64,000 nucleotides of DNA from Gemmatimonadota bacterium (lineage in GTDB: Bacteria; Gemmatimonadota; Gemmatimonadetes; Gemmatimonadales; Gemmatimonadaceae). Numbering within the stretch: the first letter of the stretch is position 1; every line of letters starts with the position of its first letter. Shown here in pieces: positions 1 through 64,000 of the stretch. Made by a program: the position numbers and the translations under genes. The notes beneath the pieces are model-generated. The model had not been told where the DNA came from, made no database searches, and saw only the letters and a program-made list of their open reading frames with translations. The stretch covers positions 248,001-312,000 of the forward strand of contig JAQBQB010000028.1 in the NCBI GenBank assembly GCA_028287235.1. The letters are read 5' to 3'.

Positions 1-267
1 CACGGCTACGGCATCGCGCGGTGGATCGAGGACGTCACGAAAAAATCGCTGACGATCGAAGAGGGGTCGCTCTACCCCGCGCTGCGCCGGCTCGAAGATC
101 GCGGCTGGGTCTCGTCGAGCTGGGCCGTCTCGGAGACGAATCGCCGCGTGCGCGTGTACACGCTTACGCGCCAGGGCCGCGCCCATCTCCGGAAGGAGGC
201 CACGAGCTGGATGGAGCACGCCCGCGCCATCAGCATCGTGCTGCGCGCCGAGCCGTCCTATGTCTGA
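1..267 (+). CDS. PadR family transcriptional regulator, 5' end cut by the window edge
   Basis: C-terminal 88 residues of a PadR-type winged-helix repressor, open from base 1. The visible part has the family's recognition-helix and wing region (HGYGIARWIE, then EEGSLYPALRRLE, then a wing ending in a YTLT.QGR segment), as in the two complete PadR copies later in the window. PadR proteins bind operator DNA as dimers and are usually released by a small ligand. Its stop overlaps the start of the downstream ADOP permease by 8 bases (ATGtcTGA), so the two are co-translated and the regulator probably controls the permease. The start and promoter lie outside the window. Confidence 0.9.
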   Translation, partial: HGYGIARWIEDVTKKSLTIEEGSLYPALRRLEDRGWVSSSWAVSETNRRVRVYTLTRQGRAHLRKEATSWMEHARAISIVLRAEPSYV

Positions 268-2926
268 CCGGCGCGAAGGACTGCTGCGCTATGTCCGGTT
301 CTGGGGACCGAACGTCGATGCGGACGTCGACGACGAGCTGCGCTATCACGTCGAGATGCGCACGCGCGATTTCATCGCCCAGGGGTTGTCGCCCGAAGGG
401 GCGCGCGAGGAAGCGCTGCGGCTGTTCGGCGATCCGGCCGCCGTCGCGCGCGAGCTGCGGGCGCACGACGCGGCCAAGCTGCGAACCGCGAGGCGAGCCG
501 ACATGCTCCAGGATGTCGGGCAGGACCTTCGCTACGGTGCGCGCAAGCTCGTGCAGGCGCCGGGATTCACGGCGGCAGTGGTGCTCGTGCTGGCGCTGGG
601 CATCGGCGCGAACACGGCCGTCTTCAGCGCGGTGGACGCGGCGCTCTTCCGGCCGCTGCCCTTTTTCCAGCCCGAGCGCCTCGTGGCGCTGCAGGGGATG
701 GACGTTCCCTTCTTCGTCGGCCCGAAAGATCGAGTCTTTCCGAAATACTCGCCGAACTTCGAGGACGTGCGAGCACAACGCGATCTGTTCAGTCAGGTCG
801 CGGCCTACGCCACGGGAGGTCTCAACCTCACCGGCGGCGCTGAGCCGATCCGCGCGACGGTCACCTACACCACCGCGGACTTCTTTTCGCTGCTCGGCGT
901 AATGCCCGTGGTCGGGAGGCCGTTCTCCGCCGGTGAGACGACACGCGGCGGAGCCAACGCCGTCGTAATCTCGTACGCGCTATGGCAGCGCCAGTTCGGC
1001 GGCGACCCGCACGTCACGGACCGGCGCGTCGAGCTCAACGCCATTTCCTATGCGATCGTCGGCGTGATGCCGTCCGACTTCTCGTTCCCAAAGCAAACGG
1101 ACGTCTGGATCGCGTGGCCGCTGCCGGCCGAGCGCGCCATGTTCGCCGCGTTTCGGAATTACATCCCGACGGTCTTCGCGGCGCGGCTCGCACCCGGTGT
1201 TGCGCGCGCGGCGGCGATCGAACGGATGGAGACGTTCCGTCGGCGCGTCAATCCCAAGGTTCACGACGGCGAGATGCCCGCCGCGGACCTCGTGAAGCCG
1301 CTTCAGGACGAGCTCGTTGGAGACCGCCGAACGCCACTGTTGATTCTCATGGGCAGCGCGGCGCTGTTGTTGCTCATCGCCTGCGCGAACGTGACGAATC
1401 TCCTACTCGCCCGCGCAACGACTCGCCAGCGGGAGATCGCGCTGCGTATCGCGCTCGGCGCAACGCGGCTGCGTGTCATCCGGCAGCTCGCGGTGGAGAG
1501 CGCACTGCTCGCAGTGGTCGGCGGGGCGTTGGCACTCGGCGTGGCGTGGGTCAGCCTCGGGCTGCTGACCACCGCGCTGCCCGCTTCTCTCGCGACCGTC
1601 TCGCCACCGCGCATCGACGCGAGAGTGCTCGCCTTCACCGTGCTCGTCGCGTTGACGACGAGCCTCGTCTTCGGCGTGTGGCCGGCGATCGGGTCGTCCA
1701 AGGTGGACCTGAACGACGCGATGAAGTCGCGAGGCGCCGGGTTGACACATCGCGGCGCCCGCGGCGTGCGCGGCACGCTCGTCGTCGCCGAGCTGTCGCT
1801 GGCGCTGATGCTGCTCGTGGGCGCCGGCCTCCTGATCGACAGCCTGCACCGGCTGCTCACCGTCGACAGCGGCATTCGCACCGAGAACCTGGTCACGGCG
1901 CGCCTGACGCTTCCGCCCGCGAAGTTCCAGACTCCGCTCGCGCGATCGGCGTTCGTCGCCGCCGTCGTTGCACGCATGCAGACCATTCCGGGTGTGGCGT
2001 CCGCGGCGGCGGTGAACGCACTGCCTATGGAAAGCGTCGGCGGCATCGCCCTGCGCGCGACGCCGGAAGAAGCGCCGGACGACGTATCGCGCGGCGTTCC
2101 GGCCATGTATCTCTCGGCAACTCCGGGTTATTTCCGCACGCTTGGCACGCGAATGCGCGGCGAGGACCTACCGGGCAGCGCCGACAGCCTCAATCCGGTT
2201 GCGGTCATCAACGAAACGATGGCGAGGAAGCTTTGGCCTGGGCAGGATGCAATGGGCAAGCGAGTAGTGAGTCCCGCGGGCCGCCGTGTTCACACCGTGA
2301 TCGGTGTGGTCGCCGACATTCGCACGAGCCGATTGGACGAGATGGCTACCGCGCAGATGTACTTCCCCATGGCCGAGTCGCCGCAGTTCTACGTGTCTGT
2401 GCTCGCGCGAGGCACGGCTGATACGAGAAGTCTCATTACCGCGATTCGCGAATCGGTGCGCGCGATCGATCCCAGCCAGCCGATCTACGCCGCGCAGCCG
2501 ATGAGCGACGTCGTGCGCACGTCGGTCGCGCCGCGGCGCACGAACACGATTTTATTCGCGACGTTCGGCGGCCTCGCGCTGCTCCTGGCGGGGATAGGCG
2601 TCTACGCGCTGCTCGCGTACGGCGTCGCGCAGCGGACGCGCGAGATCGGCGTGCGCATGGCCCTCGGGGCGCAGCACCGCGACGTCGTGCGGCTCATCAT
2701 GGCGCAGGGGGCGGCGCTCTCGACGGCCGGCATCGTCATCGGAATGGCCTCGGCGTTCGCGCTGACGCGGTTCCTCTCCTCGATGCTCTACGACGTCGGC
2801 GCGCACGACCGGCGGGTGTTCGTCACCGTGCCGGTCGTGCTGGCCGTCATTTCATTGCTCGCCACCTGGCTGCCGGCGCGCAGGGCCACGCGCGTCACGC
2901 CGATGGACGCGCTGCGCGAGGGCTGA
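260..2926 (+). CDS. ADOP family (MacB/FtsX-like) ABC-type permease
   Basis: An 888-residue inner-membrane permease of the acidobacterial duplicated orphan permease type. A cytoplasmic N-terminal stretch (about residues 20-85, with DDELRYHVEMR and GDPAAVARELR) is followed by TM1 near residues 105-125, a large periplasmic MacB-type domain, three TMs near 355-480, another TM near 505-530, a second periplasmic domain, and three C-terminal TMs with the FtsX-like REIGVRMALGA segment. No ATPase subunit is encoded nearby, which is normal for these orphans, so the energy source and substrate are unknown. It overlaps the upstream PadR gene by 8 bases. Its stop (2924-2926) directly abuts the stop of the convergent creatininase gene. 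Confidence 0.93.
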   Translation: MSDRREGLLRYVRFWGPNVDADVDDELRYHVEMRTRDFIAQGLSPEGAREEALRLFGDPAAVARELRAHDAAKLRTARRADMLQDVGQDLRYGARKLVQAPGFTAAVVLVLALGIGANTAVFSAVDAALFRPLPFFQPERLVALQGMDVPFFVGPKDRVFPKYSPNFEDVRAQRDLFSQVAAYATGGLNLTGGAEPIRATVTYTTADFFSLLGVMPVVGRPFSAGETTRGGANAVVISYALWQRQFGGDPHVTDRRVELNAISYAIVGVMPSDFSFPKQTDVWIAWPLPAERAMFAAFRNYIPTVFAARLAPGVARAAAIERMETFRRRVNPKVHDGEMPAADLVKPLQDELVGDRRTPLLILMGSAALLLLIACANVTNLLLARATTRQREIALRIALGATRLRVIRQLAVESALLAVVGGALALGVAWVSLGLLTTALPASLATVSPPRIDARVLAFTVLVALTTSLVFGVWPAIGSSKVDLNDAMKSRGAGLTHRGARGVRGTLVVAELSLALMLLVGAGLLIDSLHRLLTVDSGIRTENLVTARLTLPPAKFQTPLARSAFVAAVVARMQTIPGVASAAAVNALPMESVGGIALRATPEEAPDDVSRGVPAMYLSATPGYFRTLGTRMRGEDLPGSADSLNPVAVINETMARKLWPGQDAMGKRVVSPAGRRVHTVIGVVADIRTSRLDEMATAQMYFPMAESPQFYVSVLARGTADTRSLITAIRESVRAIDPSQPIYAAQPMSDVVRTSVAPRRTNTILFATFGGLALLLAGIGVYALLAYGVAQRTREIGVRMALGAQHRDVVRLIMAQGAALSTAGIVIGMASAFALTRFLSSMLYDVGAHDRRVFVTVPVVLAVISLLATWLPARRATRVTPMDALREG

Positions 2927-3784
2927 TCACTTCATGGGAATGAACGTCTGGATCTGCCGCACGGCGTAATCGACCTTCTGCTGGAACGCCTGCTTGCCGA
3001 GCTCCTTCGACGACCGGCGTGCGTCGCCGCTGATGCCGTTGTTGACGCGCGGCGCGGTCGAGCCGCGAGCCGCCGTGTCCCCGAGCGCGGTGGGAATGAG
3101 CGCTGAACGCGTCCATGCGTCGCCGCCTAAGTACCACATCTCCGACGTGTCGGGAATGCCCGCGTGCGAGCTGACCGGATACCCGTTCGCCGCGAGCCAC
3201 TTGTCGAAGTCGCCCTGCGCCTTGGCGTAGACTTCGTCGCAGAAGTAGACGTGAATGCCCTTCGGCGAATACTTCGCGTCGAGCCTCTTCGCGACTTCGC
3301 CGTAGACGTTCGTGCCGCCGCCGTGATCCTGCATCAGCACCACGTTCTTGAACCCGGTGGCGATCGACTGCTCGGCGAGGCGCTCGAGCACCACGCCGAG
3401 GATTTCCGGCGTGAGGCCGATGGTGCCGGGCAGCGTCGCGCTGGCGTTGTTCGGCGTGTACGGCAACACCGGCATCGCGATGGCGTTGCCGAGGCGCAGC
3501 GCGATCTCGCGGACGGTGGCGCGCGCCATCAGCGTGTGCCCGCCGTTCACGTTCTGCGGGCCGCGCTGTTCCGTGCCGCCGGTGTAGATGAGCGCCGTGG
3601 TCTTTCCCTCGGCCATGGCCTGCTTCACCTCGGGCCAGGTCATCATCTCGAACTCGACGTTGGGCTGGTTCGCCCGAGCGGCGACGCCCTGCTGTTGCGG
3701 TTGCGGCGACGTCGTGGCCGACGAATGCGCGCAGCCGGTCGAGACCAGCGTGAGCGCCGAGAGTGTTGCGACAAAGCGGTACAT
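2927..3784 (-). CDS. Creatininase family protein, predicted lipoprotein
   Basis: 285 residues. The start at 3784 is preferred over the longer frame because GGGGAG lies just upstream and a lipoprotein signal follows at once, with lipobox LVSTGC ending about residue 18. The mature part resembles creatininase / creatinine amidohydrolase enzymes: a GGTEQRG segment (family GS.EQHG), LMARATVREIA and a DHGGGTNV loop (family GHGGN). Two usual metal ligands look changed: the His of EQHG is Arg, and the Asp after the following loop is His in GGHT. The fold is therefore supported, but a classical dinuclear amidohydrolase activity is not assured. Lipid anchoring outside the cytoplasm is also unusual for the family. 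Confidence 0.82.
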   Translation of the reverse strand: MYRFVATLSALTLVSTGCAHSSATTSPQPQQQGVAARANQPNVEFEMMTWPEVKQAMAEGKTTALIYTGGTEQRGPQNVNGGHTLMARATVREIALRLGNAIAMPVLPYTPNNASATLPGTIGLTPEILGVVLERLAEQSIATGFKNVVLMQDHGGGTNVYGEVAKRLDAKYSPKGIHVYFCDEVYAKAQGDFDKWLAANGYPVSSHAGIPDTSEMWYLGGDAWTRSALIPTALGDTAARGSTAPRVNNGISGDARRSSKELGKQAFQQKVDYAVRQIQTFIPMK

Positions 3785-3875
3785 GGGAGGCTCCCCTGAA
3801 TGGACGGATTGGCCAGCGGCGACGAAAGTATTGCCGCGCACGGCGCGGGGCTAGGTCGCCGCCGAATGCGTCGAG

Positions 3876-4382
3876 CTATTTCCCTTCGTCCGCCGTCGGC
3901 CCGTACATCTGCGGCACCGGAACGTCGACGAGCCGCAGATAGACGCCGAGCTGTGCACGGTGGTGGACGAGATGATTGAGCACGGTCGACCGCAATGCCA
4001 GATAGCGCGGCATGGTCAGCATCGTCGTGCCGGCACGCTTGAGGCTCCAGGGCACCTGAAAGTCGTCGTCGCTCGTCTTGGCGATCGACGCGCGTCCCGA
4101 CGCGGCGCCCGTGTCGAACTCGGCGAGCAGGGTGGCCGTCTTCTCGAAGCTGTAGCCCGGATACTTCGGCCCATCCTTCGGCGCGATGTCCAGCTCCGTA
4201 TGGTCCAGCACCATGTTCGCCCACCCGGGAAGCCGGGCGACGAGCTGCGCGAGATGGCCCATGGGAAACGACTTGGGATGCGGCTTCCATTCGACGCGGT
4301 CGTAGGGCACGCGCTCGAGCACGACACGCGTGACGGCGATCTCATTGTCGTACTCGGGGAGCAGCAGTTCGGAGATTCGCAT
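3876..4382 (-). CDS. DinB family protein
   Basis: 168 residues. The start is the ATG at 4382, giving MRISELLLPEY, a normal DinB length; the longer open frame upstream overlaps the divergent terC gene. DinB proteins are four-helix bundles holding a metal with three histidines. Here the first candidate is in GHLAQLVARLPGW and the others are in LNHLVHHRAQLGVYL near the C terminus. Members act as thiol-dependent transferases (bacillithiol or mycothiol type) or are uncharacterised, and no substrate can be read here. It is divergent from terC with an 82-bp gap. Confidence 0.88.
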   Translation of the reverse strand: MRISELLLPEYDNEIAVTRVVLERVPYDRVEWKPHPKSFPMGHLAQLVARLPGWANMVLDHTELDIAPKDGPKYPGYSFEKTATLLAEFDTGAASGRASIAKTSDDDFQVPWSLKRAGTTMLTMPRYLALRSTVLNHLVHHRAQLGVYLRLVDVPVPQMYGPTADEGK

Positions 4383-4464
4383 GGTCGTAACCGGTTGAGT
4401 TGGGAGGCGAAACGGCGGGCGGTGAGGATGTAGTTTACCCAGCGCACCCCTCGGGAGAAGCATC

Positions 4465-5217
4465 GTGGGCTGGCTCAACGATCCCAACGCCTGGATCGGA
4501 CTTCTGACGCTGACGGCGTTGGAGATCGTGCTGGGCGTCGACAACATCATCTTCATCTCAATCCTGGCGGGCACGCTGCCCACCGAGAAACAGCCGCGCA
4601 CGCGCCGGCTCGGACTGCTCGGCGCGTTCGTCACGCGGATGCTGCTGTTGCTGAGCATCGCGTGGATCGTGCGGCTCACGCGGCCGCTGTTCACGGTGTT
4701 CGATCACGGCGTGTCCGGGCGCGACCTGATCCTGATCGTCGGCGGGCTGTTCCTCATCGCCAAGGCGACGTTCGAGATCCACGGAAAGCTCGAGGGCGAA
4801 TCGCACGGCGATGCGGCGCGGCGTTCGGCGCGCTCGGTGGCCAAGGTCGTCGCGCAAATCATGGTGATCGACATCGTCTTCTCGCTCGACTCGGTCATCA
4901 CGGCCGTGGGCATGGTCGACGACGTGTCGCTGATGATCTCGGCGAACGTCATCGCGTTGGGGCTGATGCTGCTCGCCGCCGGAACGATCGGTGCGTTCGT
5001 GGACCGGCATCCCACGGTCAAGATGCTCGCGCTGTCGTTTCTCGTGCTCATCGGGACGAATCTGATGGCCGAAGGCTTCGGCATCCACGTGCCGAAGGGC
5101 TACACGTACTTCGCGATGGCGTTCGCGGTGATCGTCGAGATGTTGAATCTCAAGCTGCGGAAGAATGCCGCACACGCGGCTGCGCTGCGGCGGGATCACG
5201 AGGAGCTGGTGGACTAG
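4465..5217 (+). CDS. TerC family integral membrane protein
   Basis: 250 residues starting at GTG 4465, preceded by a GGGAGAAG site. It has about seven hydrophobic segments and the paired acidic motifs of TerC proteins inside TMs: LGVDNIIFISIL near residue 25 and IVFSLDSVITAVGM near residue 140. TerC/Alx/YkoY proteins are linked to metal-ion (often manganese) export or metal loading of exported proteins. The assignment here is by family only. It stands alone between a divergent DinB gene and the MoxR operon, 104 bases upstream of it. Confidence 0.92.
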   Translation: MGWLNDPNAWIGLLTLTALEIVLGVDNIIFISILAGTLPTEKQPRTRRLGLLGAFVTRMLLLLSIAWIVRLTRPLFTVFDHGVSGRDLILIVGGLFLIAKATFEIHGKLEGESHGDAARRSARSVAKVVAQIMVIDIVFSLDSVITAVGMVDDVSLMISANVIALGLMLLAAGTIGAFVDRHPTVKMLALSFLVLIGTNLMAEGFGIHVPKGYTYFAMAFAVIVEMLNLKLRKNAAHAAALRRDHEELVD

Positions 5218-5307
5218 GATTCCTATGGGGATGCCACGGAAGCGCACGGAGAAGCGTGCCCTTTCCCGGAATCCGCGCGAAAGCTGGCCCGCCTCGTGGC
5301 GCGCAAC

Positions 5308-5313
5308 TAGTAT
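5308..5313 (+). promoter_or_regulatory. Candidate -10 box for the MoxR operon
   Basis: TAGTAT ends 8 nt before the GTG start at 5322, which would place transcription start at or next to the start codon. No convincing -35 hexamer is visible 16-18 bases upstream, and no Shine-Dalgarno lies in front of the GTG. It fits the leaderless pattern seen at several other genes in the window. Confidence 0.4.
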
Positions 5314-5321
5314 GTGCAGTC

Positions 5322-6359
<1,038 letters not shown>

Positions 6360-6366
6360 GCGCCTG

Positions 6367-7281
6367 ATGTCCGCGCTGTCTCCCGCGGTGATCGCGGCGA
6401 TCGCCGACCTGGAGCTCGCCGCGCGGCTCGTCGTCGAGGGACTGCGCACCGGTGGACATCGCAGTCCGTTTCACGGCTACAGCACGGAGTTCCGGCAGCA
6501 CCGCCCGTACCGTGCCGGCGACGACCTGAAGTATCTCGATTGGAAGCTGTTCGGCCGGAGCGACCGGCTCTACACGCGACAGTTTCGCGAGACGACGAAT
6601 CTCTCGGTGATGATCGTCCTCGACACGAGCGCGTCGATGGCGTTTCCCGAGCAGGGCTTGTCGAAGCTGCGCTACGGCGCGATCGCCGCCGCCGCACTGT
6701 CGTATCTCGTCGCCGAACAGGGACACGCCGTGGGGCTCATGACGATGGCAGACAAGAAATTGTCTTATGTGCCGGCGCGCGGCGGCCGCCAACACCTTCG
6801 TGCGCTGCTCGCGCGAATCGATCGTCTCGCGCCGAGCGCGGACTGGGATGCGCCGCGCGTGATCGCGCGCGGCGCGCAGCTGCTGCAGCGGCGCGGCGTG
6901 GTGATCGTCGTCTCCGACTTCTACGACGCCGAAGACGAGACGCGGCGCGAGCTGCGCCGCGTCGTGCAACGCGGCCACGACGTGGCGATGCTGCAGCTCG
7001 TCTCGCCCGCCGAGCTCTCGCTGCCGTACGACGGACATGTGGAGCTCGAGGATCTCGAGTCGGGCACGCGGCGCTTGGTCGACGCCGCGGCCACCGCGCC
7101 GCACTATCGGTTGGCCATGGCGGACTTTCTGGAACGCTGTCGCGGCCACGCGCTGCGCGACGGCATCGATTACGCCTTCATCGCGACCGATACGCCGCCC
7201 GAGGTGGCGCTGCGCGACTATCTAGTGCGGCGCAGCAGCCGGCACGCGGTTGGCCGCGCGCCGCGCGCGGTGACGAAATGA
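6367..7281 (+). CDS. DUF58 domain protein with VWA-like fold
   Basis: 304 residues. The DUF58 signature is clear: FRQHRPYRAGDDLKYLDW near residue 40-55, then LYTRQFRETTNLSVMIVLDTSASM. The DTSAS is a DxSxS metal-ion-dependent adhesion site, as in VWA domains. The family is the usual partner of MoxR ATPases, and complexes of this type act in envelope stress or metalloenzyme maturation. No TM is obvious, so it is probably cytoplasmic at the membrane. It overlaps the next gene by 4 bases (ATGA), showing translational coupling. Confidence 0.93.
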   Translation: MSALSPAVIAAIADLELAARLVVEGLRTGGHRSPFHGYSTEFRQHRPYRAGDDLKYLDWKLFGRSDRLYTRQFRETTNLSVMIVLDTSASMAFPEQGLSKLRYGAIAAAALSYLVAEQGHAVGLMTMADKKLSYVPARGGRQHLRALLARIDRLAPSADWDAPRVIARGAQLLQRRGVVIVVSDFYDAEDETRRELRRVVQRGHDVAMLQLVSPAELSLPYDGHVELEDLESGTRRLVDAAATAPHYRLAMADFLERCRGHALRDGIDYAFIATDTPPEVALRDYLVRRSSRHAVGRAPRAVTK

Positions 7282-8621
7282 TCTGGCTGAACCCGTGGGC
7301 CTGGGCAGGTCTGCTCGCGGTCGCCGTGCCGGTGCTCATCCATCTGCTCGGACGTGGGTACGCGCGCGTGCAGCGGTTCCCCACCCTGCGCTTTCTCGAA
7401 GCGTCGCGCTTGTTGCCGACGCGCCGCACACGCGTACACGATCTGGTGCTGCTCGCGATTCGCGCCGGTGTGCTGGTTGCCGCCGTCGCCGCGCTCGCGC
7501 AGCCGTTCCTGCTCACGGCGAATCGCCGGCGCACCCTCGACGCCGCGTTGGCGCGCGCCGTCGTGATCGACACGAGCACCAGCATGCGAAGCGCGCTCGT
7601 CGCAGCACGCCTGCAGGCCAAGCGCATCGCCGACTCGGCGCAGACGAGCGTGCTGCTCGAGACGAACGATCCGTCGAGCGCCATCGCCGGCGCGGCTGCA
7701 TGGCTGAGCAAGCAGCCCGCGCGGGGCGAGCTCGTGGTGCTCTCGGACTTCCAAACCGCCGCGCTGGCCGCGGCCGACCTCGAGGTCGTGCCGGCAACGG
7801 CCGGCATTCGACTCGTGAAAATTCCAGCCGGCACGCCCGCATTGCCGATCGAGCGACGGGTGCAATACGGCGACAGCCAGACGGTCGCGCGCGCGATGCT
7901 GTCGGCCGAGCGTACGGACGCGGAGTGGAGTCGATCGGCAGCACGCGGTTTTCGCACTCCGGTGCTACTCGCCGGCCCGGCCGATCGATTGGCCTTGGAC
8001 GCCGCGCTGCGCGCCGCCGCGACGGTGGGCGTATTACTGCCGGTCGATACGAATCATGCGATCGGGATCGTCTATCCGACATACGGGCAACGCGCCGAGC
8101 TTCTGCGTAGCGCGACGTCGTTGCGCGCCGCGTGGATGGCCGACGTTATCGCGCGAATCGCCGCCGATTCGCTTCTGGCCGGCGCGGCGGGCGCGGCGAG
8201 CGAGGCGACGCTCGTTGTCGCGGACAGCGGCGCGGCGCTCGTCGTTGCGCACAACCAAACCGGCCGGCCCGCGGTGCTCGCCGCGCAGGACCACGATCGG
8301 CTCCTGCTGTTCGCGCTGACTGATGCGTCGAGCCTCGCGTCGGCCGCGCTGATCGCCGCCACCGCGCGTGCGCTGTCTCGTGCGCCGGCGGCAACCGAGC
8401 TCGATCCGGCGACGATTCCCGACGCCACGCTCGCGTCCTGGCAACGCGCGCCGTCGGCCGAAGCGCCGTCGAGCGCGAATCGCGGCTCGGCGTCGGACGG
8501 CCGGTGGCTCTGGCTGCTCGCCCTCATCCTGCTCGGCATCGAGTGGTGGGCGCGGCGTTCCGTCGTCACGACGAGCGCCGCCGTGCGGCCGCTATCCAAT
8601 GGCCGGTCGCATGCGGCCTGA
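7278..8621 (+). CDS. BatA-like membrane protein with N-terminal aerotolerance-type domain and VWA site
   Basis: 447 residues from ATG 7278, overlapping the DUF58 stop by 4 bases. The N terminus has two TMs (about residues 1-27 and 56-78) around the FPTLRFLEAS motif typical of BatA N-terminal domains. It continues with VVIDTSTSM (DxSxS site, near residue 95) and ends with a TM (WLWLLALILLGIEWW) and a short basic tail. The central domain should face one side of the membrane and be the MoxR client. BatA/BatB-type proteins were first linked to aerotolerance, but their molecular role is poorly defined. Confidence 0.87.
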   Translation: MIWLNPWAWAGLLAVAVPVLIHLLGRGYARVQRFPTLRFLEASRLLPTRRTRVHDLVLLAIRAGVLVAAVAALAQPFLLTANRRRTLDAALARAVVIDTSTSMRSALVAARLQAKRIADSAQTSVLLETNDPSSAIAGAAAWLSKQPARGELVVLSDFQTAALAAADLEVVPATAGIRLVKIPAGTPALPIERRVQYGDSQTVARAMLSAERTDAEWSRSAARGFRTPVLLAGPADRLALDAALRAAATVGVLLPVDTNHAIGIVYPTYGQRAELLRSATSLRAAWMADVIARIAADSLLAGAAGAASEATLVVADSGAALVVAHNQTGRPAVLAAQDHDRLLLFALTDASSLASAALIAATARALSRAPAATELDPATIPDATLASWQRAPSAEAPSSANRGSASDGRWLWLLALILLGIEWWARRSVVTTSAAVRPLSNGRSHAA

Positions 8622-10665
8622 CGCCGCGGCGCTCCGCGCGTTTCTCTCGAGCGTCTCGCGCCGGCTCGCGTGGATCGCGGCCGCGGAGGGCGCCGCGCTG
8701 GGACTCGCGCTCGCGTTCGTGCTCGCGCTCGTCGGCTGGCCCGGACGTGACGCGCTCGTTCGGTCACTTGGCGTGGGGTTGTTGTTCGCCGCCGTCGGCG
8801 TGCTCGCGCGATTCATGTCGTCGCATCGCCGTCGCCCACCCGTCGCCGTGCTCGTGGAGCGGCGCGCGCCGCAGTGCCGCAACGTCGTCGTCACCGCCGA
8901 CGAATTGCTGGCCCAGGGCGACTATCCCGGCGAGTACACGCGCACCTTGGTGTATCGCGAGGCAGCCCGACTCGTGAGCGCGCTCGATCCGGCCGCGCTC
9001 TTTCCCACGCGGAACGCCTTCGCCGCACTCGGCGCGTGCGTCGCGCTCTGGGCATTTGCCGTCACACGCACGCATCCGCCGACGGCACCATCCGGAGTAC
9101 GCGGCTTCGCGACGACGCCGATCACGAAGGCCGCGATCAACAATGTCGACGTGGCGATCACGCCCCCGTCGTACGCCGGGCAGCGCGCACAGTCGGTGCG
9201 CGACCCGGCGCGCATCGAGGCATTGGTGGGCAGCCGGGTGCGGCTCTCCATCCATGCGGCCGCCGCGTCGATCGTCGTCGAGACGCTGCGCGGAAAGCTG
9301 ACGCTCGCGCCCTCGTCGCCGAACACATTCTCCGTCGACCTGCCCGCCGACGCGGACGGCTACGTCGCGCTCGAGCCCGAGACCTCGGCCGGACGCGCCG
9401 GCGCGCGCCGGCTCATCGGATTGTCGGTGATCGCCGACAATCCGCCGCGCGTTCGCATCACGGCGCCCGGCAAAGACGTTTTCCTGCGCGACACGCACAA
9501 CACGATCGACCTCGCGGTGGAGGCGAGCGACGACATCGGTCTCGCGTCGCTGCGCCTGCGCTACACCAAAGTGTCGGGCTCCGGCGAGCGCTTCACCTTC
9601 GTGGAAGGCGACGTACCGCTGACCGTCGCGCGCACCGATGCGCGCACGTGGACGGCGCGCGCCAAGTGGCGCCTCGATGAGCTCCAGCTCGCGCCGGGCG
9701 ACATGGTGGTGTATCGCGCCGCCGCCGCGGATCATCGACCCGGTGCCGCGCCCACGGAATCGGATTCATTCATCGCCGAGATTCTCGCACCCGGAGGCAA
9801 CGCCGCGTCCGGCTTCGCGCTCAATCCGAACGAGGAGCGGTACGCCGTCAGCCAACAGATGGTGATCCTCAAGACGGAGCGGCTGCTGGCGCGCAAAGCG
9901 TCGATGCAGGGCGAGGCGTTCGCGACGGAATCGCTGGAGCTGGCGGCGGAGCAGCGAAAAGTGCGCGCCGAGTTCGTGTTCATGATGGGCGGCGAGCTCG
10001 CCGATGCTCCCGACCCCACGGCGAGCATGACCGACTTGAACGAAGAAGCGGAAGCCGCCGGCGAGAGCGACCTGGCGGCGGGTCGCATGCTCAACCGGGG
10101 ACGCGCCGCGCTGCTGCGCGCGATTCGGTCGATGAGCCGCGCCGCCGCTGGACTCACCACTGCGGACGTCGCGCCCGCGCTCATCCACGAGCGTGCCGCG
10201 CTCGCGCAGCTCGAGCTCGCGTTCTCGCGAACGCGCATCATCCTGCGCGCGCTGACCGAACGAGAACGCCTCGATCCCACTCGCCGGCTCACGGGCGTGC
10301 TGACCGATGCCTCGCGCGACGTTCGTGCGAGCGCCGAGCCGCAGGCGGATCCGCGCGTCGTCGCGCTGCGCCGCGCGCTCGCCGGCATCGCGACGCTGGT
10401 GGGATCGCACGCAGCCGGCACAACGGCATCGGCGCAAGCCTCGTCGCTCGCCGAGAGCGTGTTGCGCGTCGATCCGTCGTCGAAAGCGCTGCAGGACGTC
10501 GCTGCGCTGCTCACGAGCGGGCAGCTCGATCGCGCCGCGACGAGCCTCGCGGTCGCGCTGCGCGCCGAACTATCCGACGCGCCCGCCGTGACGACGTCCC
10601 CCGAAGTGAGCCGGTTGGGTGGCGCACTCGCCGATGCGTTGCGCCCGCATGCGCGGACGCCATGA
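8599..10665 (+). CDS. Large membrane protein of the MoxR/DUF58 operon (DUF4175-like)
   Basis: About 688 residues. The start may be ATG 8599 or ATG 8611 (MRPDAAALRAF); both overlap the previous gene and neither has a clear ribosome site. Three TMs lie in the first 170 residues (AEGAALGLALAFVLALVGW, LGVGLLFAAVGVLARFM, FAALGACVALWAFAV). A long extracytoplasmic region follows with beta-rich repeats, then helical stretches rich in Ala, Arg and Glu. The layout resembles DUF4175-type proteins that accompany MoxR/DUF58 genes. I cannot assign a function beyond membership of this complex. It overlaps the next gene by 4 bases. Confidence 0.82.
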   Translation: MAGRMRPDAAALRAFLSSVSRRLAWIAAAEGAALGLALAFVLALVGWPGRDALVRSLGVGLLFAAVGVLARFMSSHRRRPPVAVLVERRAPQCRNVVVTADELLAQGDYPGEYTRTLVYREAARLVSALDPAALFPTRNAFAALGACVALWAFAVTRTHPPTAPSGVRGFATTPITKAAINNVDVAITPPSYAGQRAQSVRDPARIEALVGSRVRLSIHAAAASIVVETLRGKLTLAPSSPNTFSVDLPADADGYVALEPETSAGRAGARRLIGLSVIADNPPRVRITAPGKDVFLRDTHNTIDLAVEASDDIGLASLRLRYTKVSGSGERFTFVEGDVPLTVARTDARTWTARAKWRLDELQLAPGDMVVYRAAAADHRPGAAPTESDSFIAEILAPGGNAASGFALNPNEERYAVSQQMVILKTERLLARKASMQGEAFATESLELAAEQRKVRAEFVFMMGGELADAPDPTASMTDLNEEAEAAGESDLAAGRMLNRGRAALLRAIRSMSRAAAGLTTADVAPALIHERAALAQLELAFSRTRIILRALTERERLDPTRRLTGVLTDASRDVRASAEPQADPRVVALRRALAGIATLVGSHAAGTTASAQASSLAESVLRVDPSSKALQDVAALLTSGQLDRAATSLAVALRAELSDAPAVTTSPEVSRLGGALADALRPHARTP

Positions 10666-12434
10666 ACCGCGACCTGCTGCTGCGGCGTGCGCTGCGTGCG
10701 ACGGCCGTCGTCATCGCGGTCGCGGCCGTCATCGATCCGGCCGTCACGTCGGCGCGTTCGTCGAAGCCGGCGGTCGCCGTCGTCGCCGTCGACGGCGTGC
10801 ACGACTCGGCGTTGGCCGATCGCGTGGCGCGCACGCTGGCGAACGACTTCACCGTCATCCCCGCCTCATTCTCCGCCGGCGCAGCCACGGTGCTCGTCGG
10901 CGACCGTTTGCCCGCGACGACCTCGGAGCTCGCGTCGCCCGCGTTCGCCGTCGTTGGCATGGCAGACGGTGCGACGGTGCGACTCGAATCGGCGCACGCG
11001 CCGGCGTCGGCACCGTTCGACTCGCGCGTGCCGGTGTCGGTCGTCGCGCGCGCGACGGGAGCGGGCGGACGCACGCTCGACGTCACGCTGCGAGCGGGCG
11101 GTCTCGTCGTCGACCGCGTCTCGCGCACCGTGAACGGCGACGACCAGCGCGTGCCCGTATCGCTCACGTATCTGCCGACCGCGCCGGGCGCCGCGCCATT
11201 GCGCGTCACCGCTCAGCTCTCGGGCTCGCAAAGCCTCGCGACGGCCGACGTCGTCGTCGACGCGCGCGACACGCGGTGGTCGGTGCTCTTCTTCGATCCG
11301 CGCCCGTCATGGATGTCGACGTTCGTTCGCCGCGCCGTCGAGCGCGACCGGCGCTTCGTCGTCACGAGCCGTGTGGTCACGTCGCGCAACATCAGCATCG
11401 ATGCCGGGCAGCCGCCGAACAGACTCGACGACCTCGCCGGAGTAGCGCGCTTCGACGCGATCGTCGTCGGCGCGCCCGACGCATTGAGCGCCAGCGACGT
11501 CGCGGGACTCGAGAGCTTTCTGCGGCGGCGCGGCGGAAGCGTCGTGCTCCTGCTCGATCAGGCGGTGGCTGGTCCGTACGATCGACTCACCGACGTCCGG
11601 ACGTGGAGCACGCGCAGCACAGGCCCGATCGCGTCAATAGCGCGAACCGGCGCGGACTCCGCCGGCGTGCGCGCGTCGGAGATCGCGTGGCCGGCGACGC
11701 TCCCCTCTGGCGCCGACCCGCTCGCACACACCATGCGTACGACCGCGGACTCGGCAACCGACCGGACGGTCGTGTGGCGAGCTCCCGTTGGCGCCGGGCA
11801 GCTCACCGTGAGCGGTGCGCTCGACGCATGGCGCTATCGCGACCGCTCCGACTTCGATCGCTTCTGGCAGACGGCGATCGCGGAAGCGGCGGACGCCGCG
11901 CTGCCCGCCGTCGCCATCACCACGTCGAATGCGATCGTCGCGCCCGGCGAGCGAGCCGAGGTCACTGTCACATTCCGAGACGTCGCGTTGCGCGGAGCGC
12001 TGCCGGCTCGCGCGAGCGCGTCGGCGTCCATCGCGTCTTCCACCGATTCGATGCGCACGAACGTGGCGCTCCTCCCCGACGGTCCGGTGGGACACTTCCG
12101 CGGTTCGTTTCGCGGGCCGAAGAGGCCTGGCACGTATCGCGTCGCCGCAGTTGGCGACGGAATTACGGCAGAAACGCCGATCGTCGTGTCGAGCGACGTC
12201 GCGCACGCTGCGCCCGAGGGCCACGACATGCTCGGCGCATGGATCGGCGCGCACGGCGGACGAGTTCTGACGGCGTCACGACTCGCGGAGCTTCCCGCGG
12301 CATTGCGGAGCGCCATTCGTCCACAGCCAAGCGCCGAGACGTGGCATCCGATGCGGTCCACCTGGTGGATCGTTCCGTTCGCGCTTACGCTCGGCGGCGA
12401 ATGGTGGCTGCGGAGGCGCAAGGGCTTGGCGTGA
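10662..12434 (+). CDS. Membrane-anchored protein with glutamine-amidotransferase-like fold, MoxR operon
   Basis: 590 residues, starting in an ATGA overlap with the previous gene. There is an N-terminal TM (about residues 11-30) and a C-terminal TM (WWIVPFALTLGGEWWLRRR). The long extracytoplasmic part includes WSVLFFDPRPSWMSTFVRRA near residue 206, split here as WSVLFFDPRP and SWMSTFVRRA, followed by FDAIVVGAPDALS and GSVVLLLDQ. Such segments occur in the class-I-amidotransferase-like domains of large membrane proteins found beside BatA-type genes. No catalytic Cys-His pair is evident, so an enzymatic role is doubtful. It is the last gene of the operon. Confidence 0.8.
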   Translation: MNRDLLLRRALRATAVVIAVAAVIDPAVTSARSSKPAVAVVAVDGVHDSALADRVARTLANDFTVIPASFSAGAATVLVGDRLPATTSELASPAFAVVGMADGATVRLESAHAPASAPFDSRVPVSVVARATGAGGRTLDVTLRAGGLVVDRVSRTVNGDDQRVPVSLTYLPTAPGAAPLRVTAQLSGSQSLATADVVVDARDTRWSVLFFDPRPSWMSTFVRRAVERDRRFVVTSRVVTSRNISIDAGQPPNRLDDLAGVARFDAIVVGAPDALSASDVAGLESFLRRRGGSVVLLLDQAVAGPYDRLTDVRTWSTRSTGPIASIARTGADSAGVRASEIAWPATLPSGADPLAHTMRTTADSATDRTVVWRAPVGAGQLTVSGALDAWRYRDRSDFDRFWQTAIAEAADAALPAVAITTSNAIVAPGERAEVTVTFRDVALRGALPARASASASIASSTDSMRTNVALLPDGPVGHFRGSFRGPKRPGTYRVAAVGDGITAETPIVVSSDVAHAAPEGHDMLGAWIGAHGGRVLTASRLAELPAALRSAIRPQPSAETWHPMRSTWWIVPFALTLGGEWWLRRRKGLA

Positions 12435-12482
12435 TGACACCGGATGCGCCTCAACGAAACGCCGCGGCAATACGAATACTTC

Positions 12483-12511
12483 TTGACACTCCTCTGCCCA
12501 ATCCCTAGGCT
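12483..12511 (+). promoter_or_regulatory. Sigma-70-type promoter for the TldE/TldD pair
   Basis: TTGACA (12483-12488) and TAGGCT (12506-12511) are separated by exactly 17 bases. The -10 ends 10 nt before ATG 12522, so transcription should begin within a few bases of the start codon. This argues for the 12522 start (MYTREEVK) rather than the in-frame codon at 12444, which lies upstream of the promoter, and implies a leaderless or nearly leaderless mRNA. Confidence 0.72.
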
Positions 12512-12521
12512 CCGCCGCCTT

Positions 12522-13949
12522 ATGTATACCCGCGAAGAAGTCAAAGCAGTCGTCGACAAGGTCCTCAACATGGCCAAGGCCGACGCCGTCGAGGTGAATC
12601 TCACTGGCGGCGAACGGTCGGGCACGCGTTGGGCCAACTCGTCGATCACGACGAACCTCGTGCAGTACGACCGGCAGGTAAACGCCACGGTGCGCGTTGG
12701 CCAGAAGGTGGGGTATGGCACCACACGCGACTTCTCCGACGCCGGCCTGCAGAAGATGGTGAACGACGCCGTCGCCGAAGCGCAGAAGGCGCCGGACACG
12801 CCGAACCTTCCCGAGCTCCTTGGCGCGCAGGAATACATCCCGGTCGACGCCGCGCTGCCCGACATGGTGAAGTTCGGGCCGGCCGAGCGCGCGCGGATGG
12901 TGCGCGACAGCATCGACATGACCGAGAAGATGGGCGTGCTCGGCGCGGGCTACATCCCGAAGGGCGACACGACGACGTGCAACGCGAACTCGAAGGGACT
13001 CTTCGCGTACTACCGCGTCGCGGAAACAGGCATGGCGCTCACCTGCCGCATGCCCGACGGCAGCGGCTCGGGATGGTCGGGGACGGCCGGCATCAAGGAC
13101 GTCCGCATGGTCGACGCGAAGGCGCTCACCGAGGTCGCCGCGCAGAAGGCGATCAAGAGCCGCAACGCGAAGGCGATCGAGCCGGGCCGCTACACGGTGA
13201 TCCTCGAGCCGCGCGCCAACGCGCGCTTCATCTCGCTGCTCACGGGCATCTTCAATCCAAACGGCGGATTCGGCGGCGGCGGCGGTGGTGGTGCTGGACC
13301 CGATGGCCCTCCTCCTGCCGCTGACGGTCCACCGCCTGGCGCGGGCGGCGGGGGCGGCGGTGGGGGGGGTGGCTTCGGCGGCGGAATCGGCGGACCTGCG
13401 CAGTACATGCAGGGCAAGAAGATCGGCGACAAGTTGTTCAGCGACCTCTTCTCGCTGAAGAGCGACGTCGGCAATTCGCTGCTGCGCCAAACGACGATCC
13501 AGAACGACAACAAGCCGGCGAAGCCGGTGAGCTGGATCGACAAGGGCGTGCTCAAGAACCTCGCGGCCGGCCAGGCGGCGACGGTCAACATGAGCATGGT
13601 GCAGGAGGGCTCCGACCTGTCAATCGCCGACATGATCAAGCAGACCCGCCGCGGCCTGCTCGTGACGTCGTTCTGGTACATCCGCGCCGTGCCGTCGCAG
13701 GATCAGCCGCTGCTCAACACCGGCATGACGCGCGACGGGCTGTTCCTCATCGAGAACGGCGAGATCGTGGGGCCGGTGCAGAACTTCCGCTGGAACATGT
13801 CGCCGATCGTGGGCTACAGTAATCTCTCGCTCGTCGGAAAGCCGGTGCCGATGAACCTCGGCGAAGGGTTCGACCAGGGGAACGCGGCGCTCATTCCGCC
13901 GGTCCGCATCGAGGAATTTTACATGACGTCGGTCTCACCCGCCGTCTAG
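12522..13949 (+). CDS. TldE/PmbA-type metallopeptidase-homologue subunit
   Basis: 475 residues. The N-terminal [20 protein letters not shown] and the C-terminal region match the PmbA/TldE half of TldD/TldE complexes. The HExxxH zinc motif of TldD is absent, as expected for the E subunit. In other bacteria the heterodimer cleaves unstructured peptides (microcin B17, CcdA). A Gly/Pro-rich insert at about residues 248-290 interrupts the usual sequence. No signal peptide is seen, although its partner 24 bases downstream has a Tat signal. The start is set by the promoter at 12483-12511. Confidence 0.88.
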
Positions 13950-13972
13950 CCATTGCAACAACAGGCAACACC

Positions 13973-15673
13973 ATGAGCCCGAATCGTCGCGACTTCATCA
14001 AGGGCGCCGCCGCAACCGGTGCGCTCGCCTTGCTCTCCCACGACCTCGTCGCGCAGATCGTGGCGCAGGGCCCCACGGGGCGTGTGCTCGAGTCCAAGTT
14101 CAAGGGACTCTCGGACATCGTGCTCGGCGAAGCGAAGCGCGGCGGCTGTAGCTATGCCGACGTACGCTTCACGCTCACCGCGAGCCCGCCGGGCGCGACG
14201 GTGAACTTCCGCACGGCCGCCGACGGAGCAGCGGCTGGCCGCGGCGGACGAGGGGCCGGCGCGGGTGCGGGCGGCGCCGGTGGTGGCGGTGGCGGCCGCG
14301 GCGCGCGGGGCGGTGGCCGTGGCGGCCAGGCCCAGCGCGAGATTCCGACGGAAGCGAACCGTCAGGCCGCGGGCTTCGGCGTGCGCGTCGTGCACAGCGG
14401 CGTGTGGGGCTTCGCGAGCAGCCCGATCGTGACGGAGGACGAAATTCGCCGCATCACGCGCGTCGCCACCGAAGTGGCCAAGGCGAGCGCGGTCGCGAAG
14501 AAGACGAACCTCAAGCTCGCGCCCGTCCAGGCGTACGTGGACAACTACGTCACGCCGATGACGAAGCATCCCACGTCGGTGTCGCAGACGGACAAGCAGG
14601 CGTGGGCACAGGCGATCGCCGACAAGGCGAGCGCCGTGAAGGGCGTCACCGCCGTCACCGTCGCGGCGACGCACACCTACGAGTGGCGCTACTTCGCGTC
14701 GAGCGAAGGCTCGTACATCGAGCAGGAGCTGTTCACGACGTCGCCCACGCTGACCGTCACGGCCAAGGTTGGCGACGTGACGCGCACGCGGAACTATCCG
14801 GGGGTCGCGTCGTGCGGCGGCTGGGAAGTCGCAGAACGCTCGGACTTTCTCGCGTCGGCCGAGCGGGTGGCGAACGAGGCGGTGGAATTCTGCACGGCCA
14901 AGCCCCTCGGCTCGAGCGGGCTGCGCGACCTGATCCTCTCGCCGTCGCACGCCATGCTGACGATCCACGAGATCGTGGCGCACGCCACGGAAGTGGACCG
15001 CATCGTGGGCTACGAGGCCAACTACGCCGGCACGAGCTTCGTTAAGATTTCTGATATTGGAAAACTGAAATACGGCTCGAAGCACATGAACATCACGGCC
15101 GACAAGACCGACGACGGCCTGGGCTCCACGGGCTACGATGACGACGGCGTGAAGTCGCAGAAGTGGCCGATCATCCGCGACGGCATCCTCGTGGGCCTGC
15201 AGACGAACCGCGAGACGGCGCACCTCGTCAGCGAGAGCTCGAGCCGCGGCTGCACCTTCGCCAACTCGTGGCGCGACTATCCGTTCCTCCGAATGCCGAA
15301 CGTGCACTTGGAGCCCGGACCGGCCAACTCGCCGACGCGCGAGGAGCTGATCGCCGACGTGAAAAACGGCGTCATGATCGACGGCCGCGGCAGCTACTCG
15401 ATCGACCAGCAGCGGTACAACGGCCAGTTCGGCGGCCACATGTTCTGGGAGATCAAGAACGGCAAGATCACGCGCCAGGTGACGGACGTGACCTACAACG
15501 CCATCACCACCGACTTCTGGGGCAACCTCGACGGCATCACGGGCCCGAATGAATATCAGAAGTTTGGCACCGGCGGCGACGCGAAGGGCCAGCCGACGCA
15601 GACGAACTCGATCTCCCACGGCTCGCCGTGGCTGCTGATCCGCAAGATGATGGTGGGCGCGGCGTTCGACTGA
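13973..15673 (+). CDS. TldD-type zinc metallopeptidase with Tat signal
   Basis: 566 residues. The zinc motif HEIVAH (H332, E333, H337) is the TldD HExxxH signature, and the C-terminal half aligns with TldD proteins by eye. The N terminus begins NRRDFIKG followed by a moderately hydrophobic stretch, a twin-arginine (Tat) signal, whereas classical TldD is cytoplasmic. A low-complexity Gly/Arg/Ala insert covers residues about 83-119. It follows the TldE-like gene by 23 bases, so both subunits should be made together. If TldD is exported folded, the TldE-like partner could travel with it; that is inference. Confidence 0.9.
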   Translation: MSPNRRDFIKGAAATGALALLSHDLVAQIVAQGPTGRVLESKFKGLSDIVLGEAKRGGCSYADVRFTLTASPPGATVNFRTAADGAAAGRGGRGAGAGAGGAGGGGGGRGARGGGRGGQAQREIPTEANRQAAGFGVRVVHSGVWGFASSPIVTEDEIRRITRVATEVAKASAVAKKTNLKLAPVQAYVDNYVTPMTKHPTSVSQTDKQAWAQAIADKASAVKGVTAVTVAATHTYEWRYFASSEGSYIEQELFTTSPTLTVTAKVGDVTRTRNYPGVASCGGWEVAERSDFLASAERVANEAVEFCTAKPLGSSGLRDLILSPSHAMLTIHEIVAHATEVDRIVGYEANYAGTSFVKISDIGKLKYGSKHMNITADKTDDGLGSTGYDDDGVKSQKWPIIRDGILVGLQTNRETAHLVSESSSRGCTFANSWRDYPFLRMPNVHLEPGPANSPTREELIADVKNGVMIDGRGSYSIDQQRYNGQFGGHMFWEIKNGKITRQVTDVTYNAITTDFWGNLDGITGPNEYQKFGTGGDAKGQPTQTNSISHGSPWLLIRKMMVGAAFD

Positions 15674-15680
15674 CCGCCGC

Positions 15681-16448
15681 CTACCGCTCGCGACTCCAGA
15701 ACAGCAGCACCCCGCACGCCGATCCGGTCCTGTTGTACTGCGGCGGCGTCGTGGCGCCGCCGGCGTAGTACTCGACGCCCGCAAACTCGTCCACCTTGAT
15801 CTTCTGCAGATCGTTGTCGGTGGACGGCACGCCGTCGATGTACACCTGTGACGCGCACCGCTGCCGCATGCTCGCCGCCACGCAGCTGCCCTGCCTGATC
15901 CCCTTCGTGATACAGGTGATCTCCACGCCGGGAAAGCGGCGGATCACGTTCGTCATCGTCGAGTTGTCGTTCTTCCGCAGCTCGTCGCCGGCAATGAAGT
16001 GGCCCATCCCGGTCTTTCGGCGCTCCTCGAACGCACGTAATCCTGGCGAGATGTAGTGCGGCGCCGAGTCCTTCGTCACCATGGTCGGCAGAACCTGCGC
16101 GGCGGGGTTGAGCATGATCGTCACCGGCAACGTGTCGGCCGGCGAGATGGCGACCACGAGCGATGTCGGCTCGAAGCCGATCTTCTGGATCTTCAGAAGG
16201 CTGCCGCCCTCGGGGAGGAACACCAGCGTCACGGTGCCGGTCTTCGTCGTGAGCGCCGAGACGCGCTGCATCACGTCCACCACTTCGGCGCCCTCGACCG
16301 GATCGCCTGTCTGGGCATTGAAGACGCCGAGCAGGCGATGGCGGTACGACGGGGCCGCTGGTGCGCCGGGCGTCTGCGCCCGCAACGGCAGAGCCTCGAC
16401 GGCCAGTGCAAGGACTGGAATGAGAAGACCTGAAAGGACGCGGCTCAT
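15681..16448 (-). CDS. Secreted carboxypeptidase-regulatory-like and TonB-plug-like protein
   Basis: 255 residues from ATG 16448, with a signal peptide ending near LPLRAQ. Residues about 35-115 look like a carboxypeptidase-regulatory (Ig-like) domain (LLGVFNAQTGDPVEGAEV). The region after 130 resembles a TonB-receptor plug (IRRFPGVEI, ASQVYIDGVP, VEYYAGG), but the chain ends without any beta-barrel. Four cysteines lie in the plug-like half and could form two disulfides. Short plug-only proteins are common in Gemmatimonadota as I recall, with unknown role. It converges on the TldD gene with a 7-base gap. Confidence 0.75.
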   Translation of the reverse strand: MSRVLSGLLIPVLALAVEALPLRAQTPGAPAAPSYRHRLLGVFNAQTGDPVEGAEVVDVMQRVSALTTKTGTVTLVFLPEGGSLLKIQKIGFEPTSLVVAISPADTLPVTIMLNPAAQVLPTMVTKDSAPHYISPGLRAFEERRKTGMGHFIAGDELRKNDNSTMTNVIRRFPGVEITCITKGIRQGSCVAASMRQRCASQVYIDGVPSTDNDLQKIKVDEFAGVEYYAGGATTPPQYNRTGSACGVLLFWSRER

Positions 16449-16514
16449 GCTCGAAGTTGGCTCCGGGCGTTCGTTCGCGACAGGGCGGTTACGCAACCCG
16501 AACATGTGCGACGC

Positions 16515-17228
16515 TCACGTCATCGCGTACACGACGAGGTTGACGGCGAAGCGAGTGTTGTCGCGCGAGCGAAAGCGCTTGTTTTTCCAGTCGTAGTCCC
16601 ACTCGCAACCGAAGTCCTGATTGGCGTAGACCACGCCGAGCCGGCCGCGGCGCTCGACGCCGCGCAGATAGCCGTGCACCACGTTGTCGCCCCAGCCATT
16701 GAGCTCGTGACTCGTCTGCGGAGGCCCGTCGAACTTGAAGAACGCGCGATACAGCGGGTGGGTGATCGGCAGCTTGGCCAGCACGTCGCTTCCGGCGAAC
16801 GCGCGATGCATCTCCGCCTCGAACGACTTGGCGTAGAGACCGTTGACGTCGTGATTGCAATCGTCCGAGAAGAGCAGCCCGCCGTTGTCGACGTACCGCA
16901 CGAGCCCCTGGCGTTCCTTCTCGCTGAAGCGGACGAGCTTGTGGCCCGTCATGAAGAGGAACGGAAACGCCGTGAGCTCTGTCGAGTCGAGTGTGATGAC
17001 GACTTCGTTCTGCTGGACGGGGATCTGGGTGTACTGGAGCAGCGCATCCAGCACGTTGGCGCACACCTTTGGGTTGTAATCCCAGTCGCCGGAATCGTAG
17101 CGGAGCCGCGCGAAGGTGAATTCGGACGCCGCCGGGCGCGTCTGCGCACGCAATGCCGCCAACAACGGGGTCGCCGCGAATCCGCCGGCCGCGAGGCCGA
17201 GGCTGCCGAGAAAGGTGCGCCGGTCCAT
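16515..17228 (-). CDS. DUF4159 domain protein with Tat signal
   Basis: 237 residues from ATG 17228, preferred because MDRRTFLGSLGLAAGG is a twin-arginine signal. The mature protein begins FTFARLRYDSGDWDYNP, the usual opening of DUF4159, and contains LFMTGHKLVRFS and GGLLFSDDCN. The domain is related to class I amidotransferase-like folds and often occurs with MoxR/DUF58 genes, but its function is unknown. It is exported to the periplasm if the Tat prediction holds. A 63-nt gap separates it from the small gene upstream of the next group. Confidence 0.88.
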   Translation of the reverse strand: MDRRTFLGSLGLAAGGFAATPLLAALRAQTRPAASEFTFARLRYDSGDWDYNPKVCANVLDALLQYTQIPVQQNEVVITLDSTELTAFPFLFMTGHKLVRFSEKERQGLVRYVDNGGLLFSDDCNHDVNGLYAKSFEAEMHRAFAGSDVLAKLPITHPLYRAFFKFDGPPQTSHELNGWGDNVVHGYLRGVERRGRLGVVYANQDFGCEWDYDWKNKRFRSRDNTRFAVNLVVYAMT

Positions 17229-17241
17229 GTATGATCGTTTC

Positions 17242-17424
17242 CTAATTGTGCTGTTCCGGGGCAGCCTTCTTCTCCGGATGCGGGTCGGGCGTGCCGGGAT
17301 GCAGCGGCTCCCAGCTCGGTGGGTCGCTGGCCGGAAAGCTCTCCGCCGACGCCTCGTCAACCTCGTCCGACGGCAACGGATCGGGAAGCTGCGTATCCGG
17401 AACGGGGTCGTTGGCGTGCGTCAT
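17242..17424 (-). CDS. Small conserved acidic protein with ESFPASDPPSW motif
   Basis: 60 residues from ATG 17424; GTG 17433 would add three. The central DEASAESFPASDPPSW is a motif shared by many very small proteins of proteobacteria and related phyla, which supports a real gene despite the size. It is rich in Pro, Asp and Glu, with no TM and no signal, and is likely disordered. Function is unknown. It lies 13 bases upstream of the DUF4159 gene on the same strand, so it may be cotranscribed, and it is divergent from the DinB gene at 17515. Confidence 0.7.
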   Translation of the reverse strand: MTHANDPVPDTQLPDPLPSDEVDEASAESFPASDPPSWEPLHPGTPDPHPEKKAAPEQHN

Positions 17425-17458
17425 GATTGTCACCGGGAGACGAAAACGGTCAGCCTGT

Positions 17459-17467
17459 TATAGTATA
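17459..17467. promoter_or_regulatory. Overlapping divergent -10 candidates
   Basis: In an AT-rich island the plus strand reads TATAGT (17459-17464) and the minus strand reads TATACT (17467-17462), overlapping each other. They sit between the divergent small protein gene and the DinB gene. Neither has a convincing -35 at 16-18 bases, so this is only a candidate shared promoter in which the two directions could compete. Confidence 0.35.
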
Positions 17468-17514
17468 CACGCAGTCTCAAAGCCGATTCATCGTCAAACC
17501 CGGATGACCGACCA

Positions 17515-18069
17515 ATGAACCATTATGCCGCCCCCGAGCTGGCCAACGCCTTCCGAACCGTTCGCCGGAACACCGTACAGGCCGCCGAGGAGATTCCCGA
17601 GGGCAAGTACGACTTCGTCGCCGCTCCCGGCGGCCGCTCGGTGCGCGGCCTCCTCACCCATATCGCCTTCCTCACGATGATTCCGGAGGACATGCACAAG
17701 ACGAATCGTCTGACGACCCTGAGTGGCTACGACTTCGGCGCGATCGTCGGCCGGGTGGACGCCGAGGAGCGGACGTCACGGACCAAGGCACAGATCATCG
17801 AGCTGCTCAGGTCCGAAGGCGAGCGCTTCGCCTCATGGCTCGAGTCGCTGACGCCCGACGAGCTTGGCGAGCGCATCGCCGACTTCGGCACCGCGCCGGC
17901 GCGGATGCGTCTCGAGCACCTCATGGGAGTGAAGGAGCACGAGATGCACCACCGCGGGCAGCTCATGCTCGTTCAACGCATGCTCGGCATGGTGCCGCAT
18001 CTCACGCGCCAGCGCGAAGAGCGCTTCCGCGCGCGGGCCGCCGCGGCCACCGCATCGGCGGCCACGTAA
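17515..18069 (+). CDS. DinB family protein
   Basis: 184 residues. It shows the DinB four-helix pattern with metal-ligand candidates in GLLTHIAFLT (about residue 47) and HEMHHRGQLMLVQRMLG (about residues 142-158). The C terminus is an Ala/Arg-rich tail. It is the second DinB protein in the window but differs clearly from the one at 3876-4382, so they are distant paralogues. Members are metal-dependent transferases or unknown. It is convergent with the amidase gene, 12 bases away. Confidence 0.9.
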   Translation: MNHYAAPELANAFRTVRRNTVQAAEEIPEGKYDFVAAPGGRSVRGLLTHIAFLTMIPEDMHKTNRLTTLSGYDFGAIVGRVDAEERTSRTKAQIIELLRSEGERFASWLESLTPDELGERIADFGTAPARMRLEHLMGVKEHEMHHRGQLMLVQRMLGMVPHLTRQREERFRARAAAATASAAT

Positions 18070-18081
18070 CGACCCCGGCGG

Positions 18082-19998
18082 TCAGTGGCGGGCGGACGCG
18101 GGCAGCTCGACTGTGCTCTCGTCGCCCGCCACGCCGCGCCGGCGCGTGAACAGCCCGAGCCGCATCTTTCCTGCAGCCAACGCACGCCGATCGGCCGCGG
18201 CCAGCGTCGTGCGCCCGTTGGTGCGCAGCACTCCCGGTCCCGCCAACCGCTGCACCACGCGCTCGGCGCCGGTGGAATCGACTCGGCGCAGCACGACCGC
18301 GTCGATCGAATCGCTCGCGATGCCGCTCACCACGACGGTGTAGTCGAGATCGCCCGACGTGGCGTCGTAGGTGAACGCTGCCTTAGCAAGCGCGCCCAGC
18401 GACCGGACGGCGGCGTTGAACTTCACCGGCGTCGAAGAGGCCTTGGGCGCCGGGAGCGGCGGCATCGCCGGTGGTGGCCGGCGGCGGGGCCCCGCCTGCT
18501 CGAACGCGAAGGCCATGGAGACGAGCCGCGCGTCGGCGAACGGCCGGCCCAGCAGCTCGAGGCCCACCGGCAATCCATCGGACATGAATCCGGCGGGTGC
18601 GCTCAACGCGGGCAGTCCGCTCTGCGCCGCGAGGTTGCACGTGGACCCGGCCTGCACGTCGCCCACGATCACGGGGCGCTGGCGCATCGTGGGATACGCC
18701 AGCGCGTCGAGGTGCAGGCTGTCGAGCACGGCGACGATTCTCGCCTGCAGCACGTTGCGCTTCGCCAGCGCGGCGCGATACGCCTCGCTGTCCCGGTTCT
18801 GCACGGTGTCGACGAGCTTGAACCGGTTCTCCAACGCGGCGTGATACAGACCGCGCTCCAGAATCTCGTGCATCGACTTGACCGGCGCGTTCGGGACGCC
18901 GGCGAGATAGTCGATCAGGTCGAACTTCGTCTCCATGTTGAGGACGCTCGTGCCCGCGATGAGCGTTTCGAAATCGGGGATCGTGACGTCGACGACCTCC
19001 GCGCCGAGGGCGCGCATGCTTCGCACCGCCGCGCGAACCGTGTCGGCGATGATCGCGTCGGCGTCGGCGAAATAGTTCGTGAACAGCCCGATGCGCGCGC
19101 CGCGCAGCGCCGTTTTCGAGAGCGAGTCGATGAAGTGCGGCAGCGCGCGCCCGTTCAGCACGCGCGTGTCGGCGTCCGACGGGTCGGGGCCGATGGTGAC
19201 GTCGAGCGCGATCGCGAGATCGGTCATCGTGCGCGCGAGCGGGCCCGGAACGTCCTGGGTGTGCGAGAGCGGCACGATGCCGTCGCGGCTCGCCAAGCCC
19301 TGCGTGGGCCGCAAGCCGAACAGGCTTCCGTACGCCGCGGGAATGCGAATGGAGCCGCAGGTGTCGGAGCCCCAGCCCACGGCGGCGAAGTTGGCAGCGA
19401 TCGCCGCGCCCGTGCCGCCGCTCGAGCCGCCGGGACAGCGCGTCTGATCGTACGCGTTACGCGTCTGTCCGCCGAGGGAGCTGATCGATGTGATGCCGGC
19501 CGCCAGCTCGTGCATGTTCGACTTGCCGATGATGATCGCGCCCGCGGCGCGAAGCTTCGCGACGACGAACGCATCGCGCCCCGGCCGCGATTCGGCCAGC
19601 GCGATCGAGCCCGCGCTCGTGACGCCGTCGACCGTGCCGTAGTTGTCCTTGATGATGATCGGCACGCCGTGCATCGGCCCGCGCACCTTGCCGCTCTTCC
19701 GCTCGGCGTCGAGCGCCGCGGCATCGGCGCGGGCGCGCGGGTTCATGTGGATCATCGCGTTCAGCCGCGGACCGTGCGTGTCGTACGCGGCGATGCGCGC
19801 GAGGTACGCGTCGACGAGCGCGACGGACGTCGTACGCCCGCTGGCGAGCGCCGACTGTATCTGCGGAATCGTGGCTTCAGTGACTTCGAACGCCGGCGGG
19901 CGCCCGCGCTGCGCCCGAGCCGCGGGCGCGGCGGCGAGAAGAGCCGCGACGGCAACCCATGCGCCTGCTCCGGCCATCCATTTCGAGAAGATCGACAT
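18082..19998 (-). CDS. Exported amidase-signature hydrolase with C-terminal CHRD-like domain
   Basis: 638 residues from ATG 19998, with a signal peptide ending near AARAQ. The amidase-signature triad region is complete: the catalytic Lys in GVPIIIKDNYG, the GGSSGG loop, and GSDTCGSIRIPAA carrying the nucleophilic Ser. The catalytic core ends near residue 500. The remaining about 110 residues (from VKFNAAVRSLG, through LDYTVVVSGIASDSIDAVVL) resemble a CHRD beta-domain, with the usual AHIH segment replaced. The substrate is unknown; such exported enzymes hydrolyse amides or acyl-amino compounds. The fusion is uncommon. Confidence 0.9.
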   Translation of the reverse strand: MSIFSKWMAGAGAWVAVAALLAAAPAARAQRGRPPAFEVTEATIPQIQSALASGRTTSVALVDAYLARIAAYDTHGPRLNAMIHMNPRARADAAALDAERKSGKVRGPMHGVPIIIKDNYGTVDGVTSAGSIALAESRPGRDAFVVAKLRAAGAIIIGKSNMHELAAGITSISSLGGQTRNAYDQTRCPGGSSGGTGAAIAANFAAVGWGSDTCGSIRIPAAYGSLFGLRPTQGLASRDGIVPLSHTQDVPGPLARTMTDLAIALDVTIGPDPSDADTRVLNGRALPHFIDSLSKTALRGARIGLFTNYFADADAIIADTVRAAVRSMRALGAEVVDVTIPDFETLIAGTSVLNMETKFDLIDYLAGVPNAPVKSMHEILERGLYHAALENRFKLVDTVQNRDSEAYRAALAKRNVLQARIVAVLDSLHLDALAYPTMRQRPVIVGDVQAGSTCNLAAQSGLPALSAPAGFMSDGLPVGLELLGRPFADARLVSMAFAFEQAGPRRRPPPAMPPLPAPKASSTPVKFNAAVRSLGALAKAAFTYDATSGDLDYTVVVSGIASDSIDAVVLRRVDSTGAERVVQRLAGPGVLRTNGRTTLAAADRRALAAGKMRLGLFTRRRGVAGDESTVELPASARH

Positions 19999-20070
19999 CC
20001 GCACAAACTGGCGCCGCACTCCTGGCGGCGCCAGCTATCGAGCACGAGATATCGAGCACGAGCTGCCGCG

Positions 20071-20463
20071 TTACCTCGCGTACTGGAACTCGGGCATCGC
20101 CTTGAGCGCGTCCTTCGTCGCGCCGCGCAACACGAACCGGCCGTTCACGATCTTCAGCTGGTCCATCGGAATGGCGACGTCGTGCTTCACGAGACCGAGA
20201 AAGACCCCCACGCCGATGATCGCGTGGGACACCGTCCGCTTCGGCGAGACGATGATGTCGTCGATGCTGCCGATCTTCTCGTTCTTGTCGTTGTAGACGT
20301 CCTTGCCGAGGAGGTCGCGCTTCGCGCTCCACCCGAGCACGACGACCTTGAGCTCTTCGACTGTGACGCCGATCGTCGCTCCGCCGGCCACCTGGGCGGA
20401 CATGTGGCGAATCGGGACGAGACCTGCGATCGCGCACAACGCGACCAGTGTCAGCGTACGCAT
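20071..20463 (-). CDS. Exported PRC-barrel domain protein
   Basis: 130 residues with an N-terminal signal peptide (to about MSAQVAGG) and GGAG upstream of the ATG. The body is a single PRC-barrel: RDLLGKDVYNDKNEKIGSIDDIIV, split here as RDLLGKDVYNDK and NEKIGSIDDIIV, then AIIGVGVFLGLVKHDVAIPMDQL. PRC-barrels occur in photosynthetic reaction centre H subunits, RimM and many small bacterial proteins, as binding modules. Secreted PRC proteins are often associated with envelope stress, but nothing specific can be read here. It is separated from the upstream amidohydrolase gene by a large hairpin. Confidence 0.88.
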   Translation of the reverse strand: MRTLTLVALCAIAGLVPIRHMSAQVAGGATIGVTVEELKVVVLGWSAKRDLLGKDVYNDKNEKIGSIDDIIVSPKRTVSHAIIGVGVFLGLVKHDVAIPMDQLKIVNGRFVLRGATKDALKAMPEFQYAR

Positions 20464-20508
20464 GGGACGTTCTCCGCTCTTTCGGCCAGGGTGACGTGCT
20501 CGGGGCGT

Positions 20509-20569
20509 TCTCCGGCGTCCGCCGGTTCGACGAACGATGCCCGGCCCCGTGAACCGGCGGTGTCGGAGA
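20509..20569 (-). terminator. Hairpin terminator after the amidohydrolase gene
   Basis: CCGCCGGTTC (20519-20528) and GAACCGGCGG (20551-20560) are perfect inverted arms around a 22-nt loop. The stem resumes with TCTCCG (20509-20514) and CGGAGA (20564-20569) beyond a 3-4 nt internal loop. It lies 28 nt beyond the stop of the minus-strand amidohydrolase and 46 nt before the PRC-barrel start. No T-tract follows, so termination is inferred from position and stem strength. Confidence 0.55.
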
Positions 20570-20596
20570 AAGCGGAAGCGCCCGTGCCCGAATGCC

Positions 20597-22555
20597 CTAC
20601 GGCGTGAATCCCGCCCCGCGCCAGAGCGCGGCGCCGTCGTAGAGACGCCCGCCCTTCATCACGCTGCGTACCGCGCGAATGTTGGCGATGTCGGTCAGCG
20701 GATTCGCGTCGAGCACGAGCAGGTCGGCGCGTTTCCCCGGCTCGATGGTGCCGACGTCCTGCTCGACACGCATCGCCTTGGCCGGCACGGCGGTGGCCGA
20801 TCGGATCGCGTCCATCGGCGTCATGCCGGCCATGACGTACAGCTCCATCTCGCGATACACGCTGAAGCCCGGCACGCCTTCGTCGGTCCCCGCGACGATC
20901 GGCACCCCCGCGGCGTACAATGCATGGATCATCGCCAACGACCTGGCGAGCCGCGCGTGCGCCGTCGCCGTATCGACGTTCGCCGTTCCCCACCCGGCCA
21001 CGCGGGTCTGTACAAGCTCGGGCGGGAGGTGCTGCAGCACGGGTTGAAAGCTCTGCACCGACTCCGCCGTGGAGTGGCCGCCGATCTCGGCCCACGATGC
21101 GGTCGGATCCATTACGGTGCCGCGCGCGCGGAGATGCTCGATCACGCGACGCACGCTGTCCGACTGCGGATCGCCGCGCACCGAAAGATGCGCGACTTGA
21201 TCCATGCCGGAGTCCACCGCGGCGACCAGCGTCAGCGAATTCGGAATGTGGCCGGTAACGGTCATCCCCAGCTTGTGCGCCTCGTCGCAGATTGCCGCCA
21301 CCACGCTCGGCGACAGCAGCGAATACAACTTCATCTGCTCGAAGCCGAGCGTGTGGTAGCGGCGCACGATGTCGCGCCCCTGCTCCGGCGTGGTCGCGCT
21401 CAGCGCGCCAAATGCGTTCGGACCGTCGCCGTCCACGAGGCCCGCCAGGTAGATGTGCGGGCCCGACGCACGCCCCGACTCCACGGCGTTTCGGAGGTCG
21501 GTGACGAACGGCAGCTCGTTCCCCATGTCGCGCACCGAGGTCACGCCGGCGGCCAGATACACGGGGATCCACTCGAGCTGATGCAGGTGCGCGTGCATGT
21601 CCCACAGCCCGGGCACGATCGTCTTGCCGCGTACGTCGATGCGCCGTGCGTCTGTCGGGATCTTCGTGCTCGCGGCCCGGCCCGCGGCAACGATGCGTCC
21701 ACCGTCGACGATGACCGTTGCGTCGGCGATGGCGTCGCGCCCGCTGCCGTCGATGAGCGTCGCGCCGACGAGCGCGACCTTCCCCTCGGCCGTCGGGTGC
21801 GTACGCGCCGAGATGGTCGCGAGATCGCGCGTCGCCGCGCGCGAGGCCACGGCCATCAACGATTCGTAGTCCGGCACCAGCTCGGCACGCACGGCCTTGA
21901 AGGAGAGGCCGCCCGCGGCCGACGCGAACATCGCGAACTGTTCACTTGCGTCGAGCCAGACGTACTCGCGCCCCCACACCACACCGTCGACGCCGTAGCG
22001 CGTCAACGCGGTGCGGCGTCCTCCGACCGTCACGCTGTCGACACCGAGCTTCGCGATCGACACGCGATTCGTCGGACCGCCCGGAACCACGGCGATCGTC
22101 GCGGGCGATCCGTGCGCCTTCCAGTAGCGGAGGAGCGCGAGATGCTGCGACACCGGCTGGTACGGCGCGAGCGCGAACGCCACGGTGGGTACGTCGACAT
22201 TCGCCGTCTGGCCGTTGCGCAGCACCGAGGCTTTCCCGTTCTCGACATCGACCCGCGTCGCGACGGTGCGCGTGGTGTCCGCCACTCGCGCCACCTCGAG
22301 ATGGCGCGGCGCGTAGTCGGCGGCCATCGAGGTCGTAGCCTGGAGATGATTCCGGCGGCCGCGGTCGATGTAGTCGAAGTCCGCGGTGAGCTGCATGCCG
22401 CTTGCGATCGTCTCGAGCGTGTAGCGCTCCCAGCCCACGGGGCGCCCGACATAATAGAGACGAAGACTGTCGACAGTGGTCCGCGGCGACTGCGCCGCGA
22501 CCGAGGCGGGCAGGCCCGCGAGCGCGGCCAATACGAATCGATTCACAGGTACCAT
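20597..22555 (-). CDS. Exported metal-dependent amidohydrolase with extra N-terminal domain
   Basis: 652 residues from ATG 22555, with a signal peptide ending near SVAAQ. The C-terminal two thirds is an amidohydrolase-superfamily enzyme: VPGLWDMHAHLH carries the HxH metal pair, later His candidates are in GMTVTGHIPNS and DQVAHLSV, and the catalytic Asp is in GTDEGVPG. The strand GTIEPGKRADLLVLDANPL is typical, split here as GTIEPGKRADL and LVLDANPL. Residues about 30-240 form an additional beta-rich domain with no clear match to me. Relatives are imidazolonepropionase-like or prolidase-like exported hydrolases. The start codon lies at the edge of a degenerate dispersed repeat. Confidence 0.9.
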   Translation of the reverse strand: MVPVNRFVLAALAGLPASVAAQSPRTTVDSLRLYYVGRPVGWERYTLETIASGMQLTADFDYIDRGRRNHLQATTSMAADYAPRHLEVARVADTTRTVATRVDVENGKASVLRNGQTANVDVPTVAFALAPYQPVSQHLALLRYWKAHGSPATIAVVPGGPTNRVSIAKLGVDSVTVGGRRTALTRYGVDGVVWGREYVWLDASEQFAMFASAAGGLSFKAVRAELVPDYESLMAVASRAATRDLATISARTHPTAEGKVALVGATLIDGSGRDAIADATVIVDGGRIVAAGRAASTKIPTDARRIDVRGKTIVPGLWDMHAHLHQLEWIPVYLAAGVTSVRDMGNELPFVTDLRNAVESGRASGPHIYLAGLVDGDGPNAFGALSATTPEQGRDIVRRYHTLGFEQMKLYSLLSPSVVAAICDEAHKLGMTVTGHIPNSLTLVAAVDSGMDQVAHLSVRGDPQSDSVRRVIEHLRARGTVMDPTASWAEIGGHSTAESVQSFQPVLQHLPPELVQTRVAGWGTANVDTATAHARLARSLAMIHALYAAGVPIVAGTDEGVPGFSVYREMELYVMAGMTPMDAIRSATAVPAKAMRVEQDVGTIEPGKRADLLVLDANPLTDIANIRAVRSVMKGGRLYDGAALWRGAGFTP

Positions 22556-22573
22556 CCTGAGCGAGCGTAGCGG
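22553..22573 (-). repeat. Degenerate copy of the CATCCTGAGCGAGCG repeat
   Basis: The plus strand reads CATCCTGAGCGAGCGTAGCG, matching the core of the dispersed repeat seen at 28409 and 35340 but lacking its partner arm. The start codon of the amidohydrolase (22555) is formed by the ATG of the minus-strand CTCAGGATG, so the repeat overlaps the translation start. Confidence 0.6.
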
Positions 22574-22677
22574 CGGCGTGCAGCGTTGCACATGCGCCGG
22601 TCGTACTAAGATACGGTGCCGGACCGCTCGTCCGTTGCGCCCGCGCCTCCCCCGACCCGGTTCTCAGGAGTCCGATC

Positions 22678-24555
22678 TTGTCCCGTATTGCCCTCGCTTT
22701 CGCCCTCGGCGCGTGCGTCGCCGCGACCACCGCGACCGCTGCGACCGCCGCGGCCCAGACCAAGTCCGCCTCCACCAAGCCGGTCTGGCCGGACGAAGGC
22801 CCTCGCACCTGGGCGCCGCGCCCGACCGTGTCAGCCATCACGGCGAACGATCTGCGCACGCGGCTGTATCAGTTCGCCGACGACTCGATGATGGGCCGCC
22901 GCATCGGCGAGCTGGGGAACTACAAGGGAACGGAGTACATCGCGCGCGAGTTCAAGCGACTCGGGCTCAAGCCGGCGGGCGACAACGGCACGTACTTCCA
23001 GAACCTCGACTACGGCCCAATGGGCTTCGACAGCACGACGTCGAGGCTCGTGGCCGGCAGCTCGGCGCTGGGCGCCCGCACGGACTGGGTACCCATCGCG
23101 CCCACGGCGACGAACGGCATTGGCGCGCAGAGCGACATCGGCAACGCACCGACCGTCTTCGCCGGCCGTTGGGGAGACACGACGGTCGCGCTCGATCCGG
23201 CCGCGTTCCGCGGCAAGGTTGCGGTATTCACGGCGACGCCGGCCGCAGCGGGACTTGCGGCGGCCGGCCGTGGTGCGGCGGCGCTACTGAGCTGCGCCGA
23301 CGTGCCCGATAAGTTCGGCGCCGCCGCGGCGGCGAAGGTCGAAGCGGCCGCGCGTGCCGACAGCGCCGCGGGTCGCGGCGGCCGTGGAGGCGGCGGTCGT
23401 GGCGGGGTGGGTGGAACGCGGGACAGCCGCGCGCAGCGCGCCGGCGCCGTGAGTGTGCTGCTCATCGTGCCGTTGGACTCGGTGCCGCGCGCCACGGTGA
23501 ACGGCGCGTTCACCAGCCGTTCGGGCATGAAGCTCGCCGCGGCCCAGGGTGCGCTGCCCGGCGCGGCGATCTCGCGCTCCGCGGCCGCCACGCTCTTCGG
23601 CAAACCCGTGGACCAGCTCACGGTGGGCGCGGCCGGACAACCGGTGACGGAACATTGGAGCTACGACTGGCACATGTCGGCCACGCCGGGGCGCAACGTC
23701 ATCGCCATCCTGCCCGGCTCCGACCCGTCACGCGCCGCGGAATACGTGCTCGTTGGCGCGCACAACGATCACATCGGCGTGAACACCGCGGCGGTCGACC
23801 ATGATTCGCTCCGCGCCGTGAACACCGTCACGCGCAAGCAGGGCGGCAACGATCCCGCCTGCAAGCCGACGCCGGAACAACAGCATCAGATCGACTCGCT
23901 CATCGCTCGCGCCCGCAGCATTCGCCCGCCGCGCCGCGACTCGATCATGAACGGCGCCGACGACGACGGCTCGGGCACCGTGGTCCTGTTAGAGATCGCT
24001 GAAAAATTCGTCGGCGAGAAGCCGGCGCGCTCGATCATCTTCGTGTCGCACGAAGGCGAAGAGTCGGGACTGCTCGGCTCGAAGTGGTTCACCGACCACC
24101 CCACCGTGCCGCTCGCTTCGATCGTTGCCGCGCACAACATGGACATGGTCGGCAAGGGCCGCGTGGACCAGGTGAAGTTCGGCGGACCCACGCAGATCCA
24201 ATCCCTCGGGTCGCGCCGCTTGTCGCGCGAATTCGGCGACATCATCGATTCCGTCAACGCCACGCGCACCGAGACGATGGCGATCGACAAGACCTGGGAC
24301 GTGTTCGCGAATCCGATGAACCGCTTCTGCCGCAGCGACCAAGTGAACTACGTGCACCACGACGTGCCGGTGACCTATTTCTCGACCGGCTACGCCCAGG
24401 ACTATCATCAGGCGACCGACGAGCCACAGTACATCGAGTACGAGCACGCCGCGCGCGTCGGGCGGTTCATTCACGACGTCATGTTGGCGGTTGCGAACCG
24501 GAAGGACAAACCGGCGATCGCCGGTGCGGATCCGGCGTACCCGGCTTGCCGGTAA
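22678..24555 (+). CDS. Exported M28 family zinc peptidase
   Basis: 625 residues from TTG 22678, with AGGAG seven bases upstream and a signal peptide ending near AAAQT. The M28 metal and catalytic residues are all visible: VGAHNDHIG (HxD), NGADDDGSGT (bridging Asp), FVSHEGEESGLLGS (catalytic Glu pair), NMDMVG, and DYHQATDE near the end. A Gly/Arg-rich insert (about residues 228-252) splits the segment between the start of the chain and the catalytic half. The family comprises aminopeptidases and carboxypeptidases that process peptides outside the cytoplasm. It is divergent from the amidohydrolase, and a strong hairpin follows the stop. Confidence 0.93.
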   Translation: MSRIALAFALGACVAATTATAATAAAQTKSASTKPVWPDEGPRTWAPRPTVSAITANDLRTRLYQFADDSMMGRRIGELGNYKGTEYIAREFKRLGLKPAGDNGTYFQNLDYGPMGFDSTTSRLVAGSSALGARTDWVPIAPTATNGIGAQSDIGNAPTVFAGRWGDTTVALDPAAFRGKVAVFTATPAAAGLAAAGRGAAALLSCADVPDKFGAAAAAKVEAAARADSAAGRGGRGGGGRGGVGGTRDSRAQRAGAVSVLLIVPLDSVPRATVNGAFTSRSGMKLAAAQGALPGAAISRSAAATLFGKPVDQLTVGAAGQPVTEHWSYDWHMSATPGRNVIAILPGSDPSRAAEYVLVGAHNDHIGVNTAAVDHDSLRAVNTVTRKQGGNDPACKPTPEQQHQIDSLIARARSIRPPRRDSIMNGADDDGSGTVVLLEIAEKFVGEKPARSIIFVSHEGEESGLLGSKWFTDHPTVPLASIVAAHNMDMVGKGRVDQVKFGGPTQIQSLGSRRLSREFGDIIDSVNATRTETMAIDKTWDVFANPMNRFCRSDQVNYVHHDVPVTYFSTGYAQDYHQATDEPQYIEYEHAARVGRFIHDVMLAVANRKDKPAIAGADPAYPACR

Positions 24556-24564
24556 GTGCACCAC

Positions 24565-24605
24565 CGCGGACAACGGACGACCGCGCGAGTCCGCTGTTGT
24601 CCGCG
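24565..24605 (+). terminator. Hairpin after the M28 peptidase gene
   Basis: CGCGGACAA (24565-24573) pairs with TTGTCCGCG (24597-24605), and the adjoining CGGAC (24574-24578) pairs with GTCCG (24589-24593) across a 3-nt bulge. It starts 9 nt beyond the stop. No T-run follows, so it is either an intrinsic terminator of a GC-rich type or an mRNA-stabilising 3' hairpin. Confidence 0.55.
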
Positions 24606-24651
24606 TTGGCGCAGTTACCGCGATAGTGCAGTTCCAAGCTACTTTTCACGG

Positions 24652-25134
24652 ATGCCTACACCGACTCCCTACCGTTCACTCCCGCCCGAGCGCCGGCTCG
24701 CGCTCGTCACGCATGCCGTCAAGGCGAGCCGCGAAGGCCGCGAGCTGTACGTCCAGCGGCTAGCGGCGCGGAGCGGCTTCCGCCCCGTCACGCTCCGGAC
24801 GTGGGCACCGGATCGCCTCGCGAAAGAGATCGTCCGCATGAAGGCGGAAAACGCGAACGACGAGCTCGAGCTGCTGCAGCTGCTGTATGTCGACCTCGAG
24901 CCGGAGATTCAGATCGCCTTCCTCGACGCGGCCGGGGTGAAGCACGAGAATGGCACGATCGCCGAGGAGCTCGAGCGTCCGTACGCCGACGCCGACGGTG
25001 TGCGCCGCGGCGCCACGGCCGTGCGCGAGAAGCATGGCGACGACGGCGAGCGCTATCTGCGCACGATCGCGAAGTACAGCCTCGACGCGTGGCCGGGAAT
25101 CGACGCCATCGTTGCGGAACGCGCCGACGCGTAG
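24652..25134 (+). CDS. Conserved hypothetical protein
   Basis: 160 residues from ATG 24652. I do not recognise a domain. The first 55 residues are basic and look helical (ERRLALVTHAVKASREGRELYVQRLAARSGFRPVTLRTW split as ERRLALVTHAVKASREGR and LAARSGFRPVTLRTW), and the RLAARSGFRPVTLRTW part resembles a helix-turn-helix. The rest is acidic and helical, ending with YSLDAWPGIDAIVAERADA. There is no signal peptide or TM. A TACTTT box ends 6 nt before the start, suggesting a leaderless message. It could be a small DNA- or protein-binding regulator. Confidence 0.7.
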   Translation: MPTPTPYRSLPPERRLALVTHAVKASREGRELYVQRLAARSGFRPVTLRTWAPDRLAKEIVRMKAENANDELELLQLLYVDLEPEIQIAFLDAAGVKHENGTIAEELERPYADADGVRRGATAVREKHGDDGERYLRTIAKYSLDAWPGIDAIVAERADA

Positions 25135-25161
25135 CGGCGGGAATCCGGGTTGTTGCACGTC

Positions 25162-25190
25162 TTGACCGCCATCTGCGCCGGCGCTAACGT
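25162..25190 (+). promoter_or_regulatory. Sigma-70-type promoter for the ankyrin-like gene
   Basis: TTGACC (25162-25167) and TAACGT (25185-25190) are separated by exactly 17 bases. Transcription would start near 25197, leaving a leader of about 134 nt before ATG 25331, unusually long for this window. Confidence 0.6.
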
Positions 25191-25276
25191 CGGCTCCTGG
25201 CGTGCAGGACGCCCCCCGTCCGCGGACAGGACCGAGTCCACCTGATCGATACGTAGGCACGACCGGTTCTCACGAA

Positions 25277-25324
25277 CCTCCTTTCGCCCGACGCCAGCGG
25301 ACCCCGGGCATTACGCAAAGGAGG
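25277..25324 (+). promoter_or_regulatory. Sequestered Shine-Dalgarno in the leader of the ankyrin-like gene
   Basis: The ribosome site AAAGGAGG (25317-25324), a perfect match to the 16S tail, is exactly complementary to CCTCCTTT at 25277-25284, with 32 nt between. Pairing would hide the ribosome site. Upstream, 25205-25245 contains several GGAC/GTCC blocks that can pair with one another, so alternative folds are possible. This layout fits a translational switch: riboswitch, RNA thermometer or protein-bound leader. I do not recognise a known riboswitch class. Confidence 0.5.
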
Positions 25325-25330
25325 TCTCGC

Positions 25331-26602
25331 ATGCCCGACCGTCATCTCGGCGTTCGCCCCGATCTCGAGCAGCTCCGGCACCAAGCGAAGGATCTGCTTC
25401 GCCAGATCCGGCGCGGCGAACCAGCCGCCGTCGCAGCGCTCGACAAACACCATCCCGACGCGATCGATCCGGCGCGCGCGAAGCTCGCCGCCGCTCAGCT
25501 CGTGCTCGCGCGCAGCTACGGAGTGCCGAGCTGGCCGCGCATCGTGCATGCCTGCAAGCTGATCGACGCGATCTGGGAAGACGACGTCCACGCGGTACGC
25601 ACGCTCGTCACGAAGCACCCGAACCTGATCCACGAGAACGCGAGCGGCACCGAGCAATCCAACTGGGGACCGCCGATGAGCTACGCGGCGAATCTCGGAC
25701 GCGACGCGATCATCGAGCTGCTGCGCGGCCTCGGCGCCACCGATTTCGAGCACGCCGTGGGCCGTGCGGCGCTGCAGGGCCGCATTGGCACCGCGCGAGA
25801 GTTGCACGCCATGATGGGCTCACCTCGCCTTCCCGCGAACTCGCTCGGCGGGCCGGCGTACACGCTCAGCGCGTCGGGTACCGCGCTCATGTTGGAGCTT
25901 GGCGCCCCGGTGCTCGATGACGACGGCAAGTCGATCGCGCCGGTCGCCGTCGTGCTCGAGACCGATGGCCGCAAGCCGCGGGAGAAGCACGAGATCCTCG
26001 AGATGTACGCGGCCCGCGGAGTCCCCCTTCCCGACACGTCCGTCATGGCGCTCCACCGCGGCCGCATCGACCTGCTCGAGGAGCATCTGCGCCGCGACCC
26101 CTCTCTCCTCCGCCGCACCTTCACGCACGAGGAGATTTTTCCGCCGGAGTGGGGCTGCCGCGCCGAAGTGGAAACGCAGGGCACGCCGCTCGCGGGCGCG
26201 ACCCTGCTGCACATCGCAATCGACTACGATGAATTGGAGATTGCCCGCTGGCTGCTGGACCGCGGCATGGACGTGGACACGCCAGCCGCCGTCGACGCGC
26301 GCGGCTTCGGTGGTCACACCGCGTTATTCGGCGCCGTCGTGTCGTACGCCCATTTCTGGATGAATTACGGCGGCAAGCCTCAGGTCGCGCCCTTTGCGGA
26401 GCTATTGCTCGACCACGGCGCCAACCCGAATGTGCGAGCGTCGTTGCGGAAGTCGCTCGCCCGCGACGGCGACCGCACCGTCCACGAGTATCGCGACGTG
26501 ACACCGCTGTCGTGGGGGCGGCTGTTCTACGACAGGCTCCTGGTCAATGAGGCGGCGATGCAGCTCATCGCCGAGCGGGGTGGGCGCGACGGCCGGACAT
26601 AG
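25331..26602 (+). CDS. Ankyrin-repeat-like protein
   Basis: 423 residues, start fixed by AAAGGAGG six bases before ATG 25331. Residues about 10-80 are a basic helical N-terminal domain (LEQLRHQAKDLLRQIRRGE). Then come ankyrin-like repeats: DDVHAVRTLVTKHPNLI, PMSYAANLGRDAIIELLRGLGA, TLLHIAIDYDELEIARWLLDRG, FAELLLDHGANPN and TPLSWGRLF. There is no signal peptide, so it is a cytoplasmic protein-protein interaction factor. Partner and role are unknown. It is preceded by a long structured leader with its own promoter, and followed after 32 nt by the second M28 peptidase. Confidence 0.85.
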   Translation: MPDRHLGVRPDLEQLRHQAKDLLRQIRRGEPAAVAALDKHHPDAIDPARAKLAAAQLVLARSYGVPSWPRIVHACKLIDAIWEDDVHAVRTLVTKHPNLIHENASGTEQSNWGPPMSYAANLGRDAIIELLRGLGATDFEHAVGRAALQGRIGTARELHAMMGSPRLPANSLGGPAYTLSASGTALMLELGAPVLDDDGKSIAPVAVVLETDGRKPREKHEILEMYAARGVPLPDTSVMALHRGRIDLLEEHLRRDPSLLRRTFTHEEIFPPEWGCRAEVETQGTPLAGATLLHIAIDYDELEIARWLLDRGMDVDTPAAVDARGFGGHTALFGAVVSYAHFWMNYGGKPQVAPFAELLLDHGANPNVRASLRKSLARDGDRTVHEYRDVTPLSWGRLFYDRLLVNEAAMQLIAERGGRDGRT

Positions 26603-26634
26603 CCGACACGCCTGCCAGCCCATACCTTCCCCCC

Positions 26635-28398
26635 ATGTCAACACTCCGCACCCTCTCCGCATTCGGTGTCCTGACGCTGACCGCCGCGGCCTCCGCGGGC
26701 GCCCAGCAGTCGAGCGACCCAACCGTTCAGCGCATTTTCCGCCTCGGCATGGACAGCTCGCACGTCCAGTCGCTGGCGCACACGTTGTTCGATTCGATCG
26801 GGCCGCGCCTCACCGGCAGCCCGGGCCTTCGCTCGGCCAGCGACTGGGTCATCAAGACCTATCAGTCGTGGGGCGTCGACGCGAAGCGCGAGCAGTACGG
26901 CACTTGGCGCGGCTGGCGGCGCGGCGTGTCGCACATCGATCTCGTGGCTCCGCGCGTTCGCTCGCTCGAGGGGCTGATGCTCGCGTGGAGTCCAGGCACG
27001 AAGGGCCAGCCGGTCACCGCACAGGCAATCGTTCTGCCGAAATTCCGCGACAGCACCGAGTTCGTGAAGTGGTTGCCGCAGGCGAAGGGCAAGATCGTGC
27101 TGCTGTCGCCCGCGTGGCCGACCTGCCGCCCGTCCGAGGACTGGATGCGCTGGTCCACCCCCGAGGCGATGCAGCGCATGGATCAGGAGATCGCCGACAT
27201 GCAGAAGGACTGGGCGGTCGATCCGGACAGCACGAAGCTCTACCGCGGCACCGGCTACGGCCTCGCGCTCGGTACGGGCACGCTCGGTACGAGGCTCGAA
27301 AAAGCGGGCGTCGCGGGCATGATCTCCTCGCGTACGAAATTGAGCGGCTTCCCCAACCCGAGCGGTGCTGACGCCGGCGGTCGCGGTGGACGGGGCGGTG
27401 GACGCGGAGGCCCTGCCGGTGGCGCGAGCGCGCGCGGCGGTGGACCGGCGGCGAGCCTTGCGACTGGAGGCCGCGGCGGAGCGAACGCGCCGCCGGGCGC
27501 CGGCGGTTGGGGCACGATCGAAGTGTTCGAAACGTACAACACCCTCGCTCCCGCGGTGACGCTGACGTGCGAGGACTACGGTCTCGTCTACCGCCTCGCC
27601 GATCACAACGAGAAGCCGATGGTCCGCCTCGACCTCGACGCCCAGCTCCTCGGCGAGCAGCCGGCGTTCAATACGATCGGCATGATCAAGGGCACCGAGA
27701 AGCCGAACGAATACGTCATGCTCTCCGCACACTTCGATTCGTGGGACGCGTCGTCTGGCGCCACCGACAACGGCACCGGCACGCTCATGGCCATGGAAGC
27801 GATGCGCATTCTCAAACAGGCGTATCCGCATCCCAAGCGCACGATCATGGTCGGACACTGGGCGAGCGAGGAGCAGGGCCTCAACGGCTCGCGCGCGTTC
27901 ACCGAAGATCATCCCGAGGTCATGAAGGGCTTGCAGGCGCTGTTCAACCAGGACAACGGCACGGGTCGCGTGCAGTCGCTGTCGGCGTCGGGCCTCACCG
28001 ACATGGGCCGCCACCTCAAGTCGTGGTACTCGCAGCTGCCGCGCTTCTACACCGACAGCATGAGCAACAATGTCGTGTCGTGGAGCTTCAACGACGTGCC
28101 GACGGGCAATCCCGGCGGTACCGACGGCGCGGTGTTCTCCTGCTACGGCACGCCGTCGTTCGGCATGGGCGCCGTGAGCTGGAACTACAGCACCTACACG
28201 TGGCACACCAACCGCGACACCTACGACAAGGTCGTGTTCGACGACTTGAAGCACAACGCAACGCTCGCGGCCGAGCTGGCGTATCTCGCGTCGGAGGATC
28301 CGGAGTTCATCTCGCGCGAGAAGTCGCCGGGCGAGTGGCCGGCCAACTGGCCGGCGAACTGCGGCAAGGCGCCGCGCAAGACGAAGCCGCGGTTGTAG
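26635..28398 (+). CDS. Exported M28 family zinc peptidase (carboxypeptidase Q-like)
   Basis: 587 residues with signal peptide ending near AGAQQ. M28 residues are complete: MLSAHFDSWDASSGATDNGTGT (HxD and bridging Asp; split MLSAHFDSW and SGATDNGTGT), WASEEQGLNGS (Glu pair), LFNQDNGTG (Asp) and YTWHTNRDTYD (His). The order and the long N-terminal protease-associated-type region resemble carboxypeptidase Q. A Gly/Arg/Ala-rich insert at about residues 243-295 lies before GTIEVFETYN. It differs strongly from the M28 enzyme at 22678, so the two are not a recent duplication. Confidence 0.93.
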   Translation: MSTLRTLSAFGVLTLTAAASAGAQQSSDPTVQRIFRLGMDSSHVQSLAHTLFDSIGPRLTGSPGLRSASDWVIKTYQSWGVDAKREQYGTWRGWRRGVSHIDLVAPRVRSLEGLMLAWSPGTKGQPVTAQAIVLPKFRDSTEFVKWLPQAKGKIVLLSPAWPTCRPSEDWMRWSTPEAMQRMDQEIADMQKDWAVDPDSTKLYRGTGYGLALGTGTLGTRLEKAGVAGMISSRTKLSGFPNPSGADAGGRGGRGGGRGGPAGGASARGGGPAASLATGGRGGANAPPGAGGWGTIEVFETYNTLAPAVTLTCEDYGLVYRLADHNEKPMVRLDLDAQLLGEQPAFNTIGMIKGTEKPNEYVMLSAHFDSWDASSGATDNGTGTLMAMEAMRILKQAYPHPKRTIMVGHWASEEQGLNGSRAFTEDHPEVMKGLQALFNQDNGTGRVQSLSASGLTDMGRHLKSWYSQLPRFYTDSMSNNVVSWSFNDVPTGNPGGTDGAVFSCYGTPSFGMGAVSWNYSTYTWHTNRDTYDKVVFDDLKHNATLAAELAYLASEDPEFISREKSPGEWPANWPANCGKAPRKTKPRL

Positions 28399-28408
28399 CA
28401 ACCACATG

Positions 28409-28484
28409 TCATCCTGAGCGAGCGAAGCGAGTCGAAGGATCTCCTTGAACCCGAGCAGATCTCTCGACTCGCTTCGCTCGCTCG
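28409..28484. repeat. Dispersed inverted repeat (CATCCTGAGCGAGCG family)
   Basis: GTCATCCTGAGCG begins the unit. The 20-base arm at 28416-28435 is repeated exactly as its reverse complement at 28464-28483, and GATCT/AGATC pairs extend the stem inward. It lies between the M28 stop (28398) and the VOC gene (28506), where it would form a long hairpin in a read-through transcript. The core is shared with 22553, 35340-35707 and 63316-63466. Confidence 0.85.
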
Positions 28485-28505
28485 CGACGACACCCTCCCC
28501 CATCG

Positions 28506-29552
28506 ATGAATCAACGCGTCGTCATCCTCGCAACCGTCCTAGTGGCCGGCGTCATCACCACCGGCAACGCGCACGCGCAAGCGACCGACCGCCCCGCGAT
28601 GCCGCAGCTGCATCACGTGGGCCTCAACTCAATCGACCCTGACCGCGCCATCGCCTGGTACCTCAAGGTGTGGCCAAGCGCCAAGCGCACGACCGTGGCG
28701 GGCTACCCCGCCGTCGAAGCAGAGATGCTCGTGCTGTTCAACAAGGTCGCGACGCCGCCGCCTGGCGCGTGGCGCGACGACCTGCATCGCGGCGTGCCGC
28801 AGAGTCCTTTCTGGCACATCGGCGCCAACATCAACACGACCGACGTCGCCGCGCGCCTCAACGCCGTGGGCATCAAACACCTCCCGCTATTCATCTCGCC
28901 AACGGACACGCACACCGTGTGGCGCTCGGGCCTCGCGCCGTACCTGGGCAACCTGACGAAAGCGCAGCTCGACACCGCGAAGCCAGCGCCGCCGCGCGAC
29001 GGCGGCTTCAGCTACGTCGTCGCGCCCGACGGCGTGCTCTTCGAGCTCACCGGCGGCCCCGGCACCCGCGACTCCTTTTCGCACATGCACTTCTTCCACG
29101 AGCAGCCGCAGTGCGCCGCGAACTGGTACGTCGAGAACCTCGGCATGGAGCTGCCGCCGGTTCGCGACGCGAGCGGAACAGAGACCCCTCGCAAGCCGGT
29201 CGTCCCATGTGAAGCGAAGTACGGTGAGGCAGGCTGGCCGTCGCTCGAGCCGATCGGCACCATCCGCCAACCCGCGGGCACCGTCCGCTTCGGCAACGGC
29301 ACGATGTCCTGGTATCCGCGCCAGTGCGTCGGCACGCGGTGCGGACGCGACGAGCCGTTCGTGCACTCGCGCGGCCAGGTGCTCGACCACGTCGCGTTCA
29401 GCGTCACGGACTTGGATGCGTGGCTCACCCGGCTGCGCCGCGCGGGCGTGACGATCCTGCTCGAGCCCTATCCCTTCGGCGACACCCGGGCATTCATGAT
29501 CGAAGATCCCGACGGGCTCGCGATTGAGCTGATCGAGGCGCGCGCCAAATAG
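28506..29552 (+). CDS. Exported VOC (glyoxalase-like) family protein
   Basis: 348 residues with a signal peptide (ending near GNAHAQ). It has two vicinal-oxygen-chelate modules: LHHVGLNSIDPDRAIAWYLKVW near residue 38 (split LHHVGLNSIDPDRA, IAWYLKVW), and FSHMHFFHEQPQCAANWYVENLGM near residue 195, plus a third part DHVAFSVTDLDAWLTRLRRAGV ending in FMIEDPDGLAIELIEA. Potential metal ligands are His in HHVG, His in MHFFH and Glu in AIELIE. VOC enzymes include glyoxalases, dioxygenases and resistance proteins; an exported one has no obvious assignment. It is convergent with the M1 peptidase gene. Confidence 0.85.
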   Translation: MNQRVVILATVLVAGVITTGNAHAQATDRPAMPQLHHVGLNSIDPDRAIAWYLKVWPSAKRTTVAGYPAVEAEMLVLFNKVATPPPGAWRDDLHRGVPQSPFWHIGANINTTDVAARLNAVGIKHLPLFISPTDTHTVWRSGLAPYLGNLTKAQLDTAKPAPPRDGGFSYVVAPDGVLFELTGGPGTRDSFSHMHFFHEQPQCAANWYVENLGMELPPVRDASGTETPRKPVVPCEAKYGEAGWPSLEPIGTIRQPAGTVRFGNGTMSWYPRQCVGTRCGRDEPFVHSRGQVLDHVAFSVTDLDAWLTRLRRAGVTILLEPYPFGDTRAFMIEDPDGLAIELIEARAK

Positions 29553-29574
29553 CCGCGAACGGTCTGCTGCGCGA

Positions 29575-31629
29575 CTACGGATTACACGACCGCGCCGCGG
29601 CGCCCGCCGATGCCGCTGGCCGCGGCCACACGTTGTCCGTTGGGTCGTGATCCGGGAAGCGACAACCCGGATCGAACACGATCTTCTCGATCTTCCGTGC
29701 GCCGAAGTTGAGGTCGGCCTTGAACGTCCGGCTCCCCGCGAACCACACGTCCACCGGCCAGGTCACGATCGCCGTCGTGCTGTCGAGCATCTTCGCGTTG
29801 GCCATCGGTTTGATCGCCGCGCCCTTCCCCGCGAAGTGCACCTCGAGGATCACGGGCGACGGCATCTGTCCCGCCTGGCGCACGATGACGCTCGTCGTTG
29901 GGCCGGTCGTCGTCACGCTCTGGATGGAGCCGTCCACGCTCTCGGTGGTGAATAGCCAGTAGTACCAGAACCAGCCGAGGTCGCGTCCGAGCGCGCGGTT
30001 CATGAAGAACATGTAGTCCCACGGCGACGGATGCTTGAACAGCCACGCCTTCGCCCACTCGCTCTGCGCGCGCTGTACCGCGGTGTCGCCCACGATGCCG
30101 CCGAGCATCGAGAGCATGAGCGGCGCCTTGCTGTAGGTCGTGAATCCGTAGAATTGCGGACCGGCGTAGTTCGCGTTCCACATCATCGGAGGCTCGGCTT
30201 CGTTGCCGCTCGTCGCGCCGTACGACTGGCCGCGGCCGTCGAGATTCGGCGCCACGTTCTGCCGGTCGGCCGCCGACAGGATATTCGAGTATTGGTTGAA
30301 CCCCTCGTCCATCCAGCCATACCAGGTCTCGTTGTTGCTCACCGTCATCGGCGCCCACTGGTGAAACGTCTCGTGATCGGCCGCGCCCTGGTTGGCATTG
30401 ATGACCATGGGGTACTCCATGCCGGCGCTCGGTCCGTCCTGCAGCGTGAGTTGCGGGAACTGGTACGGAAACCAGAGCTTGGAATAGAACTCGAGCGCGT
30501 GGCTCGCCAACGGTCCGGCGTTCTCGTAGAGCGGCGCGTTGCCCGGGAGAAAGTACATGTGCACCGGCACGGGTCCCTTGCCCGGAATCGTCGCGCGCGT
30601 CGAGCGCCAGACGAACTTCTTCGCCGTTGCCCACGCGAAGTCGTTCACCGTGTCGGCGACGAAGTGCCAGATCAAACGGTCGCCCGCCGCCGTCGCCTGT
30701 CCCGGTCCGACTTCGTCCGGCCCGACGATCGTGCGCACGTCGTTCGACTCGAGCACGTGCGTCAGCCGCTCGCGCGCCGCGGCGGTGAGCACCTCCTGCG
30801 GATTTTGGAGCACACCGGTGCCGCTCACGATCCACCCGGCCGGCACGTCGATGCGCACGTCGAACCGGCCGAAGTTGTTATAGAACTCTGACGGCCCGAG
30901 GTAGAGTTCCGGGTCCCAGCCACGCAGGTCGTCATACACGGCGACGCGCGGGTACCACTGCGTCGGCTGGTAGAGCGTGTCCGCCCACCGCTGGGTCATC
31001 CGGTGGTTCTGGCCCGGACCGCCCGGCACCTTGTGGCTCCACTCCACCTCGATCGTCGCGGTGGCCTTCGCCGGGATCGCGTGCAGCAACGTGATCGTCG
31101 CGCGCGTAGTGTGCGTACCGAGGGCCACGTTCTCGGTGAGCGGCACCATCCCTCCGCGCGGACCGCGCAACGGCCCGGGTGCGAGATTCACCGGCTGTCC
31201 GTTCACCGCGATGCGCGTGATCGCGAAGCCGTCAGTCTCCTCCGACGGCACCCAGGGCGCCGCATGCGGCGACTGGAACAGAAACAAGTTCTGGTCGAGC
31301 CGCAGCACGATGGTCGAGAGCGAATCCGGGGTGTTGTTCGCGAGGGTGATCGTTTCGCGCCCGGTGATGCGGGACGTGGCGGGATCGAGTCGCGCGTTGA
31401 TCGTGTAGTCCGTGCGCAGCTGGCTGTAGTTGCGGCCGGGCCGGCCCGTGGAGTCGCGCGTGCCGGCGGCGAACGCGCGCTTGATGGCGTTCGTCATCGG
31501 GATGTCGCGGCGAACGGCGCGCTCCGGCAGCGACATGAGCCTCGCGGCGGACGGCGTCTGGGCTTGGGCCTGGGCAACGAATGCGGCGGTCGCCAGGAGG
31601 GCGACCGCCAACGACGAGCGAGCGAGCAT
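29575..31629 (-). CDS. Exported M1 family zinc metallopeptidase
   Basis: 684 residues with a signal peptide ending near AQAQT. The zinc site is canonical: HETFH at 419-423 followed by 18 residues and the third ligand E442 (WMDEGFNQY). The exopeptidase motif is GMEYP at 403-407, in place of GAMEN. Residues about 70-270 form the N-terminal beta-domain. M1 enzymes remove N-terminal residues from peptides; this one works in the periplasm or outside. GGAGG precedes the start by 4 bases. With the two M28 peptidases it forms an extracytoplasmic peptide-degrading set. Confidence 0.95.
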   Translation of the reverse strand: MLARSSLAVALLATAAFVAQAQAQTPSAARLMSLPERAVRRDIPMTNAIKRAFAAGTRDSTGRPGRNYSQLRTDYTINARLDPATSRITGRETITLANNTPDSLSTIVLRLDQNLFLFQSPHAAPWVPSEETDGFAITRIAVNGQPVNLAPGPLRGPRGGMVPLTENVALGTHTTRATITLLHAIPAKATATIEVEWSHKVPGGPGQNHRMTQRWADTLYQPTQWYPRVAVYDDLRGWDPELYLGPSEFYNNFGRFDVRIDVPAGWIVSGTGVLQNPQEVLTAAARERLTHVLESNDVRTIVGPDEVGPGQATAAGDRLIWHFVADTVNDFAWATAKKFVWRSTRATIPGKGPVPVHMYFLPGNAPLYENAGPLASHALEFYSKLWFPYQFPQLTLQDGPSAGMEYPMVINANQGAADHETFHQWAPMTVSNNETWYGWMDEGFNQYSNILSAADRQNVAPNLDGRGQSYGATSGNEAEPPMMWNANYAGPQFYGFTTYSKAPLMLSMLGGIVGDTAVQRAQSEWAKAWLFKHPSPWDYMFFMNRALGRDLGWFWYYWLFTTESVDGSIQSVTTTGPTTSVIVRQAGQMPSPVILEVHFAGKGAAIKPMANAKMLDSTTAIVTWPVDVWFAGSRTFKADLNFGARKIEKIVFDPGCRFPDHDPTDNVWPRPAASAGAAARSCNP

Positions 31630-31718
31630 GGAGCCTCCGAAAGTAGGCCGTAAACGTATCCGGCCGTCGGACGGTTCGCGACTCTTGCCCGCCCGCCGCG
31701 GCAGGACGGCCAGGCGGA

Positions 31719-31919
31719 CTACGGACCGGTGCCGGCGCGCGGGGCGTTCGCTTCAGGGAGCGTCCACACGAGCGCGCAGATGACGACGGAGCCGAGCACC
31801 GCCGTCCACGGGATCGGGGTGTGTTTCACGACGGCCATCGCGACGCGGGCCGCCGCGATCACGAGGGCGAGTGAACCGAGGACACGAGACACGGTGCGAA
31901 GCGTTGACGCCGTTGCCAT
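31719..31919 (-). CDS. Small two-TM membrane protein
   Basis: 66 residues from ATG 31919, with GGAG seven bases upstream. Two TM helices are clear (LGSLALVIAAARVAMAVV and WTAVLGSVVICALVWTL) with a short basic N terminus and a Pro/Gly-rich tail, so the topology is probably in-out-in. It is not a family I recognise. It is divergent from the branched-chain aminotransferase gene across a 144-bp gap, and ends 90 bases before the start of the M1 peptidase gene on the same strand. Confidence 0.65.
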   Translation of the reverse strand: MATASTLRTVSRVLGSLALVIAAARVAMAVVKHTPIPWTAVLGSVVICALVWTLPEANAPRAGTGP

Positions 31920-32063
31920 GGCTGCTCCAGGAGTTCGGGGGGGATCCAACGCTGCCGTGCCTACAGTGTACTGCTTTTCTTCTCGCTTCGCTCCTGCAAT
32001 CGCGTCTGGCGAAGACCGCCGCCCGTCGACAATTTCCGCGAGCTCACACTCAAACAGGATTGC

Positions 32064-33020
32064 ATGCCCGCCTTTACGAAGACCGATTTCATCTGGAAGA
32101 ACGGCACGATGATGCCGTGGAACGAGGCGCAGGTCCACGTCACCGCGCACGCGCTGCAGTACGGAACGGGCGTATTCGAGGGGATGCGGTCGTACGATTC
32201 GCCGAACGGCGCCGCGATCTTTCGTCTCGACGCGCACATGCGCCGCTTCCACGCGTCGGCGAACGCCTACGAGCTCGAGATTCCCTACTCCATCGAGCAG
32301 CTCTCCGAGGCGTCGCTCGACGTCTTGCGCGCCAACAAGCTCGAAAACGCCTACCTCCGCCCGCTGGCTTTCTTCGACTCGCACAGCTTTTCCGTCTGGC
32401 CGAAAGACTGTCCGGTCACCGTGACGATCATCGCCGTGCCGGGCAAGTCGTACATCGAAGGCGGTCCGGAGCACGGTGCGCGCGTGACCGTGTCCACGGT
32501 GCGCCGCATCGATGCCTCGACGCTGCCGCCGTTCGTGAAAGCCTGCGGCCACTACACGAACTCGGTGCGCGCGGTGCAGGAGGCGATTCGCCGCGGCTAC
32601 GACGACGCATTGCTCCTGAACTCGAAGGGGGACGTGGCCGAGGGATCGGGCGCGAACCTGTTCGTCGTCAAGAACGGCGCGGTGATCACCAACGATCTCG
32701 ACGCCTCGATCGTCGGCGGCATCACGCGTGAGGCCGTCATCCAGCTCGCGACCGATCTCGACCTGCCCGTCGTCATTCGCCCCATCACCCTCACCGACGT
32801 GGAGCTGGCCGACGAGCTGTTCTTCTCCGGCACGGCCGTCGAGATCACTCCGATCAAGGAAGTCGACGGCCGCGTCGTCGGCGACGGCACGCCCGGCCCG
32901 ATCACGCGCCGCCTGCAGAAAACCTTTTTCGACACCGTCCACGGCCGCGTGCCCCAGTACCACTCCTGGCTGTCCGCCACGGGTCAAACTCCGGGACCCA
33001 CTTCGGGACCAACTTCATGA
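32064..33020 (+). CDS. ilvE: Branched-chain amino acid aminotransferase
   Basis: 318 residues, with AGGA before ATG 32064. Class IV aminotransferase: ALQYGTGVFEGMRSY near residue 30, YLRPLAFF, and the PLP-binding Lys in PFVKACGHYTNSV (K159), followed by DVAEGSGANLFVV and GGITREAVIQLA (phosphate binding). It catalyses reversible transfer of the amino group between glutamate and the 2-oxo acids of Leu, Ile and Val, in the cytosol. The C terminus is a Gly/Pro/Thr-rich tail, probably extraneous. It overlaps the next gene by 4 bases. Confidence 0.94.
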   Translation: MPAFTKTDFIWKNGTMMPWNEAQVHVTAHALQYGTGVFEGMRSYDSPNGAAIFRLDAHMRRFHASANAYELEIPYSIEQLSEASLDVLRANKLENAYLRPLAFFDSHSFSVWPKDCPVTVTIIAVPGKSYIEGGPEHGARVTVSTVRRIDASTLPPFVKACGHYTNSVRAVQEAIRRGYDDALLLNSKGDVAEGSGANLFVVKNGAVITNDLDASIVGGITREAVIQLATDLDLPVVIRPITLTDVELADELFFSGTAVEITPIKEVDGRVVGDGTPGPITRRLQKTFFDTVHGRVPQYHSWLSATGQTPGPTSGPTS

Positions 33021-33403
33021 AGAATCTTCGATTGATCGCCGGCGTGAGCCTCTTCTCCTTCGCCGCCGGCGCCGGTGTGATGTGGGCACAGCAGCAGGCG
33101 CAGACGTCGCGGCGCGAGCCGCAGTTCGAGAACGACCAGCTCAAGGTCTGGAAGTCCGTCATCATGCCGAAACAGCCGCTCACGCTGCACCGCCACGAGC
33201 ACGGCCGCGCGCTCATCGCGCTGACCGACGGACAGTTGAAGGTCGTCGACAAGAACAACAAGCAGCTCAACGTCTACAACTGGACGCGCGGCAAGGCGTA
33301 CTGGCTCGACGCGGATCCGGCGGGGCAGATGCACGCCGATGTGAACGATACGGCGAAGCCGATCGAAGTGATCGTCGTAGAGTTGAAGAAAGACAAGCCG
33401 TAG
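33017..33403 (+). CDS. Cupin-like exported or membrane-anchored protein
   Basis: 128 residues, starting in the ATGA overlap with ilvE. The N terminus is a signal or anchor (LIAGVSLFSFAAGAGVMWAQ). The rest resembles a small cupin: PKQPLTLHRHEHGRALIALTDGQLKVV (split PKQPLTLHRHEHGR, ALIALTDGQLKVV) with a HRHEHGR metal-type motif, then PIEVIVVELK. Such proteins bind small ligands. Coupling to a biosynthetic aminotransferase by overlap is odd, since the two act in different compartments. Confidence 0.82.
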   Translation: MKNLRLIAGVSLFSFAAGAGVMWAQQQAQTSRREPQFENDQLKVWKSVIMPKQPLTLHRHEHGRALIALTDGQLKVVDKNNKQLNVYNWTRGKAYWLDADPAGQMHADVNDTAKPIEVIVVELKKDKP

Positions 33404-33446
33404 TCATTGAAGGCTGGCTCCGGCGCACGCTGCCTTTGTTTCGACG

Positions 33447-33788
33447 CTAGTCGGCTACGTAGCGCCGCAGCACATCCTCCGCCGCCGGTACAAAGGCCGA
33501 CGCCGGCGGCATGGAGCCGTCCAGGTCCGCCATCGACTGCCGCATCAGGTCCGCGATGTCGCGCACCGCGGTCGCCGTGTTGCGATGCCCCGTGACGCAC
33601 GCGGCGAGAATCTGCACGGCGAACGCCGCGACGTCATCCAACGACTCGCCTCCCGCCGACCGCCACCCGATGGCATCCAACGCACGCGTCAGCCGCGCTT
33701 CAGGTCCGCTCGCCCCGTCACCGTGCGATGCACGTCGGTCGGCGTTGAAGCGCTGCGCGAGCGCGTCGAAGCTCACAGGTCCGGTCAC
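33447..33788 (-). CDS. Hypothetical protein
   Basis: 113 residues from GTG 33788. The codons have strong G/C in third positions, like real genes here, while the competing plus-strand frames do not. It looks all-helical (FDALAQRFNADRR, LDDVAAFAVQILAACV, AVRDIADLMRQSMADL, AAEDVLRRYVAD) without signal or TM. No family is recognised. It lies between the cupin-like gene (convergent) and the divergent NamZ gene, with a 57-bp gap to the latter. Confidence 0.55.
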   Translation of the reverse strand: MTGPVSFDALAQRFNADRRASHGDGASGPEARLTRALDAIGWRSAGGESLDDVAAFAVQILAACVTGHRNTATAVRDIADLMRQSMADLDGSMPPASAFVPAAEDVLRRYVAD

Positions 33789-33845
33789 GGCGGTTGATTC
33801 CAGGGTGGACTAACTGGCTGCGCGATCTCGCCGCAGATTATTCGA

Positions 33846-35048
33846 ATGCACATCTCTCGCACCGTACTCACGTTCGCGCTCGCCACGATCGTCCCGGCGG
33901 CGTCGCTCGCCGCCCAGACGATCCCCGGCATCGAAGTCCTGCTCGCCGACTCGATGCACCTCGTCCGAGGCAAGCGCGTCGGGCTGCTGACCAATCACTC
34001 GGGCCGCGACCGAACGGGCACGAGCACGATCGATCTCCTGTTCAAGGCACCCGGCGTCAAGCTCACCGCGCTCTACGGTCCCGAGCACGGCATCCGCGGT
34101 ATCGCCAAGGCCGGCGAGAAGATCAGCTCCAGCGTCGACTCGGCGACCGGGGTGAAGGTGTATTCCCTGTACGGCGACGTACAAGTCCCAACGGCGGAGA
34201 TGCTCCGGGACATCGACGTTCTCGTCTACGACATCCAGGACGTGGGCGCGCGCGTTTACACCTACGAGTGGACGCTTGCGCTGGTTGCCAACGTCATCAA
34301 GAAGCCGGTCGTCGTCCTCGACCGGCCCGATCCAATCCGCGCCGACCGGACCGAGGGCAGCATTCTCGACCCGAAATTTGCGTCGCTGGTCGGCCAGTTT
34401 CCGGTCGCGCTCCGCTACGGGCTCACCCCCGGCGAGCTGCTGCGCTTTCTCTCGGGCACCAAGTTGATCGACGCCGAGGTGCACGTCGTGCCGATGAAGA
34501 ATTATCGGCGCTCCATGTGGTACGACGATACGAAGCTTCCGTGGGTGAATCCCTCGCCGAACCTCCGGAGTCTCGATGCCGAGCTGCTCTACCCCGGTAC
34601 GGTGTTCTTCGAAGGTACGACCGCCACGGAGGGCCGCGGCACCGACGCTCCGTTCACGCTCATCGGCGCGGCATGGATGACGGACAACGCCGCGATCGCC
34701 GCGGAGCTCAACGCGCGCAAGTTGCCCGGCGTGCACTTTGACACCGCCACGCGCACGATCGAGGCGGGTTACAAGTTCGGCGGCCAGACGATCCCAATGA
34801 TCCAGGTCCGCGTTACCGATCGCAACGCCGTGAAGCCGGTGGAAGTGGGCATCCGCATGCTGCGCGCGATCTACGCGCACCACCCGAAGGACTTTCAGTG
34901 GCGCGAGAAGTCGATCGACCGGCTCGCCGGCACCGACAAGCTTCGCTCGGCGGTCGAGCAGGACGGCGTCGACGCGCTGCTGCGTCAATGGAACAGCGAC
35001 GCCGCGGAGTTCGCGCGCCGCGTCGCGCCGTACCTGATCTATCGATAG
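33846..35048 (+). CDS. Exo-beta-N-acetylmuramidase family protein (DUF1343, NamZ type)
   Basis: 400 residues with a signal peptide (to about SLAAQ). Signature segments of the DUF1343 / GH171 family are present: LTNHSGRDRTGTSTIDLL (residues about 50-67), LYGPEHGIRG, DVLVYDIQDVGARVYTY and FFEGTTATEGRGTDAPF. Characterised NamZ releases N-acetylmuramic acid from the non-reducing end of peptidoglycan fragments, so this exported enzyme probably works in cell-wall turnover or salvage. No MurNAc transporter or MurQ is encoded nearby. It is convergent with DUF2277, with 3 bases between stops. Confidence 0.92.
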   Translation: MHISRTVLTFALATIVPAASLAAQTIPGIEVLLADSMHLVRGKRVGLLTNHSGRDRTGTSTIDLLFKAPGVKLTALYGPEHGIRGIAKAGEKISSSVDSATGVKVYSLYGDVQVPTAEMLRDIDVLVYDIQDVGARVYTYEWTLALVANVIKKPVVVLDRPDPIRADRTEGSILDPKFASLVGQFPVALRYGLTPGELLRFLSGTKLIDAEVHVVPMKNYRRSMWYDDTKLPWVNPSPNLRSLDAELLYPGTVFFEGTTATEGRGTDAPFTLIGAAWMTDNAAIAAELNARKLPGVHFDTATRTIEAGYKFGGQTIPMIQVRVTDRNAVKPVEVGIRMLRAIYAHHPKDFQWREKSIDRLAGTDKLRSAVEQDGVDALLRQWNSDAAEFARRVAPYLIYR

Positions 35049-35051
35049 CGC

Positions 35052-35318
35052 TCAGGCGAAGCGCTTCTTGTTCCGCTCCTGCGCCTTCCGCATCTCCTCG
35101 TCGCGGTTGCGCGGCGCGGCGTGGATCTCGAGCGAGTTGATCAGCCGTTGCGCGGCCATCGCCACCTCGTCCACCGCGAAGTTGAACGCGGCCTCGTTCG
35201 CGCGCGACGGCTTGGCCGTACCACTCAGCTTGCGCACGAACTGCAGCGCCGAGGCGCGGATCTCGGAGTCGGTTGCCGGCGGCTCGAAGTTCGCCAGCGT
35301 TTTGATGTTGCGGCACAT
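35052..35318 (-). CDS. DUF2277 family protein
   Basis: 88 residues. MCRNIKTLANFEPPATDSEI is the hallmark N terminus of DUF2277, followed by RASALQFVRKLSGTAKPSRANEAAF (here split RASALQFVRKLSG and PSRANEAAF) and a basic C terminus. The protein is cytoplasmic and of unknown function. TATACT (35331-35326) ends 7 nt before the ATG, again pointing to a leaderless message. The gene starts just 22 bp from the repeat array. Confidence 0.92.
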   Translation of the reverse strand: MCRNIKTLANFEPPATDSEIRASALQFVRKLSGTAKPSRANEAAFNFAVDEVAMAAQRLINSLEIHAAPRNRDEEMRKAQERNKKRFA

Positions 35319-35325
35319 GGGTCGA

Positions 35326-35331
35326 AGTATA
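35326..35331 (-). promoter_or_regulatory. Candidate -10 box for the DUF2277 gene
   Basis: The minus strand reads TATACT with 7 nt to ATG 35318. The -35 region would fall in the first partial unit of the repeat array (from 35340), where no good hexamer is seen. Placement at this distance leaves no room for a Shine-Dalgarno. Confidence 0.4.
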
Positions 35332-35339
35332 AGCGAGTT

Positions 35340-35707
35340 GTCATCCTGAGCGAGCGCAGAAAGTTGTCATCCTGAGCGAGCGCAGCGAGTCGAAGGATCT
35401 CTTTCCCGCCAGACGATCCTTCGCTCCGCTCAGGATGACGACTCGCGCCGAGCTGTCGTCCTGAGCGAGCGCAGCGAGTCGAAGGATCTCTTCCCCGCCA
35501 GACGATCCTTCGCTTCGCTCAGGATGACGACTCGCGCCGAGCTGTCATCCTGAGCGAGCGCAGCGAGTCGAAGCATCTCTTCCCCGCCAGACGATCCTTC
35601 GCTTCGCTCAGGATGACGACTCGCGCCGAGCTGTCATCCTGAGCGAGCGCAGCGAGTCGAAGGATCTCTTTCCCCGCCAGACGATCCTTCGCTTCGCTCA
35701 GGATGAC
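35340..35707. repeat. Tandem array of 89-bp dispersed-repeat units
   Basis: Full units begin with GTCATCCTGAG (one has GTCGTCCTGAG) at 35366, 35455, 35544 and 35633, an exact period of 89 bases. A partial copy lies at 35340-35359 and the last unit is cut after AGGATGAC. Each unit has outer arms CATCCTGAGCG and CGCTCAGGATG plus inner CGAAGGAT and ATCCTTCG, so each can fold as a hairpin around a CCCCGCCAGACG loop. Units differ by only a few bases. It occupies most of the 518-base gap between DUF2277 and the UvrA-like gene. Confidence 0.9.
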
Positions 35708-35774
35708 AAAGAGGTCACCAATCCACCCGTATCCCCACCGAACGGCCGTGCTCGCTGGGCTCGGCCTCGCGAAC

Positions 35775-35797
35775 GTCTGGCGCATTTATCGCCAGAC
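35775..35797 (+). promoter_or_regulatory. Perfect inverted repeat upstream of the UvrA-like gene
   Basis: GTCTGGCG (35775-35782), a 7-base spacer and CGCCAGAC (35790-35797) form a perfect dyad 39 bases before ATG 35837. The arm CGCCAGAC also occurs inside every unit of the upstream repeat array (CCGCCAGACG). It could be an operator, for example a damage-response repressor site, or an RNA hairpin. The 35708-35774 stretch before it shows no other signal. Confidence 0.45.
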
Positions 35798-35836
35798 AGG
35801 CCCGCGATCCAAGTAACATGAACCGCCACTTCGCTC

Positions 35837-38392
35837 ATGGAAACGATCGCCAAACGCCCGCCCAACAAAGCCGTCGTCAAAGACTCGTCGGGGTTCGTGC
35901 ACGTCCGAGGCGCGCGGCAGCACAATCTCAAGAACATCGACGTCGAGATCCCGCGCGACGCCCTGGTCGTGTTCACGGGCGTCTCGGGCTCCGGCAAGTC
36001 ATCGCTCGCTTTCGGCACCCTCTACGCCGAGGCGCAGCGCCGGTACTTGGAATCGGTCGCACCGTACGCACGGCGCCTCTTCCACCAGATGGGCGTCCCG
36101 GAGGTCGACGAGATCGACGGGCTGCCGCCCGCCGTCGCGTTGCAACAACAGCGCGGCTCTCCGACTACTCGCTCGTCGGTCGGTAGCGTCACGACGCTGT
36201 CGAATCTGCTCCGCATGCTGTACTCGCGCGCAGGCACGTACCCGCGCAACCAGCCGCATCTCGAGGCCGAAGCATTTTCGACGAACACTCCCGAGGGCGC
36301 GTGCGCCAACTGTCACGGCCTCGGACGCGTCTACGAAGTGACCGAGAAGTCGATGGTGCCCGACCCGTCGCTGAGCATTCGCGACCGCGCCATCGCCGCG
36401 TGGCCGCTCGCGTGGCAGGGACAGAACCAGCGCGACATCGTGACGACGCTCGGCTACGACATCGACACGCCCTGGCGCGACCTCCCGAAGAAGGATCGCG
36501 ACTGGCTCCTCTTCACCGAGGAGCAGCCGGAAGTTCCCGTGTACGCCGGCTACAGTCGCGACGAGGTTCGGCGCGCGATCAGGCGCAAGGAGCCGCCCGA
36601 CTACAACGGCACCTTCACCGGCGCCAAGCGGTACGTGCTCCACACCTTCGCCACGACGCAGAGCGCGTTGATGAAGCGGCGAGTGTCGCAGTACATGATC
36701 AGCAGTGAATGCGCCGTCTGTCACGGCAAGCGGCTTCGCCCGGAGTCGCTCTCCGTCAAGTTCGCGGGTCTCGACATCGCCGACATGTCGCGTCTTCCGC
36801 TCGCGCGGCTCGCCGATCTGGCGCGGCTCTATGCCGACGGGAGCGCGGGCGCGCTGGCGAAGATGGGCGTCGAGCATCCCGAGAAAGCGAAAGTCGCGCA
36901 GCGGATCGCCGAGGACCTCGCCGCGCGGCTCGCCGTGCTGCTCGACCTCGGACTCGGCTACCTCTCGTCGGATCGCAGCACGCCGACGCTCTCGCCGGGT
37001 GAGCTCCAGCGCCTGCGGCTTGCGACGCAGGTCCGCTCGAACCTCTTCGGCGTCGTGTACGTGCTCGACGAGCCGTCGGCCGGATTGCATCCGGCGGACA
37101 CCGAGGCGCTCCTCGTCGCGCTCGAGCAACTCAAACGAGCCGGCAATTCACTCTTCGTCGTGGAGCACGACCTCGACGTCATCCGTCACGCCGATTGGAT
37201 CGTCGACGTCGGACCCGCCGCGGGCGAGCAGGGCGGGCACGTGCTGTACAGCGGTCCACCGGCGGGACTCGAGCGCGTCGAGGAATCGCAGACGCGCCGC
37301 CATCTCTTCGCGACCGTGCGGCCGCCCCGGCGAACGCCGCGCACGCCGACCGGGTGGCTGCGGCTCACCGGCGTGACGCGCAACAACCTCAACGATCTCG
37401 ACGTCTCCTTTCCGCTCGGCGTCTTCACCGCGGTGACCGGGGTGTCGGGCTCCGGCAAATCGAGCTTGGTGAGCCAGACACTGGTCGAATTGGTGGCCGA
37501 GCATCTCGGTCACGAGATCGACGTCGACGGGGAGGAGGGCGAAGAGCTCGAGCGCACCGCTCCCGGCGAGGTGGCCGGTAAAATCTCCGGTGGAATGGAG
37601 GCCATCACCCGGCTGGTGCAGGTCGATCAGAAGCCCATTGGCCGCACGCCGCGCTCGAATCTCGCGACGTACACCGGCCTGTTCGACTTCGTGCGCAAGC
37701 TCTTCGCGTCGACGAAGATGGCGCGCGCTCGGCATTACGACGCCGGCCGATTCTCGTTCAACGTCGCGAAGGGGCGCTGCGAGACGTGTGAGGGCGAAGG
37801 ATTCGTGTGCGTCGAGCTGCTCTTCCTCGCGAGTGTGTACGCGCCCTGCCCCACCTGTCACGGCACGCGCTACAACGCCAAGACGCTGGAGATCAAATAC
37901 CGCGACAAGAACATCGCCGAGGTGTTGGGCATGACCGTGGACGCAGCGGCCGCGTTCTTTTCGGCGGAGCCGCAGGTCGCGCGGTCACTCGGCGTGCTGC
38001 AAGAGGTTGGACTCGGCTACCTCCGCCTTGGACAGGCGGCGACGGAGCTTTCCGGCGGCGAAGCGCAGCGCATCAAGCTCGCGACGGAATTGCAGCGCAT
38101 TCAGCGCGGTACCACGCTCTACATTCTCGACGAGCCGACGACGGGGCTCCATCCGTCGGACGTCGAGAAGCTCATCGCACAGCTGGACGGGCTCGTCGAA
38201 GCCGGCAATACCGTCATCGTGATCGAGCACGAGATGCGCGTCGTCGCCGGCAGCGACTGGGTGATCGACGTGGGTCCAGGTGCGGGCGAGGAGGGCGGCC
38301 GCATGGTCGCATGCGGCACGCCCGCCGAGGTGGCGAAGTCGAAGGAGAGCAGAACCGCTCCGTATCTCGCGCGGTTTCTGCTAGGCGACTGA
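35837..38392 (+). CDS. UvrA-like ABC ATPase without UvrB-binding domain (UvrA2 type)
   Basis: 851 residues, about 90 shorter than typical UvrA. Two ABC cassettes: Walker [10 protein letters not shown] at 48-56 and again near 535, signatures [12 protein letters not shown] and [12 protein letters not shown], Walker [14 protein letters not shown] and [13 protein letters not shown]. Zinc-type pairs [20 protein letters not shown] and CPTCHG are present. After LRMLYSRAG the chain passes straight to the zinc module, so the UvrB-interaction domain is missing. UvrA2 proteins are linked to DNA-damage or drug tolerance rather than core excision repair. It may be controlled by the dyad at 35775-35797. 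Confidence 0.93.
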
Positions 38393-38403
38393 ACACACGG
38401 CCT

Positions 38404-40581
38404 TCACTCCCCGGGGTGGTACGTTCGCTCGGTGTGCCCCTTCAGCTGCGACGGATAGAAGTACACGTCGCGCAGATTGCCCGAGGCGTATCGCTGCGCC
38501 TCGTCGTTGAAGTGGCGCGACTCCGGATGTCCGCTCTCTCCGCCGGCGGTCACGGCGCGCGCACGCACGCTGTCGCCGAACTCCACCACGGCCACGAAGC
38601 TGTTGCCGCTCGTGCCGTACCACTTCTTCGTTCCTGTGTAGGCGCGCGCGCCGAACGATGCCAGCGAGCCCCACCGCGACGACGTGAAGGCGACCGGAAT
38701 GCTCGGCCCCGCGTCGTTGAACGGCTGGACGATGTCGGCCGTGATCCGCTGGTAGCGGTTGATGTCGCCCCACGGCGTGTTCCACTTTCCGAAGTCCACC
38801 TGGAGCTTGTCCGATGCCGCGGCGAGCGCCTGTAGCCGCTCGTCGGTGGTCGCGTTGTGCGCCATGTACTCGTCGGTCGCGATACCGGCGCGGCGTGCCT
38901 CCGCGCCCACGCGGCGCCCGAGGTCTTCGCCCCAGAACACGGCGAGCGACGTCGGCACCGACGTGGCGGACCAGCGGTAGTCCCAGGTGCGCAGCTGGGC
39001 GATCTGCGGGGCGAGCTTCGCCTTCAGTGGATTCGTCGTCGGCGCGTCGTCATACGATTTGAGCAGCGGCGGGATCATGGCCGCGAACGCCGGCAGGTAG
39101 CTGTCGTAGGCCGACGTCACGAGCGAGTTGAGCGTGAAGTCCTTCTTGTTTTGCAGAATTCTAATGGCGTGCAGTCCGCGCGCCGACTCGCTGCCCGTCT
39201 CGACGTACGACGGATAGTCTTCCTTCTTCGGGCTGCTCGGGCCGGCCGCCGTCCACGGCCAGTTGTTCACGTTGTACAGCCAGCCGCTGGCCGGATTCAA
39301 CAGGTGCGGGCTTTCGTCGACCGCCAGCAGGCCGTTCCACTCCGTCGCCGGATTGCTGCCGTCCACCGGCTTCGTCCAATCGAACCGCGTGTCGCGCTTC
39401 GGGATGAAGTTGCCGTGGAAGTACGCGATGTCGCCGTCCGCGTCGGCGAAGATCGTGTTGTTCGACGAGTTGGTGTGGAGGTCCATCGTCTGCCGGAACG
39501 ACTTGTAGTCGCGCGCCTTGATGCGCGTGTACGACTGCGTGAGCGCCTTCACCGGCTCCTGCATGATGCGGATGCTCACCCACTTGCCATCGGCCTTGCG
39601 AATGATCGGGCCGTGATGCGTGCGATACACCGTGAACACCTTTTCGCCCATTCCGGTGGCCGTCTTGTAGGGCACCGTAACGTGTGAGACGGCGAGCGGC
39701 CGTTCCTCGTTGCCGTACTTGCAATAGTACTGGTCGCCCTTCTGCACGACCGTTTCAGAATACTCATCGAGGTCGTCGACGCCGCTCGTCGTGTGCATCC
39801 AGCCGGCGCGGTCGTTGAAGCCCTGATAGATAAAAAATTGTCCCCACGTCACCGCGCCGTAGGCGTTGAGACCCTCCTGGCTGACCATCTGCACTTCGGC
39901 ACGGAAGAAGAACGACGTGTGCGGGTTGATGAGCAGCAGCGCGTGGTGGCCCACCGTGTTCGACGGCGCGATGGCGATGCCGTTCGACCCGGTCGGCTCC
40001 GTGTACACGCCGGGCTCCTCGCCGGGCGCCGGTGTCGCCGCGGCCGAGGCACCGCCGTAGAACGCCTCGAGCTGGCCCAGGTTCACCTTCTCGATGTCGC
40101 CGCCGATGCTCCCTTCGCTGAACGTGAGCGCCATCCACGGCTCGAAGTGCTTGATGACGCGCGGCGTGACGGTCGGATGCTTGTACAGGTAGTAGTTCAG
40201 GCCATCGGCGTAGGCGACCATCAGCTTTTTCAAGAATTCGGGGCTCGAGGCGTACTTCGCTTTCATCGAGTCGGGGTTGATGAACAACTTCATCCGCAAG
40301 TCGCGATACACCTCGGCTTCGCCCTCCGCCTCGGCCAGCCGTCCCATGGAGTTGATGTAGTTCGTCTCGACGCGATTGAAGTCGTCCTCCGCCTGGGCGT
40401 ACATCAGGCCGAAGACGACGTCGGCGTCGGTTTTTCCGTAAACGTGGGGAATGCCCCAGTCGTCGCGGACGATCGTGACGCCCTTCGCCTGCCGCTCCCA
40501 ATTCGCGACGTCGGTGCGCGCGGCCTGTGCGGACGCGCCCGCGGCGCAGGCCGCGAGGAGGATGAGTGCAAGCTTGTTCAT
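38404..40581 (-). CDS. Penicillin acylase family N-terminal nucleophile hydrolase
   Basis: 725 residues from ATG 40581; the frame is open much further upstream but MNKLALILLAACAAGASAQA is a signal peptide. IVRDDWGIPHVYGKTDADVVFGLMYAQAEDDF (split IVRDDWGIPHVYGKT, FGLMYAQAEDDF) is the alpha-chain signature. GSNGIAI places the autoprocessed nucleophile at Ser199, preceded by a spacer rich in Ala and Pro. The enzyme would mature into two chains in the periplasm. Family members cleave penicillin or cephalosporin side chains, or acyl-homoserine lactones; the substrate cannot be told. A very long hairpin lies 100-175 bases upstream. Confidence 0.93.
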   Translation of the reverse strand: MNKLALILLAACAAGASAQAARTDVANWERQAKGVTIVRDDWGIPHVYGKTDADVVFGLMYAQAEDDFNRVETNYINSMGRLAEAEGEAEVYRDLRMKLFINPDSMKAKYASSPEFLKKLMVAYADGLNYYLYKHPTVTPRVIKHFEPWMALTFSEGSIGGDIEKVNLGQLEAFYGGASAAATPAPGEEPGVYTEPTGSNGIAIAPSNTVGHHALLLINPHTSFFFRAEVQMVSQEGLNAYGAVTWGQFFIYQGFNDRAGWMHTTSGVDDLDEYSETVVQKGDQYYCKYGNEERPLAVSHVTVPYKTATGMGEKVFTVYRTHHGPIIRKADGKWVSIRIMQEPVKALTQSYTRIKARDYKSFRQTMDLHTNSSNNTIFADADGDIAYFHGNFIPKRDTRFDWTKPVDGSNPATEWNGLLAVDESPHLLNPASGWLYNVNNWPWTAAGPSSPKKEDYPSYVETGSESARGLHAIRILQNKKDFTLNSLVTSAYDSYLPAFAAMIPPLLKSYDDAPTTNPLKAKLAPQIAQLRTWDYRWSATSVPTSLAVFWGEDLGRRVGAEARRAGIATDEYMAHNATTDERLQALAAASDKLQVDFGKWNTPWGDINRYQRITADIVQPFNDAGPSIPVAFTSSRWGSLASFGARAYTGTKKWYGTSGNSFVAVVEFGDSVRARAVTAGGESGHPESRHFNDEAQRYASGNLRDVYFYPSQLKGHTERTYHPGE

Positions 40582-40682
40582 GTATGGCTGCCGGTGACTG
40601 AGGGGATCGTGGAGAATGCGCGGGGGGCGTGGCGTCCCGCAAGTGGACGGCGCGCGGCCGTCCGCGACCCCGCGCGAGGAGT

Positions 40683-40757
40683 TGATCGAGCGAGAAGTGC
40701 AAACGCCGCCGGCGCTCGAGAGAGCTGCCGGCGGCGTTCGAACTTCTTGATCGATCA
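40683..40757 (-). terminator. Very long near-perfect hairpin with GAGA loop
   Basis: The core AACGCCGCCGGC (40702-40713), GCTC, loop GAGA (40718-40721), GAGC, one bulged T, then GCCGGCGGCGTT (40727-40738) is perfectly paired. Pairing continues outward between 40683-40700 and 40740-40757 with only a few mismatches or wobbles, for about 35 base pairs. It lies between the stop of the Tyr/Gly-rich gene (40764) and the acylase start (40581), both on the minus strand. It is probably a terminator or processing hairpin; a miniature mobile element is an alternative. Confidence 0.6.
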
Positions 40758-40763
40758 GACCAA

Positions 40764-42077
40764 TCACACGGGCGGACGCGGATGGGCGGTTCTGTCTCCG
40801 CCGCCGCCGCCACCACTCGACGAGCTGCTGCCGCCCGAGCCCGATCCACTGCTCGAGCCGGAGCTCGACGTCGATGTCGACGACGACCCAGGGGAGTACG
40901 TCGGTGAGCTCGCGGTCGAACCCGTGCCGCTCGAATAGCCGCGCCCATTCACCACTCGGCCGTGTTCCGGCGCGTCGCCCTTCACGATCACCACCGGTGC
41001 GTAGTAGCCGCCGGAATAGTACCCGTTGCCGTAGCCGTTGCCGTACCCGTACGGGCTGTAGATCCCGCTGTACGGGCTGTAGCCGTACCCGTAACCATAA
41101 CCGTAGCCGTACCCATAGCCGCTTCGATAGCGTGAGCCATACAGCACGGCGCACGGGTCGACGAAGCCGACTGAATACATGAACGGATTGTAGCCGGCGC
41201 TGTTGCAGCGATCGGCCAGGTACCGCGTGACCAAGCGCGCGGAATCGCTCGCGTTGAACGCGTCATCGGCATAGAGCGGCCCGGCGGCGCGCTGCTGCAG
41301 CGCAAAGTGCTCGGGATAGGAGATGCCGATCATGACGTCGGTGACCGATGCCGGCACGCCCGAATCCGCCAGCTTGACCAACTGCGCGGCGCCGAGCTTG
41401 AACCGCGCACCGCGCTCGATGAGCCACGCCTGGACCACGGTGGTGTCGAGCTGCTTCACGGCTTCGACGATGTCACCGACGGCGAGCGCTCCGCCCGCCG
41501 CCGCGCGCGCGGCCGTCACCGACAGCGCACGTCCCGTGGACAGGCTCCCCAGCTCCGCCGGTACCGCCGACGGCATCGGCGTGACGTCGGTGTAATGGAT
41601 CGTGCGCACGCCGGTATTTCCGCCGGCGGTCACACCCTGCACCTCCAGCCACTCACCCGCCGCCGAGATGGCGAGCAGGCCAGTGCCGGTGCGCTTTGCG
41701 CCGCCGCACGACATCTCGGAATGCAGATAGACGCGCCGGCTGTCGGGCGAGAACGCGCCGCTCTGCCAGCCCTTGCACCCCTGCTTCTCCACGTCCTGGC
41801 GCTGTCCGCTCGCGTCGATCGTGTCGCGGGCGACGACGGCGCCCTTCTCGACCGTCACCAGCTGCACGGCTGACGCGACGCTCGTCGGCGCAACACAGAC
41901 GAGCGAGCCGCTGCCGGCCGCCGCCGCGGGCTGCCAGCACCCCATCCAGGCCGCCCACCGGCTGTCGGCGGCCGGCGACTGCGCCGCCGTGGTCGCCGCC
42001 GCGCCGGCGACGAGCGCCGCCGTCATCATCGCGAGAAGCATCCGCCGAGTAATGAGCATTGTCATATGAGTAGTCAT
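40764..42077 (-). CDS. Secreted protein with Tyr-Gly repeats and Ser/Gly-rich tail
   Basis: 437 residues from ATG 42077, preceded by AGGTGGGG eight bases upstream; GTG 42089 is an alternative. A basic N region and hydrophobic stretch (LLAMMTAALVAGAAATTAAQ) form a signal. Residues to about 210 resemble no family I know (AAWMGCWQP, LSTGRALSVTAARAA). A segment with YPEHFALQQ and SARLVTRYLADRC follows, then an unbroken Gly-Tyr repeat of six pairs within a Tyr/Gly/Ser-rich region, then a low-complexity Ser/Gly/Thr tail. It is likely a surface or matrix protein. It lies 18 bases downstream of the outer membrane protein gene, so they form one operon. Confidence 0.8.
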   Translation of the reverse strand: MTTHMTMLITRRMLLAMMTAALVAGAAATTAAQSPAADSRWAAWMGCWQPAAAAGSGSLVCVAPTSVASAVQLVTVEKGAVVARDTIDASGQRQDVEKQGCKGWQSGAFSPDSRRVYLHSEMSCGGAKRTGTGLLAISAAGEWLEVQGVTAGGNTGVRTIHYTDVTPMPSAVPAELGSLSTGRALSVTAARAAAGGALAVGDIVEAVKQLDTTVVQAWLIERGARFKLGAAQLVKLADSGVPASVTDVMIGISYPEHFALQQRAAGPLYADDAFNASDSARLVTRYLADRCNSAGYNPFMYSVGFVDPCAVLYGSRYRSGYGYGYGYGYGYGYSPYSGIYSPYGYGNGYGNGYYSGGYYAPVVIVKGDAPEHGRVVNGRGYSSGTGSTASSPTYSPGSSSTSTSSSGSSSGSGSGGSSSSSGGGGGGDRTAHPRPPV

Positions 42078-42095
42078 GGAATACCCCACCTGATG

Positions 42096-42839
42096 TTAGA
42101 AGCGGACCGCGAGGCCGACGGTGGTCGAGAACCCGGACAGGTCGAGACGCTGAAAGCCCGAGAAATCCTGGGACAGCGGTGCGCTGGACCAGACATAGCG
42201 CGCATCCGTCGTCAGCGCAAAACGAGGACCGAGCGAGAAATCCACGCCGGCCATGGCGTGCGCCGTCTTGGTCCAGCCGCTCGAGTCGTAGATGTCGTGG
42301 AAGACTTTCGTCGTCTGAAAGTCGATGAAGTCGCCGTCCTGATGGAAGCGGTACCACATGACGCCGGCACCCGCGCCGACGTACGGTGCGACGGCCGCCG
42401 GAATCCAGGCGAAGGTGCCGATCGACCGGCCCGTCGATCGGAGATACTGCTTGACGCCGAGCGTCACCGGCACGCGCTCGAACTGCGTGTTCTGTTGGAT
42501 CGGCAGATTGTTGTTGTCGATGAAGTCGCGGAACTCGGAGCCCTTCCCCACCTTGGAGACGCTGCTCGAGAGCACGATCTCCGTTCGTGAGCGAACTCTG
42601 AACGCCAAGTCGGCCGCGAGCTCAGGTGAGCTGAAGTCGCCGCGATTGAGCGTGAGCTCGCGTGTGGTGAAGGAGAAGAGATCGCTGTGGGCCCGGGCCA
42701 GGGCCCATCCGCCGCGGAGCGTGAAGCTTCCAGCCGGCGCCCCGAACAGAAAGCCACTGCCCGACTCCTGCGCCCGGGCCGCGACCGGAGCGGCGGCGAG
42801 GGCCGCCACCATCACCGCGCTGCGTGTGAAACGGAACAT
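42096..42839 (-). CDS. Outer membrane beta-barrel protein
   Basis: 247 residues from ATG 42839, signal peptide ending near AARAQ. Alternating hydrophobic and polar strands run through the chain (SFTLRGGWALARA, ELAADLAFRVRSRTEIVLSSS, AVAPYVGAGAGVMWYRF, GPRFALTTDARYVWSS), and it ends in VGLAVRF, an aromatic C-terminal residue like the recognition signal of barrel proteins. An 8- to 10-strand barrel fits the length. A good promoter lies upstream (42866-42894). It is first gene of a two-gene operon with the Tyr/Gly-rich protein, which could be its passenger or partner. Confidence 0.85.
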   Translation of the reverse strand: MFRFTRSAVMVAALAAAPVAARAQESGSGFLFGAPAGSFTLRGGWALARAHSDLFSFTTRELTLNRGDFSSPELAADLAFRVRSRTEIVLSSSVSKVGKGSEFRDFIDNNNLPIQQNTQFERVPVTLGVKQYLRSTGRSIGTFAWIPAAVAPYVGAGAGVMWYRFHQDGDFIDFQTTKVFHDIYDSSGWTKTAHAMAGVDFSLGPRFALTTDARYVWSSAPLSQDFSGFQRLDLSGFSTTVGLAVRF

Positions 42840-42865
42840 GGTCCGATCCAGTTGACTGTAATTGC

Positions 42866-42894
42866 ATACTAATTCGTGTACGAAAATCACGCAA
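42866..42894 (-). promoter_or_regulatory. Promoter for the outer membrane protein operon
   Basis: On the minus strand TTGCGT (42894-42889) and TAGTAT (42871-42866) are separated by exactly 17 bases, in a locally AT-rich stretch. Transcription would begin near 42859, about 20 nt before ATG 42839. Confidence 0.65.
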
Positions 42895-42987
42895 GAGCTC
42901 GGAAGGCGTCGCGATTCTCCGACGGGATCCCGTCCTTTCTCTCCCTTTCTCTACGGGTCCGGACGGCGATGTGTTTGGTGGGAGTTG

Positions 42988-43494
42988 TCAGGAGTGCTGG
43001 GGCCGCCACGTCGCCGGCTCGAACCACGGCGCCGCCCGCCGCTCGAACAGTCGCGGGAGCACGTCGGTCAGCCACGGCGCCAGCGGCAAGCCGGCCGCTT
43101 CGTCGAGCGAAACGAAGCGCGCCGCCTGCGTCTCGTCGCCGTCAGCGCGTAGTTCCCCCGAGACCACCTCGCACTCGAACATGATGCTGATGTATTGAGT
43201 CTCGTCGCCGTTGGGATAGTGCACGACGAAGTTTGGTCCTCCATAGATCGCGACGACTTGCATAGGCCGAACGAGAAGACCCGCCTCCTCCCACACCTCG
43301 CGCACCACGGCGTTCGCCGGCGTGTCGTCGAGCTCGATCGAGCCGCCCGGCGTCGTCCAGCGATGGTCGTCGCGCGACTGCACCAACAGGATGCGATCGT
43401 CGCCTGCTCGAACGATGCCGGCGACCGACGGCATCAACAGCCGCGCAGTCCCGACGTGCGTGCGCAACCCGCGGACGTAGGGCGAGATGGCCAT
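42988..43494 (-). CDS. Nudix hydrolase
   Basis: 168 residues. The Nudix box is GGSIELDDTPANAVVREVWEEAGL (here split GGSIELDDTPANA and VVREVWEEAGL): the REVWEEAG part is intact, while the first conserved Glu of the box is Asp. The enzyme would hydrolyse a nucleoside diphosphate linked to another group, with Mg2+; the substrate is open. Its ATG directly follows the stop of the VOC remnant on the same strand, so both probably share a transcript. An unremarkable 148-base gap lies downstream before the outer membrane protein start. Confidence 0.92.
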   Translation of the reverse strand: MAISPYVRGLRTHVGTARLLMPSVAGIVRAGDDRILLVQSRDDHRWTTPGGSIELDDTPANAVVREVWEEAGLLVRPMQVVAIYGGPNFVVHYPNGDETQYISIMFECEVVSGELRADGDETQAARFVSLDEAAGLPLAPWLTDVLPRLFERRAAPWFEPATWRPQHS

Positions 43495-43656
43495 CTACCG
43501 ATTGACGATACTATGAATGCTTCCCTTGTCGTAGCGCTCGAAGGCGACGCCCTTCGCACTCAGCTGCGTCAGGCCGAGTGTTCCCTCGTAGAATCGCTTG
43601 GCCGCGGGAAGATCCTTCACGGCGATGGTGGCGCACACGGCGCGATCGCGTAACAT
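43495..43656 (-). pseudogene. VOC (glyoxalase-like) gene remnant with internal deletion
   Basis: A 53-codon frame from ATG 43656 to TAG 43495. It begins like a VOC protein: AVCATIAVKDLPAAKRFYEGTLGL. It then passes directly to AKGVAFERYDKGS, a segment that in full-length VOC proteins lies some 60 residues further on, and stops after NR. The middle and the C-terminal strands are missing. A decayed gene after internal deletion is the likeliest reading; a short functional fragment coupled to the Nudix gene cannot be excluded. Confidence 0.65.
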
Positions 43657-43726
43657 GATGGCCTCGGGTTTAGTTGGTCATCGTCTCACAGCTTCCCTCA
43701 CAGCTTCCCTCACAGCGCACCGCAAC

Positions 43727-44320
43727 ATGGCAGAGCTCTGGACGTCGGCGACTCCAAAGAGATGGCACGCAGAGCTCGAGCGCTATGAGGAGGTCGTCGC
43801 GAACCAAGGCGTCGCCCGGCTCGCCGAGCTCGATGCATGGTATCGGGACGACCTTCCGGGCGCGATCGCCGGTCGGCGCGCGCCGCACGTCACGCTGCCC
43901 GAGCTCGTGCGGCTCACCGAATGGAAGATGGCGCGCGGCGTGTGGCGCGCACCAAACCTCGTGCTCGTCCGGAGCAACGAAGCGGCGACCGTCGTGACGA
44001 CGAGCACGGCCGCGCTGCGCGACGCGCCGCATCCGACGGCGCCGATCGCCGCACTCGCGAAGCTCGACGGCGTGGGACCGGCCACCGCCTCGGCCGTGAT
44101 GGCCGCGGCGGCGCCCGACGTCTATCCGTTCTTCGACGAGCTCGTTGCCGCGCAGGTCCCCGCGCTCGGCAAAGTCGCCTGGACGCTCGGTTACTACCGC
44201 CGCTACGCCGAAGCGATCCGCGAAAGCGCCGCCGCGCTCGGCCACGGCTGGACGCCCGTCATGGTCGAGCGGGCGTTATGGGCACATGTCGGAGGGAAAA
44301 CCGGCGCCGCGAAGAGTTGA
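43727..44320 (+). CDS. Helix-hairpin-helix protein of unknown function
   Basis: 197 residues from ATG 43727; an upstream in-frame start is possible but covers a 12-bp tandem repeat (about 43687-43712). ALAKLDGVGPATASAVMAAAAPDVYPFFDELV (split ALAKLDGVGPATASAV, APDVYPFFDELV) holds a helix-hairpin-helix of the type that binds DNA without sequence specificity, as in DNA glycosylases. The N-terminal part is helical (KRWHAELERYEEVVANQ). The usual glycosylase catalytic Asp cannot be identified. It could be a DNA-repair-like or structural protein. It is convergent with the cyclophilin gene. Confidence 0.8.
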   Translation: MAELWTSATPKRWHAELERYEEVVANQGVARLAELDAWYRDDLPGAIAGRRAPHVTLPELVRLTEWKMARGVWRAPNLVLVRSNEAATVVTTSTAALRDAPHPTAPIAALAKLDGVGPATASAVMAAAAPDVYPFFDELVAAQVPALGKVAWTLGYYRRYAEAIRESAAALGHGWTPVMVERALWAHVGGKTGAAKS

Positions 44321-44326
44321 CGACAC

Positions 44327-44986
44327 TTACGGCGAGACGATGCTCGCCTTCTTGATGTAGTCCAGCTTCGGGAACATCCGCGTCAGGTACGAGTTGCCGA
44401 GCGACCCGATCATCTGCTGGTCGGGCGACTCGCCGTTTCCGCTGAAGAGCGAATCCACCACGCTCATTCCCTCGACCACCCGGCCGATGGGCGCGAACCC
44501 CATCGCATCGAGCCGCCCGTTGTCGACGAGGTTGAGAAACAGCTGATGCGATCGCGTGTTGCGTCCCTCCGACGCGAAGACGAGCGTCCCGCGCGCGTTG
44601 GTGTGCGACACCGAGTCGTCGACGATGCGCTTCTTGTCCCACTGGTCGTTGACCGGCGGCTTGTCGTTCAAGCCGAACTGCGCCACGAAGTGCGGCACCA
44701 CGCGGAAGAACCGGTCGTCGTCGAAAAAGCCGCTCTGGACGAGCTCGTGGAAGCGATCGACGCCCTTCGGCGCCCACGCACGCGTGACGGCCACGACGAA
44801 TCTTCCGCGGCTCGTCTCGAACGCCACCTTGAAGGAGTCGGGCGGCGTTATCGGCGCAACGACCGGTGCGGCAACCGCCGCGGCCGGCGGAGTCTGAGCA
44901 GGCGGTTGGGCCGCCTCGTTCTTGGCGCAGTCTGCCGTGACACACGGCAGACCGACGAGGGCGAACAGCGTCGCGAAGTATTTCAT
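44327..44986 (-). CDS. Exported cyclophilin-type peptidyl-prolyl isomerase
   Basis: 219 residues. An N-terminal signal (LFALVGLPCVTADC, possibly a lipoprotein) is followed by a Pro/Ala-rich linker to residue 50. The cyclophilin domain shows FETSRGRFVVAV, GFFDDDRFFRVVPHFVAQFG, the NTRSHQLFLNLVDN segment and FAPIGRVVEGMSVVDSL. Cyclophilins speed up cis-trans isomerisation of proline bonds; this one would assist folding in the periplasm. TAGCAT ends 9 nt before the start codon. It is divergent from the DNA polymerase gene. Confidence 0.92.
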   Translation of the reverse strand: MKYFATLFALVGLPCVTADCAKNEAAQPPAQTPPAAAVAAPVVAPITPPDSFKVAFETSRGRFVVAVTRAWAPKGVDRFHELVQSGFFDDDRFFRVVPHFVAQFGLNDKPPVNDQWDKKRIVDDSVSHTNARGTLVFASEGRNTRSHQLFLNLVDNGRLDAMGFAPIGRVVEGMSVVDSLFSGNGESPDQQMIGSLGNSYLTRMFPKLDYIKKASIVSP

Positions 44987-44995
44987 GCGAGCAAT

Positions 44996-45001
44996 ATGCT
45001 A
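44996..45001 (-). promoter_or_regulatory. Candidate -10 box for the cyclophilin gene
   Basis: The minus strand reads TAGCAT with 9 nt to ATG 44986, fitting a leaderless or nearly leaderless start. The 17-base-distant -35 region is poor; a CTGACA hexamer lies only 12 bases upstream. Confidence 0.35.
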
Positions 45002-45006
45002 CGCGC

Positions 45007-45035
45007 TTCACGCTGTCAGAAGATCCAGGTAGCTT
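45007..45035 (+). promoter_or_regulatory. Candidate promoter for the family B DNA polymerase
   Basis: TTCACG (45007-45012) and TAGCTT (45030-45035) are 17 bases apart, and the -10 ends 7 nt before GTG 45043. No Shine-Dalgarno is present, so the message would be leaderless. It shares the 56-base intergenic region with the divergent cyclophilin gene. Confidence 0.5.
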
Positions 45036-45042
45036 CACCCCG

Positions 45043-47502
45043 GTGACGCTCACGACGACGCAATCCGAAGACGAATGGCTGTGGGGTTGGGACCCAACCC
45101 CCGGGATCGTCTCGGTCTGGGCCGAAACCGACGGTGTCGCGACCGTTTGGCGCCGAAGCGCCGCGTCGGGCGAGCTGGTTCGCGAGAGCGATCGATTTCG
45201 TCCCTGGCTGCTGTACGATCGTCTCGACGATCTCGAGCACCTCGGCGCACGGCTCGCGCCGGAGGGAACGCCGGGCGCGCCGAACGCGCCGAACGCGCAC
45301 GTGACCTACCGCGAGCTCGCCGGCCCCGGCGCGCTGCGCTACCTCCTCTCGGCCAACGAGTGGCGAACGTTGACGTCTGCGCTGCTCCAGGGCGCGTCTC
45401 GCCGGCTCGGACGACAGCTCGGCCACGTTCGCGATCTGCCCGAGGAAACCATCCTCGCCCTGGCGCCCGAGGAGCAGTACCTCGTCGCGACCGGACGGAC
45501 GTACTTTAGAGATCTCACGTTCGACCACCTCCGTCGCCTCCAGTTCGACCTGGAAACGACCGGCCTCGACCCGGAGCGCGACCGCATCTTCATGGTGTCC
45601 GTTCGCGATCCGAACGGTGTCTCGTCGGTGCTCGAGGTCACCGGCGAAGGAGACGCAGCCGAGGCGGACCTCATTCGCCGGCTCGTTGCCGCCGTGCAGG
45701 CGCACGACCCCGACGTGATCGAGAACCACAACCTGCACGGCTTCGACCTTCCCTTCCTCGACCGCCGCGCGCGCAAACTGGGGGTGGCGCTCACGCTCGG
45801 GCGCACAAGCGCGCGCGGGCTCGCCCAGCGCGGCGCGCGGCGGGGGGCGCCGAGTGGACGCGACGATGGTCGGCGCGTCCGATTCGTTGCGCCGGGGCGC
45901 GAGCTGATCGACACGCTCGACGCCGTGCGCCGCCACGATTTTTCGTCGCGCGATCTGCCGAGCTATGGACTCAAGGCGGTCGCGCGCCATTTCGGTATCT
46001 CGGGCCCCGAGCGCGAGCTGATCCCCGGCGCCGAGATCTACACCGTCTACCGCACCGACCCCGCGCGCGTGCGCCGATACGCGACGGCCGACGTCGACGA
46101 GGTCGCCGCGCTGTCGCGCATGCTCGGCGGCGCGGCGTTCGCGCTCGCGCGAATGGCGCCGCGGCGGTACGAGCGCCTCGCGGACGCCGGTGCGGCGACC
46201 GGTGTGATCGACCCGCTGCTCGTGCGCGCGTACCTGCGCGCCGGCATGGCGCTCCCCGCCCACGAAGCCGGCGACGGCACGGTGCACAGCGGCGCGGCGC
46301 TGCATCTGTTCGCGACGGGCGTCGCGCACCGCGTCGTGAAGGCCGACGTCGCGAGCCTCTATCCGTCGCTGATGCGCGCCTACCGCATCGGACCCAAGCG
46401 CGATCACCTCGGCGCGCTCATCGCGCTGGTCGATCGCCTCGTCGAGACCCGCCTCGCCGCGAAGGCGAGCGCGCGGGCCGCGCCGCCGGGATCGGCCGAG
46501 CGCTACGCGCACGAAGCCATGTCGTCGGCGATGAAGATCGTCGTCAACTCGGCATACGGCTATCTCGCCGCCGGAGGCGAGCTCACCCGGTTCGCCGACG
46601 TTCACGCGGCGAACGAGGTCACTCGCCGCGGCCGCGAGACGCTCGACCTGATGTGCCGCGCGCTGGCCGAGCGCGGCGTAACGCTACTCGAGGCCGACAC
46701 CGACGGCGTCTACTTCGCCGTGCCCGAGGAGTGGACGGAGGCCAACGAGCGGCGCGTTGTCGCCGAGGTGGGCGCGCTGTTGCCGCCGCTCGTGCAGCTC
46801 GAGTTCGACGGGCGATATGCCGCCATGCTGTCGCACGAGCCGAAAAACTATGCCCTCGTGGAGTATGGTGGAACGCTCATCCTCCGCGGCGTCGCCTTCC
46901 GCTCGAGCCGCGCGGAGCCGTACGGCGAATCGTTCCTCCGGCGCGCCATTCGACACCTGCTCGCGGGCGACGTCATCGGCGTACGCGACGCATACCTCGA
47001 GACGCTCGACGCCCTGCGACTTCGAACCCTGTCCACCCACGACGTGTCGTCGCGCGTACGGCTCACGAAGACGCCGGCGCAGTATCTCGCGGTGCGCGAG
47101 AGCCGCCGGGAGCTTTCGTACGAAGCGATGCTCGCCAGCGGCCGGACGACGTGGAGCGTCGGCGACCGCGTCCGGATCTATCGGACGAAGGGTGGCTCGG
47201 GCGGCGTGGTCCCCGACCCCGGCGACGAGCATGCGAGTGGTGCCGGCGAGGACGCGCGCGCCTACGACGTGGAGCACTACTCGCGCGTGCTGCGCGATAC
47301 CTTCGCCGCGCGGCTGGCGCGCGCATTCACGCCGGCCGACTTCGCGGCCGTGTTCGCGCATCCGGATCAGCTCTCCCTGTTCATGCCGTCGATCGCGGCG
47401 ATCCGGCCGATTCTCACGAGGCAGTCCCCGGGAGCGTTCGGCGCGACAGATCCGGCCGCCGCTCCCCTTGCGTCGCAAGGGCGGGAGCCACACCTTCCCT
47501 AG
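45043..47502 (+). CDS. Family B DNA polymerase with 3'-5' exonuclease domain
   Basis: 819 residues from GTG 45043. Exonuclease motifs: FDLETTG (D169, E171), NHNLHGFD (to D235), YATADVD (Y346, D350). Polymerase motifs: A at KADVASLYPS (D435), B at KIVVNSAYGYL (K498), C at ADTDG (D552, D554), and EPKNYALVEYGG. All catalytic residues are in place, so an active proofreading polymerase is expected. An Arg/Gly-rich insert lies at about 253-280 between Exo II and Exo III. Bacterial family B enzymes (Pol II type) serve repair and replication restart. It is not linked to any mobile element. Confidence 0.94.
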   Translation: MTLTTTQSEDEWLWGWDPTPGIVSVWAETDGVATVWRRSAASGELVRESDRFRPWLLYDRLDDLEHLGARLAPEGTPGAPNAPNAHVTYRELAGPGALRYLLSANEWRTLTSALLQGASRRLGRQLGHVRDLPEETILALAPEEQYLVATGRTYFRDLTFDHLRRLQFDLETTGLDPERDRIFMVSVRDPNGVSSVLEVTGEGDAAEADLIRRLVAAVQAHDPDVIENHNLHGFDLPFLDRRARKLGVALTLGRTSARGLAQRGARRGAPSGRDDGRRVRFVAPGRELIDTLDAVRRHDFSSRDLPSYGLKAVARHFGISGPERELIPGAEIYTVYRTDPARVRRYATADVDEVAALSRMLGGAAFALARMAPRRYERLADAGAATGVIDPLLVRAYLRAGMALPAHEAGDGTVHSGAALHLFATGVAHRVVKADVASLYPSLMRAYRIGPKRDHLGALIALVDRLVETRLAAKASARAAPPGSAERYAHEAMSSAMKIVVNSAYGYLAAGGELTRFADVHAANEVTRRGRETLDLMCRALAERGVTLLEADTDGVYFAVPEEWTEANERRVVAEVGALLPPLVQLEFDGRYAAMLSHEPKNYALVEYGGTLILRGVAFRSSRAEPYGESFLRRAIRHLLAGDVIGVRDAYLETLDALRLRTLSTHDVSSRVRLTKTPAQYLAVRESRRELSYEAMLASGRTTWSVGDRVRIYRTKGGSGGVVPDPGDEHASGAGEDARAYDVEHYSRVLRDTFAARLARAFTPADFAAVFAHPDQLSLFMPSIAAIRPILTRQSPGAFGATDPAAAPLASQGREPHLP
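47465..47481. promoter_or_regulatory. 17-bp perfect palindrome ahead of the second PadR gene
   Basis: CCCTTGCG, one central T, CGCAAGGG. It sits in the last codons of the DNA polymerase gene and 38 bases before the PadR start at 47520. The one-base centre suits a dimeric repressor site better than an RNA hairpin. It does not resemble the TATCG-type dyads of the third PadR gene. Related pieces (CAAGGGGA) occur at the PadR ribosome site. Confidence 0.35.
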
Positions 47503-47519
47503 TGTCACAAGGGGACTCA

Positions 47520-47867
47520 ATGGCCGACGCTGAATCCGATCTCCTCCGCAGCAGTCTCGACCTGCTCATCCTCAAGGCCCTCAGCTGGGGTCCGATGCAC
47601 GGCTACGCGATCAGCGAGTGGATCGAAGGCGCGACGTCGGATCTGCTGCTCCTCGAAGAGGGCACGCTCTACCCCGCGCTCCACCGGCTCGAGCGCCGCA
47701 AGTGGATCGCTGCCGAGTGGGGGCTGTCGGAAAACAACCGGCATGCCAAGTTCTATACGCTCAAGCCCGCCGGCCGCGCGCGATACCGCGCCGAGGCGAC
47801 CGTCTGGCACCGCCACGCGGAGGCAATCGCCGTGGCGCTCCGGCGCACCTCCTCCGAGCTGCTATGA
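47520..47867 (+). CDS. PadR family transcriptional regulator
   Basis: 115 residues from ATG 47520, with AAGGGGA seven bases upstream. Complete PadR domain: SSLDLLILKALSWGPMHGYAI (split SSLDLLILKAL, WGPMHGYAI), LLLLEEGTLYPALHRLERR, then NNRHAKFYTLKPAGRARYR and a C-terminal helix. The short C-terminal dimerisation helix marks the subfamily paired with ADOP permeases. Its stop overlaps the permease start in ATGA, so the pair is co-translated. The regulator probably represses its own operon, perhaps through the palindrome at 47465-47481. Confidence 0.94.
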   Translation: MADAESDLLRSSLDLLILKALSWGPMHGYAISEWIEGATSDLLLLEEGTLYPALHRLERRKWIAAEWGLSENNRHAKFYTLKPAGRARYRAEATVWHRHAEAIAVALRRTSSELL

Positions 47868-50524
47868 CGCCCGGCCCGCGTTGGCGGCGCGTCTTTCGGC
47901 ATCGCTCGGTCGAGCGTGAAGTCGACGACGAGATCGCGTTTCACATCGCCATGCGCGAGGAGAAGCTGCGCCGCCTCGGCCTCTCCGCCGATCGGGCGCA
48001 CCGCGCGGCACTCGACCGGTTTGGCGACGCCGCCAAAGTGCGCGACGAATGCATCACCATCGACCGGCAATACGCACGCGAGGTACACCTCATGGAAACG
48101 CTCGCATCGGTGCTCTCGGATTTTCGGCTCGCGTTCCGGTCGTTTCGCAAGATGCCGGCGTTCACCGCCGTGGCGACGATCACCCTCGCCCTCGGAATCG
48201 GCGCGACGTCGGCGATGTTCAGTCTCGTCGACGGCATCCTGCTCCGTCCGCTCCCCTACGCGGAGCCCGGCCGGCTCGTGCGCTTCACACAGGCCTACCC
48301 GGAGATCGGGCTCGACTCCTGGGGACTGTCGCAGGAGAACGTCGCGATGTACCGCGACCGCGTACACGAGCTGCAGTCGTTCGCCGGCTACACCCGGCGC
48401 GGTGCCACGTATACCGGTGACGGCCGGCCCGAACGCCTGTCGGTGATCCGCGCAACGGGAGACTTCTTCACCGTGCTCGGAGTTGCGCCCGTGCTCGGAC
48501 GCCCATTTGGACGCGCCGAGGACACGCCGCGCACCAACGACGTGGCCGTGCTCGCGTATGGATTCTGGCAGAGCCATTTCGGTGGCGATCGGAACGTCGT
48601 GGGCAAGACGATCGACCTCGACGGCCAGCCGACGCGGATCGTCGGCGTGATGCCGGCGAGCTTCACCTTTCCCCGCCCCGACGCGCAGGTCTACCTGCCG
48701 CTCGGGCTGGATCCGACGCGGAAGTTCGGGTGGTTTCTCACCGGCGTGGCGCGCATGGCCCCGGGCGTGACGGCCGATCAGGTGCGCCGGTCGTCGACGT
48801 CGCTCATGTGGGAGTGGGCGCGCGGGCAACCGGGCTTGCTCAAGGCAGGCGTCGATCCGCGCACGACGCGCATGACGACGACGATCGAATCGCTGCGCGA
48901 CGCAATCACAGGCGACAGCAAGCGTCCGCTCGAGGTGTTGCAGGCGGCAGTGGTGCTCATGCTGCTCATCGCGATCGCCAACGTGGCGACGCTCCTGTCG
49001 AGCCGGTCGGCAGCCCGCGGTCGCGAGATGGCGCTGCGTAACGCTCTCGGTGCGACGCGCGGCCGCGTCGTGCGGCAACTGCTCACTGAGAGCGTTGCCC
49101 TGGCCTCGCTAGGGGGCGTGGCCGGCATCGCGCTCGCGTTTGTCCTCGTGCGGGCGATCACCCATTCATCGGCTGTATCGCTGCCGCGGCTCGGCGAAGT
49201 CAGCGTGAGCTGGCGGGTGCTGGGCTTCACGCTCGCCGTGTCCATCGCGGCGGGAATCGCGTTCGGTCTGGCTCCCGCGCTCGGCATGCTGCGCGGTGGT
49301 TTGGCGTCGCAACTGGCAGGCGGCGCGAAGGAAAGCGCGCACGGGCCGGCACGCCGGTTGAACAACGCGCTCGTCGTTGCCCAACTCGGCCTTTCCGTGG
49401 TGCTCCTCATCTCGGCGGGGCTCGTGCTCAAGAGCTTCGAGCGTCTGGTCGGAATGGACCTCGGATTCGACCCCGCGAACGTCACCGTGATCGCGATGCC
49501 GCTGCCGGCGAGGAAGTACACCGACAATCGCGCGGTGGTGATCGCCACGGCGCAGATCGTCGAGCGCCTGCGCGCGATTCCCGGCGTGCGCAGCGCGGCG
49601 ATTGCGTGGACGCTGCCGTTCAGCGGCAACGTCAACACCGACGGCTATCTCGTCGAGGGGCACACGCCGACCGCGACGGCCATGGCGACGCAAACCGTCC
49701 AGATCGCGATTGGTCCGGGGTATCTGAGCACGCTGCGCATTCCGCTTCGCTTCGGACGAGACTTCAATGCCGCGGACCGCGACAGCACGCGGCCGGTCAC
49801 GATCGTCGATGAGGCGCTCGCCAGCCGGTACTGGACGGGGGGCGACGCCGTCGGCAAGCGAGTGCGTCTGACCGGCGACACGACGTGGTTCACGATCGTC
49901 GGCGTCGCGGGGAGCGTTCGCGATCAAGACGTGGCCACGGAACCGATGCCGCACACCTACTTCCCCTTCGCGCAGGTACCGGACAGCCGGCCGGTGCTCG
50001 CGATTCGCACCGACGGAAATCCGGCGCCGGCGATCACCGAGATCCGTCGGACGATCGCCGAGCTCGAGCCGGGCGTGCCGCTCGACAACATCCGTTCGCT
50101 CGACGACTGGATCGGCCGCGCGCTCGACACGCGCCGGATCACCGAGCTGCTGCTCGTCGGGTTCGCGCTGCTGGCCGTGCTGCTCGCCGGCGTGGGGATC
50201 TACGGCGTGATGTCGCTCTACGTCACCAACCGGTACCGCGAGTTCGGCATTCGCCTGGCGATCGGCGCCGAGCCGCGCACGCTGGTGCAACTCGTGTTGG
50301 GCGAGGGGCTGGTGCTTGCCGTGACCGGCGTTGGGCTGGGGGTCGGCGGCGCACTGCTCGCCACACGCTGGCTGCGCGCCATTCTGTTCGACGTGAGCAC
50401 CACCGACCCCGTCGTCTACACGACGCTGGCGGTGGGGCTACTCACGGTGGCCGCGGCGTCGTGCTATCTTCCGGCGCGGCGCGCGGCGCGGAGCGATCCG
50501 CTGCTGGCGTTGCGCGCGGAGTGA
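47864..50524 (+). CDS. ADOP family (MacB/FtsX-like) permease
   Basis: 886 residues from ATG 47864, 4-base overlap with PadR. The ADOP N-terminal domain is at residues about 17-80 (EVDDEIAFHIAMREEKL, ALDRFGDAAKVRDEC). TM1 (AVATITLALGIGATSAMFSL) is near residue 105, the central TMs include VLQAAVVLMLLIAIANVATLL and ALVVAQLGLSVVLLISAGLVL (split after 18), and the C-terminal FtsX-like set includes YREFGIRLAIGAEP. The two periplasmic MacB-type domains are intact. Like the other two copies it has no ATPase gene. Its substrate is unknown. It is convergent with the amidohydrolase gene, 13 bases apart. Confidence 0.93.
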   Translation: MTPGPRWRRVFRHRSVEREVDDEIAFHIAMREEKLRRLGLSADRAHRAALDRFGDAAKVRDECITIDRQYAREVHLMETLASVLSDFRLAFRSFRKMPAFTAVATITLALGIGATSAMFSLVDGILLRPLPYAEPGRLVRFTQAYPEIGLDSWGLSQENVAMYRDRVHELQSFAGYTRRGATYTGDGRPERLSVIRATGDFFTVLGVAPVLGRPFGRAEDTPRTNDVAVLAYGFWQSHFGGDRNVVGKTIDLDGQPTRIVGVMPASFTFPRPDAQVYLPLGLDPTRKFGWFLTGVARMAPGVTADQVRRSSTSLMWEWARGQPGLLKAGVDPRTTRMTTTIESLRDAITGDSKRPLEVLQAAVVLMLLIAIANVATLLSSRSAARGREMALRNALGATRGRVVRQLLTESVALASLGGVAGIALAFVLVRAITHSSAVSLPRLGEVSVSWRVLGFTLAVSIAAGIAFGLAPALGMLRGGLASQLAGGAKESAHGPARRLNNALVVAQLGLSVVLLISAGLVLKSFERLVGMDLGFDPANVTVIAMPLPARKYTDNRAVVIATAQIVERLRAIPGVRSAAIAWTLPFSGNVNTDGYLVEGHTPTATAMATQTVQIAIGPGYLSTLRIPLRFGRDFNAADRDSTRPVTIVDEALASRYWTGGDAVGKRVRLTGDTTWFTIVGVAGSVRDQDVATEPMPHTYFPFAQVPDSRPVLAIRTDGNPAPAITEIRRTIAELEPGVPLDNIRSLDDWIGRALDTRRITELLLVGFALLAVLLAGVGIYGVMSLYVTNRYREFGIRLAIGAEPRTLVQLVLGEGLVLAVTGVGLGVGGALLATRWLRAILFDVSTTDPVVYTTLAVGLLTVAAASCYLPARRAARSDPLLALRAE

Positions 50525-50537
50525 GCTGGCGCCGCCT

Positions 50538-51764
50538 CTACCGCGGCCACCCCGTCTGCGGCAGCGCCTTCGTGATCTTCAGCGCATTCCCGAAATAGAC
50601 CTTCTTCAGCACGGCGTCCGGCAGATCGATGCCGTACAGCTTCCAGAACGCGTGGTAGTTCCGGTAGTAGTCGAAGTAGTCGTCGTTCGTCTCGAAGACG
50701 CGCCAGTAATATGGATACTCCTCGGGCTGGAAGGAGTCTTTGCCGAAGAGAATACGATCCTGGTATTTGACGAAGAAATCGTGCGCCACGCGCGGTTGCC
50801 GGCCGATGTCGTACAACACGGCGCCCACTTCCGTGTAGAGGTTCGGCATCTCGTCGAGCATCTTGCCGAGCCGGCCAAGGTCGTTGGCGTGCCAGCCCAT
50901 GTGCGCGGCGACGAACGTCGTCTTCGGATGCTTCCGGAACAAGTTGTCGCGCTCCGTCATCAGCTGTTCGAAGCTCGGGAACCGGTCCTGCGGATAGCGG
51001 CGATCGCCGAACAACGACAGCTCGAGCCAGCGCTCGTTGGTGTTGTCGATCGGCTTGAAGAATTCCTGCGGGTCGGCGGTGTGGATGAACACCGGGATCC
51101 CGAGCCGCGCGCAGGCATCCCAGATCGGATCGAGCTCCGGGTCGTCGAGCTTGAGGCGCGAGCCGTCGGGCTTCTTCACCGTGAGGCCGAAGCTCTTCGG
51201 AATCTCGCCGACGCCGACCGCGCCGGCGGCGACATCCGATTCGAGCTGCGCCACCGCCTTCTCGGCCCATCCGGGGCCGACGTTCTGAAAGTTGATCCCC
51301 GCCAGCACGCGCACGCGGTCCTTCATCTTGTCCGACGCGCGAATCGCCGCGAGCGTGGTGCGCAGCCGCTCGCCCGACATGTTGTCCGCCGACACCATGA
51401 GGCGCACGTTCAAGCTGTCGAGCGCCGCACCGAGACTCGCCAGTCCCTCGCTCGTGCCGAGCAGCCCCTGCGGATGTCCGTGGTAATCGATTGCGGGATA
51501 CTTCGCGGTCTTCACCAGATGCACCGGCGCGATGAGCGTCGAGTGCGGCCGATAGTCCACGATGCTCGGCGCCGGCGACTCGGGCGCCATGCAGCTGCGC
51601 GGGCGGATCTCGGTCGTACCGGCGGGACAGGATTCGCCGGGCTGAATGGCCGTGCCGCGCCCGCCTCCCCGGCCTCCTCGCCCGCCGCCCGGTTGTTGCG
51701 ACGCGGCGGTTCCGCTGAGGATCAGGAGGGCACTCAGACCGAGAACGGCGGGGACGCTGCGCAT
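50538..51764 (-). CDS. Exported amidohydrolase-2-type TIM-barrel hydrolase
   Basis: 408 residues, GGAG seven bases before the ATG, signal peptide ending near GTAAS. A Gly/Arg-rich stretch at about residues 25-38 (GGGRGGRGGGRG) follows. The catalytic part has AIDYHGHP (HxH), PVFIHTADP, FVAAHMGWHAND and RILFGKDSF, matching amidohydrolase-2 enzymes, which include decarboxylases and lactonases. Metal ligands appear complete. There is no transport or pathway gene beside it. The protein resembles exported relatives common in Gemmatimonadota, as I recall. Confidence 0.9.
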   Translation of the reverse strand: MRSVPAVLGLSALLILSGTAASQQPGGGRGGRGGGRGTAIQPGESCPAGTTEIRPRSCMAPESPAPSIVDYRPHSTLIAPVHLVKTAKYPAIDYHGHPQGLLGTSEGLASLGAALDSLNVRLMVSADNMSGERLRTTLAAIRASDKMKDRVRVLAGINFQNVGPGWAEKAVAQLESDVAAGAVGVGEIPKSFGLTVKKPDGSRLKLDDPELDPIWDACARLGIPVFIHTADPQEFFKPIDNTNERWLELSLFGDRRYPQDRFPSFEQLMTERDNLFRKHPKTTFVAAHMGWHANDLGRLGKMLDEMPNLYTEVGAVLYDIGRQPRVAHDFFVKYQDRILFGKDSFQPEEYPYYWRVFETNDDYFDYYRNYHAFWKLYGIDLPDAVLKKVYFGNALKITKALPQTGWPR

Positions 51765-51944
51765 GAAAGCTCCGGAGAACGTGAGAGCCGTAAACCTGTC
51801 ACGATCGCGGGGTAGCAGGAACCCCTGCGTTGTGGGACGAAAACAACTGCCTTTGCCGCTGAGGCATATGAGAATCCTTGCCCTTCTGCTCGTGGCCGCG
51901 GCTTGTCAGAGAGCTCCGTCGGGCGGCGGGTGCCGTAGCTCGAA

Positions 51945-53648
51945 TCACACCGCAGTCGTCGGACGCGGCAGCGTGAGCGTGAAACGTGAGCCCACGCCGA
52001 GCGTGCTCTCCACGGTGAGATCGCCATGCATCGATCGCGCGATGTCGCGGCTGATCGCGAGCCCGAGCCCCACGCCGCCGCCGCGGTTGGCAAGCCCGGC
52101 CCCGAGCTGAACGAATGCCTCGAAGATGGCGTCGTGCTGCTCCGCTGGGATGCCAGGGCCGTTATCGGCTACGTAAATCGCCACGTTGTCGTCGCGCACT
52201 ACGGCGCCCAGCGTGATGCGGGCGCCGCGGTCGCCCGTGTACTTGACGGCGTTCATCACGAGGTTCAGCACGATCTGCCGCACGCGGTCGGCGTCGGCCC
52301 ACACGACGGCGCCAGGCGCGTTCGCATTGCGCTCGAAGTGGAGCGTGCCGCCCTTGGCGGCACCGGCCAACATCTCGGTAACGTCCAGGAGGATCGGTTC
52401 GACGGGAACGGCGGCGAACGTGTACTTCATCTGGCCGCTTTCCGGGCGCACGAAGCTCAGGATATCCGTAATCATCTTGAGCAGATGCTGCTGGTTGTTC
52501 TTGATTCGCGTCAGGTCGAGGCGTTGTTCCGGCGTCACCGGGCCCCGCAGCCCCATCTCGAGGAGCTCGACGTACCCGCCGATCGCGTTGAGCGGCGTAC
52601 GCAGCTCGTGGCTCATGCTGCCGAGGAACGTCGACTTCGCACGGTTTGCTGCGTCGGCGGCAACTCGGAGCGCCTCGGTCTCCCGAAAGAGTCGGGCGTT
52701 CTCCAGGGCGAGGGCGCAGCGATCGGCGAGGTCCCACGCCATGATGATCTCCTCCTCGTTGACGGCGCGATCACCCTCGCGGCTGACGAAGGTGATCGTC
52801 CCCAACAGCGCAGCCCGAGCGATGAGTGGAACGATCAGCAATGCGCCGAATCCGAGACTGCGCAGCACGGCCAGGTTCTCTTCACCGTGGGATTTTCCGA
52901 CGAGCGCAATTGCCGTCTGCTCGGGAATCACCAGCGCCTCTTTGCTGCCCGAGCGAATGATGGCCGGAGCGCCGATCGGATCGTCGGTGTTAGGATACCA
53001 GTGGTCGACCATGTCGCGCGCCAGCGCCTGCTTCGTCGGATCGGGATGTACGACGCCCAAGCGGTGGATGGATCCGTTCGGCTCGACGACGTCCACGATG
53101 CACCACGCGCCCTCGCGCGGTAGCGCGCGCCGCTGGACCACGCCGCGGGTGGCATCTTCGTCGAGCGACATGGCGAGCTCACGGCTCGCCATCGACAAGT
53201 AGCTGGACCGCCGGGTCGCCTCGGTCGCGCTCCGCGCGTTGTCTTGCTCGCGCAACGCGCCGATCAGCAACCGCTCGGCGATGCTGCGTTGGACGGCACG
53301 TTCCTCCTCGACGGCCGTGACGTCGCGCACCTCCACCATCAGCCCGTCGGGCTCGGAGCTCACGGCAGGTACCGGCCACACCGAGCAACTCCACTGGGTC
53401 GCATTACTGTTCGGCTGCGCGATCAGCTCGTCGCGAATCGGCTTGCCGTCAACGAGCGAGCGGTCGAGGACAAGGTTCAGCCCTTTTTGGGCGTCGACCG
53501 ACAGTTGGAACTCGCGAAACGCTGCGTTCGCGTAACGGACAACGTGATCCGGTCCCTCGGTGACGGCAAAGGCCACCGGCGAGAATTCCAGGTGCCGCGC
53601 CAGTGACGAAGCTACCGCGACGTCAACGCTCAGGCGGCCGAACGTCAT
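51945..53648 (-). CDS. PAS-GAF sensor histidine kinase
   Basis: 567 residues, no TM, so a soluble sensor. Residues 20-115 look like a PAS domain (SPVAFAVTEGPDHVVRYANAAF split SPVAFAVTEGPD, VVRYANAAF; later VEVRDVTAVEEER). Residues about 150-325 are GAF-like, with a DIA-type hydrophobic core and ENARLFRE at the end. HisKA has its phospho-acceptor at H347 (GSMSHELRTPLNAI), and the ATPase domain shows NLVMNAVKY, DNGPGIP and GGVGLGLAISR. No response regulator is adjacent. It starts 4 bases after the KaiC-like gene, so the two are made together. Confidence 0.94.
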   Translation of the reverse strand: MTFGRLSVDVAVASSLARHLEFSPVAFAVTEGPDHVVRYANAAFREFQLSVDAQKGLNLVLDRSLVDGKPIRDELIAQPNSNATQWSCSVWPVPAVSSEPDGLMVEVRDVTAVEEERAVQRSIAERLLIGALREQDNARSATEATRRSSYLSMASRELAMSLDEDATRGVVQRRALPREGAWCIVDVVEPNGSIHRLGVVHPDPTKQALARDMVDHWYPNTDDPIGAPAIIRSGSKEALVIPEQTAIALVGKSHGEENLAVLRSLGFGALLIVPLIARAALLGTITFVSREGDRAVNEEEIIMAWDLADRCALALENARLFRETEALRVAADAANRAKSTFLGSMSHELRTPLNAIGGYVELLEMGLRGPVTPEQRLDLTRIKNNQQHLLKMITDILSFVRPESGQMKYTFAAVPVEPILLDVTEMLAGAAKGGTLHFERNANAPGAVVWADADRVRQIVLNLVMNAVKYTGDRGARITLGAVVRDDNVAIYVADNGPGIPAEQHDAIFEAFVQLGAGLANRGGGVGLGLAISRDIARSMHGDLTVESTLGVGSRFTLTLPRPTTAV

Positions 53649-53652
53649 GAGG

Positions 53653-55146
53653 TCATTCGCTCGGACTGACCGCGTCGGCGGGCGCTCGGACTAGATTCGG
53701 TACGCCCGTCGTGATTCCGTGATACCCTTCGAGCGATTCACCGATGATTGCCCCAGTGCCGGTCAGCTCGTAGGCCCGGAAGTCCGTGGCGTGATCGCTG
53801 CCACGCATCTTCACGACGGCCAGCACCTTTCGGAGATGTCCGTCGATTTCCACGTATCGCTGCACGAAGATGTCGTCGGTGATGAACGACACCCGCTCGG
53901 AGGTGAAGCGAACGCCGGGATAGGGATCGATAACCTCGGCGGTCATCATGACCGTGACGCCCGTCGCCGTGAGCGCGCCGACCAGGCGATACAGCGATTC
54001 CCGGAAGTCTTCGCGATACGACGGCGCCAGCGCGACCTCGAAGCCGGAGAGCGAATCAATCACGACCCGCGTGGCTCCCACTCGCTTCACGGCGCCGCGA
54101 ACCTCATCTAGCGTTTCGTCCACCGACAGATCCAGGGGACGAAGGTACGTGACGGCGAGCTTACCCTCGGCGACCATCTTTGAAAAGTCAACCAAGTTGG
54201 TCTTCGCGCGCGCCAGGTACGTTTCCGGATATTCCTCGAACACCGCGACGACGCAGCGCTCGCCCTCGCTCAGGCCCTGCGCCACGAATTGGGTGGCGAA
54301 GGTCGTCTTGCCGCTGCCCGCCGGACCGGTGAGCAACACGACGTCTCCGGCGGGAATGCCTCCGCCGGTCATCTCGTCGAGCCCGGGCACTCCAGTTGCC
54401 AGCCGCCGGTTCGACCGAACCACGCGTTCATTCGCATGCTCGGGAATGCGCGGGAAGACCTGCATCCCCGCCTGCGTGATGCGGATGGTGTGCAGCCCGG
54501 GCATCGGACTTCTCCCGCGAACTTTCACGGCGCGTAGCTTTCGCGTTGTCGAATTGCGATCCACGTCCTCGGACAGCCAGAGAATCGAATCCGCCACGGT
54601 GAACACGGGATGGCGGCGCTCCGACTCGGCATACTCGCCAATCAGGAAGGACGTGACTTCCCAGCTCGTCAATTGCTGGGCGAGGTGCTGAACGAATCGC
54701 GCCATCGCCACGTCTGCCCCGCCGTTCGACTGCCCCTCGCCCAGGATCGTCCGAAACGAGTCGACCGCGACGAACGAGGGTTTGGTCTTACTCACTTCGG
54801 TGACGATGCGCCTCAGCACCGCTTCCAGGTCGCCGCTCGCCGCCTCAGCGGTGAGATTCACGAAACGAATGGCGGAGGGAACCTTTTCCGGATCGAAAAA
54901 CGCGAACTGGCGCTGGTAGCGGATCAGCTTGATCGTCGGCTCGCCGAGTACCGTGAAGTAAATGGCGGGCTGTGCGTGCGTCGCGTTGGCGAAGAGCATC
55001 TGCTGGACGAGCGTCGTCTTTCCAGCCCCGGGCGCGCCGGCGACGAGGTTAAAAGAATACTCACAGAGCCCGCCGCCGAGCACCGCGTCGAGTCCCGGCA
55101 CGCCAGTAACGATGTTCCGGATGAATTGAAACTCGGAAGCGGTCAT
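53653..55146 (-). CDS. KaiC-like double-domain RecA-type ATPase
   Basis: 497 residues with two KaiC domains. Walker A: GAPGAGKTT (37-45) and GPAGSGKTT (274-282). Walker B: FVAVDS (125-130) and VVIDSLSG (361-368). The catalytic Glu pair is intact in domain two (AVFEEYPE, 304-305), but in domain one it is reduced to VLGEP. The end of domain two (FITDDIFVQRYVEI, VVKMRGSDH) matches KaiC. At the KaiC phosphosite pair, by eye, the Ser is kept (S420) and the Thr is Phe (F421). No KaiA or KaiB is present. It is the middle gene between a small helical protein and a histidine kinase, probably acting in signalling. Confidence 0.93.
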   Translation of the reverse strand: MTASEFQFIRNIVTGVPGLDAVLGGGLCEYSFNLVAGAPGAGKTTLVQQMLFANATHAQPAIYFTVLGEPTIKLIRYQRQFAFFDPEKVPSAIRFVNLTAEAASGDLEAVLRRIVTEVSKTKPSFVAVDSFRTILGEGQSNGGADVAMARFVQHLAQQLTSWEVTSFLIGEYAESERRHPVFTVADSILWLSEDVDRNSTTRKLRAVKVRGRSPMPGLHTIRITQAGMQVFPRIPEHANERVVRSNRRLATGVPGLDEMTGGGIPAGDVVLLTGPAGSGKTTFATQFVAQGLSEGERCVVAVFEEYPETYLARAKTNLVDFSKMVAEGKLAVTYLRPLDLSVDETLDEVRGAVKRVGATRVVIDSLSGFEVALAPSYREDFRESLYRLVGALTATGVTVMMTAEVIDPYPGVRFTSERVSFITDDIFVQRYVEIDGHLRKVLAVVKMRGSDHATDFRAYELTGTGAIIGESLEGYHGITTGVPNLVRAPADAVSPSE

Positions 55147-55574
55147 GGTCGTTGTCCGTTGCTTGACGCAGAAGAAGGTGGTCCATCGAGGTCGAGAAGA
55201 CTCAACGCCATGTCGGGGCCGACGAGACTGCCCAGAACATCGAGGAGTCGTGCGAGCAGCGCTTCGAGCGCCGCCGTGACCGTGGGAACGCCGTGAGACG
55301 CGACACCGGCGACGACCGCGTCGAGCGACCCCACGGCGTGCGACGAGCGGAGCGCCAATAAGACGGGATCCGCTTCATCCGTCGGGCCGAGCACTCGGAC
55401 GAGCAATGCGTTGTACCCGTCATCGCCGACGGAGCGCCGCAGATTTTCGGTGATCCGTGTGCACAGCGCCTGCATCGCGAGGCCGGCCGACTCGGGCTCG
55501 CCGGCTCCGGCGACCTCGCGCGCGAGGAGCCGGCGAGCGGTGTCTCGCGCCACCGGCGATGGCGCGCTCGTCAT
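55143..55574 (-). CDS. Small helical protein, putative partner of the KaiC-like ATPase
   Basis: 143 residues from ATG 55574; the longer frame to 55718 has no ribosome site and an unlikely sequence. It is all-helical, with RDTARRLLAREVAGAGEPESAG and LCTRITENLRRSVGDDGYNALLVRVL (each split by short loops), AALEALLARLLDVLGSLVG and a disordered Ser/Pro tail. No known domain. Its stop overlaps the KaiC-like start in ATGA, so the products are coupled. It could be a regulatory or adaptor subunit in the place KaiA/KaiB would hold. Confidence 0.75.
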   Translation of the reverse strand: MTSAPSPVARDTARRLLAREVAGAGEPESAGLAMQALCTRITENLRRSVGDDGYNALLVRVLGPTDEADPVLLALRSSHAVGSLDAVVAGVASHGVPTVTAALEALLARLLDVLGSLVGPDMALSLLDLDGPPSSASSNGQRP

Positions 55575-55909
55575 GCCTGCCAACGCGCCGCCGCGATCGT
55601 CCTGGATGACGAATTCGATTGGGATTCCCGAACGTCGATTGGGAAGTTCTTCATGAGAGCGCCGGCTGGGAAAGGCGTCGCCCGGACACCTGTATCCGGC
55701 CTCCGCGCGGAGGCACATGAAACGTGCGAGCCGGTATGATCCTCCCGCACAGGGCCCCTTGATGACCCTGCAGGGAAGTTACGCAGTTTCCGCTCCACGA
55801 TCGAGCCCCAGCGCGCAAAGTCGACGTTCGGTCAGGTTCGTGCAAGAATCGCTGGCGGGGCTCATGGGGGCCGCCCGGCATTATCCGAGTACATGAATAC
55901 CGAGGCACC
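55575..55909. other. 335-base divergent intergenic region of the two kinase units
   Basis: No convincing gene. Two exact direct copies of CGATTGGGA lie at 55616-55624 and 55636-55644, 20 bases apart (two helical turns), close to the start of the small helical protein gene and thus in its leader or promoter. The remainder, including GGAAGTT near 55773, gives no promoter I would trust in either direction. The direct repeats are candidate sites for a response regulator. Confidence 0.4.
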
Positions 55910-57034
55910 ATGCGACTGGCTGACTTCATCGAAGGGAACACGGAACCCATCCTCGCTGAGTGGGTGGCGTTCGCCGAAACCTGCGGCCCCGCCGGCGAAT
56001 CGATGGATCTGGAGGGTTTGCGTGACCATGCGCTCGAGATGCTACAGAACATCGTGACGGACCTCCGGACGCCGCAGACCCCCGCCGAACAAACCGAGAA
56101 ATCAAAGGGCAACGCCGAGCCGACCACGCCGGGGATCGATACTCCCGCCGAGGTACATGGCGCGGGACGCGCGGAGAGCGGCTTCACCGTCGGTGAAATG
56201 GTCTCCGAATACCGGGCGCTCCGCGCGAGCGTCATTCGCCTCTGGACGAAGGCGAACGGCACCCTCACCGGCGGGGACCTCGGGGACTTGATGCGGTTCA
56301 ATGAAACGATCGATCAGGCGCTCGCGGAATCCATTACCCGGTACACCGAGGATCTCGATCACTCGAAAGAGATGTTCCTTGCCATCCTCGGCCACGACCT
56401 TCGAACGCCACTTGGCGCGATCACCACGGCATCGCAGTACATGCTCGACACCGGCGAGCTGGTCGAGCCGCACCTGACGCTCGCGACACGCATCGCGCGT
56501 AGTGCACGGCGGATGAACCACATGGTCCAAGATCTGCTCGATTTCACGCGCAGCCGGCTCGGGTCCGGCCTGCCCATCACCCGCGCGCCGATGGACATGG
56601 GGAAGACCGTGCATCAGTCGGTCGAAGAGATCGCCGCGGCGCATCCGGAGAGCGTAGTGCAGTGCGAAACCTCCGGCGAGCTGCACGGCGATTGGGACTG
56701 CGCGCGCATCAGCCAGATGATTGCCAACCTGCTCGGCAACGCGGCGCAGCACGGCGCACCCAAGTCGACGATCAACGTCACGGTGCGTGGCGAAGCGAAG
56801 GACGTGATCATCAGCGTCCACAACCGCGGCGCGCCCATTCCCGCCGGCGACATCCGGGGGCTGTTCAGTCCACTCAAGCGACTGAATTCCGGCGAGGTCG
56901 CGGCAGCGGGCTCGAACAACCTTGGGCTGGGTCTGTACATCGCCGAGCGCATCGTCACCGCGCATGGCGGCACGATCGACGTCACGTCCTCAGAGGACGC
57001 CGGCACGTCGTTCACGGTGTGCCTGCCGCGGTGA
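55910..57034 (+). CDS. Soluble sensor histidine kinase with RsbRD-like N terminus
   Basis: 374 residues. Residues 1-145 are helical, and the opening LADFIEGNTEPILAEWVAFA plus the TVGEMVSEYRALRASVIRLW segment (split FTVGEMVSEYRAL, ASVIRLW) resemble RsbRD-type N-terminal sensor domains. The kinase part has H162 in ILGHDLRTPLGAI, then IANLLGNAAQHG, and NNLGLGLYIAERIV in the ATPase domain. The kinase is cytoplasmic. It is divergent from the KaiC-like operon and may share its input, such as general stress or light. No response regulator is nearby. Confidence 0.92.
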   Translation: MRLADFIEGNTEPILAEWVAFAETCGPAGESMDLEGLRDHALEMLQNIVTDLRTPQTPAEQTEKSKGNAEPTTPGIDTPAEVHGAGRAESGFTVGEMVSEYRALRASVIRLWTKANGTLTGGDLGDLMRFNETIDQALAESITRYTEDLDHSKEMFLAILGHDLRTPLGAITTASQYMLDTGELVEPHLTLATRIARSARRMNHMVQDLLDFTRSRLGSGLPITRAPMDMGKTVHQSVEEIAAAHPESVVQCETSGELHGDWDCARISQMIANLLGNAAQHGAPKSTINVTVRGEAKDVIISVHNRGAPIPAGDIRGLFSPLKRLNSGEVAAAGSNNLGLGLYIAERIVTAHGGTIDVTSSEDAGTSFTVCLPR

Positions 57035-57216
57035 TTCACAGCTCTGAGGCGCCGCCTGGCACGGCACTGCGAGCACGGTCGAGTGGTCCCAATCCAGTTC
57101 ATAATCATTTGGTTGGTGTCGTTTGCCATGGTAGTGCGGGAATAGCCGCCGCTGCGCGAGCGTGGCGGAGCTCTTGCGTTCTCTCGGCGGGTTGGCCCCG
57201 CCCCTGTGGAGGAACA

Positions 57217-57690
57217 ATGGCAGTCCCTACCCCGCGCACCCCTCGTCGTCCCGTCGTCGCCAGGTCGTTGGCGTCCGCGGGATCCGTCTCGGTCGTGCTG
57301 AGCGATTCGCAGGACATCGTGGCGACGAGCGTGCTCGCCGTGACACCAACCGGCCTCCGTGCGATACCGCACGTCGGACGCGCCGACGCGGCCAGCGTCG
57401 TCGTCGGCCAGCTCGCCGACGAGAGCGACACCGTGTTGATCGCCTGGTCGCGTGCGCCCGCCGACCGCAACGCGACCGTCACGCTCTCGATCGAACAGTC
57501 AGGCCGTCTGCTCGCCGACGTCGACGTCGGACCGAACATCGCCGCCGACGTGCCGGAACAAATCGTCGACGCCTGCAGCGCCTACGTCCTTCGCCTCCGG
57601 GTTCGGCACGGCCAGCTGATTCCCATGGTGCCTCCCGCCGACGCGGTCGTCTCGCTCGACGGCATCGCGCGTTGGTTGTCCGCGTCCTAG
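57217..57690 (+). CDS. Hypothetical protein
   Basis: 157 residues, start set by GGAGG just upstream of ATG 57217. No recognised domain. The chain has a basic N terminus (TPRTPRRPVVARS) and then looks like a mixed alpha/beta fold (GSVSVVLSDSQDIVATSVLAV, split after DSQ; DTVLIAWSRAP; LLADVDVGPNIAADVPEQIV), with VVVGQLADES in the middle. No signal or TM. The stop TAG shares the tetranucleotide CTAG with the stop of the convergent kinase gene. A possible promoter is TTGGTT, 17 bases, TAGTGC at about 57112-57140. Confidence 0.7.
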   Translation: MAVPTPRTPRRPVVARSLASAGSVSVVLSDSQDIVATSVLAVTPTGLRAIPHVGRADAASVVVGQLADESDTVLIAWSRAPADRNATVTLSIEQSGRLLADVDVGPNIAADVPEQIVDACSAYVLRLRVRHGQLIPMVPPADAVVSLDGIARWLSAS

Positions 57691-58265
57691 GCGGGCGTTG
57701 GAAGTCCAAAGTGCTCGACGATGCGCTCCGCCACATGATCAGCCGACAGCGCGCTGTTCTCGAGGCGCAGATAGTCTGCACGTCCGTCGAACCGCCCCGC
57801 CGAGTTGAGCTGGTACGCGAGGTCGTCGGCGAGTAGCCGCGCTCTCGATGCACCGAGGTCGCGCTTGGACGGTTTCTCAGCCAAACGAAACTCCGTCTCG
57901 TTGCGCCGCAACCGCTCGTCTTGCGTGGCCTCCAGCTCGACGAAGCACACCCGCCCGCCGCGAGCGCGGAAGATCTCCGCGAGCTCCTCCACGAACGCGT
58001 CGTCGGATTCTCGATCGAACGCCCACACGTACGTGAAGATGAGGCCCGGCAGCTCGCTCGATGCAACCTCCTCGAAGATGCGGCGGCGAAATTCTCGATT
58101 GAGCCTGGCGAAGGGAGGGCTGCCGAACGGGAAGAAGCGAAGAATGAGGTCGATCGTATGATGATTGTGAAACAGCCGCAGATCGGTGCGGCGCGCCAGC
58201 GCGGTGCCGACGGTCATCTTGCCGACCGCCGGCGGGCCGACGATGAACACGAGCGTCGGCGTCAT
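57687..58265 (-). CDS. P-loop nucleoside or small-molecule kinase (AAA_33-like)
   Basis: 192 residues from ATG 58265, overlapping the GNAT stop by 4 bases. Walker A is VGPPAVGKMTVG near the N terminus, followed by LRLFHNHHTIDLI and LIFTYVWAFDRES. This pattern matches shikimate- or chloramphenicol-phosphotransferase-like kinases; the exact substrate is unknown. A lid region with RRNETEFRLAEKPSKRD supports the kinase fold. It is probably co-transcribed with the acetyltransferase. Its stop and that of the hypothetical protein at 57690 overlap within CTAG. Confidence 0.85.
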   Translation of the reverse strand: MTPTLVFIVGPPAVGKMTVGTALARRTDLRLFHNHHTIDLILRFFPFGSPPFARLNREFRRRIFEEVASSELPGLIFTYVWAFDRESDDAFVEELAEIFRARGGRVCFVELEATQDERLRRNETEFRLAEKPSKRDLGASRARLLADDLAYQLNSAGRFDGRADYLRLENSALSADHVAERIVEHFGLPTPA

Positions 58266-58795
58266 GCGGGAGCTTCCGTGAGCGTCTTGTACCACAGCAG
58301 TTGCACCTCGTCGGGAAACTCCGGGTAGGCGCCGATAGCGGCTCGCTCGAGCGCGAAGCCGTGACGCTGGTAGAACCGGCAGGCGCCCGCGTTCACGTCC
58401 TGCGTCTCGACTTTCAACGTCCGCGCGCCGCGACGGCGCATCGCGCTCTCGACCGCGGCAAGGAGCGCAGCTCCGACGCCTTGGGCTCGCACGTCAGGCG
58501 ACACGCGGATGTCCCAGAGCAGCGCGAGATCGTCGCGCCCGTCGAGCATGTCGAAGTCGTTCGATCGGAAGATCGCGACCGCGCCGCCGATGCAGCGTCC
58601 GTGAGCCCGCGCCGTGAAGAAGACCCAGTCCGAAACGTCGAAGCGCGTGGGCCAGTCCAGGGGGCCGTTCCCGGGGATCGCGTCGTAGTCCTTGGTCGTG
58701 GAAACGCCAGAGCTCACGGGCATCTCGAACGCGATCGGCACGCGCGCGTAGTCGGTGAGCACGGATGCTCCCTCTTCAGCAATCTCAAAGCGCAT
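58262..58795 (-). CDS. GNAT family N-acetyltransferase
   Basis: 177 residues. The acetyl-CoA motif is IRVSPDVRAQGVGAALL (RAQGVG, about residues 103-108), preceded by a beta-strand LALLWDI, and the C-terminal part has VETQDVNAGACRFYQRHGFAL (split VETQDVNAGA, CRFYQRHGFAL), typical of GNAT. The substrate is not known. It is followed by the P-loop kinase in a 4-base overlap. Pairing of an acetyltransferase with a small-molecule kinase is reminiscent of antibiotic-modifying enzyme pairs, but that is only a comparison. It is divergent from the third PadR gene. Confidence 0.92.
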   Translation of the reverse strand: MRFEIAEEGASVLTDYARVPIAFEMPVSSGVSTTKDYDAIPGNGPLDWPTRFDVSDWVFFTARAHGRCIGGAVAIFRSNDFDMLDGRDDLALLWDIRVSPDVRAQGVGAALLAAVESAMRRRGARTLKVETQDVNAGACRFYQRHGFALERAAIGAYPEFPDEVQLLWYKTLTEAPA

Positions 58796-58944
58796 TGATT
58801 CCGACGAGCAGCGGCGCCGGCGCGTCGTAGAATTCTTTCGTCATTCTCGTCGCGAAGCTGGGCCGTCGCCGCCGCGTCGTCAATTCCACCAGCGGCCGGC
58901 GAACCCTTTCGAAACTCCCGCTGTCGTATCCTCGTACTTGCTCC

Positions 58945-58992
58945 TATCGCCAACCGATACGTCGCTCCACCTTCTCCTATCGACATCCGATA
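58945..58992 (+). promoter_or_regulatory. Twin dyad operator of the third PadR-ADOP unit
   Basis: Two perfect inverted repeats TATCG-N5-CGATA: 58945-58959 (spacer CCAAC) and 58978-58992 (spacer ACATC), centres 33 bases apart, about three helical turns on one DNA face. Each is embedded in a CTCCTATCG context, so they are also direct repeats of about 20 bases. They end 8 bases before the PadR start at 59001 and include part of its ribosome site (AGAGGA). A binding site for the PadR protein itself is the natural reading. Confidence 0.65.
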
Positions 58993-59000
58993 GAGGACCC

Positions 59001-59333
59001 GTGCCGCCAGCCCAGACCAACCTGCTCCAAGGAACGCTCGATCTCCTTATCCTGAAAGCACTTGCCTTGGGCGAGCTGCACGGGTTGGGAGTGTCTAGAC
59101 GAATCGAGCAGATCACCCGCGGCACCTTCGACGTCGGCCCGGGATCGCTCTTCCCTGCCCTCCACCGCCTCGAGGCGGCGGCGCGGCTGGCGTCCCGCTG
59201 GGGCCCCTCGGAGAACAACCGGCGCGCCAAGTATTACACGCTCACCGCCGCCGGCCGGCGACAGCTCGACGTGGAAACGGGAAACTGGAAGCACATCGCC
59301 ATCGCCATCAGCTACGCACTCGAGGCCACCTGA
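59001..59333 (+). CDS. PadR family transcriptional regulator
   Basis: 110 residues from GTG 59001 with AGAGGA eight bases upstream. PadR domain: LLQGTLDLLILKALALGELHG (split LLQGTLDLLILKAL, ALGELHG), FDVGPGSLFPALHRLE, NNRRAKYYTLTAAGRRQL, and a C-terminal helix. It acts as a dimer on the upstream DNA. The stop is one base before the ADOP start. The two dyads immediately upstream are probably its own operator, so the regulator and permease would be autorepressed. Confidence 0.95.
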   Translation: MPPAQTNLLQGTLDLLILKALALGELHGLGVSRRIEQITRGTFDVGPGSLFPALHRLEAAARLASRWGPSENNRRAKYYTLTAAGRRQLDVETGNWKHIAIAISYALEAT

Positions 59334-59334
59334 C

Positions 59335-62007
59335 ATGTCCGTCTTCTCGCACTTCCGCACCTCCGTGCGCAACGTCGCCGGCCGCGCCACCGTCGAGCGC
59401 GAGCTCGACGACGAGCTGCGCAGCTATCTCGACCTGCTCATCGCCGAGAAGGTCAAAGCGGGCGCGTCGCCCGACGAGGCGCGACGCGCGGCACTGCTCA
59501 AGGTGGGCGGCATCGAGCGCGTGAAGGACCAGGTGCGCGACGAGCGCCCCGGCATGATGTTCGAGAGCGCGGGGCGCGATCTGAAGCACGGCCTGCGGCT
59601 GCTGCGCCGGTCGCCGGGCTTCGCCGCCATCGCCATCGTCACGATCGCGCTCGGCATCGGCGCCACGAGCGCGATCTTCAGCGTCATCAACGCCGTGGCG
59701 CTCAAGCCGCTGCCCTATCCCAATTCCGACCGGCTGGTCTTTCTCACCAGTCAGTTCCCCACGCTCGGCTTCGACAAGTTCTGGATCTCGCCGCCGGAGT
59801 ATCTCGAGCTGCGCGAGCGGTCGAAGTCGTACACCGACGTCGCGGCCTATCGTATCACGGCCGTGAACGTGAGCGACGGAACGCGCCCCGAGCGCGTCAA
59901 CGCCGTCGCGGTCACGGCCAACATGTTCAACGTGCTCGGCGTGCAGCCGCGGCTCGGTCGCGCGTTCACGGCCGAGCAAGATCTTCCGACCTCGGAGCCC
60001 GTCGTCATCCTGTCCGACAACTTGTGGAAGCGCGCGTTCGGCGGTGAGAGCTCGATCATCGGCAAGCAGGTCGAGGTTCAGGGACGAAAGCGCACGGTGA
60101 TCGGTGTCGCGGCGCCCGGCTTCGACCTGCACGATGCGGCCGCCGACGTCTGGCTCCCGATGGGACTCGACCCGGCCAACCGGCAGAATCGCGGATCACA
60201 CTATTTGTATCTCGTCGCACGGCTGAAGCCGAGCGTGACGCGCGGACAGGCGGAGTCGGAGCTGCTGTCGCTCATACGGCAATGGGGCACGATCAATCCC
60301 GGCACGCACACGCCGAACGACTCGACGCACCGGCTGCAGCTCGCGCCGCTGCGCGACGAGGTGATCGGCAACGTTGCCAAAGCGCTGTGGATCCTGCAGG
60401 GCGCCGTGCTGCTCGTGCTGATGATCGCGTGCGCGAACGTCGCGAACCTGTTGCTCGTGCGCGCCGAAGGACGGCACAAGGAGTTCGCGATTCGCACCGC
60501 GCTCGGCGCGGGACGCGGGCGCATTCTGCGGCAGTTCATGGCGGAAGGACTCGTGTTGACCACCGTCGGAGCGGCGCTCGGGTTGTTGCTCGCGCACTGG
60601 GGGCTCGCCGCGCTGCTGTTGGCGAATCCGCAGAGCATTCCGCGCTCGGCGGAGATCGCGATCGACCCGCGCGTGCTGCTGTTCACGTTTGTCGTCGCGA
60701 TTCTGACGGCGAACATCTTCGGCTTGGCACCGCTGCTCCATCTCGGACAGAGCGCCGTGGCCGCGGCGATCAAGGAGGGCGGTGCGCGCACCACGGCGAA
60801 CGCGACGCGCAACCGCGTGCGCCGCGGACTCGTCGCGGCCGAGATTGCGCTGGCCGTGATGCTCGTGGTGGGCGCGGGGTTGTTGTTGCGGAGCTTCCAC
60901 AATCTCACGGCGGTGGACGCGGGCTTCGACGCGCGCAACGTCGTGACGTTCGGCGTCTTCCTGCCGCAGGCGACGTATCCGCAGGCCGATCGTCGCGCGC
61001 AGTTCGAGGACGAGCTCGCGCGCAAGCTGCGGGCGATACCCGGCGTGCAGGATGTGGCGGCCATGACGGGCCTGCCGCCCAACCGCCAGGTGAACGCGAA
61101 CGACACCGAATTCGAGAACGTGCCGATGGGTCCGGGACTCCCGGCCGCGAACGTCGACTACTACAACACCACGAGCGTGCGCTACTTCGAGGCGATGAAG
61201 ATTCCCATCCTCAAGGGGCGGGGCTTCACGCCGGGCGACGTCGGCGGCGCGGGCGTGGCCGTGGTCAACGACGCCCTGGCGAAGCGCTTCTACCCGAACA
61301 CCGACCCGATCGGCCGGCGCATTCGCTCGTCGGGGCCGGCGAACGCGCCCTGGTTCACGATCGTGGGCGTGGCGAAGGACGTGAAGCAAGGTGGGCTCGA
61401 TCAGAAGGTCGGCACGGAGCTCTACTTCAACATCGAGCAGGGTCCGCACGTCAACGGCTTCGCGCCGAACGCATTGAACTTCGTCGTGCGCTCCGCGCGG
61501 CCGGCCGACGCGCTCGCGCCGGCGATCCAGAGCGCGGTGCGCTCGATGGACCCCGGCCTGCCTGTGGTACAGCTTCGCTCGATGGAGTCGGTGTTCGGCG
61601 ACTCGGTGAGCCGCCAGCGATTCCTTTCGCTGCTGCTCGGCATCTTCGCCGGCGTCGCGCTGTTGTTGGCGATGATCGGAACGTACGGCGTGTTGTCGTA
61701 CCTCGTCACCGAGCGGCGGCGCGAGATCGGCATTCGCGTCGCACTCGGCGCGAGCGCGGCGGGAATCGCGCGGCTCGTGCTGCGGCAGGGGCTCACGATC
61801 ACGGTGGCCGGGATCGCGCTCGGGCTCGTGGGCGCGCTGACGCTGGCGCGCGTGACGCAGTCGCTACTCTTCGGCGTGTCGCCGACCGACCCGCTCACCT
61901 ACTTCGCGGTGGGCGGGGTGATCCTCGCAGTGGCGCTCATCGCGTGCATGGTGCCCGCGCAGCGAGCGATGCGGGTGGATCCGCTGGTGGCGATTCGGAA
62001 CGAGTGA
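59335..62007 (+). CDS. ADOP family (MacB/FtsX-like) permease
   Basis: 890 residues from ATG 59335, one base after the PadR stop. N-terminal ADOP domain (ELDDELRSYLDLLIAEK, VGGIERVKDQVRDERPG), TM1 (AIVTIALGIGATSAIFSV), two periplasmic MacB-type domains, three central TMs (including LQGAVLLVLMIACANVANLLL, split after 18) plus one before the second periplasmic domain, and the C-terminal FtsX-like set with RREIGIRVALGAS. It differs strongly from the copies at 260 and 47864, so the three are old paralogues. No ATPase is encoded nearby. Confidence 0.94.
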   Translation: MSVFSHFRTSVRNVAGRATVERELDDELRSYLDLLIAEKVKAGASPDEARRAALLKVGGIERVKDQVRDERPGMMFESAGRDLKHGLRLLRRSPGFAAIAIVTIALGIGATSAIFSVINAVALKPLPYPNSDRLVFLTSQFPTLGFDKFWISPPEYLELRERSKSYTDVAAYRITAVNVSDGTRPERVNAVAVTANMFNVLGVQPRLGRAFTAEQDLPTSEPVVILSDNLWKRAFGGESSIIGKQVEVQGRKRTVIGVAAPGFDLHDAAADVWLPMGLDPANRQNRGSHYLYLVARLKPSVTRGQAESELLSLIRQWGTINPGTHTPNDSTHRLQLAPLRDEVIGNVAKALWILQGAVLLVLMIACANVANLLLVRAEGRHKEFAIRTALGAGRGRILRQFMAEGLVLTTVGAALGLLLAHWGLAALLLANPQSIPRSAEIAIDPRVLLFTFVVAILTANIFGLAPLLHLGQSAVAAAIKEGGARTTANATRNRVRRGLVAAEIALAVMLVVGAGLLLRSFHNLTAVDAGFDARNVVTFGVFLPQATYPQADRRAQFEDELARKLRAIPGVQDVAAMTGLPPNRQVNANDTEFENVPMGPGLPAANVDYYNTTSVRYFEAMKIPILKGRGFTPGDVGGAGVAVVNDALAKRFYPNTDPIGRRIRSSGPANAPWFTIVGVAKDVKQGGLDQKVGTELYFNIEQGPHVNGFAPNALNFVVRSARPADALAPAIQSAVRSMDPGLPVVQLRSMESVFGDSVSRQRFLSLLLGIFAGVALLLAMIGTYGVLSYLVTERRREIGIRVALGASAAGIARLVLRQGLTITVAGIALGLVGALTLARVTQSLLFGVSPTDPLTYFAVGGVILAVALIACMVPAQRAMRVDPLVAIRNE

Positions 62008-62024
62008 CGCGATAGGGCTCGTCG

Positions 62025-62783
62025 TCAGACCATCACCGCACCGCCGGCGACGTCGAGAATGATGCCGGTGAGCCACGACGACTCGCCCGACGCAAGGAAG
62101 AGCGCGGCGCGTGCGACGTCGTCGGGCGTGCCGAGTCGCGGAATGGGATGCAACTCGGCGAGCTTCGTCTGAACGGCTTGTGGGATCCGCTCGGCGTTGC
62201 GCGCGGTCAGGATCGTTTCGGGCGCGATGCAGTTGGCGCGAATGCCGAAGGGGCCCGCCTGCGCGGCGACGTCCTGGGTGAGTATCTGCACGCCCGCCTT
62301 CGCCGCGGCATAGGGAATGGGCGCGTTGGGATGCGGCCGGCGCGCCGCGGCGGACGAGATGGTGATGATGTTGCCGCTGCCGCGCGTCTTCATGCCCGGC
62401 AGGAAGCTCTTGAGCGTGAGAAACGTGGCGGTGAGGTTGCCGTCGACGGCGGCGCGCCACGCCTCTTCGCTGGTCTCCTCGAGAGGCCCGGGCGGTGCGG
62501 GGCTGCCGCCCGCGTTGGCGACGAGCAGGTCGAGGGCGCCGAATCGTTCCTCGATTTGCCGGCGCATCGCTTCGATCTCAGCGAATTGCGTGACGTCGGC
62601 CGTGACGGCCATGGCGGTGCCGCCGTCACGCTCGATCTCGGCGACGACGGCGTCGAGCGCGCGCACGTCTCGGCCGTGCACCGCCACCGCGGCTCCCTGA
62701 TGCGCGAACAGGCGCGCGATGGCTTCTCCAATCCCGCGCGAGCTGCCGGTCACGAGCGCGACCTTCCCGTCGAGTGCGGCCAT
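62025..62783 (-). CDS. SDR family NAD(P)-dependent oxidoreductase
   Basis: 252 residues, GGAGG six bases before ATG 62783. Classical short-chain dehydrogenase: TGSSRGIGEAIA (cofactor loop), NAGG, the Ser in ITISSAAA and the YAAAK pair in IPYAAAKAGVQ, so Ser-Tyr-Lys are complete. The HGRD after the second strand suggests NADP(H) preference. Members resemble 3-oxoacyl-ACP reductases and alcohol dehydrogenases, so the substrate is open. The promoter carries direct repeats TTTCGTTATAC placed as a repressor site. It is divergent from the small membrane protein at 62868. Confidence 0.94.
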   Translation of the reverse strand: MAALDGKVALVTGSSRGIGEAIARLFAHQGAAVAVHGRDVRALDAVVAEIERDGGTAMAVTADVTQFAEIEAMRRQIEERFGALDLLVANAGGSPAPPGPLEETSEEAWRAAVDGNLTATFLTLKSFLPGMKTRGSGNIITISSAAARRPHPNAPIPYAAAKAGVQILTQDVAAQAGPFGIRANCIAPETILTARNAERIPQAVQTKLAELHPIPRLGTPDDVARAALFLASGESSWLTGIILDVAGGAVMV

Positions 62784-62797
62784 GGATCCTCCGTTGA

Positions 62798-62840
62798 TTT
62801 CGTTATACCATCAGTCTACTTTCGTTATACACTAAGTCAA
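62798..62840 (-). promoter_or_regulatory. SDR promoter overlapped by two direct repeats
   Basis: On the minus strand TTGACT (62840-62835) and TAGACT (62818-62813) are 16 bases apart. Two identical 11-mers, TTTCGTTATAC on the plus strand, lie at 62820-62830 (in the spacer) and 62798-62808 (at the start point), 22 bases apart. This is the usual position for an operator, and the truncated TetR gene 700 bases away is a candidate repressor. Confidence 0.6.
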
Positions 62841-62867
62841 CTTCGATATTCTCGCCCAGGAGCTTCC

Positions 62868-63218
62868 GTGCCACTCACCCAGCTGCTGCTCATCCTCCTT
62901 CGCACACTGGCCGGCGCGCAGGTCGTCGTCGGCATCGGGCTCTGGACGGGCCATTGGTACGGCATCGTCGGCGTGCATCGCACCGTCGGTGTCGCGTTCG
63001 TCGTCACGCTCTGGGTGCTGGCGGGGCTCGCGCTCGCGCGGCGGCGATCGACCGGGGTGGCGGTGGTCGCGATTCTTTGGGGCGTTGGAGTCGCGGCCTT
63101 CGGTTTCATGCAGCAACGCATCTTGCCGGGCGATCTGCATTGGATCGTGCGGGTGGCGCACCTGGCGATCGGTGTCGTGGCCATGCCGATCGCTGCGCTG
63201 TTGGCGCGGGAGTCGTGA
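62868..63218 (+). CDS. Small four-TM membrane protein
   Basis: 116 residues from GTG 62868 with AGGAG six bases upstream. Four TMs: LTQLLLILLRTLAGAQVVVGIGLW (start), TVGVAFVVTLWVLAGLALA, GVAVVAILWGVGVAAFGF and RVAHLAIGVVAMPIAALLA (each shown in part). His residues near the membrane (GHWYGIVGVHR, DLHWIVRVAH) suggest haem or metal contacts, as in some cytochrome-like proteins, but no definite family. It is divergent from the SDR gene and could be controlled together with it. Confidence 0.75.
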   Translation: MPLTQLLLILLRTLAGAQVVVGIGLWTGHWYGIVGVHRTVGVAFVVTLWVLAGLALARRRSTGVAVVAILWGVGVAAFGFMQQRILPGDLHWIVRVAHLAIGVVAMPIAALLARES

Positions 63219-63241
63219 GGGTTGGGGCAAGGAGCAGCCTC

Positions 63242-63273
63242 GTCATTCCGAGGAGCAGCGCGACGAGGAATCT
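63242..63273 (+). repeat. Second dispersed-repeat type (GTCATTCCGAGG)
   Basis: A GTCATTCCGAGG core, then GCAGCGCGACGAGGAATCT. It is similar in style to the CATCCTGAGCG family (a CATnCnGAG opening and a GAnGATCT/GAATCT close) but distinct. One copy is seen here, just before the 21-bp array. Confidence 0.55.
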
Positions 63274-63315
63274 GCCGTCGCGTACTCGGGGACGAGTGTT
63301 GGTGCGGTCGAGTAG

Positions 63316-63466
63316 ATCCTTCGCTTCGCTCAGGATGACATCGGCTTCGCTCGGGATGACATCGGCTTCGCTCGGGATGACATCCGCTTCGCTCGGGATG
63401 ACATCCGCTTCGCTCAGGATGACATCGGCTTCGCTCAGGATGACATGGGGCTTCGCTCGGGATGAC
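63316..63466 (+). repeat. Array of 21-bp tandem repeats (GGCTTCGCTCRGGATGACATC)
   Basis: About seven units with a 21-base period (one of 22): ATCCTTCGCTTCGCTCAGGATGAC starts the run (shown in part), then units of the form ATCSGCTTCGCTCRGGATGAC end at 63360, 63381, 63402, 63423, 63444 and 63466. The unit is the right arm of the dispersed repeat at 35340-35707, amplified on its own. It fills most of the 295-base gap between the membrane protein and TetR genes. There are no spacers, so it is not a CRISPR. Confidence 0.85.
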
Positions 63467-63490
63467 ATGCGGCGCCGCTCACGCTAGAAT
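63462..63490 (+). promoter_or_regulatory. Candidate TetR promoter with -35 supplied by the repeat array
   Basis: ATGACA (63462-63467), at the end of the last repeat unit, and TAGAAT (63485-63490) are separated by exactly 17 bases. TSS would be near 63497, 17 nt before ATG 63514. Confidence 0.5.
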
Positions 63491-63513
63491 CCGGACACGA
63501 TGCCACCCCGCCG

Positions 63514-64000
63514 ATGAGCCCACGGCCCTACACGCCGGTCGAGCGCCAGAAGACCGTGGACGCCGGTCGCGAACGGATTCTCACCGGCGCGCGCGAGTTG
63601 CTGATGGACGACGACGCGGAAGGATTTTCGATCGACGCGGTGGCGCGGCGCGCGGGCGTGTCGCGCATGACGGTCTACAACCAGTTCGAGTCGAAGGCCG
63701 GATTGCTCGAAGCGTTGTTCGACTCGATCGCGGCGCGTGGGCCGTTCGGACAGATGAGCGACGTCTTCGCGCAGAAGGATCCAGTGGCGGCACTGGACGA
63801 TTTCATCGCGCTCTTCGGCCGCTTCTGGACGCACAGCCGCCGTGCGCATCTGCGCCTCCGCGCGGCGGCGGCGAACGATCCGGAGCTCGCGGCGGCGCTC
63901 GAGAGCCGCAACGACCGGCGGCGTCACGGACTCGTGGAGCTCGTGCGCCGGATCTCGAAGAAAGCGAAGCCCGTCGTTCCGCACGACGAGGTCGTGAACG
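63514..64000 (+). CDS. TetR family transcriptional regulator, truncated at the window edge
   Basis: 162 complete codons visible; the end is beyond the window. The start ATG 63514 begins MSPRPYTPVERQKTVDAG. The HTH (residues about 20-65: RERILTGARELLMDDDAEGF, split; IDAVARRAGVSRMTVYNQFESKAGLLEALF, split) is classical TetR, with VSRMTVYNQF as recognition helix. The ligand-binding part is incomplete. It is a candidate regulator of the SDR/membrane protein promoter region with its TTTCGTTATAC repeats. An ATG at 63500 opens a frame that stops at once. Confidence 0.92.
   Translation, partial: MSPRPYTPVERQKTVDAGRERILTGARELLMDDDAEGFSIDAVARRAGVSRMTVYNQFESKAGLLEALFDSIAARGPFGQMSDVFAQKDPVAALDDFIALFGRFWTHSRRAHLRLRAAAANDPELAAALESRNDRRRHGLVELVRRISKKAKPVVPHDEVVN

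Follow-up and report, generated by a model that had tools for sequence, protein, structure and literature searches.

Structured 5' leaders that act on translation are a known kind of control element. The S15 and S4 (alpha-operon) leaders of E. coli are autoregulatory leaders of ribosomal protein genes and contain pseudoknots, SAM-II and preQ1-II are riboswitches in which a pseudoknot sequesters the Shine-Dalgarno (SD) sequence, and ROSE and fourU elements are RNA thermometers that hold the SD in a hairpin. We compare these systems with a leader that precedes an ankyrin-repeat gene of a Gemmatimonadota bacterium; all positions refer to the 64,000 nucleotide stretch of DNA that was analyzed, here called the window. 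Like the S15 and S4 leaders, the element is a folded 5' leader, about 100-150 nt long, whose pseudoknots lie around the ribosome-binding site, and it precedes a gene for a basic, presumed RNA-binding protein. However, the proteins encoded downstream are not ribosomal (ankyrin and other C-terminal parts), one type of leader serves many proteins that share an N-terminal domain alone, and the element has no Rfam match. With SAM-II and preQ1-II it has in common a compact core and an SD occluded by a pseudoknot, but its two pseudoknots have a different layout and its regulon is set by a protein domain rather than by a pathway; here again the lack of an Rfam match sets it apart. The hairpin containing the SD resembles ROSE and fourU, whereas the long stable helix, the conserved core and the pseudoknots do not. 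The kind of element is known, while the family, the fold and the coupling to a portable N-terminal domain appear to be new. We consider positions 25197-25330 best read as the 5' leader of an uncatalogued, multi-phylum RNA family that would control translation.

Within the window, none of the 4227 models of Rfam 15 reached its gathering score over the element. With relaxed thresholds, a search of 301 nt returned only three sub-threshold chance matches, all on the opposite strand. Likewise, Rfam 15 placed nothing over the element on its own strand in 16 loci (relaxed), in 18 loci from other records and in 11 loci (again relaxed). A published description was not found in the main text of the open-access papers searched, and an earlier one may exist; the word "ankyrin" has no occurrence in the main text of PMC11109978, PMC8632094 and PMC6429828.

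Fold and conservation of the leader

The preliminary description had proposed a promoter, a leader of about 134 nt (25197-25330) and an SD that is fully paired to an upstream anti-SD. The exact complementarity of CCTCCTTT (25277-25284) and AAAGGAGG (25317-25324) is borne out by the sequence, and the helix reaches 9 bp, ACCTCCTTT (25276-25284) with AAAGGAGGT (25317-25325). The window contains the pattern CCTCCTTT-N10-40-AAAGGAGG a single time, and 100 shuffled versions lacked it. Folding of the 50-nt SD hairpin gave a predicted energy of -20.5 kcal/mol, which is somewhat unusual (z -2.34). For the 164-nt stretch 25197-25360, the nested fold is unremarkable (z -1.12; 37 of 200 shuffles were equally good); single-sequence folding is blind to pseudoknots and gives no significant result for the leader as a whole. 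That the element is more than chance is therefore concluded from comparative evidence, not from the nested fold of a single sequence.

For this comparison, covariance models were built from aligned leaders, R1 from 8 and R2 from 22 sequences, neither of which holds a pseudoknot. First MAFFT alignments had put P4 and P5 out of register, and model-fitted alignments were used instead. The whole element matches R2 with 99.9 bits and R1 with 58.8 bits at 25198-25327 on the forward strand, which carries all features described below. It starts with the P1 hairpin (25199-25213), in which GGCGT (25199-25203) pairs with ACGCC (25209-25213). The P1 loop, CAGG at 25205-25208, pairs with CCTG at 25241-25244 to form the pseudoknot PK1 (25205-25244), whose second strand lies directly 3' of the P3 hairpin (25229-25239; GGAC/GTCC with a CGA loop). 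A second pseudoknot, PK2 (25218-25302), joins GTCCGC (25218-25223) to GCGGAC (25297-25302) in the loop of P5, a helix of GCCCG (25286-25290) and CGGGC (25305-25309) that spans 25286-25309. P4 (25276-25325) is the anti-SD/SD helix itself. While P4 is backed by complementarity, covariation and folding, the other helices and both pseudoknots are backed by covariation. The further GGAC/GTCC pairing blocks of the preliminary description can now be identified as P3 (25229-25232 with 25236-25239) and as the GTCCGC strand of PK2 with its partner. A possible small hairpin, GGTTC-TCAC-GAACC at 25265-25278, overlaps the outer pairs of P4, and a similar sequence is present in some close homologues.

Covariation was assessed on 220 distinct leaders, less three with a P1 loop shorter than 4 nt for PK1 and less one truncated leader for PK2. 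Compared with re-dealt 3' letters, all four helices paired more often: P1 in 91.2% of cells against 77.4%, P3 in 98.7% against 81.1%, P4 in 90.2% against 69.8% and P5 in 97.3% against 78.1%. In the alignment of 22 sequences, covariation was 0.338 compared to 0.162 when shuffled and at most 0.121 when the partner was slid. The homologues show compensatory changes in the anti-SD helix, the support that the preliminary description had itself named. Since the helix alignments are fitted to the model, the pseudoknots, which are absent from the models, are the cleaner test. For PK2, six pairs are possible between the strand at the GUCCGC position and the P5 loop in 215 of 219 leaders. The 5' strand differs in 16 leaders and the six pairs are kept in 15 of them if G-U is allowed, a count to be read with the fact that 11 of the 16 P5 loops could also pair GUCCGC when G-U counts. 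Variants include ACCCGC/GCGGGU, GUCCAC/GUGGAC, AUCCGC/GCGGAU, ACGUGC/GCACGU, ACCUGC/GCAGGU and ACUCGC/GCGAGU. In 186 of 217 leaders PK1 is 4 bp or longer; its mean run is 4.59 bp against 3.46 after re-dealing (sd 0.06; highest of 200 re-deals 3.62), and it takes forms such as CAGG/CCUG, CGUCGGA/UCCGACG, GUUGGG/CCCAAU and GACAGG/CCUGUC. An "outer P3" pair, GG of GCGG with CC, had no two-sided changes and was replaced by the covarying PK1; the CC that PK1 uses was constrained in the models by this discarded pair. A DNA pattern scan for further loci, described below, required GTCCGCGG and GCGGAC, so that its loci are no evidence for PK2. In a pattern-independent set of 35 distinct leaders PK2 was found in all 35, and PK1 with at least 4 bp in 29 of 33. 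The shuffles ignore phylogeny and the E-values are rough.

The SD lies within P4, and the SD hairpin has a mean predicted energy of -19.1 kcal/mol over 210 leaders. An unpaired purine stretch in the core, GGnAAGG, is almost invariant. We also searched the core strand and the linker for a bistable anti-anti-SD arrangement. The core strand yielded no co-varying partner (5.32 versus 5.36 re-dealt), and the linker gave a slight excess (3.81 versus 3.67 re-dealt, sd 0.05). Judged from the sequences, the mRNA presumably begins with a conserved core built of P1, PK1 and P3, onto which the P5 loop at the tip of the SD hairpin docks via PK2. The leader is almost certainly a conserved structured RNA.

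The promoter-like elements TTGACC (25162-25167) and TAACGT (25185-25190), separated by a 17-nt spacer, are present as described earlier and predict a start at about 25197. This sigma70-like site (25162-25190) is missing from a consensus promoter scan, because it scores 8 of 12 and the scan requires 9. Among the 210 of 220 leaders with sufficient upstream sequence, a promoter-like pair scoring at least 8 was found in 112 within a 65-nt region that covers the model start and the sequence before it; a control stretch farther upstream had such a pair in 4 of 210. The -10 element ends 4-8 nt before the model start in 108 of these 112 leaders. Since promoter-like sites are located at a conserved distance 5' of P1, the mRNA probably starts at P1 and not downstream of 25284, the placement that would have counted against the preliminary description.

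Distribution of the family and the genes behind it

A match to the window protein was found in 19 of 59 genomes searched, its own genome counted. The leader is common even to homologues whose proteins are about 40% identical, so the situation that would have spoken against the preliminary description, homologous genes without a conserved leader, was not encountered. The covariance search that it had suggested revealed that the leader recurs as a large RNA family. In scans of more than 40 genomes, stricter filters were applied and the counts are lower bounds: the R2 element was detected in 76 of 179 genomes of the family Gemmatimonadaceae, in 92 of 395 genomes of the phylum sample, and in 17 of 199, 7 of 299 and 5 of 296 genomes in the phyla of genomes G445, G440 and G434, respectively. 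The 142 Gemmatimonadota matches gave 133 distinct elements after removal of 9 duplicate leaders, and the source genome holds five copies.

The DNA pattern scan of named genomes returned at least 120 stretches. R2 confirmed (E<=0.001) 37 loci among the first 80 and 20 among the remaining 40, hence 57 of 120 among the matches listed, of which 6 carry titles of Gemmatimonadetes or Gemmatimonadaceae. By record title, the other phyla are Actinomycetota, Pseudomonadota, Acidobacteriota, Verrucomicrobiota, Armatimonadota, Myxococcota (Sorangium) and Planctomycetota (Phycisphaeraceae); one further confirmed record is titled Deltaproteobacteria. With the titles grouped into phyla by us, the element occurs in at least eight bacterial phyla, Gemmatimonadota included. 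Carriers include Nonomuraea typhae, Kribbella sindirgiensis, Plastoroseomonas hellenica, Paraburkholderia solitsugae, Rudaea cellulosilytica, Billgrantia gudaonensis, a Methylosinus plasmid and Nonomuraea gerenzanensis. The record of the latter (NZ_LT559118.1, 11.85 Mb) is filed as a plasmid, and its size suggests a chromosome. A plasmid record of Gemmatirosa kalamazoonensis, a cultured organism, contains the domain at coordinates in agreement with those of the element in genome G020. The record OQ572412.1 ("UNVERIFIED: Pseudomonas phage Y11") has the element at 1076-1191 with 38.9 bits before a domain gene; bacterial contamination and real carriage are both compatible with this and cannot be told apart.

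The gene behind the leader in the window (25331-26602, forward strand) encodes an ankyrin-repeat protein of 423 aa in an open frame that starts with the ATG at 25331. Four Pfam ankyrin models score above cut-off (best PF00023, E 4e-09), and the AlphaFold model is mostly helical (pLDDT 84.0). Two different genes for M28-family peptidases flank it on the same strand (22678-24555 and 26635-28398). Residues 1-80 (25331-25570) form a basic, helical N-terminal domain that is coupled to the leader across phyla: a domain of this kind, about 75 residues long, begins almost every gene behind the element. A profile of the domain matches in frame directly after 129 of 133 distinct Gemmatimonadota elements, with the profile built from Gemmatimonadota proteins of these same genes. 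The domain also follows 49 of 53 cross-record elements and all 35 elements of the pattern-independent set. The four Gemmatimonadota elements that lack it look decayed or deleted, and one of these precedes an amidohydrolase-like frame. Among the four cross-record elements that lack it, one is cut by a contig end, two have broken frames and one is without an in-register SD. Conversely, all 26 domain genes detected in six Gemmatimonadota genomes have a leader, as do all 27 in 14 other genomes that were picked for holding at least one element. The latter comprise 23 full forms, of which two match weakly (35.7 and 22.8 bits), and 4 shortened cores. In total, all 53 detected domain genes of 20 genomes carry a leader, which in four genes of glyoxalase type is the shortened core.

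A survey of C-terminal parts with Pfam, using 64 representatives chosen from 118 and in addition 43 of 45 proteins, revealed mostly ankyrin repeats (a single model matched up to 55 of the 64 and up to 38 of the 43). Leucine-rich repeat (LRR), glyoxalase, Clp_N, beta-lactamase, methyltransferase, Imm1 and DUF1835 parts were also found, which rules out ankyrin genes as the only targets. Common to all controlled genes is the N-terminal domain alone. Its mean pI is 9.6 and 9.4 in two sets, compared to 5.8 and 5.6 for the rest of the protein, and the domain is more positively charged than the remainder in 61 of 64 and in 42 of 42 proteins, as expected for a candidate RNA binder. The domain is predicted to be helical (pLDDT 92.7). 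A PDB fold search with it gave no match at E<=0.001, which in itself does not make the fold new, and the best hit of a PDB sequence search (E 0.022, a chain named JUBO2) is unreliable. PF20066 (Glyoxalase_8) matched 7 of 19 N-terminal domains weakly (best E 8.6e-6), a match limited to the N-terminal helical part that was tested; the window's own domain had no Pfam match at E<=0.1.

Glyoxalase-type genes that begin with this N-terminal domain lack the SD hairpin, yet they carry the motif GUAGG-GCGC ... GGGCnnnGCCC-RCCUAC, which corresponds to the P1 loop, PK1 and P3. This shortened core was read by eye on nine loci, without detection by R2, and lies there upstream of VOC/glyoxalase-type frames. 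Carriers are genomes or records of Plastoroseomonas, Fimbriimonas, Kribbella, Acidobacteriota relatives, Phyllobacterium, Rhizobium and Sinorhizobium. A small extra hairpin is frequent in the shortened cores. In several of these loci the strand just 5' of the AUG (e.g., CGCGCCC) can pair with GGGCGCG of the core, and the shortened core may represent a second expression platform of the same RNA.

Proposed autoregulation and competing explanations

An RNA element that occludes the SD and had escaped recognition, as proposed in the preliminary description, is supported by the conservation, by the compensatory changes in the anti-SD helix and by the missing Rfam match. The leader very probably acts on translation. 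Actual switching of the ankyrin gene, together with its trigger, is a step beyond SD occlusion that we infer. In the folded state the SD would be unreachable for the 30S subunit and, hence, the gene would be repressed. The regulator would be the basic helical N-terminal domain common to the controlled proteins: newly made domain would bind the core and stabilize PK2 and the SD hairpin. This would result in negative autoregulation, as in ribosomal-protein leaders, and the coupling to a basic domain indeed places the leader next to the gene of a potential binder. We assign a probability of about one half to autoregulation by the N-terminal domain, and likewise to the whole chain from a translational control leader to the domain as its regulator. 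Several observations speak against it. Searches of PDB and Pfam revealed no relative of known function for the domain, and a basic domain may bind another partner. The coupling could reflect co-inheritance of the 5' half of the gene, and the SD hairpin looks stable, by its predicted energy, even without any factor. Furthermore, the core without SD hairpin before glyoxalase-type genes suits an aptamer-like core equally well.

The latter point leads to the main rival, a ligand riboswitch, in which P1, PK1 and P3 would be the aptamer for an ion or small molecule, the expression platform would consist of PK2 and the SD hairpin, and the domain would sense or handle the same ligand. A conserved, aptamer-like core with covarying helices is indeed present; it is compact, contains two pseudoknots and the almost invariant unpaired GGnAAGG, and recurs before glyoxalase-type genes with another start-site arrangement, like aptamers with different platforms. 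The controlled proteins, however, have no common known metabolic role and share the N-terminal domain alone, and the core strand offers no co-varying alternative partner for the anti-SD, with the linker giving the slight excess noted above. We regard a riboswitch as possible but rather unlikely. A hairpin that merely sets a low, constant level of translation or shields the 5' end of the mRNA, with leader and domain co-duplicated as the 5' half of the gene, would agree with up to five copies per genome in the scan of the family, with a single 5' unit of leader and domain before varied C-terminal parts, and with the high predicted stability of the SD hairpin. A separate core whose two pseudoknots covary and persist across phyla would be superfluous for such a passive brake, which appears improbable.

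An RNA thermometer, in which warming melts the SD hairpin, would explain the paired SD, but P4 is 9 bp long and the hairpin, far from marginal stability at 37°C (predicted -20.5 kcal/mol), is still predicted at -15.0 kcal/mol at 50°C and -11.1 kcal/mol at 60°C. In addition, known thermometers are simple imperfect hairpins, unlike the GC-rich pseudoknotted core found here, and we consider this reading very unlikely. Chance complementarity without function would fit the nested fold of the whole leader, which taken alone is not unusual (z -1.12). It is opposed by all comparative evidence, including the compensatory changes, and can be regarded as practically negligible.

As an extension of autoregulation by the domain, this domain and the RNA core might together constitute a single portable autoregulatory module, each contributing one half; we regard this tentative idea as somewhat less likely than not. 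The domain would then be a protein tag that recognizes the 5' end of its own mRNA, and the module would have been placed, with interchangeable expression platforms, before many unrelated C-terminal effectors, among them ankyrin, LRR, glyoxalase, beta-lactamase and methyltransferase parts, in no fewer than eight phyla.

Given its strong conservation, its two covarying pseudoknots and its occurrence in no fewer than eight phyla, the element is a candidate for a new Rfam class and a new orphan regulator. Because nearly every copy is coupled to the same unnamed domain, binding of this domain to the RNA offers a direct test of the trigger. Should the domain not be the regulator, the leader would be an orphan riboswitch whose regulon is already defined. 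If the domain does act as the regulator, the family would represent a portable autoregulation module for otherwise unrelated proteins, and it would provide a handle on the role of bacterial ankyrin proteins.

Follow-up and report, generated by a model that had tools for sequence, protein, structure and literature searches.

A putative operator pair in front of the padR-ADOP unit

The two inverted repeats (O1 and O2, Table 1) in front of the padR-ADOP unit of the 64,000-nucleotide stretch of Gemmatimonadota DNA analysed here (the window) very probably form the operator pair of the adjacent PadR, by which this repressor would autorepress its own gene together with that of the permease. The evidence seen directly is the sequence and position of the dyads, their conservation, their class-specific co-variation with the repressor and their presence before orphan ADOP genes.

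Table 1. Coordinates of the genes, dyads and promoter positions at the padR-ADOP locus of the window
Feature	Position	Strand	Remarks
GNAT acetyltransferase gene	58262-58795	divergent	upstream of the dyads and padR
Candidate ECF-like promoter GAACCC-N16-GTCGTA	58901..58928	+	upstream of both dyads; similar in L046
O1, upstream dyad TATCGCCAACCGATA	58945..58959	.	exact TATCG-N5-CGATA; left flank CTCC at 58941-58944
-35 position of orthologous promoters	58947..58952	+	TTGACA in orthologues; TCGCCA in the window
-10 position of orthologues (TANNNT, 17 bp after -35)	58970..58975	+	CCTTCT in the window
O2, downstream dyad TATCGACATCCGATA	58978..58992	.	exact TATCG-N5-CGATA; left flank CTCC at 58974-58977
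Probable Shine-Dalgarno sequence AGAGGA	58992..58997	+	adjoins the right end of O2
PadR repressor gene	59001..59333	+	GTG start; 110 aa; PF03551, TIGR03433, predicted fold, PDB matches
ADOP-family duplicated permease gene	59335..62007	+	TIGR03434; MacB_PCD + FtsX

The repressor matches PF03551 in the profile search (E=4e-18; 65.5 bits against a cut-off of 27) and belongs to the NCBIfam family TIGR03433 padR_acidobact (122 bits, cut-off 101.8). Its predicted fold (pLDDT 89.5), with helices at residues 10-21, 28-38 and 47-59, strands at 63-69 and 75-81 and a last helix at 83-108, is, as modelled, that of a winged helix-turn-helix protein with a C-terminal dimerisation helix; the top PDB matches are PadR/LmrR, and residues 47-59 (PGSLFPALHRLEA) make up the predicted recognition helix. 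The ADOP gene is co-directional with padR and its ATG lies 1 bp past the padR stop; the product belongs to TIGR03434 (945 bits, cut-off 622) and contains two MacB_PCD and two FtsX stretches, i.e., is a duplicated permease. Both families are defined on protein sequence only. The genome of the window (G000, 5.73 Mb) has 67 ADOP and 41 PadR matches. Farther along, an intergenic part of the window (63324-63468) carries a short tandem array of units of about 20 bp (GGATGACATCGGCTTCGCTC).

The first-pass annotation had reported two exact dyads 33 bp apart at the PadR ribosome site, and the window sequence bears this out: the dyads stand 33 bp apart from start to start with 18 bp in between, and 8 bp separate the end of O2 from the GTG codon. 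Both belong to a longer direct repeat, CTCCTATCG-N5-CGATA, in which three of the five spacer bases agree. The window contains no exact TATCG-N5-CGATA besides O1 and O2, and the rest of the genome has a single one (L001), which we rejected as a regulatory target, as it lies within a coding frame and is devoid of the GA..TC core. Base composition predicts 0.016 single dyads per 64 kb and about 1.5 per genome, which could speak for a chance origin of the repeats; a pair within 50 bp is, however, expected only about 2e-5 times per genome, and the pair is conserved across phyla. A fortuitous coincidence of two inverted repeats is thus of negligible probability, its refutation being already provided by conservation in the sequences compared.

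The exact pair was found in three of 395 Gemmatimonadota genomes, the reversed control pattern giving 0 matches. The three places are the window locus, its congeneric orthologue (83% identical, likewise with a spacing of 33 bp) and the promoter of an unrelated PadR (L077, G194:C1:4086614-4086658). The last of these, whose two exact dyads are 30 bp apart, belongs to a PadR that is 31% identical and has no ADOP; its dyads possibly reflect convergence on the same operator, and it was kept out of the counts.

Conservation in orthologous promoters

Orthologues of the PadR gene were collected from 98 relatives, from the 395 genomes of the phylum and by a scan of named genomes, which gave 100 non-redundant orthologous promoters from Gemmatimonadota, Acidobacteriota, Verrucomicrobiota and others (phylum as stated in the sequence records). 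Each was scored for two copies of TATNG-N5-CNATA (maximum 16), and a pair was called at 14/16 or above. By this measure a matching pair is present in 77 of the 100 promoters, usually with a spacing of 32-36 bp, and at the same threshold none occurred among 2000 Markov shuffles, 2599 control windows of real DNA taken from these loci or 111 PadR promoters belonging to other subfamilies. Thinning at 80% protein identity leaves 41 promoters, of which 29 have the pair. In about a quarter of the orthologues this score reveals no clear pair, and several among them retain one dyad. An ADOP gene lies within 300 bp downstream of PadR in 91/100 cases. Granulicella aggregans has the pair at two loci (L137, L138). 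The recurrence of the pair before orthologous PadR-ADOP units, which had been proposed as a check on the operator assignment with absence of the dyads as its refutation, was thus found in several phyla.

We define the class-A ADOP-PadR operator as two TATNG-N5-CNATA dyads, 26-40 bp apart, adjoining the start of a PadR of the PGSLF class; the window pair (16/16, spacing 33) falls within this definition. In the nearest orthologue (L046, 83% identical; also L078, from a Gemmatimonadaceae metagenome assembly) the dyads are TATCGACAACCGATA and TATCGACACTCGATA with a spacing of 33 bp, and, counted by eye, 20/20 arm bases agree with the window and 12/18 of those between the dyads.

Promoter anatomy and proposed mechanism

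In the orthologues the consensus of O1 is CTCCTATTGACATTC(G/T)ATAGGA, which encloses the -35 box TTGACA, and that of O2 is TCCTAT(A/C)GANNNTC(G/T)ATAGGAG, which covers the start region and whose right flank is the Shine-Dalgarno sequence AGGAG; a weak -10 (TANNNT) follows the -35 box at 17 bp in the alignment. The family core is therefore TATNG-N5-CNATA with CTCC/GGAG flanks, broader than the TATCG-N5-CGATA first put forward as the operator motif, which holds for the window copy but not for the family, where O1 is mostly TATTG owing to the enclosed TTGACA. Centring the dyad on the last A of TTGACA gives 6.0/9 complementary pairs in the orthologues, versus 1.3-3.2 at other centres, and the same centre gives 4.5 versus 1.9-3.0 in 81 paralogues with a TTGACA-like box. 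Since the -35 box demands T at position 3, an O1 that contains TTGACA cannot be perfectly symmetric. This T is replaced by C in the window, as it is in the nearest orthologue (TCGACA in the -35 slot), and therefore O1 became a perfect dyad and the -35 box was lost, which accounts for both the clean look of the window dyads and their departure from the family consensus. In O2, arm positions 3 and 11 co-vary (Fisher p=0.02).

As most orthologues have O1 around the -35 box and O2 touching the Shine-Dalgarno sequence, the dyads might be supposed to act in RNA, as hairpins of the 5' UTR, or to be relics of promoter elements (TTGACA/AGGAG) rather than protein sites. We regard this as highly improbable. 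O1 lies upstream of the transcription start in promoters of the TTGACA type and hence cannot act in RNA; the -35 box accounts for TTGACA only, not for the strongly conserved, PadR-class-specific mirrored right arm; and the window keeps the dyad although its -35 box is lost.

From the operator assignment we infer binding, repression, release by a signal and the promoter of the window copy, as follows. A PadR dimer would sit on each dyad, each subunit placing its recognition helix on one arm, and the bound dimers would repress transcription of padR-ADOP, that is, act by autorepression, until a signal releases them. In the ancestral layout, O1 has its centre at the final A of the -35 box, so that a dimer bound there would block RNA polymerase, while O2 would extend over the start region into the Shine-Dalgarno sequence. 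In the window copy, because the -35 box within O1 has decayed, the dyads probably lie just downstream of another promoter, perhaps of the ECF type, and would block at or after initiation. The decay of the canonical promoter makes both expression and repression of this copy uncertain.

No sigma-70-type promoter was found at 58800-59060. The AAC...GTC-type arrangement of the upstream candidate (Table 1) is known for ECF sigma factors, and L046 has the same arrangement (GAACCC-N16-GTCTAC). A motif of this type (AAC-N17..18-GTC) is present in 15/70 PadR promoters without TTGACA, compared with 1.2% of shuffles, the pattern having been picked after inspection of the sequences and some matches taking in dyad arms. 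This is no more than a hint that some PadR units lacking TTGACA use an ECF sigma factor. AACC-N16..18-GTC recurs upstream of TTGACA-less PadR genes in the window and at L046, L056, L177, L180, L035 and L249.

As to the earlier proposal of cooperative binding by two PadR dimers, one each on O1 and O2, about three helical turns apart and in phase, it is compatible with the operator assignment, and we hold it tentatively, with doubt prevailing. The spacing peaks at 33-34 bp, 86% of the values fall within 31-36 bp, and the LmrR operator is occupied by two dimers of the protein (PMC5428041). However, the spacings (30-39 bp; mean 34.0, s.d. 1.9) form a single smooth peak whose helical-turn coherence is about what a Gaussian gives (R 0.56 vs 0.52), and some orthologues have a spacing of 26 bp or a single dyad. 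The distance from the -35 box to the start region would set the spacing anyway, so that promoter geometry explains it equally well.

ADOP genes without an adjoining PadR

Some ADOP genes likewise have this dyad pair in front of them with no PadR in between, both in the genome of the window (L269, C15:124880) and in other genomes (L295, G024:C38; L279, G076:C1). The ADOP of L269 matches the profile with 460 bits over half of the gene, the full match being L300. A search for the pair across the order (288 genomes) returned 12 places, namely nine PadR-ADOP units, two PadR-less ADOPs and a site close to the end of a contig, and 0 control matches. Such ADOP genes are probably under the control of this PadR class as well. 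Another PadR-less ADOP of the window's genome (L308, G000:C12, 244607-247009, minus strand) is preceded by the pair TGTTGCGTTCCGACA / TGTCGGTATCCTACA, 32 bp apart, which is of the TGTYG type found with a different PadR class; judging by these sites, it is a probable second target in trans.

Several places were not counted: L272 and L273 in congeneric genomes, where single sites precede a YceI-like gene or lie inside a gatC-like gene, and L282, where the pair is close to a contig end and no ADOP follows. Three tandem dyads (TATAGACCGTCTATA, TATAGCGTGTCTATA and TAGAGACAGTCTATA) stand before another PadR-ADOP unit (L275, G003:C36:101002).

Recognition-helix classes and their half-sites

In these genomes the PadR paralogues, too, are preceded by dyads at this place, but with different sequences. 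We grouped them by the residues with which the predicted recognition helix begins, i.e., in the region of the PadR alpha-3 motif EGTLYPxLxRLE (PMC3506622), and compared the right arm, which is free of the -35 box. The right arms are CTCCTATAG for KP-GSLF, CTCCTGTCG for NQ-GSLY, NTCCCATAG for EE-G-LY, CTCTCCTAG for QQ-G-LY and TTCATCTTG for NP-GSLL; the corresponding half-sites are CTCCTATNG (KP-SLF), CTCCTGTCG (NQ-SLY), CCCAT/CCCCT (EE-LY), CTCTCCTNG (QQ-LY) and CATCTTG (NP-SLL). In a leave-one-out test, the helix class was correctly predicted from the right arm alone in 82% of 155 cases versus 20% with shuffled labels, a figure that is descriptive and not a probability, as the classes were named after inspection and the sequences are related. 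Attribution of the dyads to PadR, as made in the first-pass annotation, is supported for the pair that recurs before orthologous units, but in this form it is limited to one recognition-helix class, the other ADOP-linked classes having different sites. Over the 34 PadR-ADOP units of the window's genome, at least 7/9 complementary base pairs were seen in 50%, against a background of 19%; generic dyad strength is only moderately above background, and a recognisable pair is not claimed for each unit. PadRs of the PQGSLY class (L069, L072, L192, L256) have long mirrored sites (CCCCTTGCACTTCTACAGG ... CCTGTAGAAGCGCAAGGGG) and not two short dyads.

These data bear on whether the main ligand of the dyads is some other protein, such as a global regulator or the further PadR of this class at C23:474955. 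The genome does encode a PadR that is 69% identical, shares the recognition helix and has a dyad of this type at its own promoter. The pair, however, tracks the PadR class of the window through several phyla, immediately upstream of its gene, and PadRs of other classes in these genomes come with dyads of their own, in keeping with self-recognition; regulation by the paralogue would, moreover, supplement autoregulation rather than replace it. We therefore consider a different main ligand unlikely. The closest paralogue itself (L274, G000:C23:474919-475275) has one dyad of the same class and is followed by a subtilase-like gene, not by an ADOP; from the shared site type, its cross-regulation with the window PadR is possible.

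With about even confidence, we propose that the dozens of ADOP-linked PadR paralogues per genome are insulated repressors, which share an operator layout (one dyad centred on the -35 box and another at the start), differ in half-sites according to residues at and near the beginning of alpha-3 and act in trans, class by class, on PadR-less ADOPs. If true, such a set would amount to a natural protein-DNA recognition code, readable across phyla.

Comparison with known PadR operators

LmrR and PadR-s1 recognise ATGT-N8..10-ACAT (PMC3506622, PMC5428041). As in these systems, where the promoter is autoregulated, both dyads of the window are located at the promoter of a transporter-linked PadR; LmrR, as is proposed for the PadR here, reaches the -35/-10 region and binds as two dimers; and the outer triplets have nearly the same spacing (TNT-N9-ANA, in the window TAT-N9-ATA). 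This geometry is the only common feature of the sites, since the canonical box is absent from the window, whose half-sites are CTATCG/CGATA(C/G), and the class-A half-site is CTCCTATNG instead of ATGT. Unlike LmrR/PadR-s1, class A has two complete dyads that stand apart by 30-39 bp, with O1 centred on the -35 box, and the half-site of ADOP-linked PadRs shifts with the recognition-helix class. As for small PadRs of subfamily 2 (bcPadR1/bcPadR2), one common operator was suggested for the whole subfamily (PMC3506622); ADOP-linked PadRs, in contrast, show at least five half-site types, and on these sequences the group does not fit one shared small-PadR operator; the correspondence of alpha-3 class with half-site, too, argues against it.

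Gemmatimonadota and Acidobacteriota have many ADOP permeases that are paired with a PadR. In the open-access literature searched we found no account of how these are regulated, nor of the operator of ADOP-linked PadRs (weak evidence of absence). A defined operator allows regulon predictions, PadR-less ADOPs included, and provides a system for studying how paralogous repressors stay apart, while the link of alpha-3 class to half-site opens PadR specificity to direct tests. As to the signal, the conserved tryptophan in the final helix (W96) is invariant among the PadRs compared and is probably the counterpart of W96 in LmrR, which binds drugs; the equivalent tryptophan is buried in other small PadRs (PMC3506622).
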